Part shown: positions 1 through 64,000 of the stretch, piece by piece | Layout: each line of letters begins with the position of its first letter | Numbering within the stretch: position 1 is the first letter of the stretch | NCBI GenBank assembly: GCA_001724995.1 | Contig: MEFD01000014.1 | Coordinates: 186,001 to 250,000 of the forward strand | DNA: 64,000 nucleotides | Direction of reading: 5' to 3' | From: Rubrivivax sp. SCN 71-131 | GTDB taxonomy: Bacteria > Pseudomonadota > Gammaproteobacteria > Burkholderiales > Burkholderiaceae_C | Notes under the pieces: model-generated | Databases searched by the model: none | Told to the model about the DNA's origin: nothing | Seen by the model: only the letters and a program-made list of their open reading frames with translations | Made by a program: the position numbers and the translations under genes

Positions 1-2556
1 CACGAGCGCCTTTCCTCCGCGGCCGGCGCGCGCCTGGCCGCGGCGCTGCGCGCGCGCTGGCCGGTGGCCCTGATCGACGAGTTCCAGGACACCGACCCGC
101 TGCAGTGGGCCATCTTCGACGCACTGCACGGCGCGGCCGGTGCGCCGCTGTTCCTGCTCGGCGACCCCAAGCAGGCGATCTACAGCTTCCGCCACGCCGA
201 CCTGCACACCTACCTGCAGGCGCGCTCGCGCGCCCGCACGCTGCGCTCGCTGACCGAGAACCAGCGCTCCACGCCGGCGCTGCTGGCGGCGCTGAACGCG
301 CTCTTCGGCCGCCACGCCCGCGCCTTCGTGCTGCCGGGGCTGGACTACCTGCCGCTGCGGGCCGGCGCCAAGCCGCGGCCGGGCTTCGTCGACCGCAGCG
401 AGGCGCGCGCGCCGCTGCAGCTGTGGTCGCTGCCGCGCGCGCCCGACGGCCAGCCGCTGCCCAAGGGCCAGGCGCGCGCGCTCGCCGCGCAGGCGGTGGC
501 CGCAGAGATCGCGCGCCTGCTCGCCGCCGCGCGCCGCGGCGAGGTCGAGTGCGCCGCACGGCCGCTGGCGGCGAGCGACCTGGCGGTGCTCGTGCGCACG
601 CACGCCGAAGGCGCGCTCATGCGCCGCGCGCTGGCGGCAGTCGGCGTCGGCTGCGTCGAGCTCTCGCAGGCCGACGTGCACCACAGTGCCGATGCCGAGG
701 AGCTCGAGCGCGTGCTCGCGGCGATGCTCGCGCCGCGGCGCGAAGGCGCACTGCGCGCCGCCCTGGCGACCGGGCTGATGGGCCTGGACGCCGCGGCGAT
801 CGAGGCGCTGGCGCACGACGAGGCGGCACTGCTCGGCCACGTCATGCGCTTTGCCGCCTACCGCGAGGCCTGGGTCCGGCACGGCGTCGGCCCGATGCTG
901 CGCCGCTGGCTGCAGCAGGAGCAGGTGGCGCCGCGCCTGCTGCAGCGCGAGGACGGCGAGCGGCGCCTGACCAACCTGCTGCACCTGGCCGAGCGGCTGC
1001 ACGAGGCCGCGGTGCAGCACGCCGCGCCCGAGTCGCTGCTGCGCTGGCTGCAGCAGCAGCGTCGCCACGGCGACAACGGCGACGCCGCGCAGCTGCGCCT
1101 GGAGTCCGATCGCGACCTCGTCGCCATCGTCACCATCCACAAGAGCAAGGGCCTCGAGTACCCGCTGGTGTTCTGCCCCTTCCTCTGGGACGGCAGCCTC
1201 GGCCGCAGCGACGCGCTCTGCGCCGGCATCGATTACCACGACGAACACGGCGCCGCGGTCAGCGACTTCCGCCCCGACGCCGCCCGTGCCGAGGTGAAGG
1301 CGCAGTTGCGCCTGGAGCGCCTGGCCGAGCACGTGCGCCTGATCTACGTCGCGCTCACGCGCGCGGTGCAGCGCTGCGTCGTCGTCGTCGGCCCCTACCG
1401 CAGCGGCAACTCGACCGCCCAGGCCGGCACGGCGCCGCTGAACGGGTTGCTGGCCGGGGAGGGCGACGCGCTCGCGCTGCCGAAGAAGCCGCTCGAGCCG
1501 GCGCGGATCGATGCCGCCTGGGCGGCCTTCGCCGCCGCAGAGGCGCCGCAGGTCGGCCTGCAGGCCCTGCCGCTGCCGCCCGCGCCCGCGTTGGCGCCGC
1601 GCCTCGTGGCGCCGCAGTCGCTGGCGGCGCTGCCAGCGCCGGTGGAGCGCGCGCCGAGCTGGACTCTCGGCAGCTTCAGCAGCCTGGCGCGCGGCTGGCG
1701 TCACGAAGCCGCGGCGCGCGACCACGACGACGCCCTGCCGGACGCCGAGGAGGTCGCCGCCGCGGCCACCGGCGGGGCGGAGACGGCGCGCCCGCGGGAC
1801 GAGGACGACATCCTCGCCTTCCCGCGCGGGCCCGAGGCCGGCGAGTGCCTGCATGCGCTGTTCGAGCGCGTCGACTTCGGCGACGCCAGCACCTGGCCCG
1901 CTGCCGCCGCACGCGCGCTGCAGCTGCATCCGCAGCCGCTGGTCGACGCCGCCCAGGCGCAGCGCCAGCCGCGCCAGTTGCTGCGGCTGCTGCAGGACGT
2001 GCTTCATGCGCCGCTGCCCCTGCTGGCGCCGCAGGGGTCGCTGGCCGCGGTGCCCGCGACGCGGCGGCTGGTCGAGTGGGAGTTCAACCTGCCGCTGCAG
2101 CGCCTGACGCCCGCGGCGCTCGCGGCCGTGCTCGCGCGCCACGGCCTGGCGCTGCCGCTGCCGGCGTTCGCGCCGCTGTCGGGCTTTCTGCGCGGCTTCG
2201 TCGACCTCGCCTTCGAGCACGGCGGACGCTGGTTCGTCGTCGACTGGAAGTCGAACCACCTCGGCGACACGCCGGCCGACTATGCCGGGCAGGCCCTCGC
2301 CGAGGCCGTCCACGCCCACGGCTACGGCCTGCAGGCCCTGCTCTATGCGCTGGCGCTGCACCGCCACCTGCAACGCCGGCTGCGCGGCTACGACGCCGCG
2401 CGCGACTTCGGCGGCGCCATGCTGCTCTTCGTGCGCGGCCTGCGCCCGGCCTGGCGCGGTGCGGATGGCGCGCCCTGCGGCGTCTTTGCGCTGCAGCCCA
2501 GCGCGGCGCTGCTCGACGACTTGTCGGCACTGTTCAACGGGGAGGCGCTGCCATGA
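1..2556 (+). CDS. recB: RecB / UvrD-family exodeoxyribonuclease V beta subunit, 5' truncated by the window edge
   Basis: Frame 1 is open from base 1; LIDEFQDTDPLQWAIFDAL, GDPKQAIYSFR, TIHKSKGLEYPLVFCPF, RLIYVALTRA helicase motifs; C-terminal RecB nuclease motif (FVDLAFEHGGRWFVVDWKSNHLG). The stop overlaps recD. Confidence 0.93.
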   Translation, partial: HERLSSAAGARLAAALRARWPVALIDEFQDTDPLQWAIFDALHGAAGAPLFLLGDPKQAIYSFRHADLHTYLQARSRARTLRSLTENQRSTPALLAALNALFGRHARAFVLPGLDYLPLRAGAKPRPGFVDRSEARAPLQLWSLPRAPDGQPLPKGQARALAAQAVAAEIARLLAAARRGEVECAARPLAASDLAVLVRTHAEGALMRRALAAVGVGCVELSQADVHHSADAEELERVLAAMLAPRREGALRAALATGLMGLDAAAIEALAHDEAALLGHVMRFAAYREAWVRHGVGPMLRRWLQQEQVAPRLLQREDGERRLTNLLHLAERLHEAAVQHAAPESLLRWLQQQRRHGDNGDAAQLRLESDRDLVAIVTIHKSKGLEYPLVFCPFLWDGSLGRSDALCAGIDYHDEHGAAVSDFRPDAARAEVKAQLRLERLAEHVRLIYVALTRAVQRCVVVVGPYRSGNSTAQAGTAPLNGLLAGEGDALALPKKPLEPARIDAAWAAFAAAEAPQVGLQALPLPPAPALAPRLVAPQSLAALPAPVERAPSWTLGSFSSLARGWRHEAAARDHDDALPDAEEVAAAATGGAETARPRDEDDILAFPRGPEAGECLHALFERVDFGDASTWPAAAARALQLHPQPLVDAAQAQRQPRQLLRLLQDVLHAPLPLLAPQGSLAAVPATRRLVEWEFNLPLQRLTPAALAAVLARHGLALPLPAFAPLSGFLRGFVDLAFEHGGRWFVVDWKSNHLGDTPADYAGQALAEAVHAHGYGLQALLYALALHRHLQRRLRGYDAARDFGGAMLLFVRGLRPAWRGADGAPCGVFALQPSAALLDDLSALFNGEALP

Positions 2557-4445
2557 AGCCCGCGACGGACGAGGACGCGCTCGCGCGGGGCCTGGCCGCG
2601 CACCTGCAGCGCTGGGCGGCCGCGCTCGGCGCCGACGCGGCGCTTGCCCAGCAGCTCGCCGCGCTCGGCCTCGCGCTTGCGCGCGCCACGCGCCAGGGCC
2701 ACGTTTGTGTGCCGCTCGCGCAGGCCTTGCCGGGCTGCGAGGACGCGCTGCCGCAAACGCTGCAGCGGCTGCGCGCCTCGGGCGTCGTCGGCTCGCCGCA
2801 GGTCCCCGGTGCCTGCCCGCTCATCGTCGACGACGAGGGCCGCGTCTACCTGCACCGCGACTTCGACCTCGAACGGCGCCTGGCGCAACGCGTCGTGCGC
2901 GCGGCGCGTTTCGATCCGCAGCCGCTGACGAGCGAGGTCGCGGCGCAGCTTGGCGCGCTCTTCAAGGCGGACGCCGATGCCGACGCCGTGCCCGACTGGC
3001 AGCAGATCGCCACCGCGCTCGCGCTGCGCCAGCGGCTGCTCGTCATCAGCGGCGGCCCGGGAACGGGCAAGACGACGACCGTCGTCAAGCTGCTCGCCTG
3101 CCTGCTCGCGCAGGCGCCGCAGGCACGCATCGCGCTGGCCGCGCCCACCGGCAAGGCGGCAGCGCGCCTGGTCGAGGCGGTGAACGCGCGCGCCACCAAC
3201 CTGCCCGCGGCGCTACGCGAGCGGCTGCCGCAGACGGCCAGCACGGTGCACCGGCTGCTGGGCGTGACGCCACAGGGCTTCGTGCACCATGCCGGGCGGC
3301 CACTGGCGCTGGACGTCGTCGTCGTCGACGAAGCCTCGATGCTGGACCTTGCCCTGGCCACGCAACTGCTCGAAGCCGTGCCCGCCGCGGCGCGCATCGT
3401 GCTGCTCGGCGACCAGCACCAGCTCGCGGCGGTGGAATCGGGCGCGGTGTTCGCGGAGCTTGCCGTCGACCCGGGCCTGAGCGAGAGCTGCCGGGTCGCG
3501 CTCGAGGCCGCCTGCGCCCTGCCCGCGGGCAGCCTGCGGCCGCCCACGCCGCTGCAGCGCGGCGCGCTGCAGGACAGCGTGGTCTGGTTCGAGCGCAACT
3601 ACCGCTTCGCCGCCAGCTCGCGCATCGGCCGCCTGGCCGCGCAGATCAAGGGCGGCGAGGGCGACGCCGCGCTGGCGACGCTGCAGGAGGCGGCGCAGCC
3701 CGACACCGCCGACGGCGAGCTGCTGTGGTGCGACGACGCCGACACGCCGCCCGCGCCCCGCGTGCGCCAGGCCTGGCTGCAGGGCCACGGGCCCTATCTG
3801 CAGGCGGTGCAGCAGGCGGTGCAGCAGGCACTGCCCGCGGGGCCTGAAGCGGCGGCGGCGCTGGCGCACGCCTTCGCGCGCTTTCGCGTCCTCTGCGCGC
3901 ACCGCGAAGGCGCGCGCGGCATGGCGGCCGTCAACGCCGCGCTGGACGCGCACGCACGGCAGCGGCTCGCCCTGCTGCACGCGCAGCACCCGAGCCCGCC
4001 CGGCAGCGCGTTCTACGTCGGGCGCCCGGTGATGGTGCTGAAGAACCAGCCGCTGCTGCAGCTCTTCAACGGCGACATCGGCATCACGCTGCCGCCCGCG
4101 CCCGGCGAGTCCGGCCTCGTCGTCGCCTTCGCGCAAGCCGGTGGCGAAGTCCGGCGCGTTCCCGCGCAGCGACTGCCCGAGCACCAGAGCGCGTGGGCGA
4201 TGACGGTGCACAAGGCGCAGGGCTCGGAGTTCGACGCCGTGCTCGTGCTGCTGCCCGAGGCCCGCAGCCCGGTGCTCACGCGCGAGCTGCTCTACACCGC
4301 CGTCACGCGCGCGCGCCAGCGCGTGCTGCTGGCCGGCAGCGCCGCCGTGGTCGCCGCGGCCATCGCGGCCCCGACGCGGCGACACTCGGGCCTGGGCGCG
4401 CGGCTGCGCGAGGCCCTGGCCGCCCTCGTCCCGTCCGAACCATGA
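2553..4445 (+). CDS. recD: RecD, exodeoxyribonuclease V alpha subunit
   Basis: Walker A ISGGPGTGKTTTVVKLLA, DVVVVDEASMLDL, AMTVHKAQGSEFDAVLVLLP. The start is internal to the 105..4445 ORF and overlaps the recB stop as ATGA. Confidence 0.92.
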   Translation: MKPATDEDALARGLAAHLQRWAAALGADAALAQQLAALGLALARATRQGHVCVPLAQALPGCEDALPQTLQRLRASGVVGSPQVPGACPLIVDDEGRVYLHRDFDLERRLAQRVVRAARFDPQPLTSEVAAQLGALFKADADADAVPDWQQIATALALRQRLLVISGGPGTGKTTTVVKLLACLLAQAPQARIALAAPTGKAAARLVEAVNARATNLPAALRERLPQTASTVHRLLGVTPQGFVHHAGRPLALDVVVVDEASMLDLALATQLLEAVPAAARIVLLGDQHQLAAVESGAVFAELAVDPGLSESCRVALEAACALPAGSLRPPTPLQRGALQDSVVWFERNYRFAASSRIGRLAAQIKGGEGDAALATLQEAAQPDTADGELLWCDDADTPPAPRVRQAWLQGHGPYLQAVQQAVQQALPAGPEAAAALAHAFARFRVLCAHREGARGMAAVNAALDAHARQRLALLHAQHPSPPGSAFYVGRPVMVLKNQPLLQLFNGDIGITLPPAPGESGLVVAFAQAGGEVRRVPAQRLPEHQSAWAMTVHKAQGSEFDAVLVLLPEARSPVLTRELLYTAVTRARQRVLLAGSAAVVAAAIAAPTRRHSGLGARLREALAALVPSEP

Positions 4446-5572
4446 CCCTGTTGCTGCACACCGCCGACTGGCAGATCGGCCGCACCTACGCGCGCTTCGC
4501 GCCCGACGACGCCTTGGCCCTGGCCGAGGCGCGCATCGCCACCGTCGAGCGCCTGGCGCGGCGCGCCGCCGAGCGCGGCGCCGACGCGGTGCTGGTGGCC
4601 GGCGACGTCTTCGACGCCCAGGCCGTCTCGCCGCGCACCATGCGCCGGCTCTTCAACGCCCTCGCCCCCTACCCCGGGCCCTGGGTGATGATCCCCGGCA
4701 ACCACGACGCCGCCCTCGCCGAAGGCGTATGGGCGCAGGCGCGCCGCCTCGAGCTGCTGCCGCCCAATCTGCACCTGTCGCTGCAGCCGGCAATCGTCGA
4801 GTTGCCGGAGCTGCAGCTGGCCGTGCTGACCGCGCCGCTGACGCAGCGCCACACCTACGACGACGCCACCGCCTGGTTCGATGAGGCCGCCACCCCTGCG
4901 GGCTGGCTGCGCGTGGGCCTGGCACATGGCGCGGTGCAGGGCCTGCTGCCCGAGGACGTGGACGCGACGAACCCGATCGCACCGGATCGCGCCGCGCGCG
5001 CGCGGCTGGACTACCTCGCGCTCGGTGACTGGCACGGCGCCCGGCGCATCGACGCGCGCAGCTGGTACGCCGGCACGCCCGAGCCCGAGCGCTTCAAGGA
5101 CAACGATCCCGGCCATGTGCTGTGGGTGCGGCTGCAGGGTGCGGGCGCCGCGCCGCAGGTCGAGGCGGAGGCGATCGCGCGCCACCGCTGGCGCGAACGG
5201 GCGCTGTCGCTGGCCGTGCCGAGCGACGTCGACGAGGCCATCGCGCTGCTGCAGGCCTGCGGCGCCGACGAAGTGCTCAGCCTGCTGCTCGCGGGTCACG
5301 TCGACCTCGCCGCGCACCAGCGCCTGCAGCGCGCCCTGCAGGCGGCGCAGGCGCGGCTGCGCGCGCTGGTCGTCGACGCCGCGCAGCTGCGGCTGGCACC
5401 CACCGCCGAAGACATCGCCGCGCTGCAGGCGGACGGCTACCTCGGCGCCGTGATCGCCGAGTTGCGCGACGCTGCCCCCGAGCGCCGGCGCACGGCCCAG
5501 GATGCGCTGGCGATCCTCGCCACGCTGCTGGCCGAGCAGCGCGAGGCCGGCGCCGCCGCGCAGCGCGCATGA
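4442..5572 (+). CDS. SbcD/Mre11-like (YhaO-like) metallophosphoesterase DNA repair exonuclease
   Basis: LLHTADWQIGRTY, VLVAGDVFDAQAV, MIPGNHDAAL, GLAHGAVQG, LGDWHGARRI metallophosphoesterase motifs. ATGA overlap with recD. Confidence 0.85.
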   Translation: MTLLLHTADWQIGRTYARFAPDDALALAEARIATVERLARRAAERGADAVLVAGDVFDAQAVSPRTMRRLFNALAPYPGPWVMIPGNHDAALAEGVWAQARRLELLPPNLHLSLQPAIVELPELQLAVLTAPLTQRHTYDDATAWFDEAATPAGWLRVGLAHGAVQGLLPEDVDATNPIAPDRAARARLDYLALGDWHGARRIDARSWYAGTPEPERFKDNDPGHVLWVRLQGAGAAPQVEAEAIARHRWRERALSLAVPSDVDEAIALLQACGADEVLSLLLAGHVDLAAHQRLQRALQAAQARLRALVVDAAQLRLAPTAEDIAALQADGYLGAVIAELRDAAPERRRTAQDALAILATLLAEQREAGAAAQRA

Positions 5573-8241
5573 AGCTCACGCGCCTGGCGGTGGCCGAACT
5601 GCGCCAGTTCAGGACGCGCCTGGAGCTGGCGGCGCTGCAGCCCGGGCTCAACCTCTTCGCGGGCGCCAACGAGGCCGGCAAGAGCACGCTCGTGCGCGCC
5701 ATCCGCGCCGCCTTCTTCGAGCGCTACCGCTCGTCCGCGGTCGAGGACCTGCGCCCCTGGGGCGACAGCGCTGCGACCCCCACCATCGAGATCGACTTCT
5801 CCATCGCGGGCACCGACTACCGCCTGCGCAAGGCCTTCCTGAAGAACAAGCGCTGCGAACTGCAGATCGGCGCGCGCCGGCTCGAGGGCAACGAGGCCGA
5901 GGAGCATCTGGCGGCACTGCTGGGCTTCCAGTTCGCGGCCAAGGGCGCAAGCCGGCCCGAACATGGCGGCATCCCCGGCCTGCTGTGGATCGAGCAGGGT
6001 GCCGCCCAGGAGCTGCACGACGCCGTGCGCCATGCCGCCGGGCACCTGCAGCGCGCGCTCGATGCGCAGCTCGGCTCGATCGCCGCCAGCGGCGGCGACG
6101 CGTTGCTGGCGCGCGTGCGCGAGCAGCGCGGCGAGCTGCGCACCCACACCGGCAGGCCGCGCGGCGCGCTGGAGGACGCCCAGGCCGCCGCCGACGAAGC
6201 CGACGCGCGCGTGCAGGCGCTGGCCGCCGCGGCGCAGGCCTATCGCGAGCAGGTCGACGCCTTGCGCCTGCTCGGCGAACAGCATGCGACCGAGGAGCGA
6301 ACCAGGCCCTGGGAGCCGCTGCGCGCACAGCTTGGCGCAGCCGATCAGGCGCTGGCGCAGGCGCAGGCCTTGAGCGCGCAGCGCAGCACCCAGGCCGCCG
6401 CGCTCGCGCGCGGCGAGGAGCTGGGCGCGCTGCTGCGCACGCAACTGGCGGCCGACGCCCGGCAGGAGGATGCGCTCGCCCAGCGCAAGGCCGCGCTGCA
6501 GCTGGCGCAGGCGGCACTCGAGGCGGCGCGGGGCGCGCAAGCCGTCGCCGCGCGCGGGCTTGCCGAGGCCCAGGCGCGCGCGACCGCCGCGCACGCCAGC
6601 CTGGCGCTGGCCCGCCAGGAAGCCACGCGCGCGCAGCTGCAGCGCCAGCTCGAATCGACCCGGGCGCATGCGGCCGCGGTCGCCGAGCTGCTGCAGCGCG
6701 CCCTCGCCGAGGCCGAGCGCGAAGCCGCACTGCGCCGCCAGGCGCGGGCGCTCGCGCTGCCGCCCGACGATCTGCAGCAGCTGCGCACGCAGGACGAGCG
6801 CCTGCGCGACCTCGGCCTGCAGCTGCAGGGGCTGGCGACACGCCTCGTGCACGAACTGCAGCCGGGTGCAGCCGTCCTGCTGGACGGCCGTGCGCTGCCG
6901 CGCGAGGGCGAGCAGCTGCTCGCCGCGCCCGCGCAACTCGAGGTCGAGGGCGTCGGACGCTTCACCATCGCCCCGGGCGGCAGCGACCTGGCCGCGCGCC
7001 GCGCCGAGCAGGAGCGTCTGCAGGCCGAGCAGCGCGCGCTGCTGCAGCGCCTGGGCCTGGCCAGCCGCAGCGAGGCCGAGGCGCGCGCGCAGGCCGAGCG
7101 CGCGCAGCTCACCCACGCCGACGCCGCCGCCAAGGCGCTGCTCCTGCTGGCGCCTCGGGGGCTGGCCGCCCTGCAGGCCGAAGCCGAACGCACCGGCGCC
7201 GAGCATGCGCAGGCGCAGGCCACGCTGGCGCAACTTCCCCCGGCGCCCCAGGCAACGGCACGCACGCCGTTCACTCCCGTGGCGCCGGTGGAAGTGGCGC
7301 TGGCCGCGGCCGAGGACGCGCAGCGCGTCGCCGAAGTCGCCAGCCAGGCGCTCGACCGATCGCGCCAAGCCCAGGCCGGCGCGCACGCCGCGGTCGAGGC
7401 CGCCGCGCGTGAGCACGACGCGCTGGCGTCGCTGCGCGCCGACGCGGGGCAGCGCGCGCAACGCGCGCAGGCGCAGCGGCGCCTCGTCGACACGCAGGCC
7501 GAGCTCGAGGTGAAGCAGCGCGAGCTGCAGGCCCTGGACGCGCGGATCGCCGCCGCGCGCCCCGACATCCTGGCGCAGGACGTGCAGCGCCTGCGCCGCA
7601 GCACCGAGGAGGCCGAGCGCGTGCACCGCGAGCGCAAGCTGCAGCTCGTGCAGCTCGAGGCGGGCCTGGTCGCGGCGGGCGCGCAGGGTGTCGACGAGAC
7701 CCTGGCGCAGGCGCAGCAGCAGCAGGCCGCCGCCGCGCGCCGGCGCGACGAGCTGCAGCGCCGCGCCGACGCCCTCGTGCTGCTGGAGCAGACCCTGCAG
7801 GCGCACCGCCAGGCGCTGACGCAGCGGCTGCGGGCGCCGCTGCAGCGCCACCTCGACCACTACCTCGAGCTGCTCTTCCCCGGCGGCAGGCTGGCGGTGG
7901 ACGAGCAGCTGCAGCCCGGCGAGCTGTCACGCCCGCAAACCGGGCAGGCCCGCGACGCGGCTGCAGCCGGCTCCCTCCCGTTCACGGAACTGAGCTTCGG
8001 CGCGCGCGAGCAGCTGGGCATCATCAGCCGCCTGGCCTATGCCGACCTGCTGCGCGAAGGCGGGCGCCCGACGCTGATCATCCTCGACGACGCCCTGGTG
8101 CACAGCGACGCCGAGCGCCTCGGGCGCATGAAGCGCGTGCTCTACGACGCCGCGACGCGCCATCAGGTGCTGCTCTTCACCTGCCACGCCGAGCGCTGGC
8201 GCGACATGGGGGTGGCGGTGCGCGAGCTGCGGGCGGCGTAG
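5569..8241 (+). CDS. SbcC/Rad50/YhaN-like AAA ATPase with long coiled coil
   Basis: N-terminal GLNLFAGANEAGKSTLVRAIRAAFF (Walker A), long Ala/Gln/Glu-rich coiled coil, C-terminal LSFGAREQLGIISRLAYADLL signature and PTLIILDDALVHSDAERL Walker B. Confidence 0.85.
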   Translation: MKLTRLAVAELRQFRTRLELAALQPGLNLFAGANEAGKSTLVRAIRAAFFERYRSSAVEDLRPWGDSAATPTIEIDFSIAGTDYRLRKAFLKNKRCELQIGARRLEGNEAEEHLAALLGFQFAAKGASRPEHGGIPGLLWIEQGAAQELHDAVRHAAGHLQRALDAQLGSIAASGGDALLARVREQRGELRTHTGRPRGALEDAQAAADEADARVQALAAAAQAYREQVDALRLLGEQHATEERTRPWEPLRAQLGAADQALAQAQALSAQRSTQAAALARGEELGALLRTQLAADARQEDALAQRKAALQLAQAALEAARGAQAVAARGLAEAQARATAAHASLALARQEATRAQLQRQLESTRAHAAAVAELLQRALAEAEREAALRRQARALALPPDDLQQLRTQDERLRDLGLQLQGLATRLVHELQPGAAVLLDGRALPREGEQLLAAPAQLEVEGVGRFTIAPGGSDLAARRAEQERLQAEQRALLQRLGLASRSEAEARAQAERAQLTHADAAAKALLLLAPRGLAALQAEAERTGAEHAQAQATLAQLPPAPQATARTPFTPVAPVEVALAAAEDAQRVAEVASQALDRSRQAQAGAHAAVEAAAREHDALASLRADAGQRAQRAQAQRRLVDTQAELEVKQRELQALDARIAAARPDILAQDVQRLRRSTEEAERVHRERKLQLVQLEAGLVAAGAQGVDETLAQAQQQQAAAARRRDELQRRADALVLLEQTLQAHRQALTQRLRAPLQRHLDHYLELLFPGGRLAVDEQLQPGELSRPQTGQARDAAAAGSLPFTELSFGAREQLGIISRLAYADLLREGGRPTLIILDDALVHSDAERLGRMKRVLYDAATRHQVLLFTCHAERWRDMGVAVRELRAA

Positions 8242-8422
8242 AGCCTGGTGCCGCTGCCAAAGCCCCGCCTTGCAGAAGGCGCCGGTCGGATCAATCATCG
8301 CGTGCACCGGGCTGCGGCCGCGGGGACGGCGCGGCGGCGACCCAAGACCGTGCTGGCGATGGGGAATGGGCTTCGTCAGGCCCCGCGGGACGCCAACAGG
8401 CCTTGAACCAAGGGATAACCCT

Positions 8423-8550
8423 ATGTGCACTTCAATTCCTGTTTGCGCCAGCTCAAAGATGCATATTCTTGCCTGTAGCCACGTCGGCTACCCCGTTCTA
8501 AATCGGTATTCCAGTACCATAATGCGCATACACCTCGGCAGGAGAAGCTC
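8423..8550 (+). promoter_or_regulatory. Upstream leader/promoter region of the benzoyl-CoA reductase operon (AT-richer, contains a short palindrome)
   Basis: Locally AT-rich stretch directly before the first subunit; GTAGCC-ACGTC-GGCTAC inverted repeat at 8475-8491; GGAG ribosome-binding-like sequence just before the ATG at 8551. Confidence 0.4.
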
Positions 8551-9729
8551 ATGACCACCGCATCCCCCCCCGTGCTCAGCGGCGACCTCGACGAAATCTT
8601 CGAGTACTGCAATTCGCTGCGGCAAGGGCCCGTGCCCACCGACGACCAGCTGCCCGCGGGCTTCGTCGGCACCATCGGGCATTTCCCCGTCTACTTCCCC
8701 GAGGAGCTCGCGCACTCGGTGGGCCTGTTGCCGGTGAACATCCTCGGCGGCGGCAACAAGCTCGAGCTCAAGCACGCCGACGCGCACATGGGCTCGTTCA
8801 TCTGCTCGATCTGCCGCTCGACCACCGAGATGGGCCTGAACGGCTCGCTCAGCACGCTCAAGGGCTTCGTCACGCACCCGATCTGCGACGCCGCCAAGCA
8901 CCTCGCCGGCATCTGGGCGCGCAACTTCCCCGACCAGCTCGGCCAGATCCTCTACACGCCGCAGAACCCGAACTCGCCGGGGGCCGCGCGTTATGTGGCC
9001 GCCGAGTTCCAGCGGCTGCGCGCCGACATGGAGAAGCAGGCCGGCGTGAAGTCCGACGACGAGCGCCTGCTGGCCAGCATCCGCGTCTACAACGAGAACC
9101 GCCGCCTGCTGCGCGAGATGTACCGCATCCGCCGCGACGAGCCCTGGAAGCTCAGCTGCACCGAGTCCTACCTGCTGCTGCGTGCGCGCACCCGCATCTC
9201 CTGCGAGGAGCACAACCAGCTGCTCGCGCTCGCCCTGGCCGGCATCAAGGCGCGCAAGACCAGCCCGCAGGACAAGCCGCGCGTGGTCTTCGTCGGCGGC
9301 TTCTGCGAACAGCCGCCGCTCGAGATGCTCGAGGCCATCGACGACAACTGCTACGTCGTCGACGACGACCTGCTGGTGGGCCTGCGCTGGATCATCGACG
9401 ACGTGCCCGAGACCGGCGACCCGGTGTGGGCGCTGGCCGAGAGCTTCGTCGACCGCTCCGACGCGAGCCCCGTGCAGCACGACGAGCGCAAGTCCAAGGA
9501 GCAGTACCTGACGGACATGGTCGAGAAGTCCAAGGCCGACGCGGTCATCGTCACCGCCGCCAAGTTCTGCGAACCGGGCCTGGACGAACAGGTGGCGTGG
9601 TCCAAGCACCTCGACCACGTGCACGTGCCGCACCTCGTGCTCGAGTTCGAGGAGAAGATGAATTCCTTCGAGCAGATGGCGATGCAGCTCGAGACGTTCG
9701 CCGAATCGCTGCTGTTCACCAATGCCTGA
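8551..9729 (+). CDS. bzdN: Benzoyl-CoA reductase subunit, BcrC/BzdN-like
   Basis: 392 aa; ADAHMGSFICSICRSTTEMGLNGSL and HPICDAAKH Cys motifs, FVGGFCEQPPLEMLEAID; 2-hydroxyglutaryl-CoA dehydratase D-component family; first in a four-gene set with two ASKHA ATPases. The bzd versus bcr subtype is inferred from subunit sizes. Confidence 0.85.
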   Translation: MTTASPPVLSGDLDEIFEYCNSLRQGPVPTDDQLPAGFVGTIGHFPVYFPEELAHSVGLLPVNILGGGNKLELKHADAHMGSFICSICRSTTEMGLNGSLSTLKGFVTHPICDAAKHLAGIWARNFPDQLGQILYTPQNPNSPGAARYVAAEFQRLRADMEKQAGVKSDDERLLASIRVYNENRRLLREMYRIRRDEPWKLSCTESYLLLRARTRISCEEHNQLLALALAGIKARKTSPQDKPRVVFVGGFCEQPPLEMLEAIDDNCYVVDDDLLVGLRWIIDDVPETGDPVWALAESFVDRSDASPVQHDERKSKEQYLTDMVEKSKADAVIVTAAKFCEPGLDEQVAWSKHLDHVHVPHLVLEFEEKMNSFEQMAMQLETFAESLLFTNA

Positions 9730-9747
9730 GCTGACAGGAGACCGCAA

Positions 9748-11088
9748 ATGACGACTCAGAACACCCCGGCGCCCGCCGACGAGTTCAACGGCCACCTGGA
9801 AGGGCAGAAGCTCTTCAAGCAGTGGTACGCACAGCTGGAGGCCGGCCGCGAGCGCGGCGAGAAGGTCGCCAACGTCTTCGTGATGGGCAACGCCATCGAG
9901 ATCCTGCGCTGCTTCGACTTCAACCTCGTCTTCCCCGAGATCAACGCGCTGCAGACCGGCGTGCGCAAGGTCTCGGAGGACTACCTGCGCGACTCGGAGG
10001 ACTACGGCTACTCGCCCGACGTCTGCTCCTACGTGAAGGCCGACGTCGGCCTCATCCTGCGCGAGCAGAAGCACCCCGCCGGCCTGATCCCCAAGGCCGA
10101 CATCGCCATCATGTCCAACATGTGCGCGACCTTCATCAAGTGGGGCGAGATCTGGGAGCGCATGCTCAACACGCCCACCTTCTCGCTGGACCTGCCGGGG
10201 CAGCGCGCGGGCAACTGGAAGGTGCGTCCGGGTGACGCGCAGCACATCGCCGACGCGCAGTGGGTGGAGTCGCAGTTCCGCGACCTCATCGAGCGCTGCG
10301 AGAAGATCACCGGCAAGCGCTTCGACATCGACCGCCTCGCCGAGGTGCAGGACCGCGTCAACCGAATGGTCAAGCACTGGAACAACGTGATGGCGCTCAA
10401 CCGTGTCTCGCCGGCGCCGTACAACGCGATGCTCGACGGCCTGACCTACATCGGCATCATGAACGTCTACCGCGGCACCGAGGAGGGCGTGGAGTACATG
10501 CGCCGCCTCGAGGAGCAGCTGCGCGCCAAGGTCGCGCGCGGCGAGGGTCGCGTGCCCAACGAGAAGTTCCGCCTGCTGTTCTCGGGCACGCCCTGCTACG
10601 TCTCGATGCGCCGGCTGGTCGAGCTGTTCGAGAGCTGGGGCGGCGTCTTCGCCTACTCCGACTACCTCACCTTCGCGGCCGGCGGCATGGATGCCGGCGA
10701 GATGTCCTACGACACCTCGCGACCGCTCGAGAGCCTGGCCGAGGTCACGGCGCTGGCGGCGCACCGCGGCCTCTCCAACCAGTTCTTCGCGCACGAGCGC
10801 CTGGCGCAGCAGATCCGCGACTACGACGTCGACGGCATCGTCTTCCACGGCATCAAGAGCTGCCGCTTCGTGTCCTCGGGCATGGCCGACACGCGCAACT
10901 TCCTGACCAACAAGATGGGCACGCCGAGCCTCTACATCGAGTCCGACCTCATCGACCCGCGCTACTGGTCCGACGCGCAGATCAAGAACCGCGTCGACGC
11001 CTTCTTCGAGTCGCTCAAGCAACGCGGCGGCTCCGCACTCACGGCCGGCAAGGAAGCCGCCACCACCCATGAGGAGAGCCAATCATGA
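9748..11088 (+). CDS. bzdO: Benzoyl-CoA reductase subunit, BcrB/BzdO-like
   Basis: 446 aa; [76 protein letters not shown]. Confidence 0.86.
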
Positions 11089-11906
11089 AATATTTCGGCG
11101 GTGTCGACGTCGGATCCACGCAGACCAAGGCGGTGATCCTGGACGAGGAAGGCAAGATGGTCGGGCGCGCCCTGCTCGACATGGAAACCAGCATGATGAC
11201 GATCGCGCAGGACGCGTTCGACAAGGCGCTGGCCGACGCCGGCCTCACGGCCGACCAGGTCACGCGCATCGGCAGCACCGGCTACGGCCGCTACAACGTG
11301 ACCTTCGGCCACCAGCAGGTGACGGAGATCAGCTGCCACGCGCGCGGCGCCGTCTACCTGTTCCCGGGCACGCGCACGGTGATCGACATCGGCGGCCAGG
11401 ACACCAAGGCCATCGCCGTCAAGCCCGACGGCCAGGTCGCCGACTTCACGATGAACGACAAGTGCGCCGCGGGCACCGGGCGCTTCCTCGGCGCGGCGTC
11501 CTACGCGCTCGAACTGTCGCTGGGCGAACTCGGGGCGCTGGCGCTGAAGTCGCAGAACCCGGTGCGCATCACCACCACGTGCACGGTGTTCGCCGAGTCC
11601 GAGATCATCAGCCACCTGGCCAAGGGCATCCTGCCCGAGGACGTGCTGATGGGCGTGCACCAGGCGATCACGGCGCGCTGCATCTCGCTGGCCCGCCGCG
11701 TCGGCGTGAACGCGGAAGTCACCTTCACCGGGGGCGTGAGCCGCAACGTCGCGATGGTCAAGCTCATCGAGCAGGAAATCGAGATGCCGCTCAACGTCAG
11801 CCCGGACGCGCACTTCTGCGGCGCCCTCGGCGCGGCGCTGATGGCGCGCGACTACGTGTTGAACGGCGGCGAGACGGCCGAAGCCGCCGCGGCCGTGGCC
11901 GCCTGA
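11085..11906 (+). CDS. bzdP: Benzoyl-CoA reductase ATPase subunit (BadF/BadG/BcrA/BcrD family), BzdP/BcrD-like
   Basis: 273 aa ASKHA fold; [40 protein letters not shown] and [11 protein letters not shown] (conserved cluster-ligand Cys). ATGA overlap with the preceding gene. Confidence 0.85.
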
Positions 11907-11916
11907 GGAGATTGGC

Positions 11917-12906
11917 ATGAGCAAGATCTACGCTGCCGGTATCGACATCGGCTCCACCTACACCAAGGCCGTGCTGCTGGACAGCGACCGCAACGTCGCC
12001 GGCAAGGCGGTGCGTCGCACCGGCTTCAAGGTGCAGCAGGCGGCCGAACTCGTGTTCGAAGAACTGCTGAAGAACGCCGGCGTCGAGCCCGCGCAGGTGA
12101 CCTACGTCGGCGCCACCGGCTACGGCCGCTTCTCGGTGCCCTTCCGCCACGCCCAGATCACCGAGTTGACGGCGCACGCCCACGCCGCGGTGCAACTGTT
12201 CCCGGACACGCGCACGATCCTCGACATCGGCGGCCAGGACATCAAGGCGATCAAGGTCGACGGCGCGGGCCGCGTCAAGTCCTTCCGCCTCAACGACAAG
12301 TGTGCCGCCGGCACCGGCGCCTTCCTCGAGAAGACCGCGCGCTACCTGGGCCTGACGACGCAGGACATCGGCCCCTACGCCATCCGCTCGACCAACCCCA
12401 AGACCATCAGCAGCGTGTGCGCGGTGTTCGCCGAATCCGAGGTCATCAACCACCTCGCCAACGGCGTCCCGGCCGAGGACATCATGATGGGCGCAATGAT
12501 CTCGCTGGGCGGACGTGCGATCCAGCTCATGCGCCGCGTCGGCCTCGAGCCGGGCTACATGCTCACCGGCGGCATGACGCACAACGTGGCGATGATCAAG
12601 GCGCTGGAAACCGCGCTCAAGGCCCCCTTCAGCGTCGCCCCCGACGGCCTGGGCCAGCTCAACGGCGCCTACGGTGCGGCCTACCTCGGCCTGCGCCGCG
12701 CGCAGAAGCTGATCGCCGAAGGCAAGCCGATCCCGCCGACGGCGGCCCAGCTCGGAGGCGAGTCCGGCGCCAAGCCGATCCGCCGCTGGTCGGCGATCGG
12801 CGCCACGAAGCCGCGCTACGAGAGCAACAGTGCCAACAGCCCGACGACGGCGCAGTTCACGATCTCCAAGCGCGCGCCCGACCTCGCGCCAGCAACCGCC
12901 GCCTGA
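11917..12906 (+). CDS. bzdQ: Benzoyl-CoA reductase ATPase subunit (BadF/BadG/BcrA/BcrD family), BzdQ-like, with C-terminal extension
   Basis: 329 aa; [67 protein letters not shown]. Confidence 0.84.
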   Translation: MSKIYAAGIDIGSTYTKAVLLDSDRNVAGKAVRRTGFKVQQAAELVFEELLKNAGVEPAQVTYVGATGYGRFSVPFRHAQITELTAHAHAAVQLFPDTRTILDIGGQDIKAIKVDGAGRVKSFRLNDKCAAGTGAFLEKTARYLGLTTQDIGPYAIRSTNPKTISSVCAVFAESEVINHLANGVPAEDIMMGAMISLGGRAIQLMRRVGLEPGYMLTGGMTHNVAMIKALETALKAPFSVAPDGLGQLNGAYGAAYLGLRRAQKLIAEGKPIPPTAAQLGGESGAKPIRRWSAIGATKPRYESNSANSPTTAQFTISKRAPDLAPATAA

Positions 12907-12975
12907 GTGCCCCGCGGGCGCCCGGGCTGCCCGGGTGCCCGCAGCCGACGAACCCCAGACGAGAAGAGACCCAAG

Positions 12976-13419
12976 ATGACGGTCATTTCCGACTTCATGC
13001 AGCAGGACCACGTCGACATCGACGCCATCGCCGAGCGCGCCACGGCGGCCGCCGCGGCTGGAGACGCCACGACCATGGTGCGCGAGGGCGCCGAGTTTCT
13101 CAAACGCCTGCAACGGCACATCGACCAGGAGGAGCAGTTGCTCTTCCCGGCGTTCGAGGAGCGCACCGGCATGCGCGAGGGCGGCCCGAGCGTGCAGATG
13201 AAGATGGAGCACGACGACATGCGTCCCATCCTCGAGCAGATGCACGCCGCCGTCGCGGCCAAGGACGCCGCGGGCTACCAGAAGGCCTCCAAGGCCCTGT
13301 TCGACATCCTGGTGCCGCACAACCAGAAGGAAGAGCAGATGATGTACCCGATGCTCGACGACACCATGGGCGCCGACGCCGGCGCACTGCTCGCCGACGT
13401 GAAGGCCCTCGGCGCCTGA
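12976..13419 (+). CDS. Hemerythrin HHE-domain protein
   Basis: 147 aa; QQDHVDIDAI, LQRHIDQEEQLLFPAFEE, MEHDDMRPIL, LVPHNQKEEQMMYPML give the His/Glu di-iron pattern. ATG at 12976 within the 12907 ORF. Confidence 0.88.
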   Translation: MTVISDFMQQDHVDIDAIAERATAAAAAGDATTMVREGAEFLKRLQRHIDQEEQLLFPAFEERTGMREGGPSVQMKMEHDDMRPILEQMHAAVAAKDAAGYQKASKALFDILVPHNQKEEQMMYPMLDDTMGADAGALLADVKALGA

Positions 13420-13482
13420 GGCTGCACCTCCCCACCCGCGCGCTGCGGCCCGATGCCGCGCGCCCGGGCGCGCAAAGCCCGC

Positions 13483-13514
13483 ACGGGCCCGCATGGTCGG
13501 GCCCGTTTCTCTTG
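13483..13514 (+). terminator. Intrinsic terminator-like hairpin after the reductase/hemerythrin genes
   Basis: Perfect 9-bp arms ACGGGCCCG (13483-13491) / CGGGCCCGT (13498-13506), 6-nt loop CATGGT, followed by a T-rich tract (TTTCTCTT). Confidence 0.7.
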
Positions 13515-13608
13515 GTCGAGACGCTCGCCCCGGCTTGCAGCGGGCGAGTGACGCGGGCGCGCAGCCAAACCTAGAATCGTGGGCTTCGTCTGGCCTTCGG
13601 AGCCCTGC

Positions 13609-15420
13609 ATGGACACCCGCACCCCGCTCGTCCGCCTGCGCCTGCAACGCCTGCGCGAGGCGATGGCGCGAGCCGGCGTGCAGGCGCTGCTGGTGCCCTC
13701 GGCCGACCCGCATCTCTCGGAATACCTGCCCGGGCACTGGCAGGCGCGCGAGTGGTTCTCCGGCTTCACCGGCTCGATGGGCACGCTGGTCGTCACCGCC
13801 GATGACGCCCGCCTCTTCGCCGACAGCCGCTACTGGGACCAGGCCGAGCGCGAACTCGCCGGCAGCGGCATCGCCCTGGAGAAGATCCCCACCGGCACCG
13901 CGGCGGCGCATGTCGACTGGCTCGCCGCCAACGTCCGCGCCGGCAGCAGCGTCGCCGTCGATGGTCAGGTGCTGGGCCTGGCCGCGGCGCAGGCCTTGCA
14001 GGCCGCGCTCGAGAAACCCGGCGTGCGCCTGCGCACGGACCTGGACCTCGTCGACGCCGCCTGGCCCGAGCGCCCCACCCTGCCCTCGGCACCGGTGTAC
14101 GAACATCGCCCACCCGAGGCCTGCACGCCGCGCGCGGCCAAGCTCGCCGCGGTGCGCGAGGGCATGACGCGCCACGACGCCACGCACCACTTCGTCAGCA
14201 CCCTCGACGACATCGCCTGGATCACCAACCTGCGCGGCAGCGACGTCAGCCACAACCCGGTGTTCCTCGCCCACCTGCTCATCGACACCGTGAGTGCCAC
14301 GCTCTTCGTCGGCGTCGGCAAGGTCGACGAGGCGCTGGCGCGCGCGCTCGCCGCCGACGGCGTGCGCCTGGCGCCCTACGCGCAGGCGGCGCGAGCGCTG
14401 GCCGACCTGCCCGAGGGCAGCGTGCTGCTGCTGGACGGCAGGCGCGTCACCTACGGGCTGCGCCAGGCCGCCGCCAGCCAGGTTCGCGTCGTCGAGGCCA
14501 TCAACCCGAGCACCCTGGCCAAGAGCCGCAAGAGCGAGGCCGAGGCCGCGCACGTGCGCCAGGCGATGGTCGAGGACGGTGTCGCGATGTGCGAGTTCTA
14601 CGCCGAGTTCGAGGCCTCGATGGCGCGCGGCGAGCCCTGGGACGAGTTGCAGGTGGACACGCGGCTCACCGAGGCGCGGGCGCGCCGCCCCGGCTTCGTC
14701 GGCACGAGCTTCTCCACCATCGCCGGCTTCAACGCCAACAGCGCGCTGCCGCACTACCACGCCACGCCCGAGGCCTTCTCGCGCATCGAGGGCGACGGCC
14801 TGCTGCTCATCGATAGCGGCGGCCAGTACCTCGGCGGCACCACCGACATCACGCGCGTGTGGCCGATCGGCGCGGTGAGCGCGGCGATGAAGCGCGACTA
14901 CACGCGGGTGCTGCAGGGCACGATTGCGCTCTCGCGCACGCGCTTCCCGCGCGGCACGCTGTCGCCGATGCTGGACGCGATCGCGCGCGCGCCGCTGTGG
15001 CAGCACGGCCTGGACTACGGCCACGGCACCGGCCACGGCGTGGGCTGCTTCCTCAACGTGCACGAAGGCCCGCAGAGCATCAGCCGCGCCGTGCCCACGC
15101 CCGAGATGGCGATGGAGCCGGGGATGATCACGAGCATCGAGCCCGGCCTCTACCGCAGCGGCCAATGGGGCGTGCGCATCGAGAACCTCGTGCTGAACGT
15201 CGCCGCGACGCAGGATGTCGACGGCGGCTTCGGCGAGTACCTGGAATTCGAGACGCTGACGCTGTGCCCCATCGACACGCGCTGCATCGAGCGCACGCTG
15301 CTGCGCGCCGACGACATCGCCTGGCTCGACGCCTACCACGCCACCGTGCGGAAGCGGCTGGCCCCGCGCCTGCAGGGCGCAGCGCTCGCCTGGCTCCAGG
15401 AACGCACGCAGCCCCTGTGA
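13609..15420 (+). CDS. Aminopeptidase P family (M24B) Xaa-Pro aminopeptidase
   Basis: LLVPSADPHLSEYLPGHWQAREWFSGFTGSMGTLVVT, LLIDSGGQYLGGTTDITR, GTGHGVGCFLNVHEGPQ, MITSIEPGLY. TAGAAT -10-like box at 13572-13577. Confidence 0.93.
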   Translation: MDTRTPLVRLRLQRLREAMARAGVQALLVPSADPHLSEYLPGHWQAREWFSGFTGSMGTLVVTADDARLFADSRYWDQAERELAGSGIALEKIPTGTAAAHVDWLAANVRAGSSVAVDGQVLGLAAAQALQAALEKPGVRLRTDLDLVDAAWPERPTLPSAPVYEHRPPEACTPRAAKLAAVREGMTRHDATHHFVSTLDDIAWITNLRGSDVSHNPVFLAHLLIDTVSATLFVGVGKVDEALARALAADGVRLAPYAQAARALADLPEGSVLLLDGRRVTYGLRQAAASQVRVVEAINPSTLAKSRKSEAEAAHVRQAMVEDGVAMCEFYAEFEASMARGEPWDELQVDTRLTEARARRPGFVGTSFSTIAGFNANSALPHYHATPEAFSRIEGDGLLLIDSGGQYLGGTTDITRVWPIGAVSAAMKRDYTRVLQGTIALSRTRFPRGTLSPMLDAIARAPLWQHGLDYGHGTGHGVGCFLNVHEGPQSISRAVPTPEMAMEPGMITSIEPGLYRSGQWGVRIENLVLNVAATQDVDGGFGEYLEFETLTLCPIDTRCIERTLLRADDIAWLDAYHATVRKRLAPRLQGAALAWLQERTQPL

Positions 15421-16421
15421 CGACCGGCCGGCACGAGTCCGCGCCGCGGGCGCTGGGCATCGACCTTGGCGGCAGCAAGATCGAGGCCTTGCTGCTCGAC
15501 GCCGAGAACCGCGAGCACTGGCGCGAGCGCGTGCCCACGCCGGGCGCCGGCTACGACGCCATCCTCGATGCCATCGTCGCCCTGGTGCGGCGCGCCGAAG
15601 ACGCGAGCGCCCTGCCCTTCACCCTGGGCCTCGGAACCCCGGGCAGCCTCACGCCCGAAGGCCTGCTGAAGAACAGCAACACGACCTGCCTCAACGGCCG
15701 CGCGCTGCAGCGCGACCTGCAGGAGCGGCTGCAGACGCCGCTCGTGATCGCCAACGACGCCAACTGCCTGGCGCTGAGCGAAGCCACCGACGGTGCCGGG
15801 GCCGGCGCCGAAGTCGTCTTCGCCGCGATTCTGGGCACCGGCGTCGGTGCGGGCATCGCGGTGCACGGCCGCGTGCTGCGCGGCGTCAACGGCCTGGCCG
15901 GCGAGTGGGGCCACAACCCGCTGCCCTGGGCGGTCGTCGGCGAGGACCCGGCCCCAAGCTGCTACTGCGGGCAGGCTGGCTGCATCGAGACCCTGCTCAG
16001 CGGCCCGGCGCTGGCACGCGACCACGAGGCGCACACCGGCCGCAGGCTCGGCGCCGAAGCCATTGCAGCCGCCGCGGGCGCGGGCGATGTCGCCTCGCAG
16101 GCCACGCTCGAGCGCCATGCCTCGCGCCTGGCGCGGGCCCTGGCCGGCGTCATCAACCTGCTCGACCCCGACGTCATCGTGCTCGGCGGCGGCCTCTCCC
16201 GGATCGCGCAGCTCTACGAACGCGTGCCGGCGTTGTGGAGCCGCTGGGTCTTCAGCGGCGGCCACCGCGACCCGGTGCGCACGCGACTGCTGCCGGCACG
16301 GCACGGCGACGCCTCGGGCGTGCGCGGGGCGGCGTGGATCGGGCGGCGGTACGGCGCGGCGCGAGCCCTCGACGCGAGGCTCGAAGGGCCCGAATCCGGG
16401 GCCGTCACACCGGCCGGTTGA
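15417..16421 (+). CDS. ROK family sugar kinase (fructokinase/N-acetylglucosamine kinase-like)
   Basis: ALGIDLGGSKIEALLLD, LGTPGSL, GTGVGAGIAVHGRVLRGVNGLAGEWGHNPL, CYCGQAGCIETLLSGPAL. GTG start in GTGA overlap with the upstream stop. Confidence 0.88.
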   Translation: MTTGRHESAPRALGIDLGGSKIEALLLDAENREHWRERVPTPGAGYDAILDAIVALVRRAEDASALPFTLGLGTPGSLTPEGLLKNSNTTCLNGRALQRDLQERLQTPLVIANDANCLALSEATDGAGAGAEVVFAAILGTGVGAGIAVHGRVLRGVNGLAGEWGHNPLPWAVVGEDPAPSCYCGQAGCIETLLSGPALARDHEAHTGRRLGAEAIAAAAGAGDVASQATLERHASRLARALAGVINLLDPDVIVLGGGLSRIAQLYERVPALWSRWVFSGGHRDPVRTRLLPARHGDASGVRGAAWIGRRYGAARALDARLEGPESGAVTPAG

Positions 16422-19206
16422 TGCGCGCGTTCAGGCCCTGGCGCAGCAGTTCGGCGACGTCGGCGAGGTGCGCGCGCGCCTCGGCGCTCAGGCCGCGGCG
16501 GCGCTGCGTGCCTTCGATGCGCGCGAGCAGTTCGCGCGCCTGCTGGCGCAGCAGGCTGCGCTGGTCGGCGCGGCCCTGCGCGGTCGGGCGCAGCAGCACG
16601 GCGGCCAGGCGCGCGGCATGCTCGCGCTGCAGCTCGCGCCGCGGCGCGCCGATGTCGCCCGACTTCGCGTCGAGCTCGCTCCAGACGTCGCGCGCAAGCT
16701 GTTCGTAGAGTTCGGACAGCGCCAGCGCCTGCCCGGGCTCGGCCTTGCCGACGCCGTCGAGCACGCGCTGCGCCACGCCGTCGCTCATCAGCTGCGCCAG
16801 CAGCGCACGCTGCATCTCCAGCAGTTGACCCGTCGGCGAAAAGTCGGTCGCCAGGTTCGTCTCGCCGCCGAAGAGGGCGTCGGTGCGCTCCATGTAGTCG
16901 GGCGCCAGGCGCCGCTGCAGCGCCGGCGGCAGCTGCAGCGCGTCCGCGGTGAGGAAATCGCGCGAGAGCGCCTGCAGCGCTGCGCGCTGCTGCGCGGGCG
17001 CCACGGGCTGCAGCGGGTCACGCCCGCTGCCGGGGAAATCACGCAGCGTGCGCACGCCGCCGATCTGGCGCGCGAGCACGCCCGCCGCGCGGCCCATCTC
17101 GCGGATCGCGTAGCCGACCGAGCGCCGCAGCACGGCGTAGTCGGCCTCGGGATCGAGCTCGCGCGTGACCTGGCGCTGCAGCAGCTCGCGGGCGATCGCG
17201 ATGCGCTGCTCGGCAAAGGCCACCGGGTCGTCGCCGAGATCGAAGATGAGCGACTCGGGGTCGATGCCCAGGCCGTTGTCCTCGTCGGTGCCGTAGGCCA
17301 GCTGCGGCTCGGCGCTGCGTGCAGCGATGCGCTGCAATTCGGCTTCCTCCTGCTCGGCCGTGGCGCCCGGCGGCATGGGCTTGTACGCGTACTCGATGGC
17401 CCAGTCATCGTAGGGCCCGAGGTTCTTCTGGAAGGCGGGCACCGCGGGCGCGCCGGGCACGGCCAGGTTCAGCGGCGCGTACTCCATCACCGAGCCGGCG
17501 AGGCCGTTGGCGCGCACGAACTCCGGGTCGTTCATCTGCGCCAGCGAGTAGGCGCGCGAGCTGCGGAAGTTGTGGCGCAGGCCCAGCGTGTGGCCGACCT
17601 CGTGCATCGTCACGTCGGTGAGGTAGTCGAGGACGAAGGCTTCGGCCTCGGGGCTGTCCGGATCGATCTCGCCGCGCGCCTCGAGCACGTCCAGCGCGTA
17701 GGCCAGCTGCTCGGCGGCGAAGTCCGCGTGATCGCAGGCCGCCACGGCGGCGGCGTCGACGCCTTCAGCGTCGTGCGCCGCGGCGCCGAACTGCATCAGG
17801 CGCGACCAGTCGTGCGACTCGCGGCTGGCCAGCACCTGCGAGCGCAAGGCACGCAGATTGCGCGAGGACAGGCTCTCGATGCCGATGTCGGCATCGAGGA
17901 TCTCGCCGCTGCGCGGGTCGACCTGGCTCGGGCCGATGGCGCCGAAGGTCGGGCTGGCGTTGGTCATCCAGCGCAGCGAGGCAGCGGCGACGTCGAGCGT
18001 GTCGAAGGCGGCGTCGTCGGGCTGGATCCTGGCGACGATGGCGTTCTTGAAGCCGATCTTCTCGAACGCCGTGTTCCAGTTGAGCACGCCGCGCAGGACG
18101 GCGTCGCGATACTTCAGCGGAATGCTGCGGTCGAGCCAGAAGGTGATCGGCTTCACCGGCTCGGAGAGCGCGGCCGCCGGATCCTTCTTCTCCAGGCGCC
18201 AACGGTTGACGTAGCGGCGCTGCGGCGTGCGCGCGAGGTCGTTCCCGAAATCTGCGACGTTGGTCGTGAAGTGGCCCACGCGCGGATCGGCACGGCGCCG
18301 CGCCATCGGCTGCGCCGGCAACTCGGCGAAGGCGTAGTGCAGGCCGAGGAAGAGGCTGCGCGCGTCGGGCAGCGAGCGCGGCTCGCTCGGCAGCAGTGCC
18401 GCCGGCACGGGCGTGGGCGTGGGCCCGGGCTGGGCCAGCACCGCGGTGGCGAAGTGCGCCTGCACCTCGAAGACGGTTTCGCCGGCCTGGCCGCGCGCCG
18501 CGGTGATGGCCGAGTTCGCGCGGTCCATGGCGTAGTTCTGGCGGTAGGTCCGCTGCAGCCGCATGCCCAGGCCCAGCAGATCCGCCAGCAGCATCGGGTT
18601 GGCTTCGACGAGCACGCTCTTGCGGTCCGGGTGCGGCTGGCTCGCCACCGCGCTGCTTCCCAGCAGGCTGGCCGAGAAGCCTGCGCCGACGGCGCGGCCC
18701 TCGGGCGTGCCGTCGGCGGCGTCGAAGGAGGTGTTGCGCGCCAGCAGCTGCACCTGGTTGTGCACGCGCCGGAACTCGACCGTCTGCTGGCGCCCGAAGC
18801 TGCCCCAGCGCCCGATCATGGTGCCGCCGAAGAGGCCACGCTCGCCGATGCCCTGCGCGATCTTGGGGCCGAAGAAGAGCGGTTTGCCGAAGTCCTCGGG
18901 CCGCAGCTCGAACCAGAACTTGTCGTCCTTCTGCCAGACGGTGATGAGACCGTCGATGCGCCGCGCGTCCTTGACGACGGTGCCGAAGGCCTGCGGCTGC
19001 CCGGGCGGCGCGGGCGCGGCGCCGGGCGCCCGCGCCGCGACGCTTGCCGAAGCGGTCGCGGACGCCGCGCTCGCCGCCGTCGCGGCCACGGCCGGCGCCG
19101 CCGCGGCAGTCCCGGCGCCGGACGCGGCGCCGGGCAGGTTGGCGCAACCGGCGGCAGCCAGCGCGGTGGCCAGGGCAAGCACGCCCGGGAAGAGTGTTCT
19201 GCTCAT
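16405..19206 (-). CDS. Zinc-dependent metalloprotease lipoprotein (DUF4953/DUF5117-type)
   Basis: HEVGHTLGLRHNF zinc motif; signal peptide with lipobox-like AAAGCANLPG; start at 19206 (MSRTLFPG). Confidence 0.85.
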   Translation of the reverse strand: MSRTLFPGVLALATALAAAGCANLPGAASGAGTAAAAPAVAATAASAASATASASVAARAPGAAPAPPGQPQAFGTVVKDARRIDGLITVWQKDDKFWFELRPEDFGKPLFFGPKIAQGIGERGLFGGTMIGRWGSFGRQQTVEFRRVHNQVQLLARNTSFDAADGTPEGRAVGAGFSASLLGSSAVASQPHPDRKSVLVEANPMLLADLLGLGMRLQRTYRQNYAMDRANSAITAARGQAGETVFEVQAHFATAVLAQPGPTPTPVPAALLPSEPRSLPDARSLFLGLHYAFAELPAQPMARRRADPRVGHFTTNVADFGNDLARTPQRRYVNRWRLEKKDPAAALSEPVKPITFWLDRSIPLKYRDAVLRGVLNWNTAFEKIGFKNAIVARIQPDDAAFDTLDVAAASLRWMTNASPTFGAIGPSQVDPRSGEILDADIGIESLSSRNLRALRSQVLASRESHDWSRLMQFGAAAHDAEGVDAAAVAACDHADFAAEQLAYALDVLEARGEIDPDSPEAEAFVLDYLTDVTMHEVGHTLGLRHNFRSSRAYSLAQMNDPEFVRANGLAGSVMEYAPLNLAVPGAPAVPAFQKNLGPYDDWAIEYAYKPMPPGATAEQEEAELQRIAARSAEPQLAYGTDEDNGLGIDPESLIFDLGDDPVAFAEQRIAIARELLQRQVTRELDPEADYAVLRRSVGYAIREMGRAAGVLARQIGGVRTLRDFPGSGRDPLQPVAPAQQRAALQALSRDFLTADALQLPPALQRRLAPDYMERTDALFGGETNLATDFSPTGQLLEMQRALLAQLMSDGVAQRVLDGVGKAEPGQALALSELYEQLARDVWSELDAKSGDIGAPRRELQREHAARLAAVLLRPTAQGRADQRSLLRQQARELLARIEGTQRRRGLSAEARAHLADVAELLRQGLNARINRPV

Positions 19207-19234
19207 GGTGTCGAAGCCCGAGGACCCGGGCGCG

Positions 19235-20899
19235 TCAATGGATGCCCTTGAAGCGCACACGCTTGGGACGCGCGCCCTCCTCGCCCAGGCGCTTGACCTT
19301 GTCGGCCTCGTATTCCTGGTAGTTGCCGGCGTAGAAGAACCACTGCGAGTCGCCCTCGGCGGCCAGGATGTGCGTGCAGATGCGGTCGAGGAACCAGCGG
19401 TCATGGCTGATGACCATCGCGCTGCCGGCGAACTCGAGCAGCGCTTCCTCCAGCGCGCGCAGCGTCTCGACGTCGAGGTCGTTGCTGGGCTCGTCGAGCA
19501 TCAGCACGTTGCCGCCGCGCGCCAGCGTCTTGGCCAGGTGCAGGCGCCCGCGCTCGCCGCCGGAGAGGTTGCCCACCCGCTTCTGCTGGTCGTTGCCCTT
19601 GAAGTTGAAGCGCCCGAGATAGGCGCGGCTGGGCATGACGAAGGGGCCGACGACGATGTTGTCGAGGCCGCCCGAGACGTCCTCCCACACCGTCTTCTCG
19701 TTGGCCAGGCTCTCGCGGCTCTGGTCGACGAAGGCCAGGCGGGCGGTCTTGCCGATCAGCACCTCGCCGGAGTCGGGCTGCTCGACGCCCTGGATCATGC
19801 GAAAGAGCGTCGACTTGCCCGCGCCGTTGGGGCCGATGATGCCGACGATGGCGCCCGGCGGCACCTTGAAGCTGAGGTTGTCGATCAGCAGGCGCTCGCC
19901 GAAGCTCTTGCTCACGCCCTTGAACTCGATCACCTCGTTGCCCAGGCGCTCGGCCACCGGGATGAAGATCTCGTTGGTCTCGTTACGGCGCTGGTAGTCG
20001 GTGTCCGAGAGTTCCTCGAAGCGCGCCAGGCGCGCCTTGCTCTTGGTCTGGCGGCCCTTGGCGTTGGAGCGCACCCACTTCAGCTCCTCCTTCATCGCCT
20101 TGATGCGCGCGTCCTCCTTCTTCTGCTCGACCTCCAGGCGCTTCTCCTTCTGCTCCAGCCAGTCGGAGTAGTTGCCCTTCCAGGGGATGCCCTGGCCGCG
20201 GTCGAGCTCGAGGATCCACTCCGCGGCGTTATCGAGGAAGTAGCGGTCGTGGGTGATCGCGACCACCGTGCCCGGGAAGCGCTGCAGGAAATGCTCGAGC
20301 CACTCCACCGATTCGGCGTCGAGGTGGTTGGTCGGCTCGTCCAGCAACAGCATGTCGGGCTTGCTCAGCAGCAGCCGGCACAGGGCCACGCGGCGCTTCT
20401 CGCCGCCCGAGAGCAGGCCGATCCTGGCGTCCCAGGGCGGCAGGCGCAGCGCGTCGGCGGCGAGCTCGAGCTGCAGGTCGGTGTTCTCGCTGCCGGCGGC
20501 GGCGATGACGGCTTCGAGCTCGGCCTGCTCGGCGGCGAGGGCGTCGAAGTCGGCGTCCTCCTCGGCGTAGGCGGCATAGACCTCGTCGAGGCGCTTCTTG
20601 GCCGCCAGCACGCCGCCGATGCCCTGCTCCACCGCCTCGCGCACGGTCTGCCCGGGGTCGAGCTCGGGCTCCTGCGGGAGGTAGCCGATCTTCAGGCCGG
20701 GCATCGGCACCGCCTCGCCCTCGATGTCCTTGTCCAGCCCGGCCATGATCTTCAGCAGCGTCGACTTGCCCGAGCCGTTGAGGCCCAGCACGCCGATCTT
20801 CGCGCCGGGGAAGAAGGACAGATTGATGTCCTTGAGGATCTGCCGCTTCGGCGGCACGATCTTGCCGACGCGGTTCATGGTGAAAACGTACTGGGCCAT
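19235..20899 (-). CDS. ettA: Energy-dependent translational throttle protein EttA (ABC-F)
   Basis: MAQYVFTMNRVGKIVPPKRQILKDINLSFFPGAKIGVLGLNGSGKSTLLKIMAG; two ABC domains, LSGGEKRRVALCRLL and LSGGERGRLHLAKTL. Confidence 0.95.
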   Translation of the reverse strand: MAQYVFTMNRVGKIVPPKRQILKDINLSFFPGAKIGVLGLNGSGKSTLLKIMAGLDKDIEGEAVPMPGLKIGYLPQEPELDPGQTVREAVEQGIGGVLAAKKRLDEVYAAYAEEDADFDALAAEQAELEAVIAAAGSENTDLQLELAADALRLPPWDARIGLLSGGEKRRVALCRLLLSKPDMLLLDEPTNHLDAESVEWLEHFLQRFPGTVVAITHDRYFLDNAAEWILELDRGQGIPWKGNYSDWLEQKEKRLEVEQKKEDARIKAMKEELKWVRSNAKGRQTKSKARLARFEELSDTDYQRRNETNEIFIPVAERLGNEVIEFKGVSKSFGERLLIDNLSFKVPPGAIVGIIGPNGAGKSTLFRMIQGVEQPDSGEVLIGKTARLAFVDQSRESLANEKTVWEDVSGGLDNIVVGPFVMPSRAYLGRFNFKGNDQQKRVGNLSGGERGRLHLAKTLARGGNVLMLDEPSNDLDVETLRALEEALLEFAGSAMVISHDRWFLDRICTHILAAEGDSQWFFYAGNYQEYEADKVKRLGEEGARPKRVRFKGIH

Positions 20900-21140
20900 G
20901 GCGATGCAGGACCGCGGTCCTGGAGGAAGATCGGGAAACGAGGGAACGCGCGGGCCGTCGCGGCGCCGCAGGGCGTGGGCGTGGGCGCGTACGCGGACGC
21001 GCCGAACCGGGCATTATCGCCGGTCATCCGCCCGCGCACCTCGGCCCGCGCAATCGCCGCCCGGTCGCACGGCGCCTTGAAATCGGCCGGCGCCGGTGCA
21101 AGATCGGGGGCGTCGGGAGGTCCGGCATCGGGAGGACGCA

Positions 21141-21557
21141 TTGAACGGTTCCGTCATCACCACCAGCGGGGACGAAGGCTCGCTGCTGCGCATCACCCAC
21201 ATCGTCTACGGCCTGCACGCGCTGGGCCTGGCGATCGGCGCCTTCGGCGCGGCCACCGTCGTCGGCGCCTTCCTGTTCGGCTGGCCGTCCATCGTCGCGG
21301 TGATCATCAACTACGTCTACCGCGGGCAGGCGCGCGGCACCTGGCTGGAATCGCACTTCAGCTGGCAGATCCGCACCTTCTGGTATGCGCTGCTGTGGGC
21401 ACTGATCGTCGGTGTCATCTCGCTGCCCTTGACGCTGGTGATCATCGGCTTCGGCACCTGGGTGCTGGGGCTGCTCGTCCTCGGCGCCTGGGCGATCTAC
21501 CGCATCGGGCGCGGCTGGATCCGCCTCAACGACCGCCAGCCGATGCCGATGGGTTGA
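21141..21557 (+). CDS. DUF4870-like small membrane protein
   Basis: SLLRITHIVYGLHALGLAIGAFGAATVVGAFLFGWPSIVAVIINYVYRGQARGTWLESHFSWQIRTFWYALLW. A TTG start after GGGAGGACG is likelier than the ATG at 21096. Confidence 0.7.
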   Translation: MNGSVITTSGDEGSLLRITHIVYGLHALGLAIGAFGAATVVGAFLFGWPSIVAVIINYVYRGQARGTWLESHFSWQIRTFWYALLWALIVGVISLPLTLVIIGFGTWVLGLLVLGAWAIYRIGRGWIRLNDRQPMPMG

Positions 21558-21658
21558 ATCCCGCAAAGCGGCCGCGACGCGGGCAGAAGTCGCGGCCACG
21601 GGCTTCAGTTCGCCCGTGTGCGGCCGATGTCCCGGGCAAGCCCCGAGCATCGGCCGCC

Positions 21659-22345
21659 ATGCAGACCCAGACCCACGCCCCCAAGCGCGCACTGATCGTC
21701 GACGACCAGTTGCTCGTGCGCGCCGGCGTCGCGGCCTTGCTGGAAGCCATGCCCGAGTGGCAGTGCGTCGGCACCGCCGCCAGCGCCGAGGCCGCGGTGC
21801 AGGCCTGCATCGAACAGCGGCCCGACCTGGTGCTGCTCGATCTGCACCTGCTGCCTCCCGCTGCTGCGGGCAGCACCCCCGGCGGCGGCGCGGCGATGCC
21901 GCAGGAGCTCGAGGGCCTGGCGCTGGCGCGCGCGCTGCTCGACCTGCAGCCGCGGCTGCGCATCCTCGTGCTGTCGGAGCGCACGCAACCCGAGGTGGTC
22001 CGAGCGGCCCTGCGCGCCGGCGCCTGCGGCTTCATCGGCAAGGACTTCGTGCACGAGGAACTGCAGCAGGCGCTGCAGGGCGTCGCCGCCGGCCACCGCT
22101 GGCTCAGCCCCGCGATCGCCGCGGCGCTGCGCGAGCAGGAGCGCACGACGCCGGCACTGACCGGGCGGCAGCGCGACGTGCTCACGCTGCTGGCGCGCGG
22201 GCAATCGAACAAGCAGATCGCGCGCAGCCTGGGCGTGAGCGTGAAGACGGTCGAGTACCACCGCGCCGAGCTGATCGCCCGCCTGGACCTGCACGACGTG
22301 GCCAGCCTGACGCGCTTTGCCGTGGCACAGGGACTGGCGCACTGA
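21659..22345 (+). CDS. NarL/FixJ-type response regulator with LuxR HTH; no cognate kinase in the window
   Basis: [31 protein letters not shown]-terminal [43 protein letters not shown]. Confidence 0.88.
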
Positions 22346-22559
22346 AGCCGGCGCGCGGCGCCTCTTCCCCTGGCGCGAGACGCGCGGCAAGCGGCAGATG
22401 CCGGCTTGCACCTACAATGCCGGCTGCGCACCGAAGCCCAGTCTGCCGGCGCGCAGCCGAATCCGGCTCCCCCTCGTCCCTCGCGGCCTTGGACTGGAAC
22501 GCCCCCTTGCGGGCGACCGCGCGCCGCGAACGCTGGTCCGACACGGACCCCTTTCCGAC

Positions 22560-23960
<1,401 letters not shown>

Positions 23961-23988
23961 ACGCTCGCTGCGCGTCGCGACCCACGCG

Positions 23989-24492
23989 CTAGCGGTCGCT
24001 GCGCAGCAGCACCTCGCCTTCGATCTCCACCGGGATGCCGAAAGGCAGCTCGGCCATGCCCACGGCGCTGCGCGCGTGCGCGCCGCGCTCGGGGCCGAAG
24101 ACCTCGAGGATGAGATCGCTGAAGCCGTTGATGACGGCGGGCTGGCGCTGGAAGCCCGGCGCCGAGTTGACCATGCCGAAGACGCGCAGCCAGCAGGCGA
24201 TGCGGTCCAGGCTGCCCAGGGTGCGCGCCAGGCTGCCGAGCATGGCAAGGGCGGTGAGCCGCGCCGCCCGGTAGGCCTGCTCGGGCGTCACCGCCGCACC
24301 CACCTTGCCCAGCGGCTGCGCCAGCGAGCCGTCGGCCTCGGTCGGACCGTGGCCGGAGATGAAGGCGCGCTCGCCCGCGACGCGCACCCAGGGGAAAGGC
24401 AGGCTGGCGCCGGGGGGCTGTTGCAGCGGCGCAGGCAAGCTCAGGCCAAGGGCCTGCAGGCGGGCTTCGATGCTCGACACGGGAACCTCCAT
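23989..24492 (-). CDS. RidA/YjgF/Rid-family protein
   Basis: SIEARLQALGLSLPAP...VRVAGERAFISGHGP...EVFGPERGAHARSAVGMAELPFGIPVEIEGEVLL. Start at 24492 inside a longer spurious ORF. Confidence 0.85.
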   Translation of the reverse strand: MEVPVSSIEARLQALGLSLPAPLQQPPGASLPFPWVRVAGERAFISGHGPTEADGSLAQPLGKVGAAVTPEQAYRAARLTALAMLGSLARTLGSLDRIACWLRVFGMVNSAPGFQRQPAVINGFSDLILEVFGPERGAHARSAVGMAELPFGIPVEIEGEVLLRSDR

Positions 24493-24600
24493 CGTGGGAC
24501 GGCGATGGCGCATGGTAGGGCGCATGGTCGAGACTGCGCGCCGTCTACACTGCGCCGCTGTCTTGCCGCGCCCGCGCCTGCGCCCGCCCCGAACCTCGCC

Positions 24601-25320
24601 ATGGACTACCTCAGCAGCCTCGCCGCCGTTGCCATTGCCTACCTGATCGGCTCGCTGTCCTTTGCCGTCATCGTCAGCCGGGTCATGGGCCTGTCCGACC
24701 CGCGCAGCTACGGTTCGAAGAACCCGGGCGCGACCAACGTGCTGCGTTCGGGCAACAAGACCGCGGCGGTGCTCACCCTGGCCCTCGACGCGCTCAAGGG
24801 CTTCGTGCCGGTGCTGGCAGCGGGCCTGCTGGCGCCGCGCCTGGGCTTTGGCGAAGCCACGGTGGCCTGGGTGGGCTTCGCGGCCTTCCTCGGCCATCTG
24901 TTTCCGGTCTTCTTCCGCTTCCAGGGCGGCAAGGGCGTGGCCACCGCGGCCGGCGTGCTGCTCGGCCTGAACCCGCTGCTTGGCCTGGCCACGCTGGCCA
25001 CCTGGCTGATCATCGCCGCCTTCTTTCGCTACTCGTCGCTGGCGGCGATCGCCGCGGCGGTGTTCGCGCCCTTCTACCAGATGCTCATCTGGGGCGGCGG
25101 CGCCGCGCTGCTGCCGCTGATCGCCATGAGCCTGCTGCTGCTGTGGCGCCACGGCGGCAACATGCGCAAGCTGATCAACGGCACCGAAGGCCGGATCGGC
25201 CAGAAGGCAGCGAGCGCCGCGCCAGCGGCGCGTGCCGCTGGCGCGAACATCGCGCCGGCCGCGGGCGCCTCGATGCCGCATCGGGGCACGGGCAAGAAGA
25301 AGCGCGCGCGTCGACGCTGA
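24601..25320 (+). CDS. plsY: Glycerol-3-phosphate acyltransferase PlsY
   Basis: MDYLSSLAAVAIAYLIGSLSFAVIVSRVMGLSDPRSYGSKNPGATNVLRSGNK, FRFQGGKGVATAAGVLLGLNP; multi-TM; basic C-terminal tail. Confidence 0.95.
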   Translation: MDYLSSLAAVAIAYLIGSLSFAVIVSRVMGLSDPRSYGSKNPGATNVLRSGNKTAAVLTLALDALKGFVPVLAAGLLAPRLGFGEATVAWVGFAAFLGHLFPVFFRFQGGKGVATAAGVLLGLNPLLGLATLATWLIIAAFFRYSSLAAIAAAVFAPFYQMLIWGGGAALLPLIAMSLLLLWRHGGNMRKLINGTEGRIGQKAASAAPAARAAGANIAPAAGASMPHRGTGKKKRARRR

Positions 25321-25357
25321 GCCCGGGCTCGACGCTTCGGCGGCGGGGTGCGGCCGT

Positions 25358-25981
25358 CTACAAGCCCAGCCGCGCCGAATCGCCCCGCCCCTGGCGCATG
25401 AGCACCGGCTCGCTGCCGGTGAGGTCGATCACGGTCGTCGGCGCCATCGGGCAGGCGCCGGCGTCGACCACCGCCTGCACCAGCTTCTCGTAGCGCTCGC
25501 GGATCTGCTGCGCATCGTTCAGCGGCTCGGTCTGCCCGGGCGGAATCAGCGTCGTGCCCAGCAGCGGCGCGCCGAACTCCGCCAGCAATTCCTGCAGCGC
25601 CTCGTGCGCCGGCACGCGCAGGCCGATGGTGCGCCGCGACGGGTGGCTCAGGCGGCGCGGCACCTCCTTGGTCGCCTCCAGGATGAAGGTGTAGGGCCCG
25701 GGCGTGCCGAGCTTGAGGATGCGGTACTGGCGGTTGTCCACGCGCGCATGGCTGGCGAGCTCGGAGAGGTCGCGGCACAGCAGCGTGAGATGGTGCTTGT
25801 CGTCGACGCCGCGCACGCGCCGCAGCTGCTCGGCGGCGGCCTTGTCGTCCAAGCGGCAGACGAGCGCATAGCTCGAATCGGTGGGCACGGCGGCCAGGCC
25901 GCCGGATTGCAGGATCTGGGCCGCCTGGCGCAGCAGCCGGGGCTGCGGGTTCAGCGGGTGGACTTCGAAGTACTGGGCCAT
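25358..25981 (-). CDS. YciO/YrdC/Sua5-family (threonylcarbamoyl-AMP synthase-like) protein
   Basis: GGLAAVPTDSSYALVCRLDDKAA, DDKHHLTLLCRDLSELASHARV, GTPGPYTFILEATKEVPRRLSHPSRRTIGLRVP. Confidence 0.9.
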   Translation of the reverse strand: MAQYFEVHPLNPQPRLLRQAAQILQSGGLAAVPTDSSYALVCRLDDKAAAEQLRRVRGVDDKHHLTLLCRDLSELASHARVDNRQYRILKLGTPGPYTFILEATKEVPRRLSHPSRRTIGLRVPAHEALQELLAEFGAPLLGTTLIPPGQTEPLNDAQQIRERYEKLVQAVVDAGACPMAPTTVIDLTGSEPVLMRQGRGDSARLGL

Positions 25982-26032
25982 CGCAAGGGTCGCGCCTTCG
26001 CGCCACGGACGTGGACGCGAGCGGCGCGCGGT

Positions 26033-28294
26033 TCAGCGCGTGAGCTTGATGCCGCCACGCATCTTCTCGCCCTCGGGCAGGACGGCGGCGGCCTCGGCGG
26101 AACCGGCGGATGGCGTCGAGGCAGGCGCCCCTGCCGCCGCTCCGAGTCCGGCGAGATCGAGGAACAAAGCATACTGCCGCGCCCACTGCCGCGGGCGCTC
26201 GTGCAAGCCGGCCTCACCGTCGTGACCGGCATTCATCTCCACGTGCAGCAGCACCGGGTTGCGGCCGGTCTTGCGCGCGCGCAGCCGCGCGACATAGCGC
26301 GCCGGGCCGTCGAAGGGCACGCGGGTGTCCCACAGCGCGGTCGTCACGAGCATGGCCGGGTAGTCGCGCGCGGCGATGTTGTCGTAGGGCGACCAGGCCG
26401 CCAGCGCCTCGTGGCCGGCGCGCTCGCGCGGGTCGCCCCACTGGCTCCACTCGGGCGCGGTGAGCGCGAGCGTCGGGTCGAGCATCGCGCCCAGCACGTC
26501 GACGAAGGGCATCTCCAGCACCATGCCGCGGTAGCGCGCGCCCGCCCGGTTGGCGACCGCGGCGACCAGCAGGCCGCCGGCCGAGGCGCCCTGGGCGAAG
26601 ACCTTGCCCGGCGCCGCCCAGCGTTCGGCGACGAGGTAGTCGGTCACGTCGACGAAATCGTCGAAGCTGCGCGGCTTGGCCGCACCGCGCGCGGCCTCGT
26701 ACCAGGCGCGGCCGAGCTCGCCGCCGCCGCGCACATGCGCCAGCGCGATCACGAAGCCGCGCTCGAGCAGCGACAGGCGCTGCACGCCGAAGAGCGGCTC
26801 GAGGCTCTCGCCGTAGGCGCCGTAGCCCTCGAGCAGCAGCGGCGCGCTGCCGTCGCGGCGCACGCGCCCTTCGCGCCAGGCGACGGTCACCGGCACGCGC
26901 GCGCCGTCGCGCGCCGTCGCCCACAGCAGCTCGCTGCGGTAGGGCGAGAGATCGTGCCCCGGCACCGGCTCCTGCCGTCGTGACAGCTCGCGCCCCTGGC
27001 TCAGGCCGAGCTCCAGCGTCACGGGCGCCTGCACGAGCGACTGCTGCACCACCTGCACGCGCGTGGCACGCGCGTCGCGGCTCTCGCTCAACGCCACGGT
27101 GCCGCCGGCCGCGGCGTCGATGACGCGGCGTTCTTGCCCTTCGAGGTCGAGCACGCGCACGCGGCGCCGTGCCTGCACGCGCTCCTCGACGACGATCGCC
27201 GCTTCGAAGGCCTGCACGCCTTCGAGCACCACGCCCGGGCGCGCCGGCAGCAGCTTGCGCCAGCGCTCGGGCCTGCCGAGGTCGTCGGCCGCCAGCAGCT
27301 CGAAGTCGGGCGCCGCGGCGTTGCTGCGCAGCAGCCAGCGCGCGCCGACATGCTCGGCCTGGATGCGCACCCCCGCGCGCCGCGGCAGCAGCACGCGCGC
27401 GGGCTCTGCCGGCGCATCGGCGGGCACCGCGCGCAGCTCGGTGCTGTCGGCGCCGAAGATGTCGATCAGCACCTGGCGCCGCGAGGCGCTGGCGCGCACG
27501 CCGACGAACATCGCCGCGTCGTCCTCGTCGTGCACCAGCACGTCGGCGGCAGCGTCGCTGCCGCGCTGGTGGCGCCAGACGGCGCCGCGGTGCAGCGTCA
27601 GCGCATGCTGGCGCACGTAGAACAGCGTGCGGTTGTCGGCGGCCCAGGCAAAGCCCTCCTGCACGCCGCGGATGCGCTCGGGCAGCAGGCGCCGCGTCTG
27701 CAGGTCCTGGATGTAGAGGTCGAAGCTGCCGCGCCCACGCACATCCTCGGTCCAGGCGAGCCAGCGCCCGTCGGGGCTCGCCTGCACCTGGCCGAGGCTG
27801 TAGCTGCGCTGCGCGATCGCGTGCTGCGGCAGGTCCAGCAGCACTTCGGCACGGGCCGCCGCGTCGGGGCCCGCGGGCGTGCCGCGCCGACGCATCACGC
27901 GCGGGTGGTCGACACCGGCGGCGTACTGCCGCCAGATCCACCAGCCGTTGTCGTACACCGGGACGCTCGCCTGCTCGGGCACGATGCGCGCCAGCATTTC
28001 CTGCTGCAGCTTCTCGCGCAGCGGCCGCAGCGGGGCGAGCACGGCCTCGGTGTAGCGGTTCTCGGCCTCGAGGTGGCGCAGCACGTCCGGGCGCTTGGCG
28101 CGCGCGTCGTCGTCACGCAGCCACTGGTACTCGTCGTGCCGCTGGCCGGCGGGCGCGGCCGCGGCGCCCCCCCGGCGCTCGGCCTGCGGCGGCGCGACCG
28201 GGGGCGTCGTGCCCAGGGACTGCGCCGGCGCCTGCGCCGCCGCGCAGCACAGCAGGAGCGGCAGGAAGCGCAGCCAGGGCATGCCCGGCATCAT
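26033..28294 (-). CDS. S9 family prolyl oligopeptidase / oligopeptidase B-like peptidase
   Basis: Signal peptide; DEYQWLRDDDA, SPLLLEGYGAYG-type core, FAQGASAGGLLVAAVANR (Ser nucleophile), HVEMNAGHDGEAG (His). Confidence 0.9.
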   Translation of the reverse strand: MMPGMPWLRFLPLLLCCAAAQAPAQSLGTTPPVAPPQAERRGGAAAAPAGQRHDEYQWLRDDDARAKRPDVLRHLEAENRYTEAVLAPLRPLREKLQQEMLARIVPEQASVPVYDNGWWIWRQYAAGVDHPRVMRRRGTPAGPDAAARAEVLLDLPQHAIAQRSYSLGQVQASPDGRWLAWTEDVRGRGSFDLYIQDLQTRRLLPERIRGVQEGFAWAADNRTLFYVRQHALTLHRGAVWRHQRGSDAAADVLVHDEDDAAMFVGVRASASRRQVLIDIFGADSTELRAVPADAPAEPARVLLPRRAGVRIQAEHVGARWLLRSNAAAPDFELLAADDLGRPERWRKLLPARPGVVLEGVQAFEAAIVVEERVQARRRVRVLDLEGQERRVIDAAAGGTVALSESRDARATRVQVVQQSLVQAPVTLELGLSQGRELSRRQEPVPGHDLSPYRSELLWATARDGARVPVTVAWREGRVRRDGSAPLLLEGYGAYGESLEPLFGVQRLSLLERGFVIALAHVRGGGELGRAWYEAARGAAKPRSFDDFVDVTDYLVAERWAAPGKVFAQGASAGGLLVAAVANRAGARYRGMVLEMPFVDVLGAMLDPTLALTAPEWSQWGDPRERAGHEALAAWSPYDNIAARDYPAMLVTTALWDTRVPFDGPARYVARLRARKTGRNPVLLHVEMNAGHDGEAGLHERPRQWARQYALFLDLAGLGAAAGAPASTPSAGSAEAAAVLPEGEKMRGGIKLTR

Positions 28295-28319
28295 AGGCGG
28301 CGGCGTTGCGGCCCCGGGC

Positions 28320-30854
28320 TCAGCGGGGGTTGCCCGACGCGGCATCTGCACGCGGCGAAGCGGCGCGTGCATGGTGCCAGTAGCGCGCATCGAGCTCGCG
28401 CTGGCAGTGCATCGAGCCGTCGGCGCGCCAGCTCCAGGCGCCGCAGCGGTCGCTGCGCACCAGCGCCACGCCGTGCGTGACATAGCGCGCCACCACCTCC
28501 GGCGCCGGGTGGCCGAAGCGGCTGCGGTACGCGGCCTGCACCAGCGCCACCCGCGGCGCCACGGCGACGATGAAGTTGCCGCTGGACGAGGTGCGGCTGC
28601 CGTGGTGCGGCACCAGCAGCACGTCGGAGCGCAGCCGGGGTCCCAGCCGTTCGACCAGCGCCAGCTCCTGCGCGCGCTCGATGTCGCCGGCCAGCAGCGC
28701 CGAGCCCTGCGCGCCGCGCACCTGCAGCACGCAGCTCAGGGCGTTGGGCTTGGGCGCGGCACCCGCGGCACCCGCGGCATCACCGTCCGGGTGCAGCAGC
28801 TCGAAGTCCACGCCGTCCCACTGCCAGGCCTGGCCGGCACGGCAGCGCTCCTGCGGGACGGGGACGGCGCGCAGCGGATGCTCGTCGGCAAGCGAGCTGC
28901 TGAGCGCCCGCACCGGCACGCGCTGCAGCAGCGAGGCTGCGCCGCCGACGTGGTCGGTATCGCGATGGCTGAGCACCAGCCGATCGATGTGCGGCTCGCC
29001 GCGCGCGCGCAGCAGCGGCACCAGCACGCGCTCGCCGGCATCGGCTTCGATGCCGTACTGCGGCCCCGTGTCGTAGACCAACAGGTGGCCGTGCGTGCGC
29101 ACCAGCACCGCCGTGCCCTGGCCGACGTCGAGCGCCAGCATCTCGAAGCGCCCCGGCGGCGGACGCTCGACGGCCGGCGCCAGCAGCGGCAGCAGCAGCG
29201 GCAGCCCGAGCAGGCGCAGCCGCCAGGGCAGCGGCAGCACCAGCACCAGCCCGCCGGCCACGCCGAGCAGCGCGGCCCAGGCCGGCGCCGCCGGCACCGT
29301 CCACTGCGCCCAGGGCAGTGCGGAAAGCGCGCCCAGGCCGTGCAGCAGGGCGCCCGCCAGCAGCGCGTCGAGCCGCCACAGCGGCGGCAGCAGCACGCCC
29401 AGCAGCGACAGCGGCATCACCAGCAGCGTCACCAGTGGAATCGCCACCAGGTTGGCGACGAAGCCCACCAGCGAGACCTGCTGGAAGAAGAGCAGCGACA
29501 GCGGCGCCAGCCCGACGGTGGCCACCGCCTGCGTGCGCAGCCCCTGGCGCAGCGCCGCGCCGACGGCGCCGAACCCGCGGCCGGCGGCGGTCTCCTGCGG
29601 CGGGCGCGGATCGGAGACCATGAGCAGCGCCACCGCCACGAAGGAGAGCCAGAAGCCCGGCTGCAGCAAGGCCCAGGGGTCGACCAGCGTCACCGCGACC
29701 GCCGCCGCCAGCAGCACCAGCGGCCCCGGCCAGCGCCGCCCCGCACTGCGCAGCAGCACGACGACGGCCAGCATCAGCACCGTGCGCTGCGCCGGCACGC
29801 CCCAGCCGGCCAGCACCGCATAGGCCGTGGCCAGAAGCAGCCCGCCCCAGCGCGCGGCCTGCGGCGCCGGCAGGGCCAGCATCAGCCGCGGGAAGCCGCG
29901 CCAGGCCCGGCCGACGAGCGCCGACGCCAGCCAAGCGAACAGCGTCACGTGCAGGCCCGAGATCGACATCAGGTGCGCCACGCCCGTGACCCGGAAGACC
30001 TCCCACTCGGCGCGGTCGATCGCGCCCTGGTCGCCGATGGCCAGCGCCGCCAGCATGCCCGCGGCGACCGGATCGGGCACGGTGGCCTCGATGCGCTCCC
30101 GGATCGTCTGTCGCGCGCGCTGCACCGGGTAGCCGGCCGCGGCATCCAGCCGTGTCGCCCCGCCGCCGCGACGCGCGCGCACGTAGCCGCTGGCGCGCAG
30201 GCCCTGCTCGAAGAGCCAGAGCTCGGCATCGAAGCCGCGCGGGTTGACCTGGCCGTGCGGCTGCCGCAGCCGCAGCGTGAGGCGCCAGCGCTCGCCGGCG
30301 CGCAGCGCCGCGGGCCCCGCCGCGTCGGCCGAGGGCTCGCCCTCGTGCCACCAGCCCAGCGAAAGCCGGCGCGGGATCGACACCGGCTCGTCCTGCCACG
30401 CCGCCGACTCGACGGCGAAGACGAAGCGCGTGCCCGCCGCGCTGCGCTTCGGCAGCGAGGCCACGACGCCCACCACCTGCAGGTCCTGCCCCTCGAGCGC
30501 CGGCGCAAGCGCCTGCGCCAGGCGCTGCCCCGCGCGCCAGTCGGTGCTGCCGAAGGCGATCGACGCCAGCGCCAGCGCGCCCAGCGCCGTCCCGGCCGCG
30601 CGCGGCAGCCGCCGCCACCCGAGCACGCCGAGCAGCGCCGCCACCCCGCCGCCCACGAGCGCGGCCTGCACCGGAAGCGGCCACAGTGCCGACTGCTGCA
30701 GCTGCAACCACACGCCCAGCAGCCAGGCCAGCGCCCACGTCACCACGCGATGCAAACGCGTTGCCTCCCCTGTGTACGCGCGCCCGTCGGCACCGGCCGC
30801 TGGCACTTGTCTTGGCCGGACAGTGTAGAGGGCCGCCCTGACGCCACGCACCAT
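28320..30854 (-). CDS. ComEC/Rec2 family DNA internalisation protein
   Basis: MSISGLHVTLFAWLASALV competence domain; C-terminal metallo-beta-lactamase-like SHRDTDHVGGA and LVPHHGSRTSSSGNFI. Start uncertain (30854 or upstream). Confidence 0.9.
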   Translation of the reverse strand: MVRGVRAALYTVRPRQVPAAGADGRAYTGEATRLHRVVTWALAWLLGVWLQLQQSALWPLPVQAALVGGGVAALLGVLGWRRLPRAAGTALGALALASIAFGSTDWRAGQRLAQALAPALEGQDLQVVGVVASLPKRSAAGTRFVFAVESAAWQDEPVSIPRRLSLGWWHEGEPSADAAGPAALRAGERWRLTLRLRQPHGQVNPRGFDAELWLFEQGLRASGYVRARRGGGATRLDAAAGYPVQRARQTIRERIEATVPDPVAAGMLAALAIGDQGAIDRAEWEVFRVTGVAHLMSISGLHVTLFAWLASALVGRAWRGFPRLMLALPAPQAARWGGLLLATAYAVLAGWGVPAQRTVLMLAVVVLLRSAGRRWPGPLVLLAAAVAVTLVDPWALLQPGFWLSFVAVALLMVSDPRPPQETAAGRGFGAVGAALRQGLRTQAVATVGLAPLSLLFFQQVSLVGFVANLVAIPLVTLLVMPLSLLGVLLPPLWRLDALLAGALLHGLGALSALPWAQWTVPAAPAWAALLGVAGGLVLVLPLPWRLRLLGLPLLLPLLAPAVERPPPGRFEMLALDVGQGTAVLVRTHGHLLVYDTGPQYGIEADAGERVLVPLLRARGEPHIDRLVLSHRDTDHVGGAASLLQRVPVRALSSSLADEHPLRAVPVPQERCRAGQAWQWDGVDFELLHPDGDAAGAAGAAPKPNALSCVLQVRGAQGSALLAGDIERAQELALVERLGPRLRSDVLLVPHHGSRTSSSGNFIVAVAPRVALVQAAYRSRFGHPAPEVVARYVTHGVALVRSDRCGAWSWRADGSMHCQRELDARYWHHARAASPRADAASGNPR

Positions 30855-30943
30855 GACGCCACGCACCGCCCCGGGCGTTACCATGCGGGCCGAACCGCGC
30901 AGCACGCGCCGCGTCGTCGACTCGTTCTCGAGGAACCCCACCC

Positions 30944-31405
30944 ATGTCCATTTCCGCCCGCCTGCAGGAGCTCGGCATCACGCTGCCGCCCCTGGCCACG
31001 CCCGCTGCCGCCTACGTGCCCTTCGTGCGCACGGGCAACCTCGTCTTCATCTCCGGCCACATCGCGCGCAAGGACGGCAAGCCCTGGGTCGGGCAGCTGG
31101 GCCTCACGATGACGACGGCGGAAGGCCAGCAGGCCGCGCGCGCCATCGCCATCGAGCTGATGGGGACGCTGGCGGCCGCGGTCGGCGGCGATCTCTCGCG
31201 CGTCAGGCGCATCGTCAAGGTGATGAGCCTCGTCAACAGCGTGGCGACCTTCACCGAGCAGCACCTGGTGACCAACGGCTGCTCGGAACTGCTCGTGCAG
31301 GTCTTCGGCTCCGAGGTCGGCGCGCATGCGCGCAGCGCCTTCGGCGTGGCGCAGATCCCCACCGGCGCCTGCGTCGAGATCGAACTCATCGCCGAGGTGC
31401 AGTGA
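30944..31405 (+). CDS. RidA/YjgF/Rid-family protein (second copy in the window)
   Basis: MSISARLQELGITLPPLATPAAAYVPFVRTGNLVFISGHIARKDGKPWVGQLG...QVFGSEVGAHARSAFGVAQIPTGACVEIE. Confidence 0.9.
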   Translation: MSISARLQELGITLPPLATPAAAYVPFVRTGNLVFISGHIARKDGKPWVGQLGLTMTTAEGQQAARAIAIELMGTLAAAVGGDLSRVRRIVKVMSLVNSVATFTEQHLVTNGCSELLVQVFGSEVGAHARSAFGVAQIPTGACVEIELIAEVQ

Positions 31406-31905
31406 ACCCCGCGGCACTCCGGCGCCTGGCGCTGCTCGCGATCGCCGTGCTCTGCCTGGCGGCCGTCGGCGCGGCGCTCTTCACGCAGTACGCGTGGGAC
31501 CTGCAGCCCTGCCCCTGGTGCGTGCTGCAGCGGGCGATTTTCTGCCTGCTGGCGATCGTGGCGCTGCTGGGAGCCCTCATGCCCACCGTGCTGCAGCCGC
31601 TGTTCCTGCTGCTGTCGCTGCTGACCGCGGGCCTGGGCCTGGCGGCCGCCACCTGGCAGCACTTCGTCGCCGCCGAGCAGGCCTCGTGCTCGCTGACGCT
31701 GGCCGACCGCATCATGAGCGGCCTCGGGCTGGACGCGCTGTGGCCCGAGGTCTTCATGGCCACCGCCGCCTGCGCCGACAAGCCGCGGCTCTTCGGCCTG
31801 CCCTATGAATACTGGAGCGGCGCGCTCTACGCGCTGCTGGGCCTCGCCGCGCTCGTGCTGCTGGTGAAGGGCGGGACCCGGGAACGCTACCGGTTCAGGC
31901 GCTGA
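31402..31905 (+). CDS. dsbB: Disulfide bond formation protein DsbB
   Basis: GTG start in GTGA overlap; FTQYAWDLQPCPWCVLQRAIFCLLAIVALLG (CPWC), second Cys pair C...C in the periplasmic loop, four TM helices. Confidence 0.9.
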   Translation: MNPAALRRLALLAIAVLCLAAVGAALFTQYAWDLQPCPWCVLQRAIFCLLAIVALLGALMPTVLQPLFLLLSLLTAGLGLAAATWQHFVAAEQASCSLTLADRIMSGLGLDALWPEVFMATAACADKPRLFGLPYEYWSGALYALLGLAALVLLVKGGTRERYRFRR

Positions 31906-31950
31906 GGACGGGCGCGCAGGCGGAGGGCAGGCAAGGGGATGCACAGGCGC

Positions 31951-33186
31951 ATGTCTGAAGAGGACGCCTTCGACGCCGACGTGCTGGTCGTCGGCGCCGG
32001 CCCCGCGGGCCTGGCCCTCGCCGCCGCGCTCGGTGACCTGGGTCTGCGCGTGACGCTGCTCGAGCAGCAGCCGCTGGCCACGCTGCAGCAGCCGCCCGCG
32101 GACGGGCGCGAGATCGCGCTCACCCACCGTGCGCGGCGCGCGATGACGGCGCTCGGCCTGTGGTCGCACCTGGGCGAGGCGGACGTGTCGCCGCTGAACA
32201 AGGCGCATGTCGTCGACGGCAGCTCGCCGCTGGTGCTGCACTTCGGCCAGCGCAGCGGCGCCGACGAGGGGCCGCTGGGCTGGCTGGTGCCCAACCACCT
32301 CATCCGCCGCGCTGCCTGGCAGGCGGCGCAAGAGCGCGCGGGCGTCACGGTGATCGCCGAGGCGCGCGTGGTCGGCATCGAGCGCGACGCGCGGGCCGCG
32401 CGGGTGACGCTGGCCGACGGGCGACGCCTCGCCGGCCGCCTGCTGGTGGCCGCCGACAGCCGCTTCTCGACCATCCGCCGCATGGCCGGAATCGGCGCGG
32501 CGATGCACGACTTCGGCCGTAGCGTCGTCGTCGGCCGCGTGCGCCACGAGCGCGACAACGAGGGCGTGGCCTGGGAGTGCTTCCGCTACGGCAACACGCT
32601 GGCGATGCTGCCGCTGCTCGGCAACATCAGCTCGGCCGTGGTGACGGTGGGCAGCGAGCGCGCGCCCGAGTGGCTGGCGCTGTCCGACGAGGACTTCGCC
32701 GCGCGCATCCAGGCCCAGACCGAGGGGCGCCTGGGCGCGATGCAGGCGGCCGGGCCGCGCCACCACTACCCGCTCGTGGGCGTCTACGCGCAGCGCTTCG
32801 CGGCGCCGCGCCTCGTGCTCGTCGGTGATGCCGCGGTCGGCATGCACCCGGTGACCGCGCACGGCTGGAACTTCGGCATCTACGGCGTCGAGCTGCTCGC
32901 GCGCGAACTCGGCGCCGTGCACCGCCGCGGCGGCGACATCGGTGCGCTGGCGCCACTGCTGGCCTACGAGCGCCGGCACCGCGCGCACACGCTGCCGATC
33001 TGGGCCGGCACCAACGCGATCGTCAGCCTCTTCACCGATGAGCGCCGCGTGCCCCGGCTCGCGCGCCGCGCCGTGCTGGCGCTGTCCGAGCACGCGCCGG
33101 GACTGAACCGCGTCATCAAGGCCGGCATCGAGTACCAGCTCACCGGCGGGCGCAGCAGCCTTGTAGCGCATGAACTGAATCCGTGA
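31951..33186 (+). CDS. UbiH/UbiF/COQ6-family FAD-dependent ubiquinone hydroxylase (possibly UbiM-like)
   Basis: DVLVVGAGPAGLALAAALGDLGLRVTLLEQQ, DGREIALTHRARRAMTALGLW, LVLVGDAAVGMHPVTAHGWNFGIYGVELLARELG. Alternative ATG at 31939. Confidence 0.83.
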   Translation: MSEEDAFDADVLVVGAGPAGLALAAALGDLGLRVTLLEQQPLATLQQPPADGREIALTHRARRAMTALGLWSHLGEADVSPLNKAHVVDGSSPLVLHFGQRSGADEGPLGWLVPNHLIRRAAWQAAQERAGVTVIAEARVVGIERDARAARVTLADGRRLAGRLLVAADSRFSTIRRMAGIGAAMHDFGRSVVVGRVRHERDNEGVAWECFRYGNTLAMLPLLGNISSAVVTVGSERAPEWLALSDEDFAARIQAQTEGRLGAMQAAGPRHHYPLVGVYAQRFAAPRLVLVGDAAVGMHPVTAHGWNFGIYGVELLARELGAVHRRGGDIGALAPLLAYERRHRAHTLPIWAGTNAIVSLFTDERRVPRLARRAVLALSEHAPGLNRVIKAGIEYQLTGGRSSLVAHELNP

Positions 33187-33305
33187 CGCGCTGGAGCAGG
33201 CGCTGTAGGTGCGGCGTGCCGAGCGTGATGGCAAAGCGAGTGGAACCAGGAAAGGCTGGTGGGGCTTGCGTAGCGGCAGGCGCAGGCTGCCTTCGCATCT
33301 GTTAT

Positions 33306-33348
33306 GCCATATCTGGCCCGCAAATAAAGATTGCGGGCCAGATATGGC
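33306..33348. promoter_or_regulatory. Perfect 18-bp inverted repeat upstream of hipBA; candidate HipB operator or attenuator
   Basis: GCCATATCTGGCCCGCAA (33306-33323) / ATAAAGA / TTGCGGGCCAGATATGGC (33331-33348). The ATATGGC half-motif recurs at about 33375-33381 and 33416-33422. Confidence 0.75.
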
Positions 33349-33417
33349 CGTTGTGCTTGCGGTGTTGGTTGGTGATATGGCATGCTTTGGCCTATTACCC
33401 AGCATAACGGGTCAAAT

Positions 33418-33750
33418 ATGGCTCACGAAGTCACCCAACTGCTTCCTCTGGAAGTTCTGAAATCCGTCGAGTTGCTGGGCGAGCGCATCCGCACCGCCCG
33501 GCTGCGCCGGCACTTGGGCATGGACGAGCTGGCCAAAGCCTGTGGCATCGGCCGTCGCACGCTGTACCGCATCGAGAACGGCGAGCCTGGCGTGGCGATC
33601 GGCTCCATGCTGGCGGTGCTGTGGAAACTCGGCTTGCTCGACACCGTTCGCGCGGTCGCCAGCCCGGACGACGATGAGCACGGGAAGATTCTCGAAGCGG
33701 CCCGGCGGCCGCAGCGCGTGCGTGCGCCCGCGTCCGACAACGACTTTTGA
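33418..33750 (+). CDS. hipB: HipB-like XRE-family antitoxin/transcriptional regulator
   Basis: LGERIRTARLRRHLGMDELAKACGIGRRTLYRIENGEPGVAIGSMLAVLWKLGLL, immediately upstream of hipA. Start chosen at 33418 (MAHEVTQ). Confidence 0.85.
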   Translation: MAHEVTQLLPLEVLKSVELLGERIRTARLRRHLGMDELAKACGIGRRTLYRIENGEPGVAIGSMLAVLWKLGLLDTVRAVASPDDDEHGKILEAARRPQRVRAPASDNDF

Positions 33751-33762
33751 TGCGGGGCACCC

Positions 33763-35037
33763 ATGGCTGCCCAAGAAGAATCCTGTTACGTCCATGTCCA
33801 GTTGCCCGGCACCTTCGAGTGGGTGCCGTGCGCCTCGTTGAAAGTCCGTGAAGTCGGTGCCGGCGCGTTCCAGGGCACCTTCACCTACGGCAGGCGCTAT
33901 CTCGAACGGCCGAACGTCATGGCGCTGGACCCTTACCACCTGCCTCTTTCGGGAAAGCCGCGGTACTTCACGAAGCTCGAGGGCATTCCCGGCGCTCTGC
34001 GCGATGCCAGTCCCGACGCCTGGGGCCGCCGCGTCATCCAGGCCCGTCTGGCACGGCCCGAGGCAGACCTCACCGAGATGGCGTATCTGCTCAACGGCCC
34101 CGACGATGGCGCCGGGAACCTGCGCTTCGGTCTTTCCGTCGAGCCCCCAGGCCCCGCGCGACCGTTCAACCGCACACACCAACTGCGAGCGCTCACCGAG
34201 GCCGCCGAACAACTGGAAGAGACCGGCAAGCTGCCGCACGAGATTCTGGAGCGCCTGGAGCCTGGCACCAGCATGGGTGGCGCGCGTCCGAAGGTCACGG
34301 TGGAGGACCAGCAGCGCATCTACCTGGCCAAGCTGCCCGAGAAGCGGGACCAGCACAACATGCAGCGCATCGAGTACGCCACGCTCGAGCTTGCCCGCGC
34401 GGCGGGCCTGCGCGTGTGCGGCACCCGCCTGGAAGCCGTCGGCAAGGCCGAGGCCCTGATGCTGTTGCGCTTCGACCGCGAGTGGAATCCAGACGCCCAA
34501 GCCTATGCACGCCACGGCCTGGTCTCGGGCCTCACGGTCCTGGATGCCGAGGACGGCTACACCGGCCGCGAACGGTGGTCCTATCGCCTGCTGGCCGACG
34601 AACTGCGCCGGTGGTCCATCAAGCCCGACGAGGACCGGCGCGAGCTGTTCATGCGCATGGTCTTCAACGCGATGGTGACCAACAACGACGATCACCCGCG
34701 CAACCACGCCCTGTTGCACACCTCTTCCGGCTGGCGACTCTCCCCGGCCTACGACATCGTGCCGGTGCCACTCATGTCGCAGGAGCGCCGCGACCTGGCG
34801 CTGGAAGCCGGGCGATTCGGTCGCGTGGCCAGCCTCTACAACCTGTTGTCGGACTGCGGTGCCTTCGGGCTGTCCGCCCAGGAAGCCCAGGCGCTCATCG
34901 ACAACATGCTCGGCGTCGTCAAGGGTTGGCGCGAGTTCTTCGCCGGGCACAACGTGCAAGCCCGCTCCATCGACATGCTGGAGCAGGCCATCCTGCCGGA
35001 CTGCTTCTACCGCACCGAGCCGATCTCGGCGCTTTGA
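33763..35037 (+). CDS. hipA: HipA-type Ser/Thr kinase toxin
   Basis: GALRDASPDAWGRRVI, GARPKVTVEDQQRIYLAKLP, RMVFNAMVTNNDDHPRNHALL catalytic loop, LSPAYDIVPVP. Confidence 0.92.
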   Translation: MAAQEESCYVHVQLPGTFEWVPCASLKVREVGAGAFQGTFTYGRRYLERPNVMALDPYHLPLSGKPRYFTKLEGIPGALRDASPDAWGRRVIQARLARPEADLTEMAYLLNGPDDGAGNLRFGLSVEPPGPARPFNRTHQLRALTEAAEQLEETGKLPHEILERLEPGTSMGGARPKVTVEDQQRIYLAKLPEKRDQHNMQRIEYATLELARAAGLRVCGTRLEAVGKAEALMLLRFDREWNPDAQAYARHGLVSGLTVLDAEDGYTGRERWSYRLLADELRRWSIKPDEDRRELFMRMVFNAMVTNNDDHPRNHALLHTSSGWRLSPAYDIVPVPLMSQERRDLALEAGRFGRVASLYNLLSDCGAFGLSAQEAQALIDNMLGVVKGWREFFAGHNVQARSIDMLEQAILPDCFYRTEPISAL

Positions 35038-35046
35038 CGGTGAGCG

Positions 35047-35080
35047 CGTTGAACGAACCTCGCTTGGGGTTCGCTCAACG
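35047..35080 (+). terminator. Imperfect stem-loop just after hipA (candidate terminator or boundary)
   Basis: CGTTGAACGAACC (35047-35059) / GGTTCGCTCAACG (35068-35080), 12 of 13 pairs, 8-nt loop; no strong U-tract. Confidence 0.4.
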
Positions 35081-35130
35081 TCGCACAGGGGCGCAGCGCT
35101 GGAGGAAGGCGCGGTGGCGCATGGCGCCAG

Positions 35131-36531
35131 TCATTCAGAAGGTCTCGTCATCTTCGCCGGATCGACCCACGCGTCGAAGTCCTCGGCGCTGACGAAGCCC
35201 AGCGCCAGCGCCGCGGCGCGCAGCGTCGTGCCCTGGTGCAGCGCGGTCTTGGCGATCGTCGCGGCCTTGTCGTAGCCGATGTGGCGGTTCAATGCCGTCA
35301 CCAGCATCAGGTTGTCGGCGAGGTGGCGCTCGATCACCGGCCGGTTGGGCTCGATGCCGCGCGCGCAGTGGATGTCGAAGGAGGCGCAGGCGTCGCCGAG
35401 CAGGTCGATGCTCTCGAGCACGTTGTGCAGCATCACCGGCTTGTAGACGTTCAACTGGAAGTTGCCCTGGCTGCCGGCGAAGGCGGTCGCGGCGTCGTTG
35501 CCGAAGACCTGTACGCAGACCATGGTCAGGGCCTCGCACTGCGTCGGATTGACCTTGCCCGGCATGATCGACGAGCCGGGTTCGTTCTCAGGAATCAGCA
35601 GCTCGCCGATGCCGCAGCGCGGACCGCTAGCGAGCCAGCGCACGTCGTTGGCGATCTTCATCAGCGCGCCGGCGAGCGTGCGCAGCGCGGCCGAGGCCGT
35701 CACCAGCGGGTCGTGCGCCGAGAGCGCGAAGAACTTGTCGGGCGCCGACCGGAACGGTGATACGGTCTGCTTGGCGATGTGCGCGGCGCAGCGCTCGCCG
35801 AAGCGCGGATGCGCGTTCAGCCCCGTGCCGACCGCGGTGCCGCCGATGGCGAGATGGTGCAGTTCGGGCAGCGTGCGGCGCAGCGCCTCGAGCGCGTAGT
35901 CGAGCTGCGCCACCCAGCCGCCGATGGCCTGACCCAGCGTGATCGGCGTCGCGTCCTGCAGATGGGTGCGGCCGGTGCTCACGACGTCGGCGTGGAGCGC
36001 CGCCTTGTCCGCCAGCGTCTGCCGCAGTTGCTGCACGCGCGGGAACAGGTGGGCGTCGAGCTGCGCGACGACGGCGATGTGCATCGCCGTCGGGAAGGTG
36101 TCGTTGGACGATTGCCCGCGGTTGACGTGGTCGTTCGGGTGCACCGGGGCCTTGCTGCCGAGGGTGCCGCCAAGAAGCTCGCTGGCGCGATTGGCGATGA
36201 CCTCGTTGGCGTTCATGTTCGACTGCGTTCCCGATCCGGTCTGGAAGACGACGAGGGGGAAATGGTCGGTCCAGCGCCCGGCGATGACCTCGTCGGCGGC
36301 CTGCACGATGGCCGCACCCAGGCGCGCATCGAGCTGCGCGAGCTCGACGTTGGCCTGCGCCGCCGCCTTTTTCAGAATGCCCAGCGCCTTGACGATGGGG
36401 AAGGTCCAGCGAAAGCGCTCGACGCCGATCGCGAAGTGCTCGAGCGAGCGCTGCGTCTGTGCGCCCCAGTAGCGGTCCGCCGCGACGGGCACGGGGCCCA
36501 TCGAGTCGGTTTCGATGCGGGTGGCGGTCAT
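35131..36531 (-). CDS. fumC: Class II fumarate hydratase FumC
   Basis: [67 protein letters not shown]. Confidence 0.96.
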
Positions 36532-36598
36532 GGCGTGGCGCCCTTTCTACCGCTCGGTTCATTCCCTCTCCCGCGCGGCGGGCGAGGGAGTTTTCGCG

Positions 36599-37654
36599 TC
36601 AGCGCAGCGTCGCGTTGATCTTCTCCAGCGCCGCGCGACCTGGGCAGAGTTCGGCGTCCTGCAGCGCGTTGAGCGGGCGCTGCACGGTGTCCAGCGCCGC
36701 GTGCAGGTCGCGCGGTTGCGGGTCGACGTAGAGCAGGCCGGTGGCGATCTCGCCCTGCTCGGCCAGTTCCTGCACCAGGTTCATCGCCGCGCGGCGGTCG
36801 GTCGGGTCGTAGGCCTCGTACAGCTTGCGCAGGCGCATCACGCTGCCGTCGGCCTGCGGCAGCTCGAGCACTTCGTCGGGCGCGGGCTCGGCGATCACCT
36901 CCTTGGCGAGGTCGATGAAGTCGATGCGCCCCACCGCCTCGTTGTGCGCGCGCACATGGTCGTAGCTGCGCGTGCTCCCGGCGTGGTTGTTGAAGGCCAC
37001 GCAGGGGCTGATGACGTCGAGCAGCGCCGCGCCGCCGTGCGCGATCGCACCCTTGATCAGCGGCACGAGCTGCGCCTTGTCGCCGGAGAACCCACGTGCC
37101 ACGTAGGTCGCGCCGAGCTGCAAGGCCATGCCGATCAGGTCGACCGGGTTCTCGGTGTTCTCTACGCCCCTCTTGCTCTTGCTGCCGCGGTCGGCGGTGG
37201 CGCTGAACTGGCCCTTGGTGAGGCCGTAGACGCCGTTGTTCTCGACGATGTAGACCATGCGCACGCCGCGGCGCATGGCGTGCGCGAACTGGCCCAGGCC
37301 GATCGACGCCGAGTCGCCGTCGCCGCTGATGCCGAGGTAGAGCAGCTCGCGGTTGGCCAGCGCCGCGCCGGTGAGGACGCTGGGCATGCGGCCATGAACG
37401 GTGTTGAAGCCGTGGCTGGCGCCGAGGAAGTAGTCCGGCGTCTTGCTGCTGCAGCCAATGCCCGAGAGCTTGGCGACGCGGTGCGGCTGGATGTCCAGCT
37501 CCCAGCAGGCCTGCACGATGGCGGCGCTGACGCTGTCGTGGCCGCAGCCCGCGCACAGCGTGCTGACCTTGCCTTCGTAGTCGCGCCGCGTGTAGCCGAC
37601 CTTGTTGCGCGTCAGCGAGGGATGGTGCAGCCGCGGCTTGGCGATGTAGGTCAT
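36599..37654 (-). CDS. korB: 2-oxoacid:ferredoxin oxidoreductase beta (TPP-binding) subunit, KorB-like
   Basis: LCAGCGHDSVSAAIVQACWELDI, GIGCSSKTPDYFLGASHGFNTVHGRMPSVLTGAALANRELLYLGISGDGDSASIGLGQFAHAMRR. Confidence 0.9.
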   Translation of the reverse strand: MTYIAKPRLHHPSLTRNKVGYTRRDYEGKVSTLCAGCGHDSVSAAIVQACWELDIQPHRVAKLSGIGCSSKTPDYFLGASHGFNTVHGRMPSVLTGAALANRELLYLGISGDGDSASIGLGQFAHAMRRGVRMVYIVENNGVYGLTKGQFSATADRGSKSKRGVENTENPVDLIGMALQLGATYVARGFSGDKAQLVPLIKGAIAHGGAALLDVISPCVAFNNHAGSTRSYDHVRAHNEAVGRIDFIDLAKEVIAEPAPDEVLELPQADGSVMRLRKLYEAYDPTDRRAAMNLVQELAEQGEIATGLLYVDPQPRDLHAALDTVQRPLNALQDAELCPGRAALEKINATLR

Positions 37655-39510
37655 GTCGTCGTCCTTTCGCGGCGCGGCGCGACGGCCAGCGCGTGCACGT
37701 GCTCGACGATGGCCTCGGTGATGAAGCGCGCGGTGATCGGCGTGCCGTCGAAGTGCAGCACCTTGACGAGGCGCTCGGGGTCGATCTCGAGCTCGCCCAC
37801 GAGCAGCGCGCGCATCTGCGCGTCGCGGTTCTGCTCGACGACGAAGACATGGTCGTGGCCGGCGATGAAGTCGGCCACCGCCTGCGGGAAGGGGAAGGCC
37901 CTGAGCCGCATCGCGTCGAGGTGGATGCCCTGCGCCGCGAGCCGCGCCAGCGCCTCCTCCATCGCCGGCGTCGTGCTGCCGAAGTGGATCACGCCCAGGC
38001 GCGTCTGCTTCTCGGCGCTCTTCAGCTCGGGCGGCGGCACGAGCTCGGCGGCGGTGGCGAACTTCTTCAGCAGGCGCTGCACGTTGTAGACGTAGTCGCT
38101 CCCGGCCTCGCTGTAGACGGCGTAGGGGTTGCGCGTGGTGCCGCGCGTGAAGTAGCTGCCCTTGCTCGGGTGCGTGCCCGGCAGCGTGCGCCAGGGGATG
38201 CCGTCGCCGTCGACGTCCTTGTAGCGGCCGAAGTCGAAGCCGGCCTCGAGCTGCTCGGCCGACAGCAGCTTGCCGCGGTCCATGCGCCGCGCGTCGTCCC
38301 AGGCAAAGGGCTTGCACAGGCGCTGGTTCATGCCGATGTCGAGATCGGTCATCACGAACACCGGCGTCTGCAGGCGATCGGCCAGATCGAGCGCGGTCGC
38401 CGTGTGCTCGAAGCACTCGGCCGGATCCTGCGGCAGCAGCATCACGTGCTTGGTGTCGCCGTGGCTGGCGTAGGCGCAGCTGAGGAGGTCGGCCTGCTGC
38501 GTGCGCGTGGGCATGCCGGTGCTCGGGCCGCCGCGCTGCACGTTGATGATCGTCACCGGGATCTCGGCGAAGTAGGCCAGGCCGATGAACTCGGTCATCA
38601 GGCTCACGCCCGGGCCGCTGGTGGCGGTGAAGGCGCGCGCGCCGTTCCAGCCCGCGCCGGTGACGATACCGATCGCGGCGATCTCGTCCTCGGCCTGCAC
38701 GATGGCGTAGCGCGCTTCACCGGACTGTGGGTCGTGCCGCAGCCGCTTGCAGTAGCTCGTGAAGGCCTCGGCCACCGAGGTGCTGGGGGTCAGCGGATAC
38801 CAGGCGCAGACCGTCGCGCCGCCGTAGACGGCGCCGAGCGCGGCGGCGCTGTTGCCGTCGACGAAGATGCGCTCGCCCACCGTGTCGGCGCGCCGCACCT
38901 TGAGGCCGATGCCGGGGTGGCGCGGCGGCTGCAGGTGGTCCTTGGCGAAGCCGCGGCCGGACTGCAGCGCGCGCAGGTTGCTCTCCAGCAGCCGCTCCTT
39001 GCCCTTGTACTGCTCGGCCAGCAGTTCCTCGAGCACCTGCGCGTCGATGTCCATCAGCGCCGAGAGCGCGCCCAGCACCATGATGTTCTTGAACAGCGTG
39101 CGCTGGCGCGGGTCCTCGTAGGTGGCGTTGCAGATCGCCGTCACCGGCATGCCGATCACCGTGATGTCGCGACGGAACGCGCTCTCGGGCATGGGGCGCG
39201 TGCTGTCGTAGAACAGGTAGCCGCCGGGCTCGATCTCGGCGAGGTCGCGCTCCCAGGTCTGCGGGTTCATCGCCACCATCATGTCGACGCCGCCGCGCCG
39301 GCCCAGCCACCCCTCCTGCGAGACGCGCACCTCGTACCAGGTCGGCAGGCCCTGGATGTTGCTCGGGAAGATGTTGCGCGGGCTCACCGGCACGCCGGTG
39401 CGCAGGATGGCCTTGGCGAAGAGCTCGTTGGCCGAGGCCGAGCCGGAGCCGTTGACGTTGGCGAACTTGACGACGAAGTCGTTGACGGCCTCGATGCGGT
39501 TGATCGTCAT
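37651..39510 (-). CDS. korA: 2-oxoacid:ferredoxin oxidoreductase alpha (gamma-alpha fusion) subunit, KorA-like
   Basis: N-terminal gamma domain (GSASANELFAKAILRTGVPVSPRNIFPSNIQGLPTWYEVRVS) followed by the alpha pyrimidine-binding domain (YPLTPSTSVAEAFTSYCK...TSGPGVSLMTEFIGLAYFAEIPVTIINVQRGGPSTGMPTRTQQADLL). ATGA overlap with korC. Confidence 0.9.
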   Translation of the reverse strand: MTINRIEAVNDFVVKFANVNGSGSASANELFAKAILRTGVPVSPRNIFPSNIQGLPTWYEVRVSQEGWLGRRGGVDMMVAMNPQTWERDLAEIEPGGYLFYDSTRPMPESAFRRDITVIGMPVTAICNATYEDPRQRTLFKNIMVLGALSALMDIDAQVLEELLAEQYKGKERLLESNLRALQSGRGFAKDHLQPPRHPGIGLKVRRADTVGERIFVDGNSAAALGAVYGGATVCAWYPLTPSTSVAEAFTSYCKRLRHDPQSGEARYAIVQAEDEIAAIGIVTGAGWNGARAFTATSGPGVSLMTEFIGLAYFAEIPVTIINVQRGGPSTGMPTRTQQADLLSCAYASHGDTKHVMLLPQDPAECFEHTATALDLADRLQTPVFVMTDLDIGMNQRLCKPFAWDDARRMDRGKLLSAEQLEAGFDFGRYKDVDGDGIPWRTLPGTHPSKGSYFTRGTTRNPYAVYSEAGSDYVYNVQRLLKKFATAAELVPPPELKSAEKQTRLGVIHFGSTTPAMEEALARLAAQGIHLDAMRLRAFPFPQAVADFIAGHDHVFVVEQNRDAQMRALLVGELEIDPERLVKVLHFDGTPITARFITEAIVEHVHALAVAPRRERTTT

Positions 39511-41345
39511 GTACCGGCTCCCACGCGCTTGTTCGCGGGCGTGCTGTCGCGGCAGGCCGGGCCTGCCTTGGGGGTGATGAGCAGGAACTTCTGCATGTCC
39601 CAGGCGCCGGTTGGGCAGCGCTCGGCGCACAGGCTGCAGTGCAGGCAGACGTCCTCGTCCTTGACCATCACGCGCGTGGTCTTCAGCGGCCCGCTGACAT
39701 AGAGCGCCTGGTCGAGGTTTCCCGCCGGCGCCTTCAGCCGCGTGCGCAGATCGGCCTCGTCGCCGTTGTGCGTGAAGGTGATGCAGTCCATCGGGCAGAT
39801 GTCGACGCAGGCGTCGCACTCGATGCACAAACGGTCGGTGAATACTGTCTGCACGTCGCAGTTGAGGCAGCGCTGCGCCTCCTTCCACGCCGTCTCGAGG
39901 TCGAAGCCGAGCTCGACCTCGACCTGCATGCTGGTGAGCGTCTGCTCGGCCGGCGCCCAGGGCACCTTGAAGCGCATGTCGTTCGTCGGCGCGTTGTCGT
40001 AGCTCCACTCGTGGATGCCCATCTTCTGCGACACGAGGTTGGTGTAGGGCGGCGGGCGCTGCCTCACGTCCTCATCGTGGCAGAAGCGGTCGATCGACAC
40101 CGCGGCCTCGTGCGCCTGCGCGACCGCCGTGATGATGTTCTTCGGCCCGAGCGCCGCGTCACCGGCGAAGAAGACGCGCGGCAGCGTCGACTGGAAGGTC
40201 GTCTCGTCGAGCACGGGCAGGCCCCAGCGGTTGAACGCGATGCCGGCGTCGCGCTCGATCCACGGGAAGGCGTTCTCCTGGCCGACGGCGATCAGCACCT
40301 CGTCGCAGGGCAGCTCGACGTCGGGCGCGCCGGTGGGCACGAGGCTGCGCTGCCCTTTCCCGTCGTAGCGCGCCTCGACGATCTGAAAGCGCATCGCCAC
40401 CAGCCGCCCGCCCGCGTGCACGAAGGCCAGCGGCACGTGGAAGTCGAGGATGGGGATGCCTTCGTGCATCGCGTCCTCCTTCTCCCAGGGGCTGGCCTTC
40501 ATCTCCGCGAAGCCGCTGCGCACGACGACCTTGACGTCCTCGGCACCCAGGCGCCGCGCGCTACGGCAGCAGTCCATCGCGGTGTTGCCGCCGCCGAGCA
40601 CGAGCACGCGCTTGCCGACCGACTTCACGTGGCCGAAGGAGACCGAGGCCAGCCACTCGATGCCGACGTGGATGTGCTCGGCCGCCTCCTGCCGGCCCGG
40701 GATCTTCAGATCGCGCCCGCGCGGCGCGCCGCTGCCCACGAACACGGCGTCCCAGTCCTCGGCCAGCAGCGCCTTCAAGGAGTCGATGCGCTGGCCCGCG
40801 CGCAGCTCGACGCCCAGGCCCAGGATGAGACCGACCTCCTCGTCGATCACGCCCTCGGGCAGGCGAAAGCGCGGGATCTGGCTCCACATGAAGCCGCCGG
40901 CCTTCCTCTCCGCCTCGTACACGGTGACGGCGTAGCCCTGCAAGGCCAGGTCGCGCGCGACGGTGAGGCTGGCCGGCCCGCCGCCGACGCAGGCCACGCG
41001 CTTGCCGTTGCGCGGTTCGGGGCGCGGGATCATCGCGCGGATCTCCTGCCCCTTGAAGTCGGCGGCGACGCGCTTCAAGCGGCAGATCGCCACCGGCTCG
41101 GGCTTGCCGAGGTTCTTCTCCTCGACGCGCGAGCGGCGGCACGCCGGCTCGCAGGGCCGGTCGCAGGTGCGACCGAGGATGCCCGGGAAGACGTTGGCGA
41201 CCCAGTTGACCATGTAGGCGGCGTCATAGCGCCCCTGGGCGATCAGCCGGATGTATTCCGGCACGGGGGTGTGGGCGGGGCAGGCCCACTGACAATCCAC
41301 GACCTTGTGGAAGTAGGCCGGATCGGCCACGTTCGTCGGCTGCAC
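39507..41345 (-). CDS. korC: FAD-dependent NAD(P)H oxidoreductase with C-terminal 2x[4Fe-4S] domain, KorC-like (GltD-type fold)
   Basis: CQWACPAHTPVPEYI, CDRPCEPACRR, GGGPASLTVARDLALQGYAVTVYEA, LVLGGGNTAMDCCRSARRLGAEDVKVV; CIECDACVDICPMDC and CLHCSLCAERCPTGAW clusters; translationally coupled to korA-korB. Confidence 0.85.
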   Translation of the reverse strand: MQPTNVADPAYFHKVVDCQWACPAHTPVPEYIRLIAQGRYDAAYMVNWVANVFPGILGRTCDRPCEPACRRSRVEEKNLGKPEPVAICRLKRVAADFKGQEIRAMIPRPEPRNGKRVACVGGGPASLTVARDLALQGYAVTVYEAERKAGGFMWSQIPRFRLPEGVIDEEVGLILGLGVELRAGQRIDSLKALLAEDWDAVFVGSGAPRGRDLKIPGRQEAAEHIHVGIEWLASVSFGHVKSVGKRVLVLGGGNTAMDCCRSARRLGAEDVKVVVRSGFAEMKASPWEKEDAMHEGIPILDFHVPLAFVHAGGRLVAMRFQIVEARYDGKGQRSLVPTGAPDVELPCDEVLIAVGQENAFPWIERDAGIAFNRWGLPVLDETTFQSTLPRVFFAGDAALGPKNIITAVAQAHEAAVSIDRFCHDEDVRQRPPPYTNLVSQKMGIHEWSYDNAPTNDMRFKVPWAPAEQTLTSMQVEVELGFDLETAWKEAQRCLNCDVQTVFTDRLCIECDACVDICPMDCITFTHNGDEADLRTRLKAPAGNLDQALYVSGPLKTTRVMVKDEDVCLHCSLCAERCPTGAWDMQKFLLITPKAGPACRDSTPANKRVGAGT

Positions 41346-41524
41346 GGGCTTGCGTCTCCTTGCGGCGTACCGCGACGTGGCGCGGCGTCAGGCGCGGGCA
41401 CCCGACCCCGACGACGGGCCCGGGCTCCACACGCCGCCATGCGTTCGGGCCAGTCTATGCCACGCCTGCGACCATCGGTACCGGGTCAAACCATGCGAGC
41501 GACGCAGGCATGGCCTGCCCCAGC

Positions 41525-42774
41525 TCACACCGACTGCATGCGCATGTGGGGATGAACGGCGTCGCGGATCGCCCGGTCCCACCGCACCGCCAGCGCCAGC
41601 GCCACGCACAGCGCGCCGAAGACGCCGGCCGTCCACGCCGAGCCGCCGTGCTCCAGCAGCCAGCCGCAGGCGGCCGCACCCACCGGGTTGAGCAGGAAGG
41701 CGAAGAGCCGGAAGCTGCTGTTCACGCGACCCTGCAGCGGGTCGGGGATCAGCGCGATGCGGTAGCTGAACTGCACGACGTCGTAGAGCGGCCCGAAGAG
41801 GCACGCCAGCGCGTAGACGGCGCCGAGCGTCCACGGCCCCGGGCACAGCAGCAGCAAGGGGATGCAGAGCGCGCGCACGCCCACGCTCAGCAGGATGGCG
41901 TGGCCGAAGGACAGGTGCCGGGCCATCACCCCGCCGAGCAGCGCGCCGACGATCGCGCCGACGCCGCCGAGCGAGAACACGAGGCCGATCTGCGCGGCGC
42001 TGGCGCCGCGCTCCTGCGCCAGCACGATGAGCAGCAGCGGCAGCGCGGCGTTGATGCCGTTGAGCACGCTGGTGACAAGCGCCATGTCGCGCACCACGCG
42101 CTGCCCCCACAGCCAGCGCATGCCCTCGGCGACCTCGGCGCGCAGCGGGCGCGACTGGCGCGCGCGCGCCGGCGCGAAGGAGCCGCGCAGCCGCCACACC
42201 GCGATCGCCCCCAGCAGGTGGCTGACCGCGTCGACGATGAAGGGAAAGCCGCGTCCCACCGCCTGATAGAGCGCGCTGCCGACCGCCGGCCCGACGATTG
42301 CCGCCGCGGCGAAGCCCGCCTGGTTCTGCGCCGTGGCCTGCGGCAGCTGCCCCGGCGGCACGACGCGCGGCAGGGCCGCCGTCTCGGCGATGTTGAAGAA
42401 GACGTGCAGCGCGCCTTCGACGATGGCCACGAGGTAGATGTGCGCGACGACGAGGTGGTTGAGGGCCATCGCCACCGGCACGCTGAGCACCGCGGCGAAG
42501 CGCGCCGCGTGGCAGACCAGCATGACGCGGCGGCGATCCCAGCGATCGATCAACGCCCCCACCGGCAGGCTCAGCAGCAGGTACGGGATCATGCGCAGCG
42601 CCGTGGCCCAGCTCGCCAGCAGCGGCGAGCCCGTCAGCGCGAGGATGAGGATCGGGTAGATGATCCCCGAGGCCTGCGCACCGACGTTGCTGAGCAGCTG
42701 CCCGCTCCACAGCAGCATGTACTCGCGCTGCCGCCACAGCGGCACGGAGGGCGCCGTGGCCGCGTCCGCCTTGC

Positions 42775-42778
<4 letters not shown>
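41525..42778 (-). CDS. MFS transporter (EntS/MFS_3-like exporter)
   Basis: [79 protein letters not shown]; 12-TM-like hydrophobicity. Confidence 0.85.
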
Positions 42779-45081
<2,303 letters not shown>

Positions 45082-45241
45082 GAAGGAGACTCAGGCCGGC
45101 CCAGGCGGCTGGGCGCGGCTGCGGTGCAAAGCGGGGGATTTTCGCGCACCCCGCCCGCTCGACCCGGGCGCCCATCCTTGTCGCCGCGAGCACGGCACCC
45201 GCATCGGGTGCGTGCTTCCGCAGGCGGCCCTGGGGCGCAGA

Positions 45242-45541
45242 TCAGACCTTCGGCTCGCTCTCGCGGCTCGTGCTCCAGCACGCAAGCACCTCGAGGGTGT
45301 TGCCTCGCTGCCGGTAGTAGAGGAAGTGCCCCAGGCGCCCGAGCAGCCAGCGCCGCGTCTGCGCGTCGCGTGCGTTCTCCACCCTGGTGCCTATTCCCGG
45401 GAACACGGCCAGCAGTTCCAGCGCCTCCTGCAGGTCGGTCTCCACCGCAGCGCGGGCAGCCGTCCGGTTCGAAACCCACCAAGCCGCGAGGGCGAGGATC
45501 TCCCGCCTGGCACGGGGCTTGATCCGGACCGTCAGCGTCAA
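45242..45541 (-). CDS. RelE/ParE-family toxin-like protein (TTG start, not given separately in the ORF track)
   Basis: LTLTVRIKPRARREILALAAWWVSNRTAARAAVETDLQEALELLAVFPGIGTRVENARDAQTRRWLLGRLGHFLYYRQRGNTLEVLACWSTSRESEPKV; overlaps the upstream antitoxin stop. Confidence 0.78.
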   Translation of the reverse strand: MTLTVRIKPRARREILALAAWWVSNRTAARAAVETDLQEALELLAVFPGIGTRVENARDAQTRRWLLGRLGHFLYYRQRGNTLEVLACWSTSRESEPKV

Positions 45542-45765
45542 GTTCGGCCGATCTTCCTGAGTTCGGCCAATAGCGCGTCGACCGAGATGCCCTCGACCCG
45601 GTCGGCTTCTTCGAGCGCGCTCTCGAGCTCGCGCTGAAGATGCGGCGAAAGACGCACCGAGCGTTCCTGGCGCGCAACGAGCACGGCGACCTCGGTTCCA
45701 TCGGGCAACGCCTGTCCCTCGAAGACGACCTTGCCGCCGACCACGGTGCCCTTGACTGCTTCCAC
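45538..45765 (-). CDS. Antitoxin-like protein paired with the RelE/ParE-like toxin
   Basis: 75 aa; MEAVKGTVVGGKVVFEGQALPDGTEVAVLVARQERSVRLSPHLQRELESALEEADRVEGISVDALLAELRKIGRT; coupled to the downstream toxin. Confidence 0.7.
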   Translation of the reverse strand: MEAVKGTVVGGKVVFEGQALPDGTEVAVLVARQERSVRLSPHLQRELESALEEADRVEGISVDALLAELRKIGRT

Positions 45766-45834
45766 GGCGAAATCCTACACCGGTGGGCCGCGTCTCGTGC
45801 TCCGATCGCGCGCTGGCAAGCGGCCAACCCGCGC

Positions 45835-47475
45835 TCACCCCTCCTGCCGCAGCCGAAAGCGCTGCAGCTTGCCCGTCTCCGTGCGCGGCAGCGAGTCGCG
45901 GAACTCGATGGCACGCGGGTACTTGTAGGCGGCGATGCCCTGCTTGCAGAAGTCCTGCAGCTCCTTCACGAGTGCCGCGCTGCCCTCGTGCCCGGGCTCG
46001 AGCACGACGAAGGCCTTGGCGATCTGCCCGCGCGCCTCGTCGGGAACGCCGACGACGCCGCACTCGGCCACCGCCGGGTGCTGCAGCAGCACGCTCTCGA
46101 TCTCGGGCCCGGCGATGTTGTAGCCGCCGGTGATGATCATGTCGTCGGTACGCGCCTGGTAGACGTAGTAGCCGTCCTCGTCGACGAGGTAGGCGTCGCC
46201 GGTGAGGTTCCAGCCGTTCTGCACGTACACCGCCTGGCGCTCGTCGGCGAGGTACTTGCAGCCCGTGGGCCCCTTGATGGCCAGGCGACCGACCTGGCCC
46301 GGCGGCAGCGGCCGGCCCTCGTCGTCCAGGATGCAGGCGCGGTAGCCCGGCACCGGGACGCCGGTGGCGCCGGGCTTGGCGTGCGCCTCGTCGGCGCTGA
46401 TGAAGATGTGGAAGAGCTCGGTGGAGCCGATGCCGTCGATGATCTCGATGCCGGTGGCGTCCTTCCACAGCTTGCGCGTGGCCGCGGGCAGAGCCTCGCC
46501 GGCGCTCACGCACTTGCGCAGCGAGGACAGGTCCGGCCGCGGCGACATCGTCGGCAGCGCCAGCGCGATCGCCCGGTACGAGGTCGGTGCGGTGAAGCAG
46601 ACGGTCACGCGGTGGCGCTCGAGGGTGGCGGGCAGCGAATCCGGCGAGGTGCGCTCGATCAGCACCATTGATGCGCCGACCGAGAGCGGGAACATCAGCA
46701 GGCCGCCCAGGCCGAAGGTGAAGGCCAGCGGCGGGCTGCCGAAGAAGCGGTCCTCGGCGGTGGCGCGCAGCACGTGCCGCGGCCAACAGCGGCAGCCGGC
46801 GATGACGTCGCGGTGGAAGTGCATCGTACCCTTGGGCACGCCGGTGGTGCCCGAGGTGAAGGCCATCAGCGCCGTATCGTCGGCGGCGGTGTCCACGCTC
46901 GCGAACGCCGCCGGCTGCGCCGCCATCTCGGCCTCGAGCGAACCCTCGCCCTCGTCGCCGTTGAAGAGCAGCGGCGCGCCGAGTTGCGGGCACTCGGGCC
47001 GCACCGCCAGCAGCGCATCGGCGATGCGTGCGTCGCACAGCGCGTGCGTGATCTGCGCCTTGTCGATGATGGCCTTCAGCTCGCGCTCGCGCAGCAGCGG
47101 CATCGATCCCACTGCGATGCCGCCGGCCTTCATCACGCCGAGCCAGCAGGCCGCGTACATCGGCGTGTTGGCCCCGCGCAGCAGCACGCGGTTGCCGCTC
47201 ACCAGCCCGAGGCGGTTGACGAGCACGCCGGCGATGCGGCAGGCGCGCGCGTGCAGCTCGGCGTAGGTCCAGGAGAAGGCCTGGCCATCGCGCTCGCCGA
47301 TGAGCGCGATGCGCTGGCCATGCCCGCGCTCGATCCAGCGGTCCAGCAGCTCGGCGGCGACGTTCAGGCGCTCGGGCAACTGCAGGTCGGGCCCCTCGAA
47401 GATGAACTCGGGCAGGGCCGAAGCTGGCGGCAGGTTGTCGCGGGCGAAGGTGTCGAGGTGCGCGGTCGTGGCCAT
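45835..47475 (-). CDS. Aryl-CoA ligase, benzoate/2-aminobenzoate-CoA ligase family (AMP-binding)
   Basis: MAFTSGTTGVPKGTMHFHRDVIAGC, DGIGSTELFHIFISA, YVYQARTDDMIITGGYNIAGPEIESVLLQHPAV, PRTETGKLQRFRLR. Start at 47475. Confidence 0.85.
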   Translation of the reverse strand: MATTAHLDTFARDNLPPASALPEFIFEGPDLQLPERLNVAAELLDRWIERGHGQRIALIGERDGQAFSWTYAELHARACRIAGVLVNRLGLVSGNRVLLRGANTPMYAACWLGVMKAGGIAVGSMPLLRERELKAIIDKAQITHALCDARIADALLAVRPECPQLGAPLLFNGDEGEGSLEAEMAAQPAAFASVDTAADDTALMAFTSGTTGVPKGTMHFHRDVIAGCRCWPRHVLRATAEDRFFGSPPLAFTFGLGGLLMFPLSVGASMVLIERTSPDSLPATLERHRVTVCFTAPTSYRAIALALPTMSPRPDLSSLRKCVSAGEALPAATRKLWKDATGIEIIDGIGSTELFHIFISADEAHAKPGATGVPVPGYRACILDDEGRPLPPGQVGRLAIKGPTGCKYLADERQAVYVQNGWNLTGDAYLVDEDGYYVYQARTDDMIITGGYNIAGPEIESVLLQHPAVAECGVVGVPDEARGQIAKAFVVLEPGHEGSAALVKELQDFCKQGIAAYKYPRAIEFRDSLPRTETGKLQRFRLRQEG

Positions 47476-47640
47476 GGGGGACGTTCCTGCGGGGCAAGGG
47501 CGGCGATGCCGGTGGAGCGGCGCCGGGAAAGAGCCGATGCCAACGCCATTCTTTGAAGATACATTTTTGCCGTCACTTGTTGGAAACCCTTCCAGGGTGG
47601 GTGCGGCATGCGCGGCATGCGCGGCGGCCTGGGGCGTCCC

Positions 47641-47646
47641 TACAAT
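47641..47646 (+). promoter_or_regulatory. Putative -10 box (TACAAT) for the TRAP permease genes
   Basis: TACAATCGTG about 95 nt before dctQ. The same TAnAATCGT core occurs at 13572 and 57620 upstream of other genes. Confidence 0.35.
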
Positions 47647-47739
47647 CGTGCGCCATCGCAATCGGCCGAACGCCATCGGCGCGCCCTGCCGAGCGGGGGC
47701 CCCGGGCAGCGACGCCATCCCAGCCGGAGCTCCTCCCCG

Positions 47740-48357
47740 ATGCAAGCACTGCTGAGCCTCTCACGCGCCATCGACCGCGTGAACGCCATTGTCGGCCGCT
47801 GGGCGATCTGGCTGATCATGGCCGCGACGGCCATCAGCGCCCTCAACGCGGTCGTGCGCAAGCTCTTCAACTACAGCTCGAACGCCTATCTCGAGGTGCA
47901 GTGGTACCTGTTCGCGTGGTCCTTCCTCATCGCCGCGGGCTACACCCTGCTGCACGGCGAACACGTGCGCATCGACGTGCTCAACCACCGGCTCCCCAAG
48001 AAGGCGCGCGTGTGGATCGACATCCTCGGCTACGGCCTCTTCCTGACGCCGCTGTGCCTGGTCATGCTCTACCTCGGCACGCCGCTGCTGATCGAGCGCT
48101 TCGTCTCCGGCGAGATGTCGCCCAACCCCGGCGGGCTCGTGCGCTGGCCGGTGTGGGTGGCGGTGCCGCTGGGCTTTGCGCTGCTGCTGCTGCAGGGCTG
48201 GTCGGAGCTGATCAAGTGCATCGCCTTCCTGCGCGGCCAGGGACCTGACCCGACCGAGTCGCGCAAGCGCAAGACCGACGAAGAGGAGCTTGCCGAGGCC
48301 CTGCGCCGCGAGCAGGCGGCCGCGGGCGGCCGCGCCCCGACCCCGCTCGCCCCCTGA
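47740..48357 (+). CDS. TRAP transporter small permease (DctQ family)
   Basis: MQALLSLSRAIDRVNAIVGRWAIWLIMAATAISALNAVVRKLFNYSSNAYLEVQWYLFAWSFLIAAGYTLLHGEHVRIDVL. Confidence 0.9.
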   Translation: MQALLSLSRAIDRVNAIVGRWAIWLIMAATAISALNAVVRKLFNYSSNAYLEVQWYLFAWSFLIAAGYTLLHGEHVRIDVLNHRLPKKARVWIDILGYGLFLTPLCLVMLYLGTPLLIERFVSGEMSPNPGGLVRWPVWVAVPLGFALLLLQGWSELIKCIAFLRGQGPDPTESRKRKTDEEELAEALRREQAAAGGRAPTPLAP

Positions 48358-48377
48358 GCACGAGGCCCGGGCCGATC

Positions 48378-50105
48378 ATGGAGTTCATCGCCGTGAATTT
48401 CGCCCCCGTCATGTTCGGGGGCCTCATCGTCTTCCTCATCCTCGGCTTTCCGGTGGCGTTCAGCCTCGGGGCCTGCGGCCTGCTGTTCGGTGTCGTCGGC
48501 GTCGCGCTCGACGTCTTTCCCTCGGCCATCCTGGCCGTGCTGCCGCTGCGCCTCATCGGCATCATGAGCAACGAGACGCTGCTCGCGGTTCCGTTCTTCA
48601 CCCTGATGGGCCTGATCCTCGAGCGCAGCGGCATGGCCGAGGACCTGCTCGAGACCGTCGGCCAGGTCTTCGGTCCGCTGCGCGGCGGCCTGGCGCTGGC
48701 GGTGGTGCTGGTCGGTGCGATGCTCGCCGCGACCACCGGCGTCGTCGCCGCGTCGGTGATCTCGATGGGCCTGATCTCGATGCCCATCATGCTGCGCTAC
48801 GGCTATTCGCGCAGCCTCTCCAGCGGCGTCATCGCCGCTTCGGGAACGCTGGCGCAGATCATCCCGCCCTCGCTGGTGCTGATCGTGCTTGCCGACCAGA
48901 TGGGCAGGAGCGTGGGCGACATGTACAAGGGCGCCTTCATCCCCGGCTTCGCGCTGATGGGCCTCTACATCCTGTGGGTGGTGGTGCTGGCGGTCTTCAA
49001 GCCCGCCGCGGTGCCCGCGCTGCCGCCCGAGGCGCGCACCTTCCGCGACGCCAAGGGCCACACCGGCTACACCTCGCTGTCGGTTCTTGCCCTGCTCTCC
49101 GGGGCCGTGGGCTACACCCTCGGCGCGCACATGGAGGCAGTGCACAGCTGGTGGCTCGGCGAGGTGGTCGACTCGGTGCCGACCGACGAGCGCATCGTGG
49201 TGGCGATGTGCGGCGGCGTCTTCGTCGCCTGGCTCATCGCCGTCATCAACTCCCTCGCCAGGCTGCACCTGCTCTCGAAGCTGGCCGAGCGCGTGACCTT
49301 CGTGCTGATCCCGCCGCTGCTGCTGATCTTCCTCGTCCTCGGCACGATCTTCCTCGGCGTGGCCACGCCGACCGAGGGCGGCGCCATGGGCGCAATGGGC
49401 GCGCTCATCATGGCCGTGCTGCGGCGGCGCCTGGGCTGGGCCCTGCTGAAGCAGGCGCTGGCGACGACGACCAAGCTCTCCTCCTTCGTGCTCTTCATCC
49501 TCATCGGCGCCACCGTCTTCAGCATGGTCTTCCAGGCCGCCGACGGCCCGGTCTGGGTCGAGCATCTGCTCGCCAAGCTGCCCGGCGGCCAGATCGGCTT
49601 CCTGATCTTCGTGAACGTCATGATCTTCTTCCTGGCGTTCTTCCTCGACTTCTTCGAGCTTTCGTTCATCGTCGTGCCGGTGCTCGCCCCGATCGCCGAG
49701 AAGATGGGCATCGACCTGGTCTGGTTCGGCGTGCTGCTGGCGGTGAACATGCAGACGTCGTTCATGCATCCGCCCTTCGGCTTCGCGCTCTTCTACCTGC
49801 GCTCGGTGGCGCCGGACAAGCCCTACGTCGATGCGGTGACGGGCAGGACGATGGCGCCGGTGACGACGATGCAGATCTACAAGGGCGCGATCCCCTTCCT
49901 GCTCCTGCAACTGGCGATGGTGGCAGTCCTGATCGCCTTCCCCGGCCTCGTCACCCGCGACCTCGACAAGCCGTCCAACGTCGACATGGAGGCCGCCGGC
50001 ACGCAGATCCTGCAGAACCTGGAAGGCGCCCCGGGCTTCGGCAACCCGGCGGAAAGCGACGCCGACGCGCCGACCGGGGCGGACACGAAGAACCCGTTCG
50101 AGTAG
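48378..50105 (+). CDS. TRAP transporter large permease (DctM family)
   Basis: FLILGFPVAFSLGACGLLFGV...FFTLMGLILERSGMAEDLLETVGQVFGPLRGGLALAVVLVGAMLAATTGVVAASVISMGLIS; GVATPTEGGAMGAMGALI. Confidence 0.93.
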   Translation: MEFIAVNFAPVMFGGLIVFLILGFPVAFSLGACGLLFGVVGVALDVFPSAILAVLPLRLIGIMSNETLLAVPFFTLMGLILERSGMAEDLLETVGQVFGPLRGGLALAVVLVGAMLAATTGVVAASVISMGLISMPIMLRYGYSRSLSSGVIAASGTLAQIIPPSLVLIVLADQMGRSVGDMYKGAFIPGFALMGLYILWVVVLAVFKPAAVPALPPEARTFRDAKGHTGYTSLSVLALLSGAVGYTLGAHMEAVHSWWLGEVVDSVPTDERIVVAMCGGVFVAWLIAVINSLARLHLLSKLAERVTFVLIPPLLLIFLVLGTIFLGVATPTEGGAMGAMGALIMAVLRRRLGWALLKQALATTTKLSSFVLFILIGATVFSMVFQAADGPVWVEHLLAKLPGGQIGFLIFVNVMIFFLAFFLDFFELSFIVVPVLAPIAEKMGIDLVWFGVLLAVNMQTSFMHPPFGFALFYLRSVAPDKPYVDAVTGRTMAPVTTMQIYKGAIPFLLLQLAMVAVLIAFPGLVTRDLDKPSNVDMEAAGTQILQNLEGAPGFGNPAESDADAPTGADTKNPFE

Positions 50106-50122
50106 GTCGAAGAACCAAAAAA

Positions 50123-50149
50123 AAGGCCGCGCAACGGTGCCGCGGCCTT
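50123..50149. terminator. Bidirectional terminator between the convergent dctM and dctP genes
   Basis: AAGGCCGCG (50123-50131) / CGCGGCCTT (50141-50149), preceded by an A8 tract and followed by TTG TTTC. Confidence 0.75.
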
Positions 50150-50190
50150 GTTTCCCGGACGGGCCGCCCGACGCGGCCCGGGTCGGGTTC

Positions 50191-51273
50191 TCAGATCTTC
50201 AGCGCCGCCATCGTCTGCGTGAACTGCAGTTCGGAGACGCGGTTCCAGAGGATCTGGTCGCGCTGGAAGGCACGCATGTCGTCGAAGACGCGCTTGAAGA
50301 CCTCGGACTTCGCGCGGTGCTCCTCGTACACCTCCTGCGCCGCCTTGAAGCCGGCCTCGACGACGCTCTTCGGGAAGGGCTTGAACTGGATGCCGCTGGC
50401 GACGATGCGCTTGAGCGCCGGCGGGTTCAGCGCCAGGTACTTGGTCGTGCCGTCGTTGTAGGCGACGTCGGCCGCGGCGCGCACGATGGCCTGGTTCTCC
50501 GGCGACAGCTTGGCGAAGGCCTTCCTGTTGATGAAGAACTCGAGGTCGGCACCGCCCTCCCACCAGGCGTTGTAGTAGTAGAACTTGGTGACCTTGTTGT
50601 AGCCGAGCTTCTCGTCGTCGTAAGGGCCGACGAACTCCGCAGCGTCGAGCGTGCCCTTCTCCAGCGCCTGGTAGACCTCGCCGCCGGGCATGTTCTGCGC
50701 CACGACGCCGAGCTTGGCCATCGACTCGCCGAAGACGCCGCCGCCCAGGCGCATCTTCAGGCCCTTGAGGTCCTGCGGCGACTTGATCTCCTTGCGATAC
50801 CAGCCGCCCATCTGCGTGCCCGTGTTGAGTGCGCTCAGGGTGAAGAAGTTGTACTTCTCGAACACCTCGTTGAGCAGCTTGCGGCCGTTGCCCTGCTCCT
50901 TCCAGGCGAGGTTCTGGTTCGCCGTCAGCCCGAACGGGGCCGCGCAGCTGAGGGCGAACACCGGGTCCTTGCCGGTGTAGTAGTAGGCCGCGGTCTCGCC
51001 CATCTCGAGCGCGTCGTCATTGAGCGCATCGACGATGCCGAACGGCGGCACGAGCTCGCCGGCCGCGTGCACCGAGATCTCGAACTTGCCGCCGGAGAGC
51101 GCCTTCACGGTCTCGGAGAATTTCACGGCGCAGCCGTGCAGCGTCTCCAGGGCCTTCGGGAAGCTGGTGGCCAGACGCCAGCGAACGGCGGCCTGAGCGT
51201 GCACTGCGGGCGCGGCACCGGCGGCCAGGACACCGGCCACGCCGGCATGCTTGATGAGGGAACGGCGATCCAT
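50191..51273 (-). CDS. TRAP transporter substrate-binding protein (DctP family, TakP/2-oxoacid- or lactate-binding-like)
   Basis: Tat-like N-terminus MDRRSLIKHAGVAGVLAAGAAPAVHAQ; GEMGETAAYYYTGKDPVFAL-like core, AAEFVGPYDDEKLGYNKVTKFYYYNAWWEGGADLEFFINRKAF. Confidence 0.88.
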   Translation of the reverse strand: MDRRSLIKHAGVAGVLAAGAAPAVHAQAAVRWRLATSFPKALETLHGCAVKFSETVKALSGGKFEISVHAAGELVPPFGIVDALNDDALEMGETAAYYYTGKDPVFALSCAAPFGLTANQNLAWKEQGNGRKLLNEVFEKYNFFTLSALNTGTQMGGWYRKEIKSPQDLKGLKMRLGGGVFGESMAKLGVVAQNMPGGEVYQALEKGTLDAAEFVGPYDDEKLGYNKVTKFYYYNAWWEGGADLEFFINRKAFAKLSPENQAIVRAAADVAYNDGTTKYLALNPPALKRIVASGIQFKPFPKSVVEAGFKAAQEVYEEHRAKSEVFKRVFDDMRAFQRDQILWNRVSELQFTQTMAALKI

Positions 51274-51389
51274 GGGCTGTGACTCCTCCAAATGGGGATC
51301 CAAGGATAAACGGTTCAGTGCCGGAACCCGATCGAGCGCACCGCCATCAGGGATTCACGGGTCGCGCCGGGTCGAGGGGGGGCACCGCC

Positions 51390-52912
<1,523 letters not shown>

Positions 52913-52916
<4 letters not shown>

Positions 52917-55900
52917 GAAGGATCCTTGGCGGGAGGAGGCGCGGCGGCGGCGTCTGCGGCATCGAGCGCGCGGATCTCCGACTCGGGCAGCCCCTGCTCG
53001 GCATCGTGCAGGATGCGCGCCGCGGTGTCGCCGCTCATGCCGGCGTGCGCGGCGTGCTCGGCAAAGCGCTCGCGCTGGCGCGCCGAACCCTTGAAGAAGC
53101 GCCGCACGACGACGAAGAACATCGGCACGAAGAACACCGCCAGCGTGGTGCCGACGAGGATGCCCCCCATGACGCCGGTGCCGATGGCGCGCTGGCTGGC
53201 CGAACCGGCACCGCTGGCGATGGCCAGCGGCAGCACGCCCAGCGAGAAGGCCAGCGAGGTCATGATGATCGGCCGGAAGCGCAGGTGCGCCGCGGCCAGC
53301 GCCGATTTCACGGCGCTCATGCCCTGCGCCTGCAGGTCCTTGGCAAACTCGATGATCAGGATCGCATTCTTCGCCGACAGCCCGATGATGGTGATCAGCC
53401 CGACCTGGAAGTAGACGTCGTTGGTGAGGCCGCGGCCGGTCACCGCCAGCAGCACTCCCAGCACGCCCAGCGGCACGACGAGGATCACGGCAAACGGAAT
53501 CGACCAGCTCTCGTAGAGCGCCGCCAGCGCCAGCACCACCGCCAGGATGGCGAAGCCGTACAGGATGAGCGCCTGGTTGCCCGCCAGCTTCTCCTCGCGC
53601 GACTGCCCGGTCCACGCGAAGCCGAAGCCCTCGGGAAGCTTGGCGGCGAGCATTTCCATCTCGCCCATGGCGTCGCCGGTGGAATAGCCCGGCGCCGCGC
53701 CGCCGGCGATGCGCATCGCCGGGTAGCCGTTGTAGCGGATGGTCTGCATCGGCCCGGTGACCCAGCGCGTGCTCGCGAACGCCGACAGCGGCACCGCCTG
53801 GCCGCGGTTGTTGGGCGCCGTCAGCCGCAGGATGTCCTCGGGCTGCATGCGCGCCGGCGCGTCGGCCTGGATGACCACGCGCTGCAGCCGGCCGCGATTG
53901 GGGAAGTCGTTGACGTAGGCCGAACCGAGCGCGGACGAGATGGTGTGGTTGATGGCGGCGAAACCCACCCCCAGCGCCGCCGCCTTGTCGCGGTCGATGT
54001 CGATCTGCAGCTGCGGCGCGTCCTCCAGGCCGTCCGGGCGCACGCCGGCCAGCACCTTGCTCTGCATCGCCATGCCCAGCATCTGGTTGCGCGCGGCCAC
54101 CAGCGCCTCGTGGCCCTTGCCGGCGCGGTCCTGCAGGCGGAAGGTGAAGCCCGCGCTCACGCCCAGCTCCGGGATCGGCGGCGGGTTCAGCGGGAAGATG
54201 AAGGCGTCCTTCACGCCCGAGAGCGCGCCCATCGCGCGGCCGGCGACCACGGTGGCGCCGTGCTCGGGGCCCTGGCGCTCGTCCCAGGGCTTGAGCGTGA
54301 CGAAGGAGATGCCCGCGTTCTGCCCCTGGCCGGAGAACGAGAAGCCCATCACCGCCACCATGCTCTTCACCTCGGGCTGCGCGAGCAGGTAGCCTTCGAC
54401 CTGCTCGACCACGCGCCGCGTGCGCTCCTGCGTGGCCCCCGGGGGCAACTGGATATTGACGAGGATGTTGCCCTGGTCCTCCTGCGGCAGGAAGGAAGTC
54501 GGCAGCCGCGTGTACATCCAGCCGGCCACGGCCGCCAGCGCGACGTAGACGAGCATGAGCCGCCCGGCGCGCCGCAGCAGCGTCGACACCACGCCTTCGT
54601 AGGCGCGCGTGGCGCGCGTGAAGCGGCGGTTGAACCAGCCGAAGAAGCCGCGCTTCTCGTGGTGATGACCGGCCGCCACCGGCTTCAGCAGCGTGGCGCA
54701 CAGCGCCGGCGTGAGCGACAGCGCCATGAAGGCCGAGATGAAGATCGACACCCCCATCACGGTGGCGAACTGGCGGTAGATGTTGCCCGTCGATCCCGGG
54801 AAGAAGGCCAGCGGCACGAACACCGAGATCAGCACCACGGTGACGCCGATGATGGCGCCCGAGATCTGGCTCATGCCCTTGCGCGTGGCCTGCAACGGCG
54901 GCAGGCCTTCCTCGCTCATGATGCGTTCGACGTTCTCGACCACCACGATCGCGTCGTCGACGACGATGCCGATCACCAGCACCATGCCGAACATGGTCAG
55001 CACGTTGATCGACATGCCCAGCGCCAGCAGCGCGCCGAAGGTGCCCAGCAGCGCCACCGGCACGACGATGGTCGGGATGATCGTGTAGCGCCAGTTCTGC
55101 AGGAACAGGAACATCACGAGGAAGACCAGGCCGATCGCCTCCAGCAGCGTCACCACGACCTCGCTGATCGAGATGCGCACGAAGTCCGAGCTGTCGTAGG
55201 GAATGCTCCAGCCGACCGTGGGCGGGAAGAACGGCTGCAGTTGCGCGAGGCGCTCGCGCACGGCCGTGGACGCCGCCAGCGCATTGCCGGTGGGCGAGAG
55301 CTGGACACCGATGCCCGCGGCCGGCTTGCCGTTCAGTCGCGCCGAGGTGGCGTAGCTCTGCGCGCCCAGTTCGATGCGCGCGACGTCCTTCAGGTACACC
55401 GCCGCGCCCGCGGCGTCGGCGCGCAGCACGATGCGCCCGAACTGCTCGACCGTGCCGAGCTGGCCCGGCACGACCACGGTGGCCGTGATGCCCTGCCCGG
55501 CCACCAGCGGCAGGTCGCCGATCGCGCCGCCCGAGACCTGCGCGTTCTGCTGGCTGATCGCGGCGGCGACGTCGGCGGTCGACAGGTTGTAGCTCTGCAG
55601 CCTGGCCGGGTCGATCCAGATGCGCATCGCGCGCTCGGCGCCGAAGAGCTGCGCCTGGCCGATGCCCGGCAGGCGCTGCAGCTCGGGCACGATGTTGCGC
55701 GAGGCGTAGTCGGTCAACTCGTTGATGTCGTAGTCGGGATCCGACGACGACAGCATCGTGAAGAGCAGGAAGTTCGAGCGCGCCTTGTCCACGCGCACGC
55801 CCTGCTGCACCACCGCCGGGGGCAGCCGCGGCGTGGCGCGCGAGAGGCGGTTCTGCACCTCCACCTGCGCCAGGTCGGCGTTGGTGCCGGGCTCGAAGCT

Positions 55901-56176
55901 GATGGTGATCGAGCCGCTGCCGTCGGCCTGCGCGACCGACTCCATGTAGGCCATGCCGGGCGCGCCGTTGATCTCGCGCTCGATCACCGAGAGCACCGCG
56001 TCTTCCAGCACCTGCGCCGAGGCGCCCGGATAGAAGGTGCTCAGCACGATGGTCGGCGGCGCCACCGGCGGATACTGGGCAATCGGCAGCTGGGTGATCG
56101 AAGTCGCCCCCAGCACCATGATGAAGAGCGCGACCACCCAGGCGAAGATCGGGCGATCGATGAAGAACTTGGCCAT
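52913..56176 (-). CDS. HAE1-family RND multidrug efflux permease (AcrB/MexB-like)
   Basis: MAKFFIDRPIFAWVVALFIMVLGATSITQLPIAQYPPVAPPTIVLSTFYPGASAQVLEDAV; GIVVDDAIVVVENVERIMSEEGLPPLQATRKGM. Confidence 0.95.
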
Positions 56177-56209
56177 GCGTCGGTCCTGCTTCGGTCCTGC
56201 GGTTGCCGC

Positions 56210-57487
56210 TCAGCGCGACGCGGCCGAGGCGGGCGCGGCCGCGGCGGCCGCCGAGGCCTGCGCGGGTGCCGCACCGGCGCCGCCCGCCTTGGCGGGGTTC
56301 CAGGGCACGGCCTTGACCACCTTGGCGCCGAACATCAGCTTCATCGCCCCTTCGACCATCACCTGCTCGCCGGGCGCCAGGCCCTCGGTGACGATCCACT
56401 GCCCGTCCTGGGCGCCGCGGATCTTCACCGGCCGGGGCGTCACCTGCCCGTCCGCGGCCACGACGAGCACGCTGTCGCCGCGGCTGCCGCGCGTCACGGC
56501 CTGCTGCGGCAGCAGCATCACGCCCTCCATCTGCGCCTGCTGCAGCCGCGCGCGCACGTACATGCCGGGCAGGAGCAGCCCGCGCGGATTGGGCACCTCG
56601 GCGCGCAGGCTGACCTGCCCGGTGGCCGGGTCGACCGTCAGGTCGGTGAACAGCAGGCGGCCGGCTTGGGCATGGGGCTGGCCATCCTCGAGCAGGATCT
56701 GCACGCGCGCCGCCTCACCCTGGCCGGCGCGCACGAGCTGGCCCGCACCGAGCGCCTGGCGCAGCCGCAGCACCTCGTTCGCGGACTGCGTGATGTTCAG
56801 GTAGAGCGGGTCGATCTGCTGCACCGTGGCCAGCTGCGTGCCTTCCTGGGCGCTGACGAGCGCGCCTTCGGTGACCAGCGAGCGGCCGATGCGCCCGCTG
56901 ATCGGCGACGTCACGGTGGCGTAGCCGCGCTGGATGCCGGCGCTGCGCACCGCGGCCTCGCCCGCCGCCACCTGCGCCTCGGCTGCCCGCTGCGCCGCCA
57001 CCGCCGCGTCGTACTCCTGCGGGCTCACCGCCTGCACGGCCACGAGCGGCTTGTAGCGCGCGGCCAGCGCGCCGGCCTGCGCGAGCTGGGCCCGCGCCTG
57101 CGCCAGCCCGGCCTGCGCGCTCTGCAGCGCGGCCTCGTAGGGCGAGGGGTCGATCTGGTACAGCGCCTGTCCGGCACGCACCTCGCTGCCCTCGGTGAAG
57201 AGGCGCTTCTGCAGGATGCCGGTGGCCTGCGCCCGCACCTGCGCCACCCGCGAGGCCTCGAGCCGCCCCGGCAGCTCCGCACTCAGGTTGACCGTTCCCG
57301 GCTGTACCGCAAGCACCGCCACTTCCGGCGGCGGCATCTGTCCGCCCGGCCCGCCCGGCGCACCCGCGCCGGCGCCCTGCCCGTCGCCATTGCCGCAGGC
57401 GGCAAGCCCCAGGGCGAGCGCAGCGGCGGTACCGAGGAGCACCCAGCGGTGCGAGGCGGGCGGGCGGTGGGTGTGGAGCTGTGACAT
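56210..57487 (-). CDS. RND efflux membrane-fusion lipoprotein (AcrA/MexA-like)
   Basis: ALGLAACGNGDGQ lipobox; VNLSAELPGRLEASRVAQVRAQATGILQKRLFTEGSEVRAGQALYQIDPSPYEAALQSAQAGLAQARAQL. Confidence 0.93.
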   Translation of the reverse strand: MSQLHTHRPPASHRWVLLGTAAALALGLAACGNGDGQGAGAGAPGGPGGQMPPPEVAVLAVQPGTVNLSAELPGRLEASRVAQVRAQATGILQKRLFTEGSEVRAGQALYQIDPSPYEAALQSAQAGLAQARAQLAQAGALAARYKPLVAVQAVSPQEYDAAVAAQRAAEAQVAAGEAAVRSAGIQRGYATVTSPISGRIGRSLVTEGALVSAQEGTQLATVQQIDPLYLNITQSANEVLRLRQALGAGQLVRAGQGEAARVQILLEDGQPHAQAGRLLFTDLTVDPATGQVSLRAEVPNPRGLLLPGMYVRARLQQAQMEGVMLLPQQAVTRGSRGDSVLVVAADGQVTPRPVKIRGAQDGQWIVTEGLAPGEQVMVEGAMKLMFGAKVVKAVPWNPAKAGGAGAAPAQASAAAAAAPASAASR

Positions 57488-57594
57488 GGGGTCCAACGGG
57501 CTCGGGCATCGGGCAGCCATGCGCGCCGGAGCTGGGCACGGCCGGGAATGGGAGGAGGTGCAGGTGGTCTGGCCGACCACAGCGGCGCGGATTC

Positions 57595-57618
57595 TACATA
57601 CATCCGCGAATGTATGTC
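57595..57618. promoter_or_regulatory. AcrR-like palindromic operator between the divergent efflux and tetR genes
   Basis: TACATACATCCGCGAATGTATGTC, perfect ACATACAT/ATGTATGT arms with a 6-nt spacer; directly abuts the TAGAAT (57620-57625) -10-like box of the tetR gene. Confidence 0.8.
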
Positions 57619-57685
57619 ATAGAATCGTTGCCGGTATTTTCGTTGCGCGGGCCCCTGCCCGCTTGTCGCGGCCCTCTCGAGAAAC

Positions 57686-58330
57686 ATGGCTAGACGCACC
57701 AAGGAAGAAGCCCTGGCCACGCGCGAAGCGTTGCTGGACGCCGCCGAGCGCGTGTTCCAGCAGCGCGGCGTGGCGCGCACCTCGCTGGCCGACATCGCGC
57801 AGGCCGCAGGCGTCACGCGCGGTGCGCTCTACTGGCACTTCAAGGACAAGGCCGCCCTCTTCAACGCCATGATGGACCGCGTGACGCTGCCCCTTGGCAC
57901 CGAGAGCGAAGACGCGCTGGACACGCCGGGCGACCCCCTTCCGCCCCTGTGCCAGCAGCTCGCCCGCGCCGTGCAGCAGATCGTGCACGACGAGCGCACG
58001 CGGCGCGTGTTGCGCATCGCCATGCAGAAGGTCGAGCACGTCGAGGAACTCGGGCCGGTGATCGCCCGCCACATCCGCATCCACCGCCTGAACACGGCCC
58101 TCGAGCGCCAGGTCCTCGAGCGCGCCGCCGCGCTGCGCGGCTGCACGCTGCCGGCACCCTCCGACCAGCTCGCCCACGGCTTTCACGGCATGGTCCACGG
58201 CCTGATCTACAGCTGGCTGCTGGACGAGGGCTTCGACCTGCAGGCCACCGCCGACGCCTCGGTGCGCGCCTTCATGCAAGGCATCGGGCTGCCGCTGCCG
58301 CTTCTCGCGCCCGACGCGGCCGTGCCATAG
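57686..58330 (+). CDS. TetR-family repressor (AcrR/TtgR-like) of the divergent RND pump
   Basis: MARRTKEEALATREALLDAAERVFQQRGVARTSLADIAQAAGVTRGALYWHFKDKAALFNAMMDRV. Confidence 0.92.
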   Translation: MARRTKEEALATREALLDAAERVFQQRGVARTSLADIAQAAGVTRGALYWHFKDKAALFNAMMDRVTLPLGTESEDALDTPGDPLPPLCQQLARAVQQIVHDERTRRVLRIAMQKVEHVEELGPVIARHIRIHRLNTALERQVLERAAALRGCTLPAPSDQLAHGFHGMVHGLIYSWLLDEGFDLQATADASVRAFMQGIGLPLPLLAPDAAVP

Positions 58331-58524
58331 CCGCGGCGCGTGGGCTTGCGGGCCGGCGCCCCTGCGCATGACCCGCCCACCGGTACGCATCCGCCCCGCG
58401 ACCCGTTGCGCGAACCGATCGACGCCCTCATCCGCGCCGGTCTGGCGGCGGAAGACGGTGTTTATCGAGCGCTGGCCGCTAAGCGTGAGCGTCCAGCCGC
58501 GCCACCTTGACGGCGGGTCACTGC

Positions 58525-58840
58525 TCAGGCAGTCGCTGGCACCCAGCGATATGGCAGCAGTTCTTCGATGCGCCTGTTGAGCTGCGTGGGCAGCCGCCGC
58601 AGCACATCGCTGAGGTAGGCGAAGGGGTCGTGGCCGTTGATCCGCGCGGACTGCACCAGGCTCATCACCATCGCTGCGCGTTGCCCGGCCAGCTCGCTGC
58701 CGACGAACATCCAGGCCTTGCGCCCCATCGCCCAGGGCTTGATCTGCCGCTCCAGGTGGTTGTTGTCGATGGGCACGGCGCAGTCTTCGAGGTGGCACGT
58801 CAGCGCCTTCCAGTGCCGCAGCGTGTAGTCGATGGCCGCA
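58525..58840 (-). pseudogene. IS66-family transposase C-terminal remnant
   Basis: AIDYTLRHWKALTCHLEDCAVPIDNNHLERQIKPWAMGRKAWMFVGSELAGQRAAMVMSLVQSARINGHDPFAYLSDVLRRLPTQLNRRIEELLPYRW; the N-terminal part of the transposase is absent. The upstream boundary is approximate. Confidence 0.85.
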
Positions 58841-58998
58841 GCCGCCGGCCCTCCGTCGACACCTAGCGCTGCAGCTGCTAGGCGCCCAGTTGCGGCAAGA
58901 AGGGCCGCTATGCAGTTCATTTCCCGCGTTCAACGCCCGGCTTGGCCCAGGATCATCGCTGCACGAGCTGGTTAGATCCCGGCCACGCGGAGATATCG

Positions 58999-60180
58999 AT
59001 GAGCATCCCAAGCGCCCCGTTGTATGTCACGCGCCCCGACCTGCCGCCGTTGGAGGAGTTCCTGCCCTACCTTCGCGAGATCTGGGACAGCCGGGTGCTG
59101 ACCAATGGCGGCCCCTACCATCGGCGCCTCGAACAGGCTCTGTGCGAATACCTCGGCGTGCGCCACATCGCGCTCTTTACCAACGCCACCATTGGTCTCG
59201 TCACGGCGCTGCAGGCGCTGCGCATCCGCGGAGAAGTCATCACCACGCCCTACTCCTTCGTAGCCACCGCACACGCGCTGCAGTGGAATGGCATCCGCCC
59301 GGTGTTCGCGGACATCGACCCGGTGACTCACAACCTCGACCCGCACTCGATCGAGGCGGCCATCACGCCCGAGACCACGGCGATCATGCCGGTGCACTGC
59401 TACGGCGCGCCCTGCAACGTGAAGGCCATCGAACGCATCGCCACAGCGTACAACCTCAAGGTCGTGTATGACGCCGCGCACGCGTTCGGCGTGCGGCTCA
59501 ACGGCGCGAGCGTGCTCGCCGAAGGCGACCTGTCGGTGCTGAGCTTCCACGCGACCAAGGTGTTCAATACCTTCGAAGGCGGCGCCATTGTTTGCCCCGA
59601 CGCGCGCGTCAAGCAGCATATCGACCACCTCAAGAACTTCGGCTTCGTCAACGAGACAACGGTGGTGGCCACGGGCATTAACGGCAAGATGAGCGAGTTC
59701 AACGCCGCATTGGGCCTGCTGCAGCTGCAGCACGTCGATCAGGCGATCGCGAGGCGGGGCCAGATCGATGCGCTGTACCGGTCTCTCCTCGACGGCGTGG
59801 AAGGGCTGCGTCTACCCGCCTCGCCGGTAAACGCCCTGTCCAATCACTCCTATTTCCCGATCCTCGTCGACGACGCCTTCCCCGTCTCGCGCGACGCGCT
59901 CTGCCACCGCCTGCGCGAACATGGCATCGTCGCGCGGCGCTACTTCTACCCCCTGATCTCCGAGTTCCCGATGTATCGCGGGCTTCCCTCGGCACAGCCA
60001 GAGCGGCTACCAGTGGCCGCCGACACCTCACGCCGGGTCTTGTGCCTGCCCATCTACCCCTCGCTGGCCGACGCGGACGTGCACCGCGTGGCCAAATTGA
60101 TTCACGATGCCGCCGTGTCGAGCCGCCGCCTGCCGGTGCGTCGGGCGGCCACGGCCACGCCGCGCATGGCCGCGATCTGA
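58999..60180 (+). CDS. DegT/DnrJ/EryC1/StrS-family sugar aminotransferase
   Basis: [98 protein letters not shown] (PLP Lys). Start at 58999. Confidence 0.93.
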
Positions 60181-60191
60181 GCGGGCGCGCC

Positions 60192-60926
60192 ATGGCAGCA
60201 CCTTTGCCCCGACTGTTCGGTCTGTATGGCGCCGGCGGCTTTGGACGCGGCGTAATGCCGCTGGCCCAGGCCCAGTTGAGGGGAGCGAGCGACGGTCCTC
60301 CCTGGCAGATCGTGTTCGTGGAGTCCCTCCCTGCCCGCCTGCATGTCAACGGCGTGCCGCTAGTGTCGGAGGACGAATTCTTCGCGCTGCCCTGCTCCGA
60401 GCGGCGCTTCAGCGTCGCGATTGCCGATGCTGCGAGCCGCGCACGCATCGCGGCTCGCTGCGAAGCGCGTGGCGCACGTCCGCTTACCTTGCGAGCGGCC
60501 GACGCCCTGTGCTACGACGACGTCAAGCTTGGCGATGGCGCGGTACTGTGCGCGCGCGTGGTGATCACGTCGAACGTCAAGATCGGCCGGCACTTCCATG
60601 CCAACCTCTTCTCCTACGTCGAGCACGATTGCGTGATCGGCGACCATGTGACCTTCGCGCCCCGCGTGAGCTGCAACGGGCACGTGCACATCGGCGACGA
60701 CGTCTACGTGGGCGCCGGGGCCTTGATCAAGCCGGGGGTGCCCGGCGGTCTGCCCCGTCGCATCGGCGAAGGCGCGGTGATTGGCATGGGCGCCGTCGTG
60801 ACGCGGGACGTCGAGCCTTACACCACCGTCGTGGGCAACCCGGCACGCCCTTTGCGCAGGGGCGCAGCGGTACCGTCGGTCAGTCGATCTCTGGCGGGAG
60901 CGGCGCCTCGCACAACGCCACATTGA
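60192..60926 (+). CDS. NeuD/PglD-like left-handed beta-helix sugar acyltransferase
   Basis: N-terminal [17 protein letters not shown]; hexapeptide repeats [55 protein letters not shown]...[17 protein letters not shown]. Confidence 0.85.
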
Positions 60927-62025
60927 CAAGCTGGCGCGTGCGCGGCCGCTGCACGTCCCGACCGATCATCGCCATCACAGCGCGACGCTGCGTGACCCGC
61001 TGGGCCGCGTCGAGTGGGTCCATCTTCAGCGCATCGAGGTCACCCACGAGCAGACCCTGGCGCTTCAGCCAGCCGTGCATGGGGCAGCGCCGATTGAGGA
61101 ACACGCGCGCACCCAGCTGCGCACTGATGTATACATTGCCCAGCGCTTGCTGGCGCAGGGTGTTGAGCACCAGCGTGCCGCAGCGCGACAGCGTGTCAAT
61201 GTACTGCGCCTTGTCGACGTAGTCGGTCAGCGCCACGAACGCATGGCCGAACAGCTCCTGGCCGCGCCTGGCCACCGCGCGGCCGTAGACCGAATCGCCA
61301 TAGCTCAGCGGCGCCACCAGCCGGCGTCCGTCGAGGTTCACCTGCTTGCGGATCGACTCGAACAACTCCAAGTGGTTGTTCGTGGGTGTCGCACTGTTGC
61401 CCACCAGCAGGTCGGGGCCGGGCGCCTCCGCCACGGGTCCGCCTGGGCCGAAGTCGTCCTCGGCAGTGCCGTAATTCCAGCGCAGGTAACGCGCCTTGAA
61501 GCCGGGCTGGTGCTGCCGCACCAAGCGGTACTCCACGTCCATCACCGGGCAGAACAGGTCCACGCGCTGCAAGGCGGCACGCTCGTCGGCCGTGGGCTTG
61601 CGGTAGGGGCGCGCGGAAGCTAGCACCGAGACCACAGGGTCATGTGGCAGAGTCGGCCGCAGCTTGGCCAGCAGCGACGCCGTCGCCGGCTGGATCAGGC
61701 CCTCGGGGAAGGCATCGTTGATCAGCCCGTAGTAGTCGTAGCCCCAGCCGAGCCAGATGACCAGGGGACCCGCCGGCAACCGCCCCAGCACCTGGAGATG
61801 TGCCCCTGGCAGACCGTGGAAGATCACCGACCGCACGTCGGGCGCCATCGCAGCGCGCACGAGGCCTTCGACGTCCACCGTGCGCGGCCGCACCTGTGTC
61901 AGGTAGCGGAACGGCGCCCGGGCCCCGAGGATCACGGTCTCATGTGATCCAGGTGCCACCGCCTCGAATTCGCGCAAGGCCATGTCGATGAACTTGTCGT
62001 CAAGCACCACGTGCAGGATCTTCAT
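60880..62025 (-). CDS. Glycosyltransferase family 56-like (TDP-Fuc4NAc transferase, WecF-like)
   Basis: [102 protein letters not shown]. Confidence 0.75.
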
Positions 62026-63500
62026 CGCGGGGCCCCGCACAGCGCACGACCGTCGAAGCCTTTGTCGATGAAGGACAGGTCCGGCACCAACTGGCCCCAT
62101 AGGTCGCGGGCGCGCTGGCGCACGGCCATGTCGTCCGGGGCCCAGAGCACGACGCGGAACCCGGCGCGATCCAGTTGCGAGGCCGCCAGTGGCAGGCATA
62201 GCGCCGCTGCCTGGCCGCGCAGCCTTGCCACGTCGCTCGACACCAGGAGCACGTTGAAGCCATCGGCGTCATCGGGCAAGGCTGACAGGTCGGGCAATTG
62301 CGCCGTCAAGGTGTCGAAACCGACGTCGGCGTCTTCAAGATGCACCACCTCGGCATCGACGCCCGCCTGCGCTAGACGAGCATAAAGCGCCACCGCCCGC
62401 TCGCGCTCGCCGGTCACGCTGAGCATGCGGCCGCCCAGGACGTGGACCATAGCCTGCAGCGGGGCCGCCAGTTCGCCGGCACCCAGTTCCAGCACGCGAA
62501 GCGGCTGCGTGCCCGCCTGCAACCAGCGCCACCAACGCCAGGCGGTGCACAGGTCCGGACTCTCGCCCTGCCCGTCCATCGCCAGCTCCAGCAACGCGGG
62601 GCACTGGCGGGTTAGGGCGGCGGCGGCGGCCTGCAACCACGGGTCGGCCGGACTGCGCGCCGTGTCCGGCGCCGCTACCACCGCCAGTTCGGCCGGCTGG
62701 CTCTGCAACCGCGTGAGCATCGAGGCGAAGGCTTCATCCGCCGCGGGATGCTCGCCAAACACCCAGCGACGGCAAGGCAGCGGCGGCTTCGCCAGTACCT
62801 GGCGCGCGGCGGCCATCTGGCGGGTAGAGTTCAGGCCCTGGGCCTGCGGATCGCTGTTGTGGTGCGACGCTGGATTGCTCGCGGTGTAGCGATAGGCCAC
62901 CAGCGGCAGGTGTTTGTAACGCCGCGTCTGGTCAAGCACCGGGTAGGCGATCGCGAAGTCGCAGGCGGCACGGAACCATTCGCCCTGGTCATCCCGCAGA
63001 TAGGACTCGGGCACCGACTCGAACAGCGGGGCCCGGAAGCTAAAGAGGTGGCTGGTCTTCCAGCCTTGAATGCGTGGCGCGTTGAATGGATCGAGCGGAC
63101 CGGTCTTGCCGACCGCGCCGGCATCGGTCTCGTAGCGCGTCCAGACAACGTCATGCCCGCTTTCGTATTCGGTGGCCAGCAGGGCAAGGGCATCGGCACG
63201 CGCGAGCTGGTCGTCGGCGTCGACGATCGCGACGAAGTCGCCCTTCGACAGCACCGCCCGCAGGTGCACGTGGGCGTTGCGCGCCTTGCCCCAGGACTCC
63301 AGGTTGCGCACCATCGTGTGCCGCCCCGGGAAGTGCGCGTCGAGCGCAGCCTGGGCAAGGTCAGCGGTCGCATCTGTCGAGGCGTCGTCCACGAACAGCA
63401 CGTGAACGGCCGGGTGAGTCTGCCACATCAGGCTGTCGATCGCCGCGGGCACATAGCGCTCGCAGTTCCGGCCGGACATGTACACGAGCGCTCTTTGCAT
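62022..63500 (-). CDS. Family 2 glycosyltransferase fused to a C-terminal methyltransferase-like domain
   Basis: ALVYMSGRNCERYVPAAIDSLMWQTHPAVHVLFVDDASTDATADLA, KGDFVAIVDADDQLARADAL (DXD); C-terminal LRVLELGAGELAAPLQAMVHVLGGRMLSVTGERERAVALYARLAQAGVDAEVVH. Confidence 0.8.
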   Translation of the reverse strand: MQRALVYMSGRNCERYVPAAIDSLMWQTHPAVHVLFVDDASTDATADLAQAALDAHFPGRHTMVRNLESWGKARNAHVHLRAVLSKGDFVAIVDADDQLARADALALLATEYESGHDVVWTRYETDAGAVGKTGPLDPFNAPRIQGWKTSHLFSFRAPLFESVPESYLRDDQGEWFRAACDFAIAYPVLDQTRRYKHLPLVAYRYTASNPASHHNSDPQAQGLNSTRQMAAARQVLAKPPLPCRRWVFGEHPAADEAFASMLTRLQSQPAELAVVAAPDTARSPADPWLQAAAAALTRQCPALLELAMDGQGESPDLCTAWRWWRWLQAGTQPLRVLELGAGELAAPLQAMVHVLGGRMLSVTGERERAVALYARLAQAGVDAEVVHLEDADVGFDTLTAQLPDLSALPDDADGFNVLLVSSDVARLRGQAAALCLPLAASQLDRAGFRVVLWAPDDMAVRQRARDLWGQLVPDLSFIDKGFDGRALCGAPR

Positions 63501-64000
63501 GGCAGTGTCGCGCCGGGCGCGAGGATGGGGTTGCAGGGGGGCCAGGCCGCCCGAGGCGGGCCCGGCGCGGAGCCGAACACCCGGCACCTGCACTCTAGGA
63601 GCTTGGCACGGGCAAGGTGCTGCGAAAAACGCGACCTTGGCCGGCCACTTCGGCCGGTACCGCGGGCGGCGCGGTCAGCGCCAACGCACGGTGCCGACGA
63701 ACACCGGCATCATGTCCGCGCGCGCTAGGTTGCGGCAGTGATGCAGCATCGAACGCTGCAGGCATTCGGGAGAGCACTGGCCGTGCGGGCCGACCAGCAC
63801 CAGCAGATTACCCAGCACATGGCGACCAGGCACTCGTCACCGCCGATCGGGTCCATGGCCTCGACCTGGAAGCTGCCAGGCTCAACGCCAGCGTCAGACC
63901 GCGGATCGGACTTGACGGCGGCCTGCGCTGCCATGCAGATCGGAAGGTGGTGGATCGAGACATCGAAACCTCCAGAAGGCGCGTGAACCAAAATGGCGGC

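Follow-up and report, generated by a model that had tools for sequence, protein, structure and literature searches.

A hemerythrin-associated class I aryl-CoA reductase operon in Rubrivivax, probably an FNR-controlled benzoyl-CoA reductase isoenzyme for oxic/anoxic transitions

Class I benzoyl-CoA reductases break the stability of the benzene ring without oxygen, in a biological Birch reduction, and they are very sensitive to O2. To our knowledge, studies to date have dealt with three types, Bcr, Bzd and Mbd. The 3-methylbenzoyl-CoA reductase MbdNOPQ (Thauera chlorobenzoica and Aromatoleum; PDB 9g87, 9gai) has four subunits, two of which are short ATPases, and its operon contains its own lower pathway and ligase; two short ATPases are also present in BzdNOPQ (Aromatoleum sp. 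CIB; PDB 8s02). BcrCBAD, the Thauera type, has linked had-oah-dch and ferredoxin genes and a longer ATPase, BcrA. The (R)-2-hydroxyisocaproyl-CoA dehydratase HadBC (PDB 3o3m) belongs to the same superfamily, but uses a homodimeric activator, consumes no electron and has another genomic setting.

The locus described here lies in a 64,000-nucleotide stretch of the Rubrivivax sp. SCN 71-131 genome, the whole of which is referred to as the window. Its enzyme likewise has four subunits with two short ATPases, and has its fold, cluster cysteines and superclade in common with MbdNOPQ; the operon nevertheless differs from mbd in its N-O-Q-P subunit order, in having neither a lower pathway nor a ligase, and in including a hemerythrin gene, of which none was seen in the mbd operon. 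The locus is also class I in common with BcrCBAD, has the same pathway partners, shares the ligands of the aqua-[4Fe-4S] cluster in O with BzdNOPQ, and shares the superfamily fold and three cluster cysteines per subunit with HadBC.

The operon and its place among class I reductases

The features of the locus are as follows.

8443..8456, forward strand: degenerate FNR-like site TTGCGCCAGCTCAA, 108 bp upstream of the N start codon, 7/10 consensus positions
8551..9729, forward strand: N subunit, MbdN/BcrC-like HGD-D protein, 392 aa (PF06050, 228 bits)
9748..11088, forward strand: O subunit, MbdO/BcrB-like HGD-D protein, 446 aa (PF06050, 225 bits)
11085..11906, forward strand: Q subunit, ASKHA ATPase with paired cluster cysteines, 273 aa (PF01869, BcrAD_BadFG)
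11917..12906, forward strand: P subunit, ASKHA ATPase with paired cluster cysteines, 329 aa (PF01869, BcrAD_BadFG)
12976..13419, forward strand: hemerythrin-like protein with HHE domain, 147 aa from an ATG start, last gene of the operon (PF01814, 71 bits)

N and O both score far above the 28.4-bit cut-off for HGD-D, and the two ATPase ORFs score 234 and 199 bits with BcrAD_BadFG, for which the cut-off is 31.5. The order is N-O-Q-P and then hemerythrin, with intergenic spacings of 18, -4 and 10 bp for N-O, O-Q and Q-P, and with the hemerythrin gene, whose best start is 12976, beginning 69 bp 3' of P. The short spacings, together with dN/dS values of 0.03-0.23 against relatives at 95-96% identity, which reflect purifying selection, indicate functional genes in a single operon, far beyond chance; the five ORFs are an intact five-gene operon. 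By eye, its flanks carry recombination and nuclease genes on one side and a peptidase gene on the other.

The presence in one operon of two HGD-D subunits and two non-identical BcrAD_BadFG ATPases, with cluster cysteines and the catalytic Glu in N and O, is the composition of a class I enzyme, and the best match and common superclade place it with the Mbd (MBR) type. The top solved-structure match is MbdN for N (9g87_B, E 6.5e-111), MbdO for O (9g87_A, E 6.2e-114), MbdQ for Q (9gai_D, E 6.5e-104) and MbdP for P (9gai_C, E 7.8e-72), and Bzd and HadBC score much less well. The AlphaFold model of N (pTM 0.86) matches chain 9gai_B of the Thauera Mbd enzyme (TM 0.89) and that of O (pTM 0.83) matches chain 9gai_E (TM 0.87); HadB and HadC rank next in fold similarity. 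Identity to Mbd is 44% for O, 47% for N and 64% for Q (the last against Aromatoleum MbdQ), compared with 33% (O) and 38% (N) to Bcr. None of the four subunits reaches an NCBIfam bcr or bzd equivalog cut-off: bzdN scores 110 bits (cut-off 454), bzdO 115 (449), bzdQ at most 168 (380) and bcrC 288 (421), while bcrA, bcrB and bcrD score about half of their cut-offs or less, so the branch would not be named benzoyl-CoA reductase by those models. Nor do the ATPases, at 273 and 329 aa, correspond to the ~440-aa ATPase of the Bcr type. Judged by these comparisons, the product of the four genes is an ATP-dependent, class I aryl-CoA reductase from an uncharacterised branch close to Mbd, with N as the predicted electron-transfer subunit of the catalytic dimer and O as the predicted substrate-binding subunit with the aqua-[4Fe-4S] cluster.

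In trees of both O and N, the window clade and the Ktedonobacteria form one group with support 100, the sister group consists of other Chloroflexota sequences including Mbd (support 98-99 in the O tree and 98 or 95 at the matching branches of the N tree), Bcr falls outside this superclade, and Bzd is far off; these supports are SH-aLRT values from quick trees with some long branches, which makes the deep branching order less certain. An AU test disfavours a topology in which the window branch and Bzd are forced into one clade (p = 0.031). The window enzyme does not belong to the Mbd branch itself, as Mbd groups with Chloroflexota sequences and the window with Ktedonobacteria. One scan of genome contigs yielded 55 loci of the new branch and its relatives, with O identities of 72-96% in a tight proteobacterial clade, 62-66% in two Ktedonobacteria and 43-45% in Aromatoleum mbd. 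Homologues at 34-64% identity occur in 20/400 genomes of a Chloroflexota sample, and a plasmid collection gave only distant matches, at 25% identity or less. Dozens of genomes from Burkholderiales and Rhodocyclaceae carry the new branch, as do Chloroflexota; no description of it was found in the open-access papers searched, and its novelty is provisional.

These results bear on an initial annotation made from the DNA letters. Its four ORFs (392, 446, 273 and 329 aa) are present with two HGD-D and two BcrAD_BadFG domains and with the cysteine motifs that it quoted for the catalytic and ATPase subunits; its choice of a class I aryl-CoA reductase over a 2-hydroxyacyl-CoA dehydratase is borne out by identities of 44-47% to Mbd against 25-29% to HadBC; and both ATPases are short, as it remarked, unlike the bcr-type BcrA (443 aa) of the same genome. 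Its label "apparently bzd-type" does not hold, because N and O are only 24-26% identical to Bzd, the double-cubane cysteines are missing and the trees set the two apart; Bzd membership was rejected on identity, NCBIfam cut-offs, cofactor ligands and trees alike. Its fallback to mbd was the nearer guess, but the branch is separate from Mbd itself, and the subunit phylogeny that it proposed as a check, run for O and N, returned the superclade of Mbd and Chloroflexota with Bzd at a distance. The hemerythrin gene at 12976-13419, although inside the range that it covered, was left undescribed.

Cluster ligands and active-site residues

Residues were mapped onto the BzdNO structure (PMC11971306). 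In O, Glu64, Cys93, Tyr95, Cys126 and Cys372 are invariant within the clade, and in N the proximal Cys85, Cys112 and Cys340 are kept and invariant. The position of BzdO His131 is occupied by Phe in the window O, as in Bcr and most Mbd sequences, and by Tyr in Ktedonobacteria, so the mechanism is transferred from related, not identical, active sites. The Bzd-type double cubane, which involves BzdN Cys36, 73, 100, 263, 293 and 327, is not conserved, since equivalents of 36, 263 and 293 are absent. Three other cysteines of N (Cys20, Cys252 and Cys267) are shared by the new branch, Mbd and Bcr, apart from the loss of Cys20 in two Chloroflexota rows of the alignment, and none of them is found in Bzd; HadC likewise lacks Cys252 and Cys267, and its compared sequence stops short of Cys20. 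The window enzyme and the BcrC type thus have Cys20, 85, 112, 252, 267 and 340 in common, and it is our speculation from this pattern that Cys20, Cys252 and Cys267 might hold a second sub-cluster in a different way. We considered Cys88, in the N motif FICSIC, as an extra cluster ligand and dropped it, as its equivalent, BzdN Cys76, is not a listed ligand.

Pathway partners and substrate

In agreement with the initial annotation, the window has no recognisable ferredoxin, dch, had or oah gene, and the search for such partners that it suggested found them elsewhere: in this genome, which was covered in stretches outside the window, contig C43 carries a complete bcr-type cluster in the order had-oah-dch-bcrCBAD-ferredoxin, together with 2-oxoacid oxidoreductase genes. 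Its BcrA (443 aa) scores 710 bits (cut-off 578), and its oah, the single over-cut-off copy in the genome, 625 bits (cut-off 464). The partners missing from the window are therefore encoded elsewhere in the genome, and the window operon is a second reductase. A benzoate-CoA ligase (794 bits) lies on contig C13, where by eye it adjoins apparent boxB and boxC; two FdxA ferredoxins are found on C15 and C16; the window itself contains, at 36599-41345, a 2-oxoacid:acceptor oxidoreductase set and, at 45835-47475, a gene of the benzoate-CoA ligase family. In the covered stretches no nirK was found.

The main support for ring reduction comes from the genomic context of orthologues, which makes this role well supported. 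The N-O-Q-P genes adjoin oah, mostly with had and dch, in Ktedonobacteria (L082, L085, L212) and other Chloroflexota (L213-L219, L224, L225), so that the had/oah/dch context is supplied by adjacency in these orthologues and by C43 rather than by adjacency in the window. The corresponding genes of L085 match the same models only below cut-off, which leaves their exact reactions less certain. One Myxococcota-labelled metagenome-assembled genome (L053) also has oah beside N-O-Q-P, with had and oah above equivalog cut-offs and a dch whose best match, below cut-off, is the dienoyl-CoA hydratase model; since L053 falls inside the proteobacterial branch, its contig may be mis-binned or transferred.

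Co-occurrence was evaluated in 47 carriers of the new branch, including the present genome and excluding Aromatoleum. The carriers have bcrB in 28 cases, bzdO in 7 and neither in 12; eight of these twelve have an over-cut-off oah, two are Ktedonobacteria whose own cluster includes a distant oah, and in the last two, which look incomplete, no further pathway gene is seen. In total, 45/47 have bcrB, bzdO or an Oah homologue in a pathway setting, most carriers being metagenome-assembled genomes in which absences are weak evidence. In an even sample of the order bcrB accompanies the branch in 3/3 carriers, and among near relatives in 6/7 (Fisher p ~1e-4 or below for each, with kinship ignored). 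A BcrB search had suggested that the new reductase was the sole class I enzyme of Ca. Desulfobacillus denitrificans; this was withdrawn, as two bzdO copies are present there.

We consider it likely that the operon encodes a second class I reductase beside bcr, most likely with benzoyl-CoA or a near analogue with a substituted ring as its substrate. By analogy with the Bzd and Mbd enzymes, the Q and P ATPases would share a bridging [4Fe-4S] cluster and spend ATP to push electrons from ferredoxin through the Fe-S cluster of N to the aqua-[4Fe-4S] cluster of O, which would pass one hydrogen atom and one electron on to the ring; the cyclohexadienoyl-CoA formed would enter the Dch/Had/Oah pathway of the C43 bcr cluster. 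The candidate substrates are benzoyl-, 3-methyl- and halobenzoyl-CoA, most likely benzoyl-CoA or a close analogue. Over-cut-off oah is present in one copy per carrier that has it, except in G186, which also has an mbd-type cluster, and from this we infer that the two reductases share a single lower pathway, which favours benzoyl-CoA, or halogenated analogues that lose the halide, over methylated substrates.

It is possible, though we lean against it, that the enzyme has a distinct substrate among the meta-substituted benzoyl-CoAs (3-methyl-, 3-chloro- or fluoro-), as for Mbd, and leaves benzoyl-CoA to bcr, so that the organism would use a broader range of substrates. MbdNOPQ is the closest characterised enzyme (44-64% identity for N, O and Q), the new enzyme is seldom found without a primary bcr or bzd enzyme, and the benzoate-CoA-ligase-family gene of the window and a TRAP transporter lie 33-38 kb off. 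The known methylated-substrate systems, however, bring a dedicated ligase, Dch, Had and Oah (PMC4424350, PMC4268860), none of which is linked here, and the single over-cut-off oah of carriers other than G186 also speaks against a separate pathway; weakly, so does Phe374 of O, which takes the place of Thr374 in Mbd and does not suggest a roomier pocket. Halogenated substrates that lose the halide are compatible with the absence of a linked dedicated pathway. That the enzyme is instead an (R)-2-hydroxyacyl-CoA dehydratase or another non-aromatic member of the superfamily, whose HadB and HadC come next to Mbd in fold, is very improbable given the lower identity to HadBC, the two different ATPase subunits, and the placement and co-occurrence of orthologues with benzoyl-CoA pathway genes.

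Hemerythrin, FNR boxes and oxygen

The last protein of the operon has an HHE domain and conserved diiron ligands, the candidates being H12, H48, E52, H79, H115 and E119, which are invariant in 35 sequences. Of 46 loci with enough downstream sequence for a survey over 2.5 kb, 35 have a hemerythrin, 25 an FdxA-type ferredoxin and 42 one or both; the Rhodocyclaceae relatives have the ferredoxin and lack the hemerythrin, the window's own lineage has no FdxA ferredoxin gene next to the operon, and hemerythrins are also found near the Chloroflexota operons L085, L214, L215 and L224. A perfect FNR box, TTGATN4ATCAA, stands 59-92 bp before N in 15 related loci. Only 17 such boxes occur in the 883 kb of these loci, against a background expectation of 0.016 upstream of N, and the central four bases vary among the 15, which, as the loci are related, are not independent events. 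In the window, the FNR-like site lies at about the place of the relatives' perfect box, and its 7/10 consensus positions are not significant alone; the site is degenerate in the lineage to which the window belongs.

In many relatives, then, an FNR-type regulator would turn the operon on as O2 falls, and the hemerythrin may bind or remove O2, or help to mend Fe-S clusters, for an O2-labile reductase; oxygen control in the present genome, where the site is degenerate, is something that we infer from these relatives. We read the operon as probably encoding a benzoyl-CoA reductase isoenzyme that serves oxic/anoxic transitions, under FNR control and in association with a hemerythrin. A wider proposal, which we put forward tentatively as roughly balanced between acceptance and doubt, is that the enzyme represents a separate class I lineage whose centre of diversity is Chloroflexota and which has become, in Proteobacteria, a stand-alone, FNR-switched isoenzyme with an O2-binding hemerythrin that sustains ring reduction at low or fluctuating O2 in facultative aerobes. 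If this is true, facultative aerobes, Ramlibacter among them, continue ring reduction at low O2 beside the standard enzyme. The linked hemerythrin and FNR box make Birch reduction under changing oxygen testable in isolates such as Ramlibacter, and the operon, with its five genes, is compact and lends itself to expression in a heterologous host.

There is only a slight chance that the window holds a decaying or non-functional copy of an operon kept by relatives, as might be read from the degenerate FNR-type site and the missing ferredoxin gene of 25/46 relatives, because the five ORFs are intact and under purifying selection and all catalytic residues are retained.

Candidate genes for substrate uptake, activation and electron supply

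Two gene sets in the window might serve the class I aryl-CoA reductase encoded there:

36599-41345 (-), 2-oxoacid:acceptor oxidoreductase alpha/beta pair and a GltD-like NAD(P)-binding subunit
45835-51273, benzoate-CoA-ligase-family gene and adjoining apparent TRAP transporter genes

The oxidoreductase set, which lies 23 kb away from the reductase operon, is a possible source of reduced ferredoxin. An aromatic acid is possibly taken up and activated by the products of the second set, in which the ligase-family gene scores right at the cut-off of its family model (375.2 bits vs 375.25 for TIGR02262).

Oxygen-protection candidates at other loci

G183, L168 3856-4374, hemerythrin (PF01814)
L005 9065-9604 and L167 4861-5397, rubrerythrin-like protein (identified by eye)

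Because the hemerythrin gene of genome G183 adjoins a bzd-like dch-had-oah cluster, the hemerythrin association may be broader than the new reductase branch to which the window enzyme belongs. The rubrerythrin-like protein, which is 53% identical between the two genomes and whose gene adjoins 2-oxoacid oxidoreductase genes beside a bcr cluster, is a further possible partner for oxygen protection.

Reductase diversity and N-subunit cysteines

G186 (Burkholderiales 70-64), L154 5980-10229 and L155 10333-14510, class I type reductase loci
G168 (Rhodoferax MAG palsa_997), L169 11548-19567, had-oah-dch of bcr type, then AOR-family, ferredoxin-like and Hdr-like genes

The single genome G186 carries four class I type sets: bcr, new branch, mbd-type (accompanied by a separate dch-had-oah group) and an additional deeply branching one, L154, which is sister to L226 in the trees and has acyl-CoA dehydrogenase-like and CoA-transferase-like neighbours. 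At L169, from a betaproteobacterium, the bcr-type had-oah-dch genes are followed not by bcr genes but by an aldehyde-ferredoxin-oxidoreductase-family gene (PF02730/PF01314), together with ferredoxin-like and Hdr-like genes, a set resembling class II (Bam) reductase genes.

Three extra cysteines of the N subunit (residues 20, 252 and 267, window numbering) are conserved in the new, Mbd and Bcr groups and absent from Bzd; they might substitute for the ligands of the distal double cubane of BzdN.
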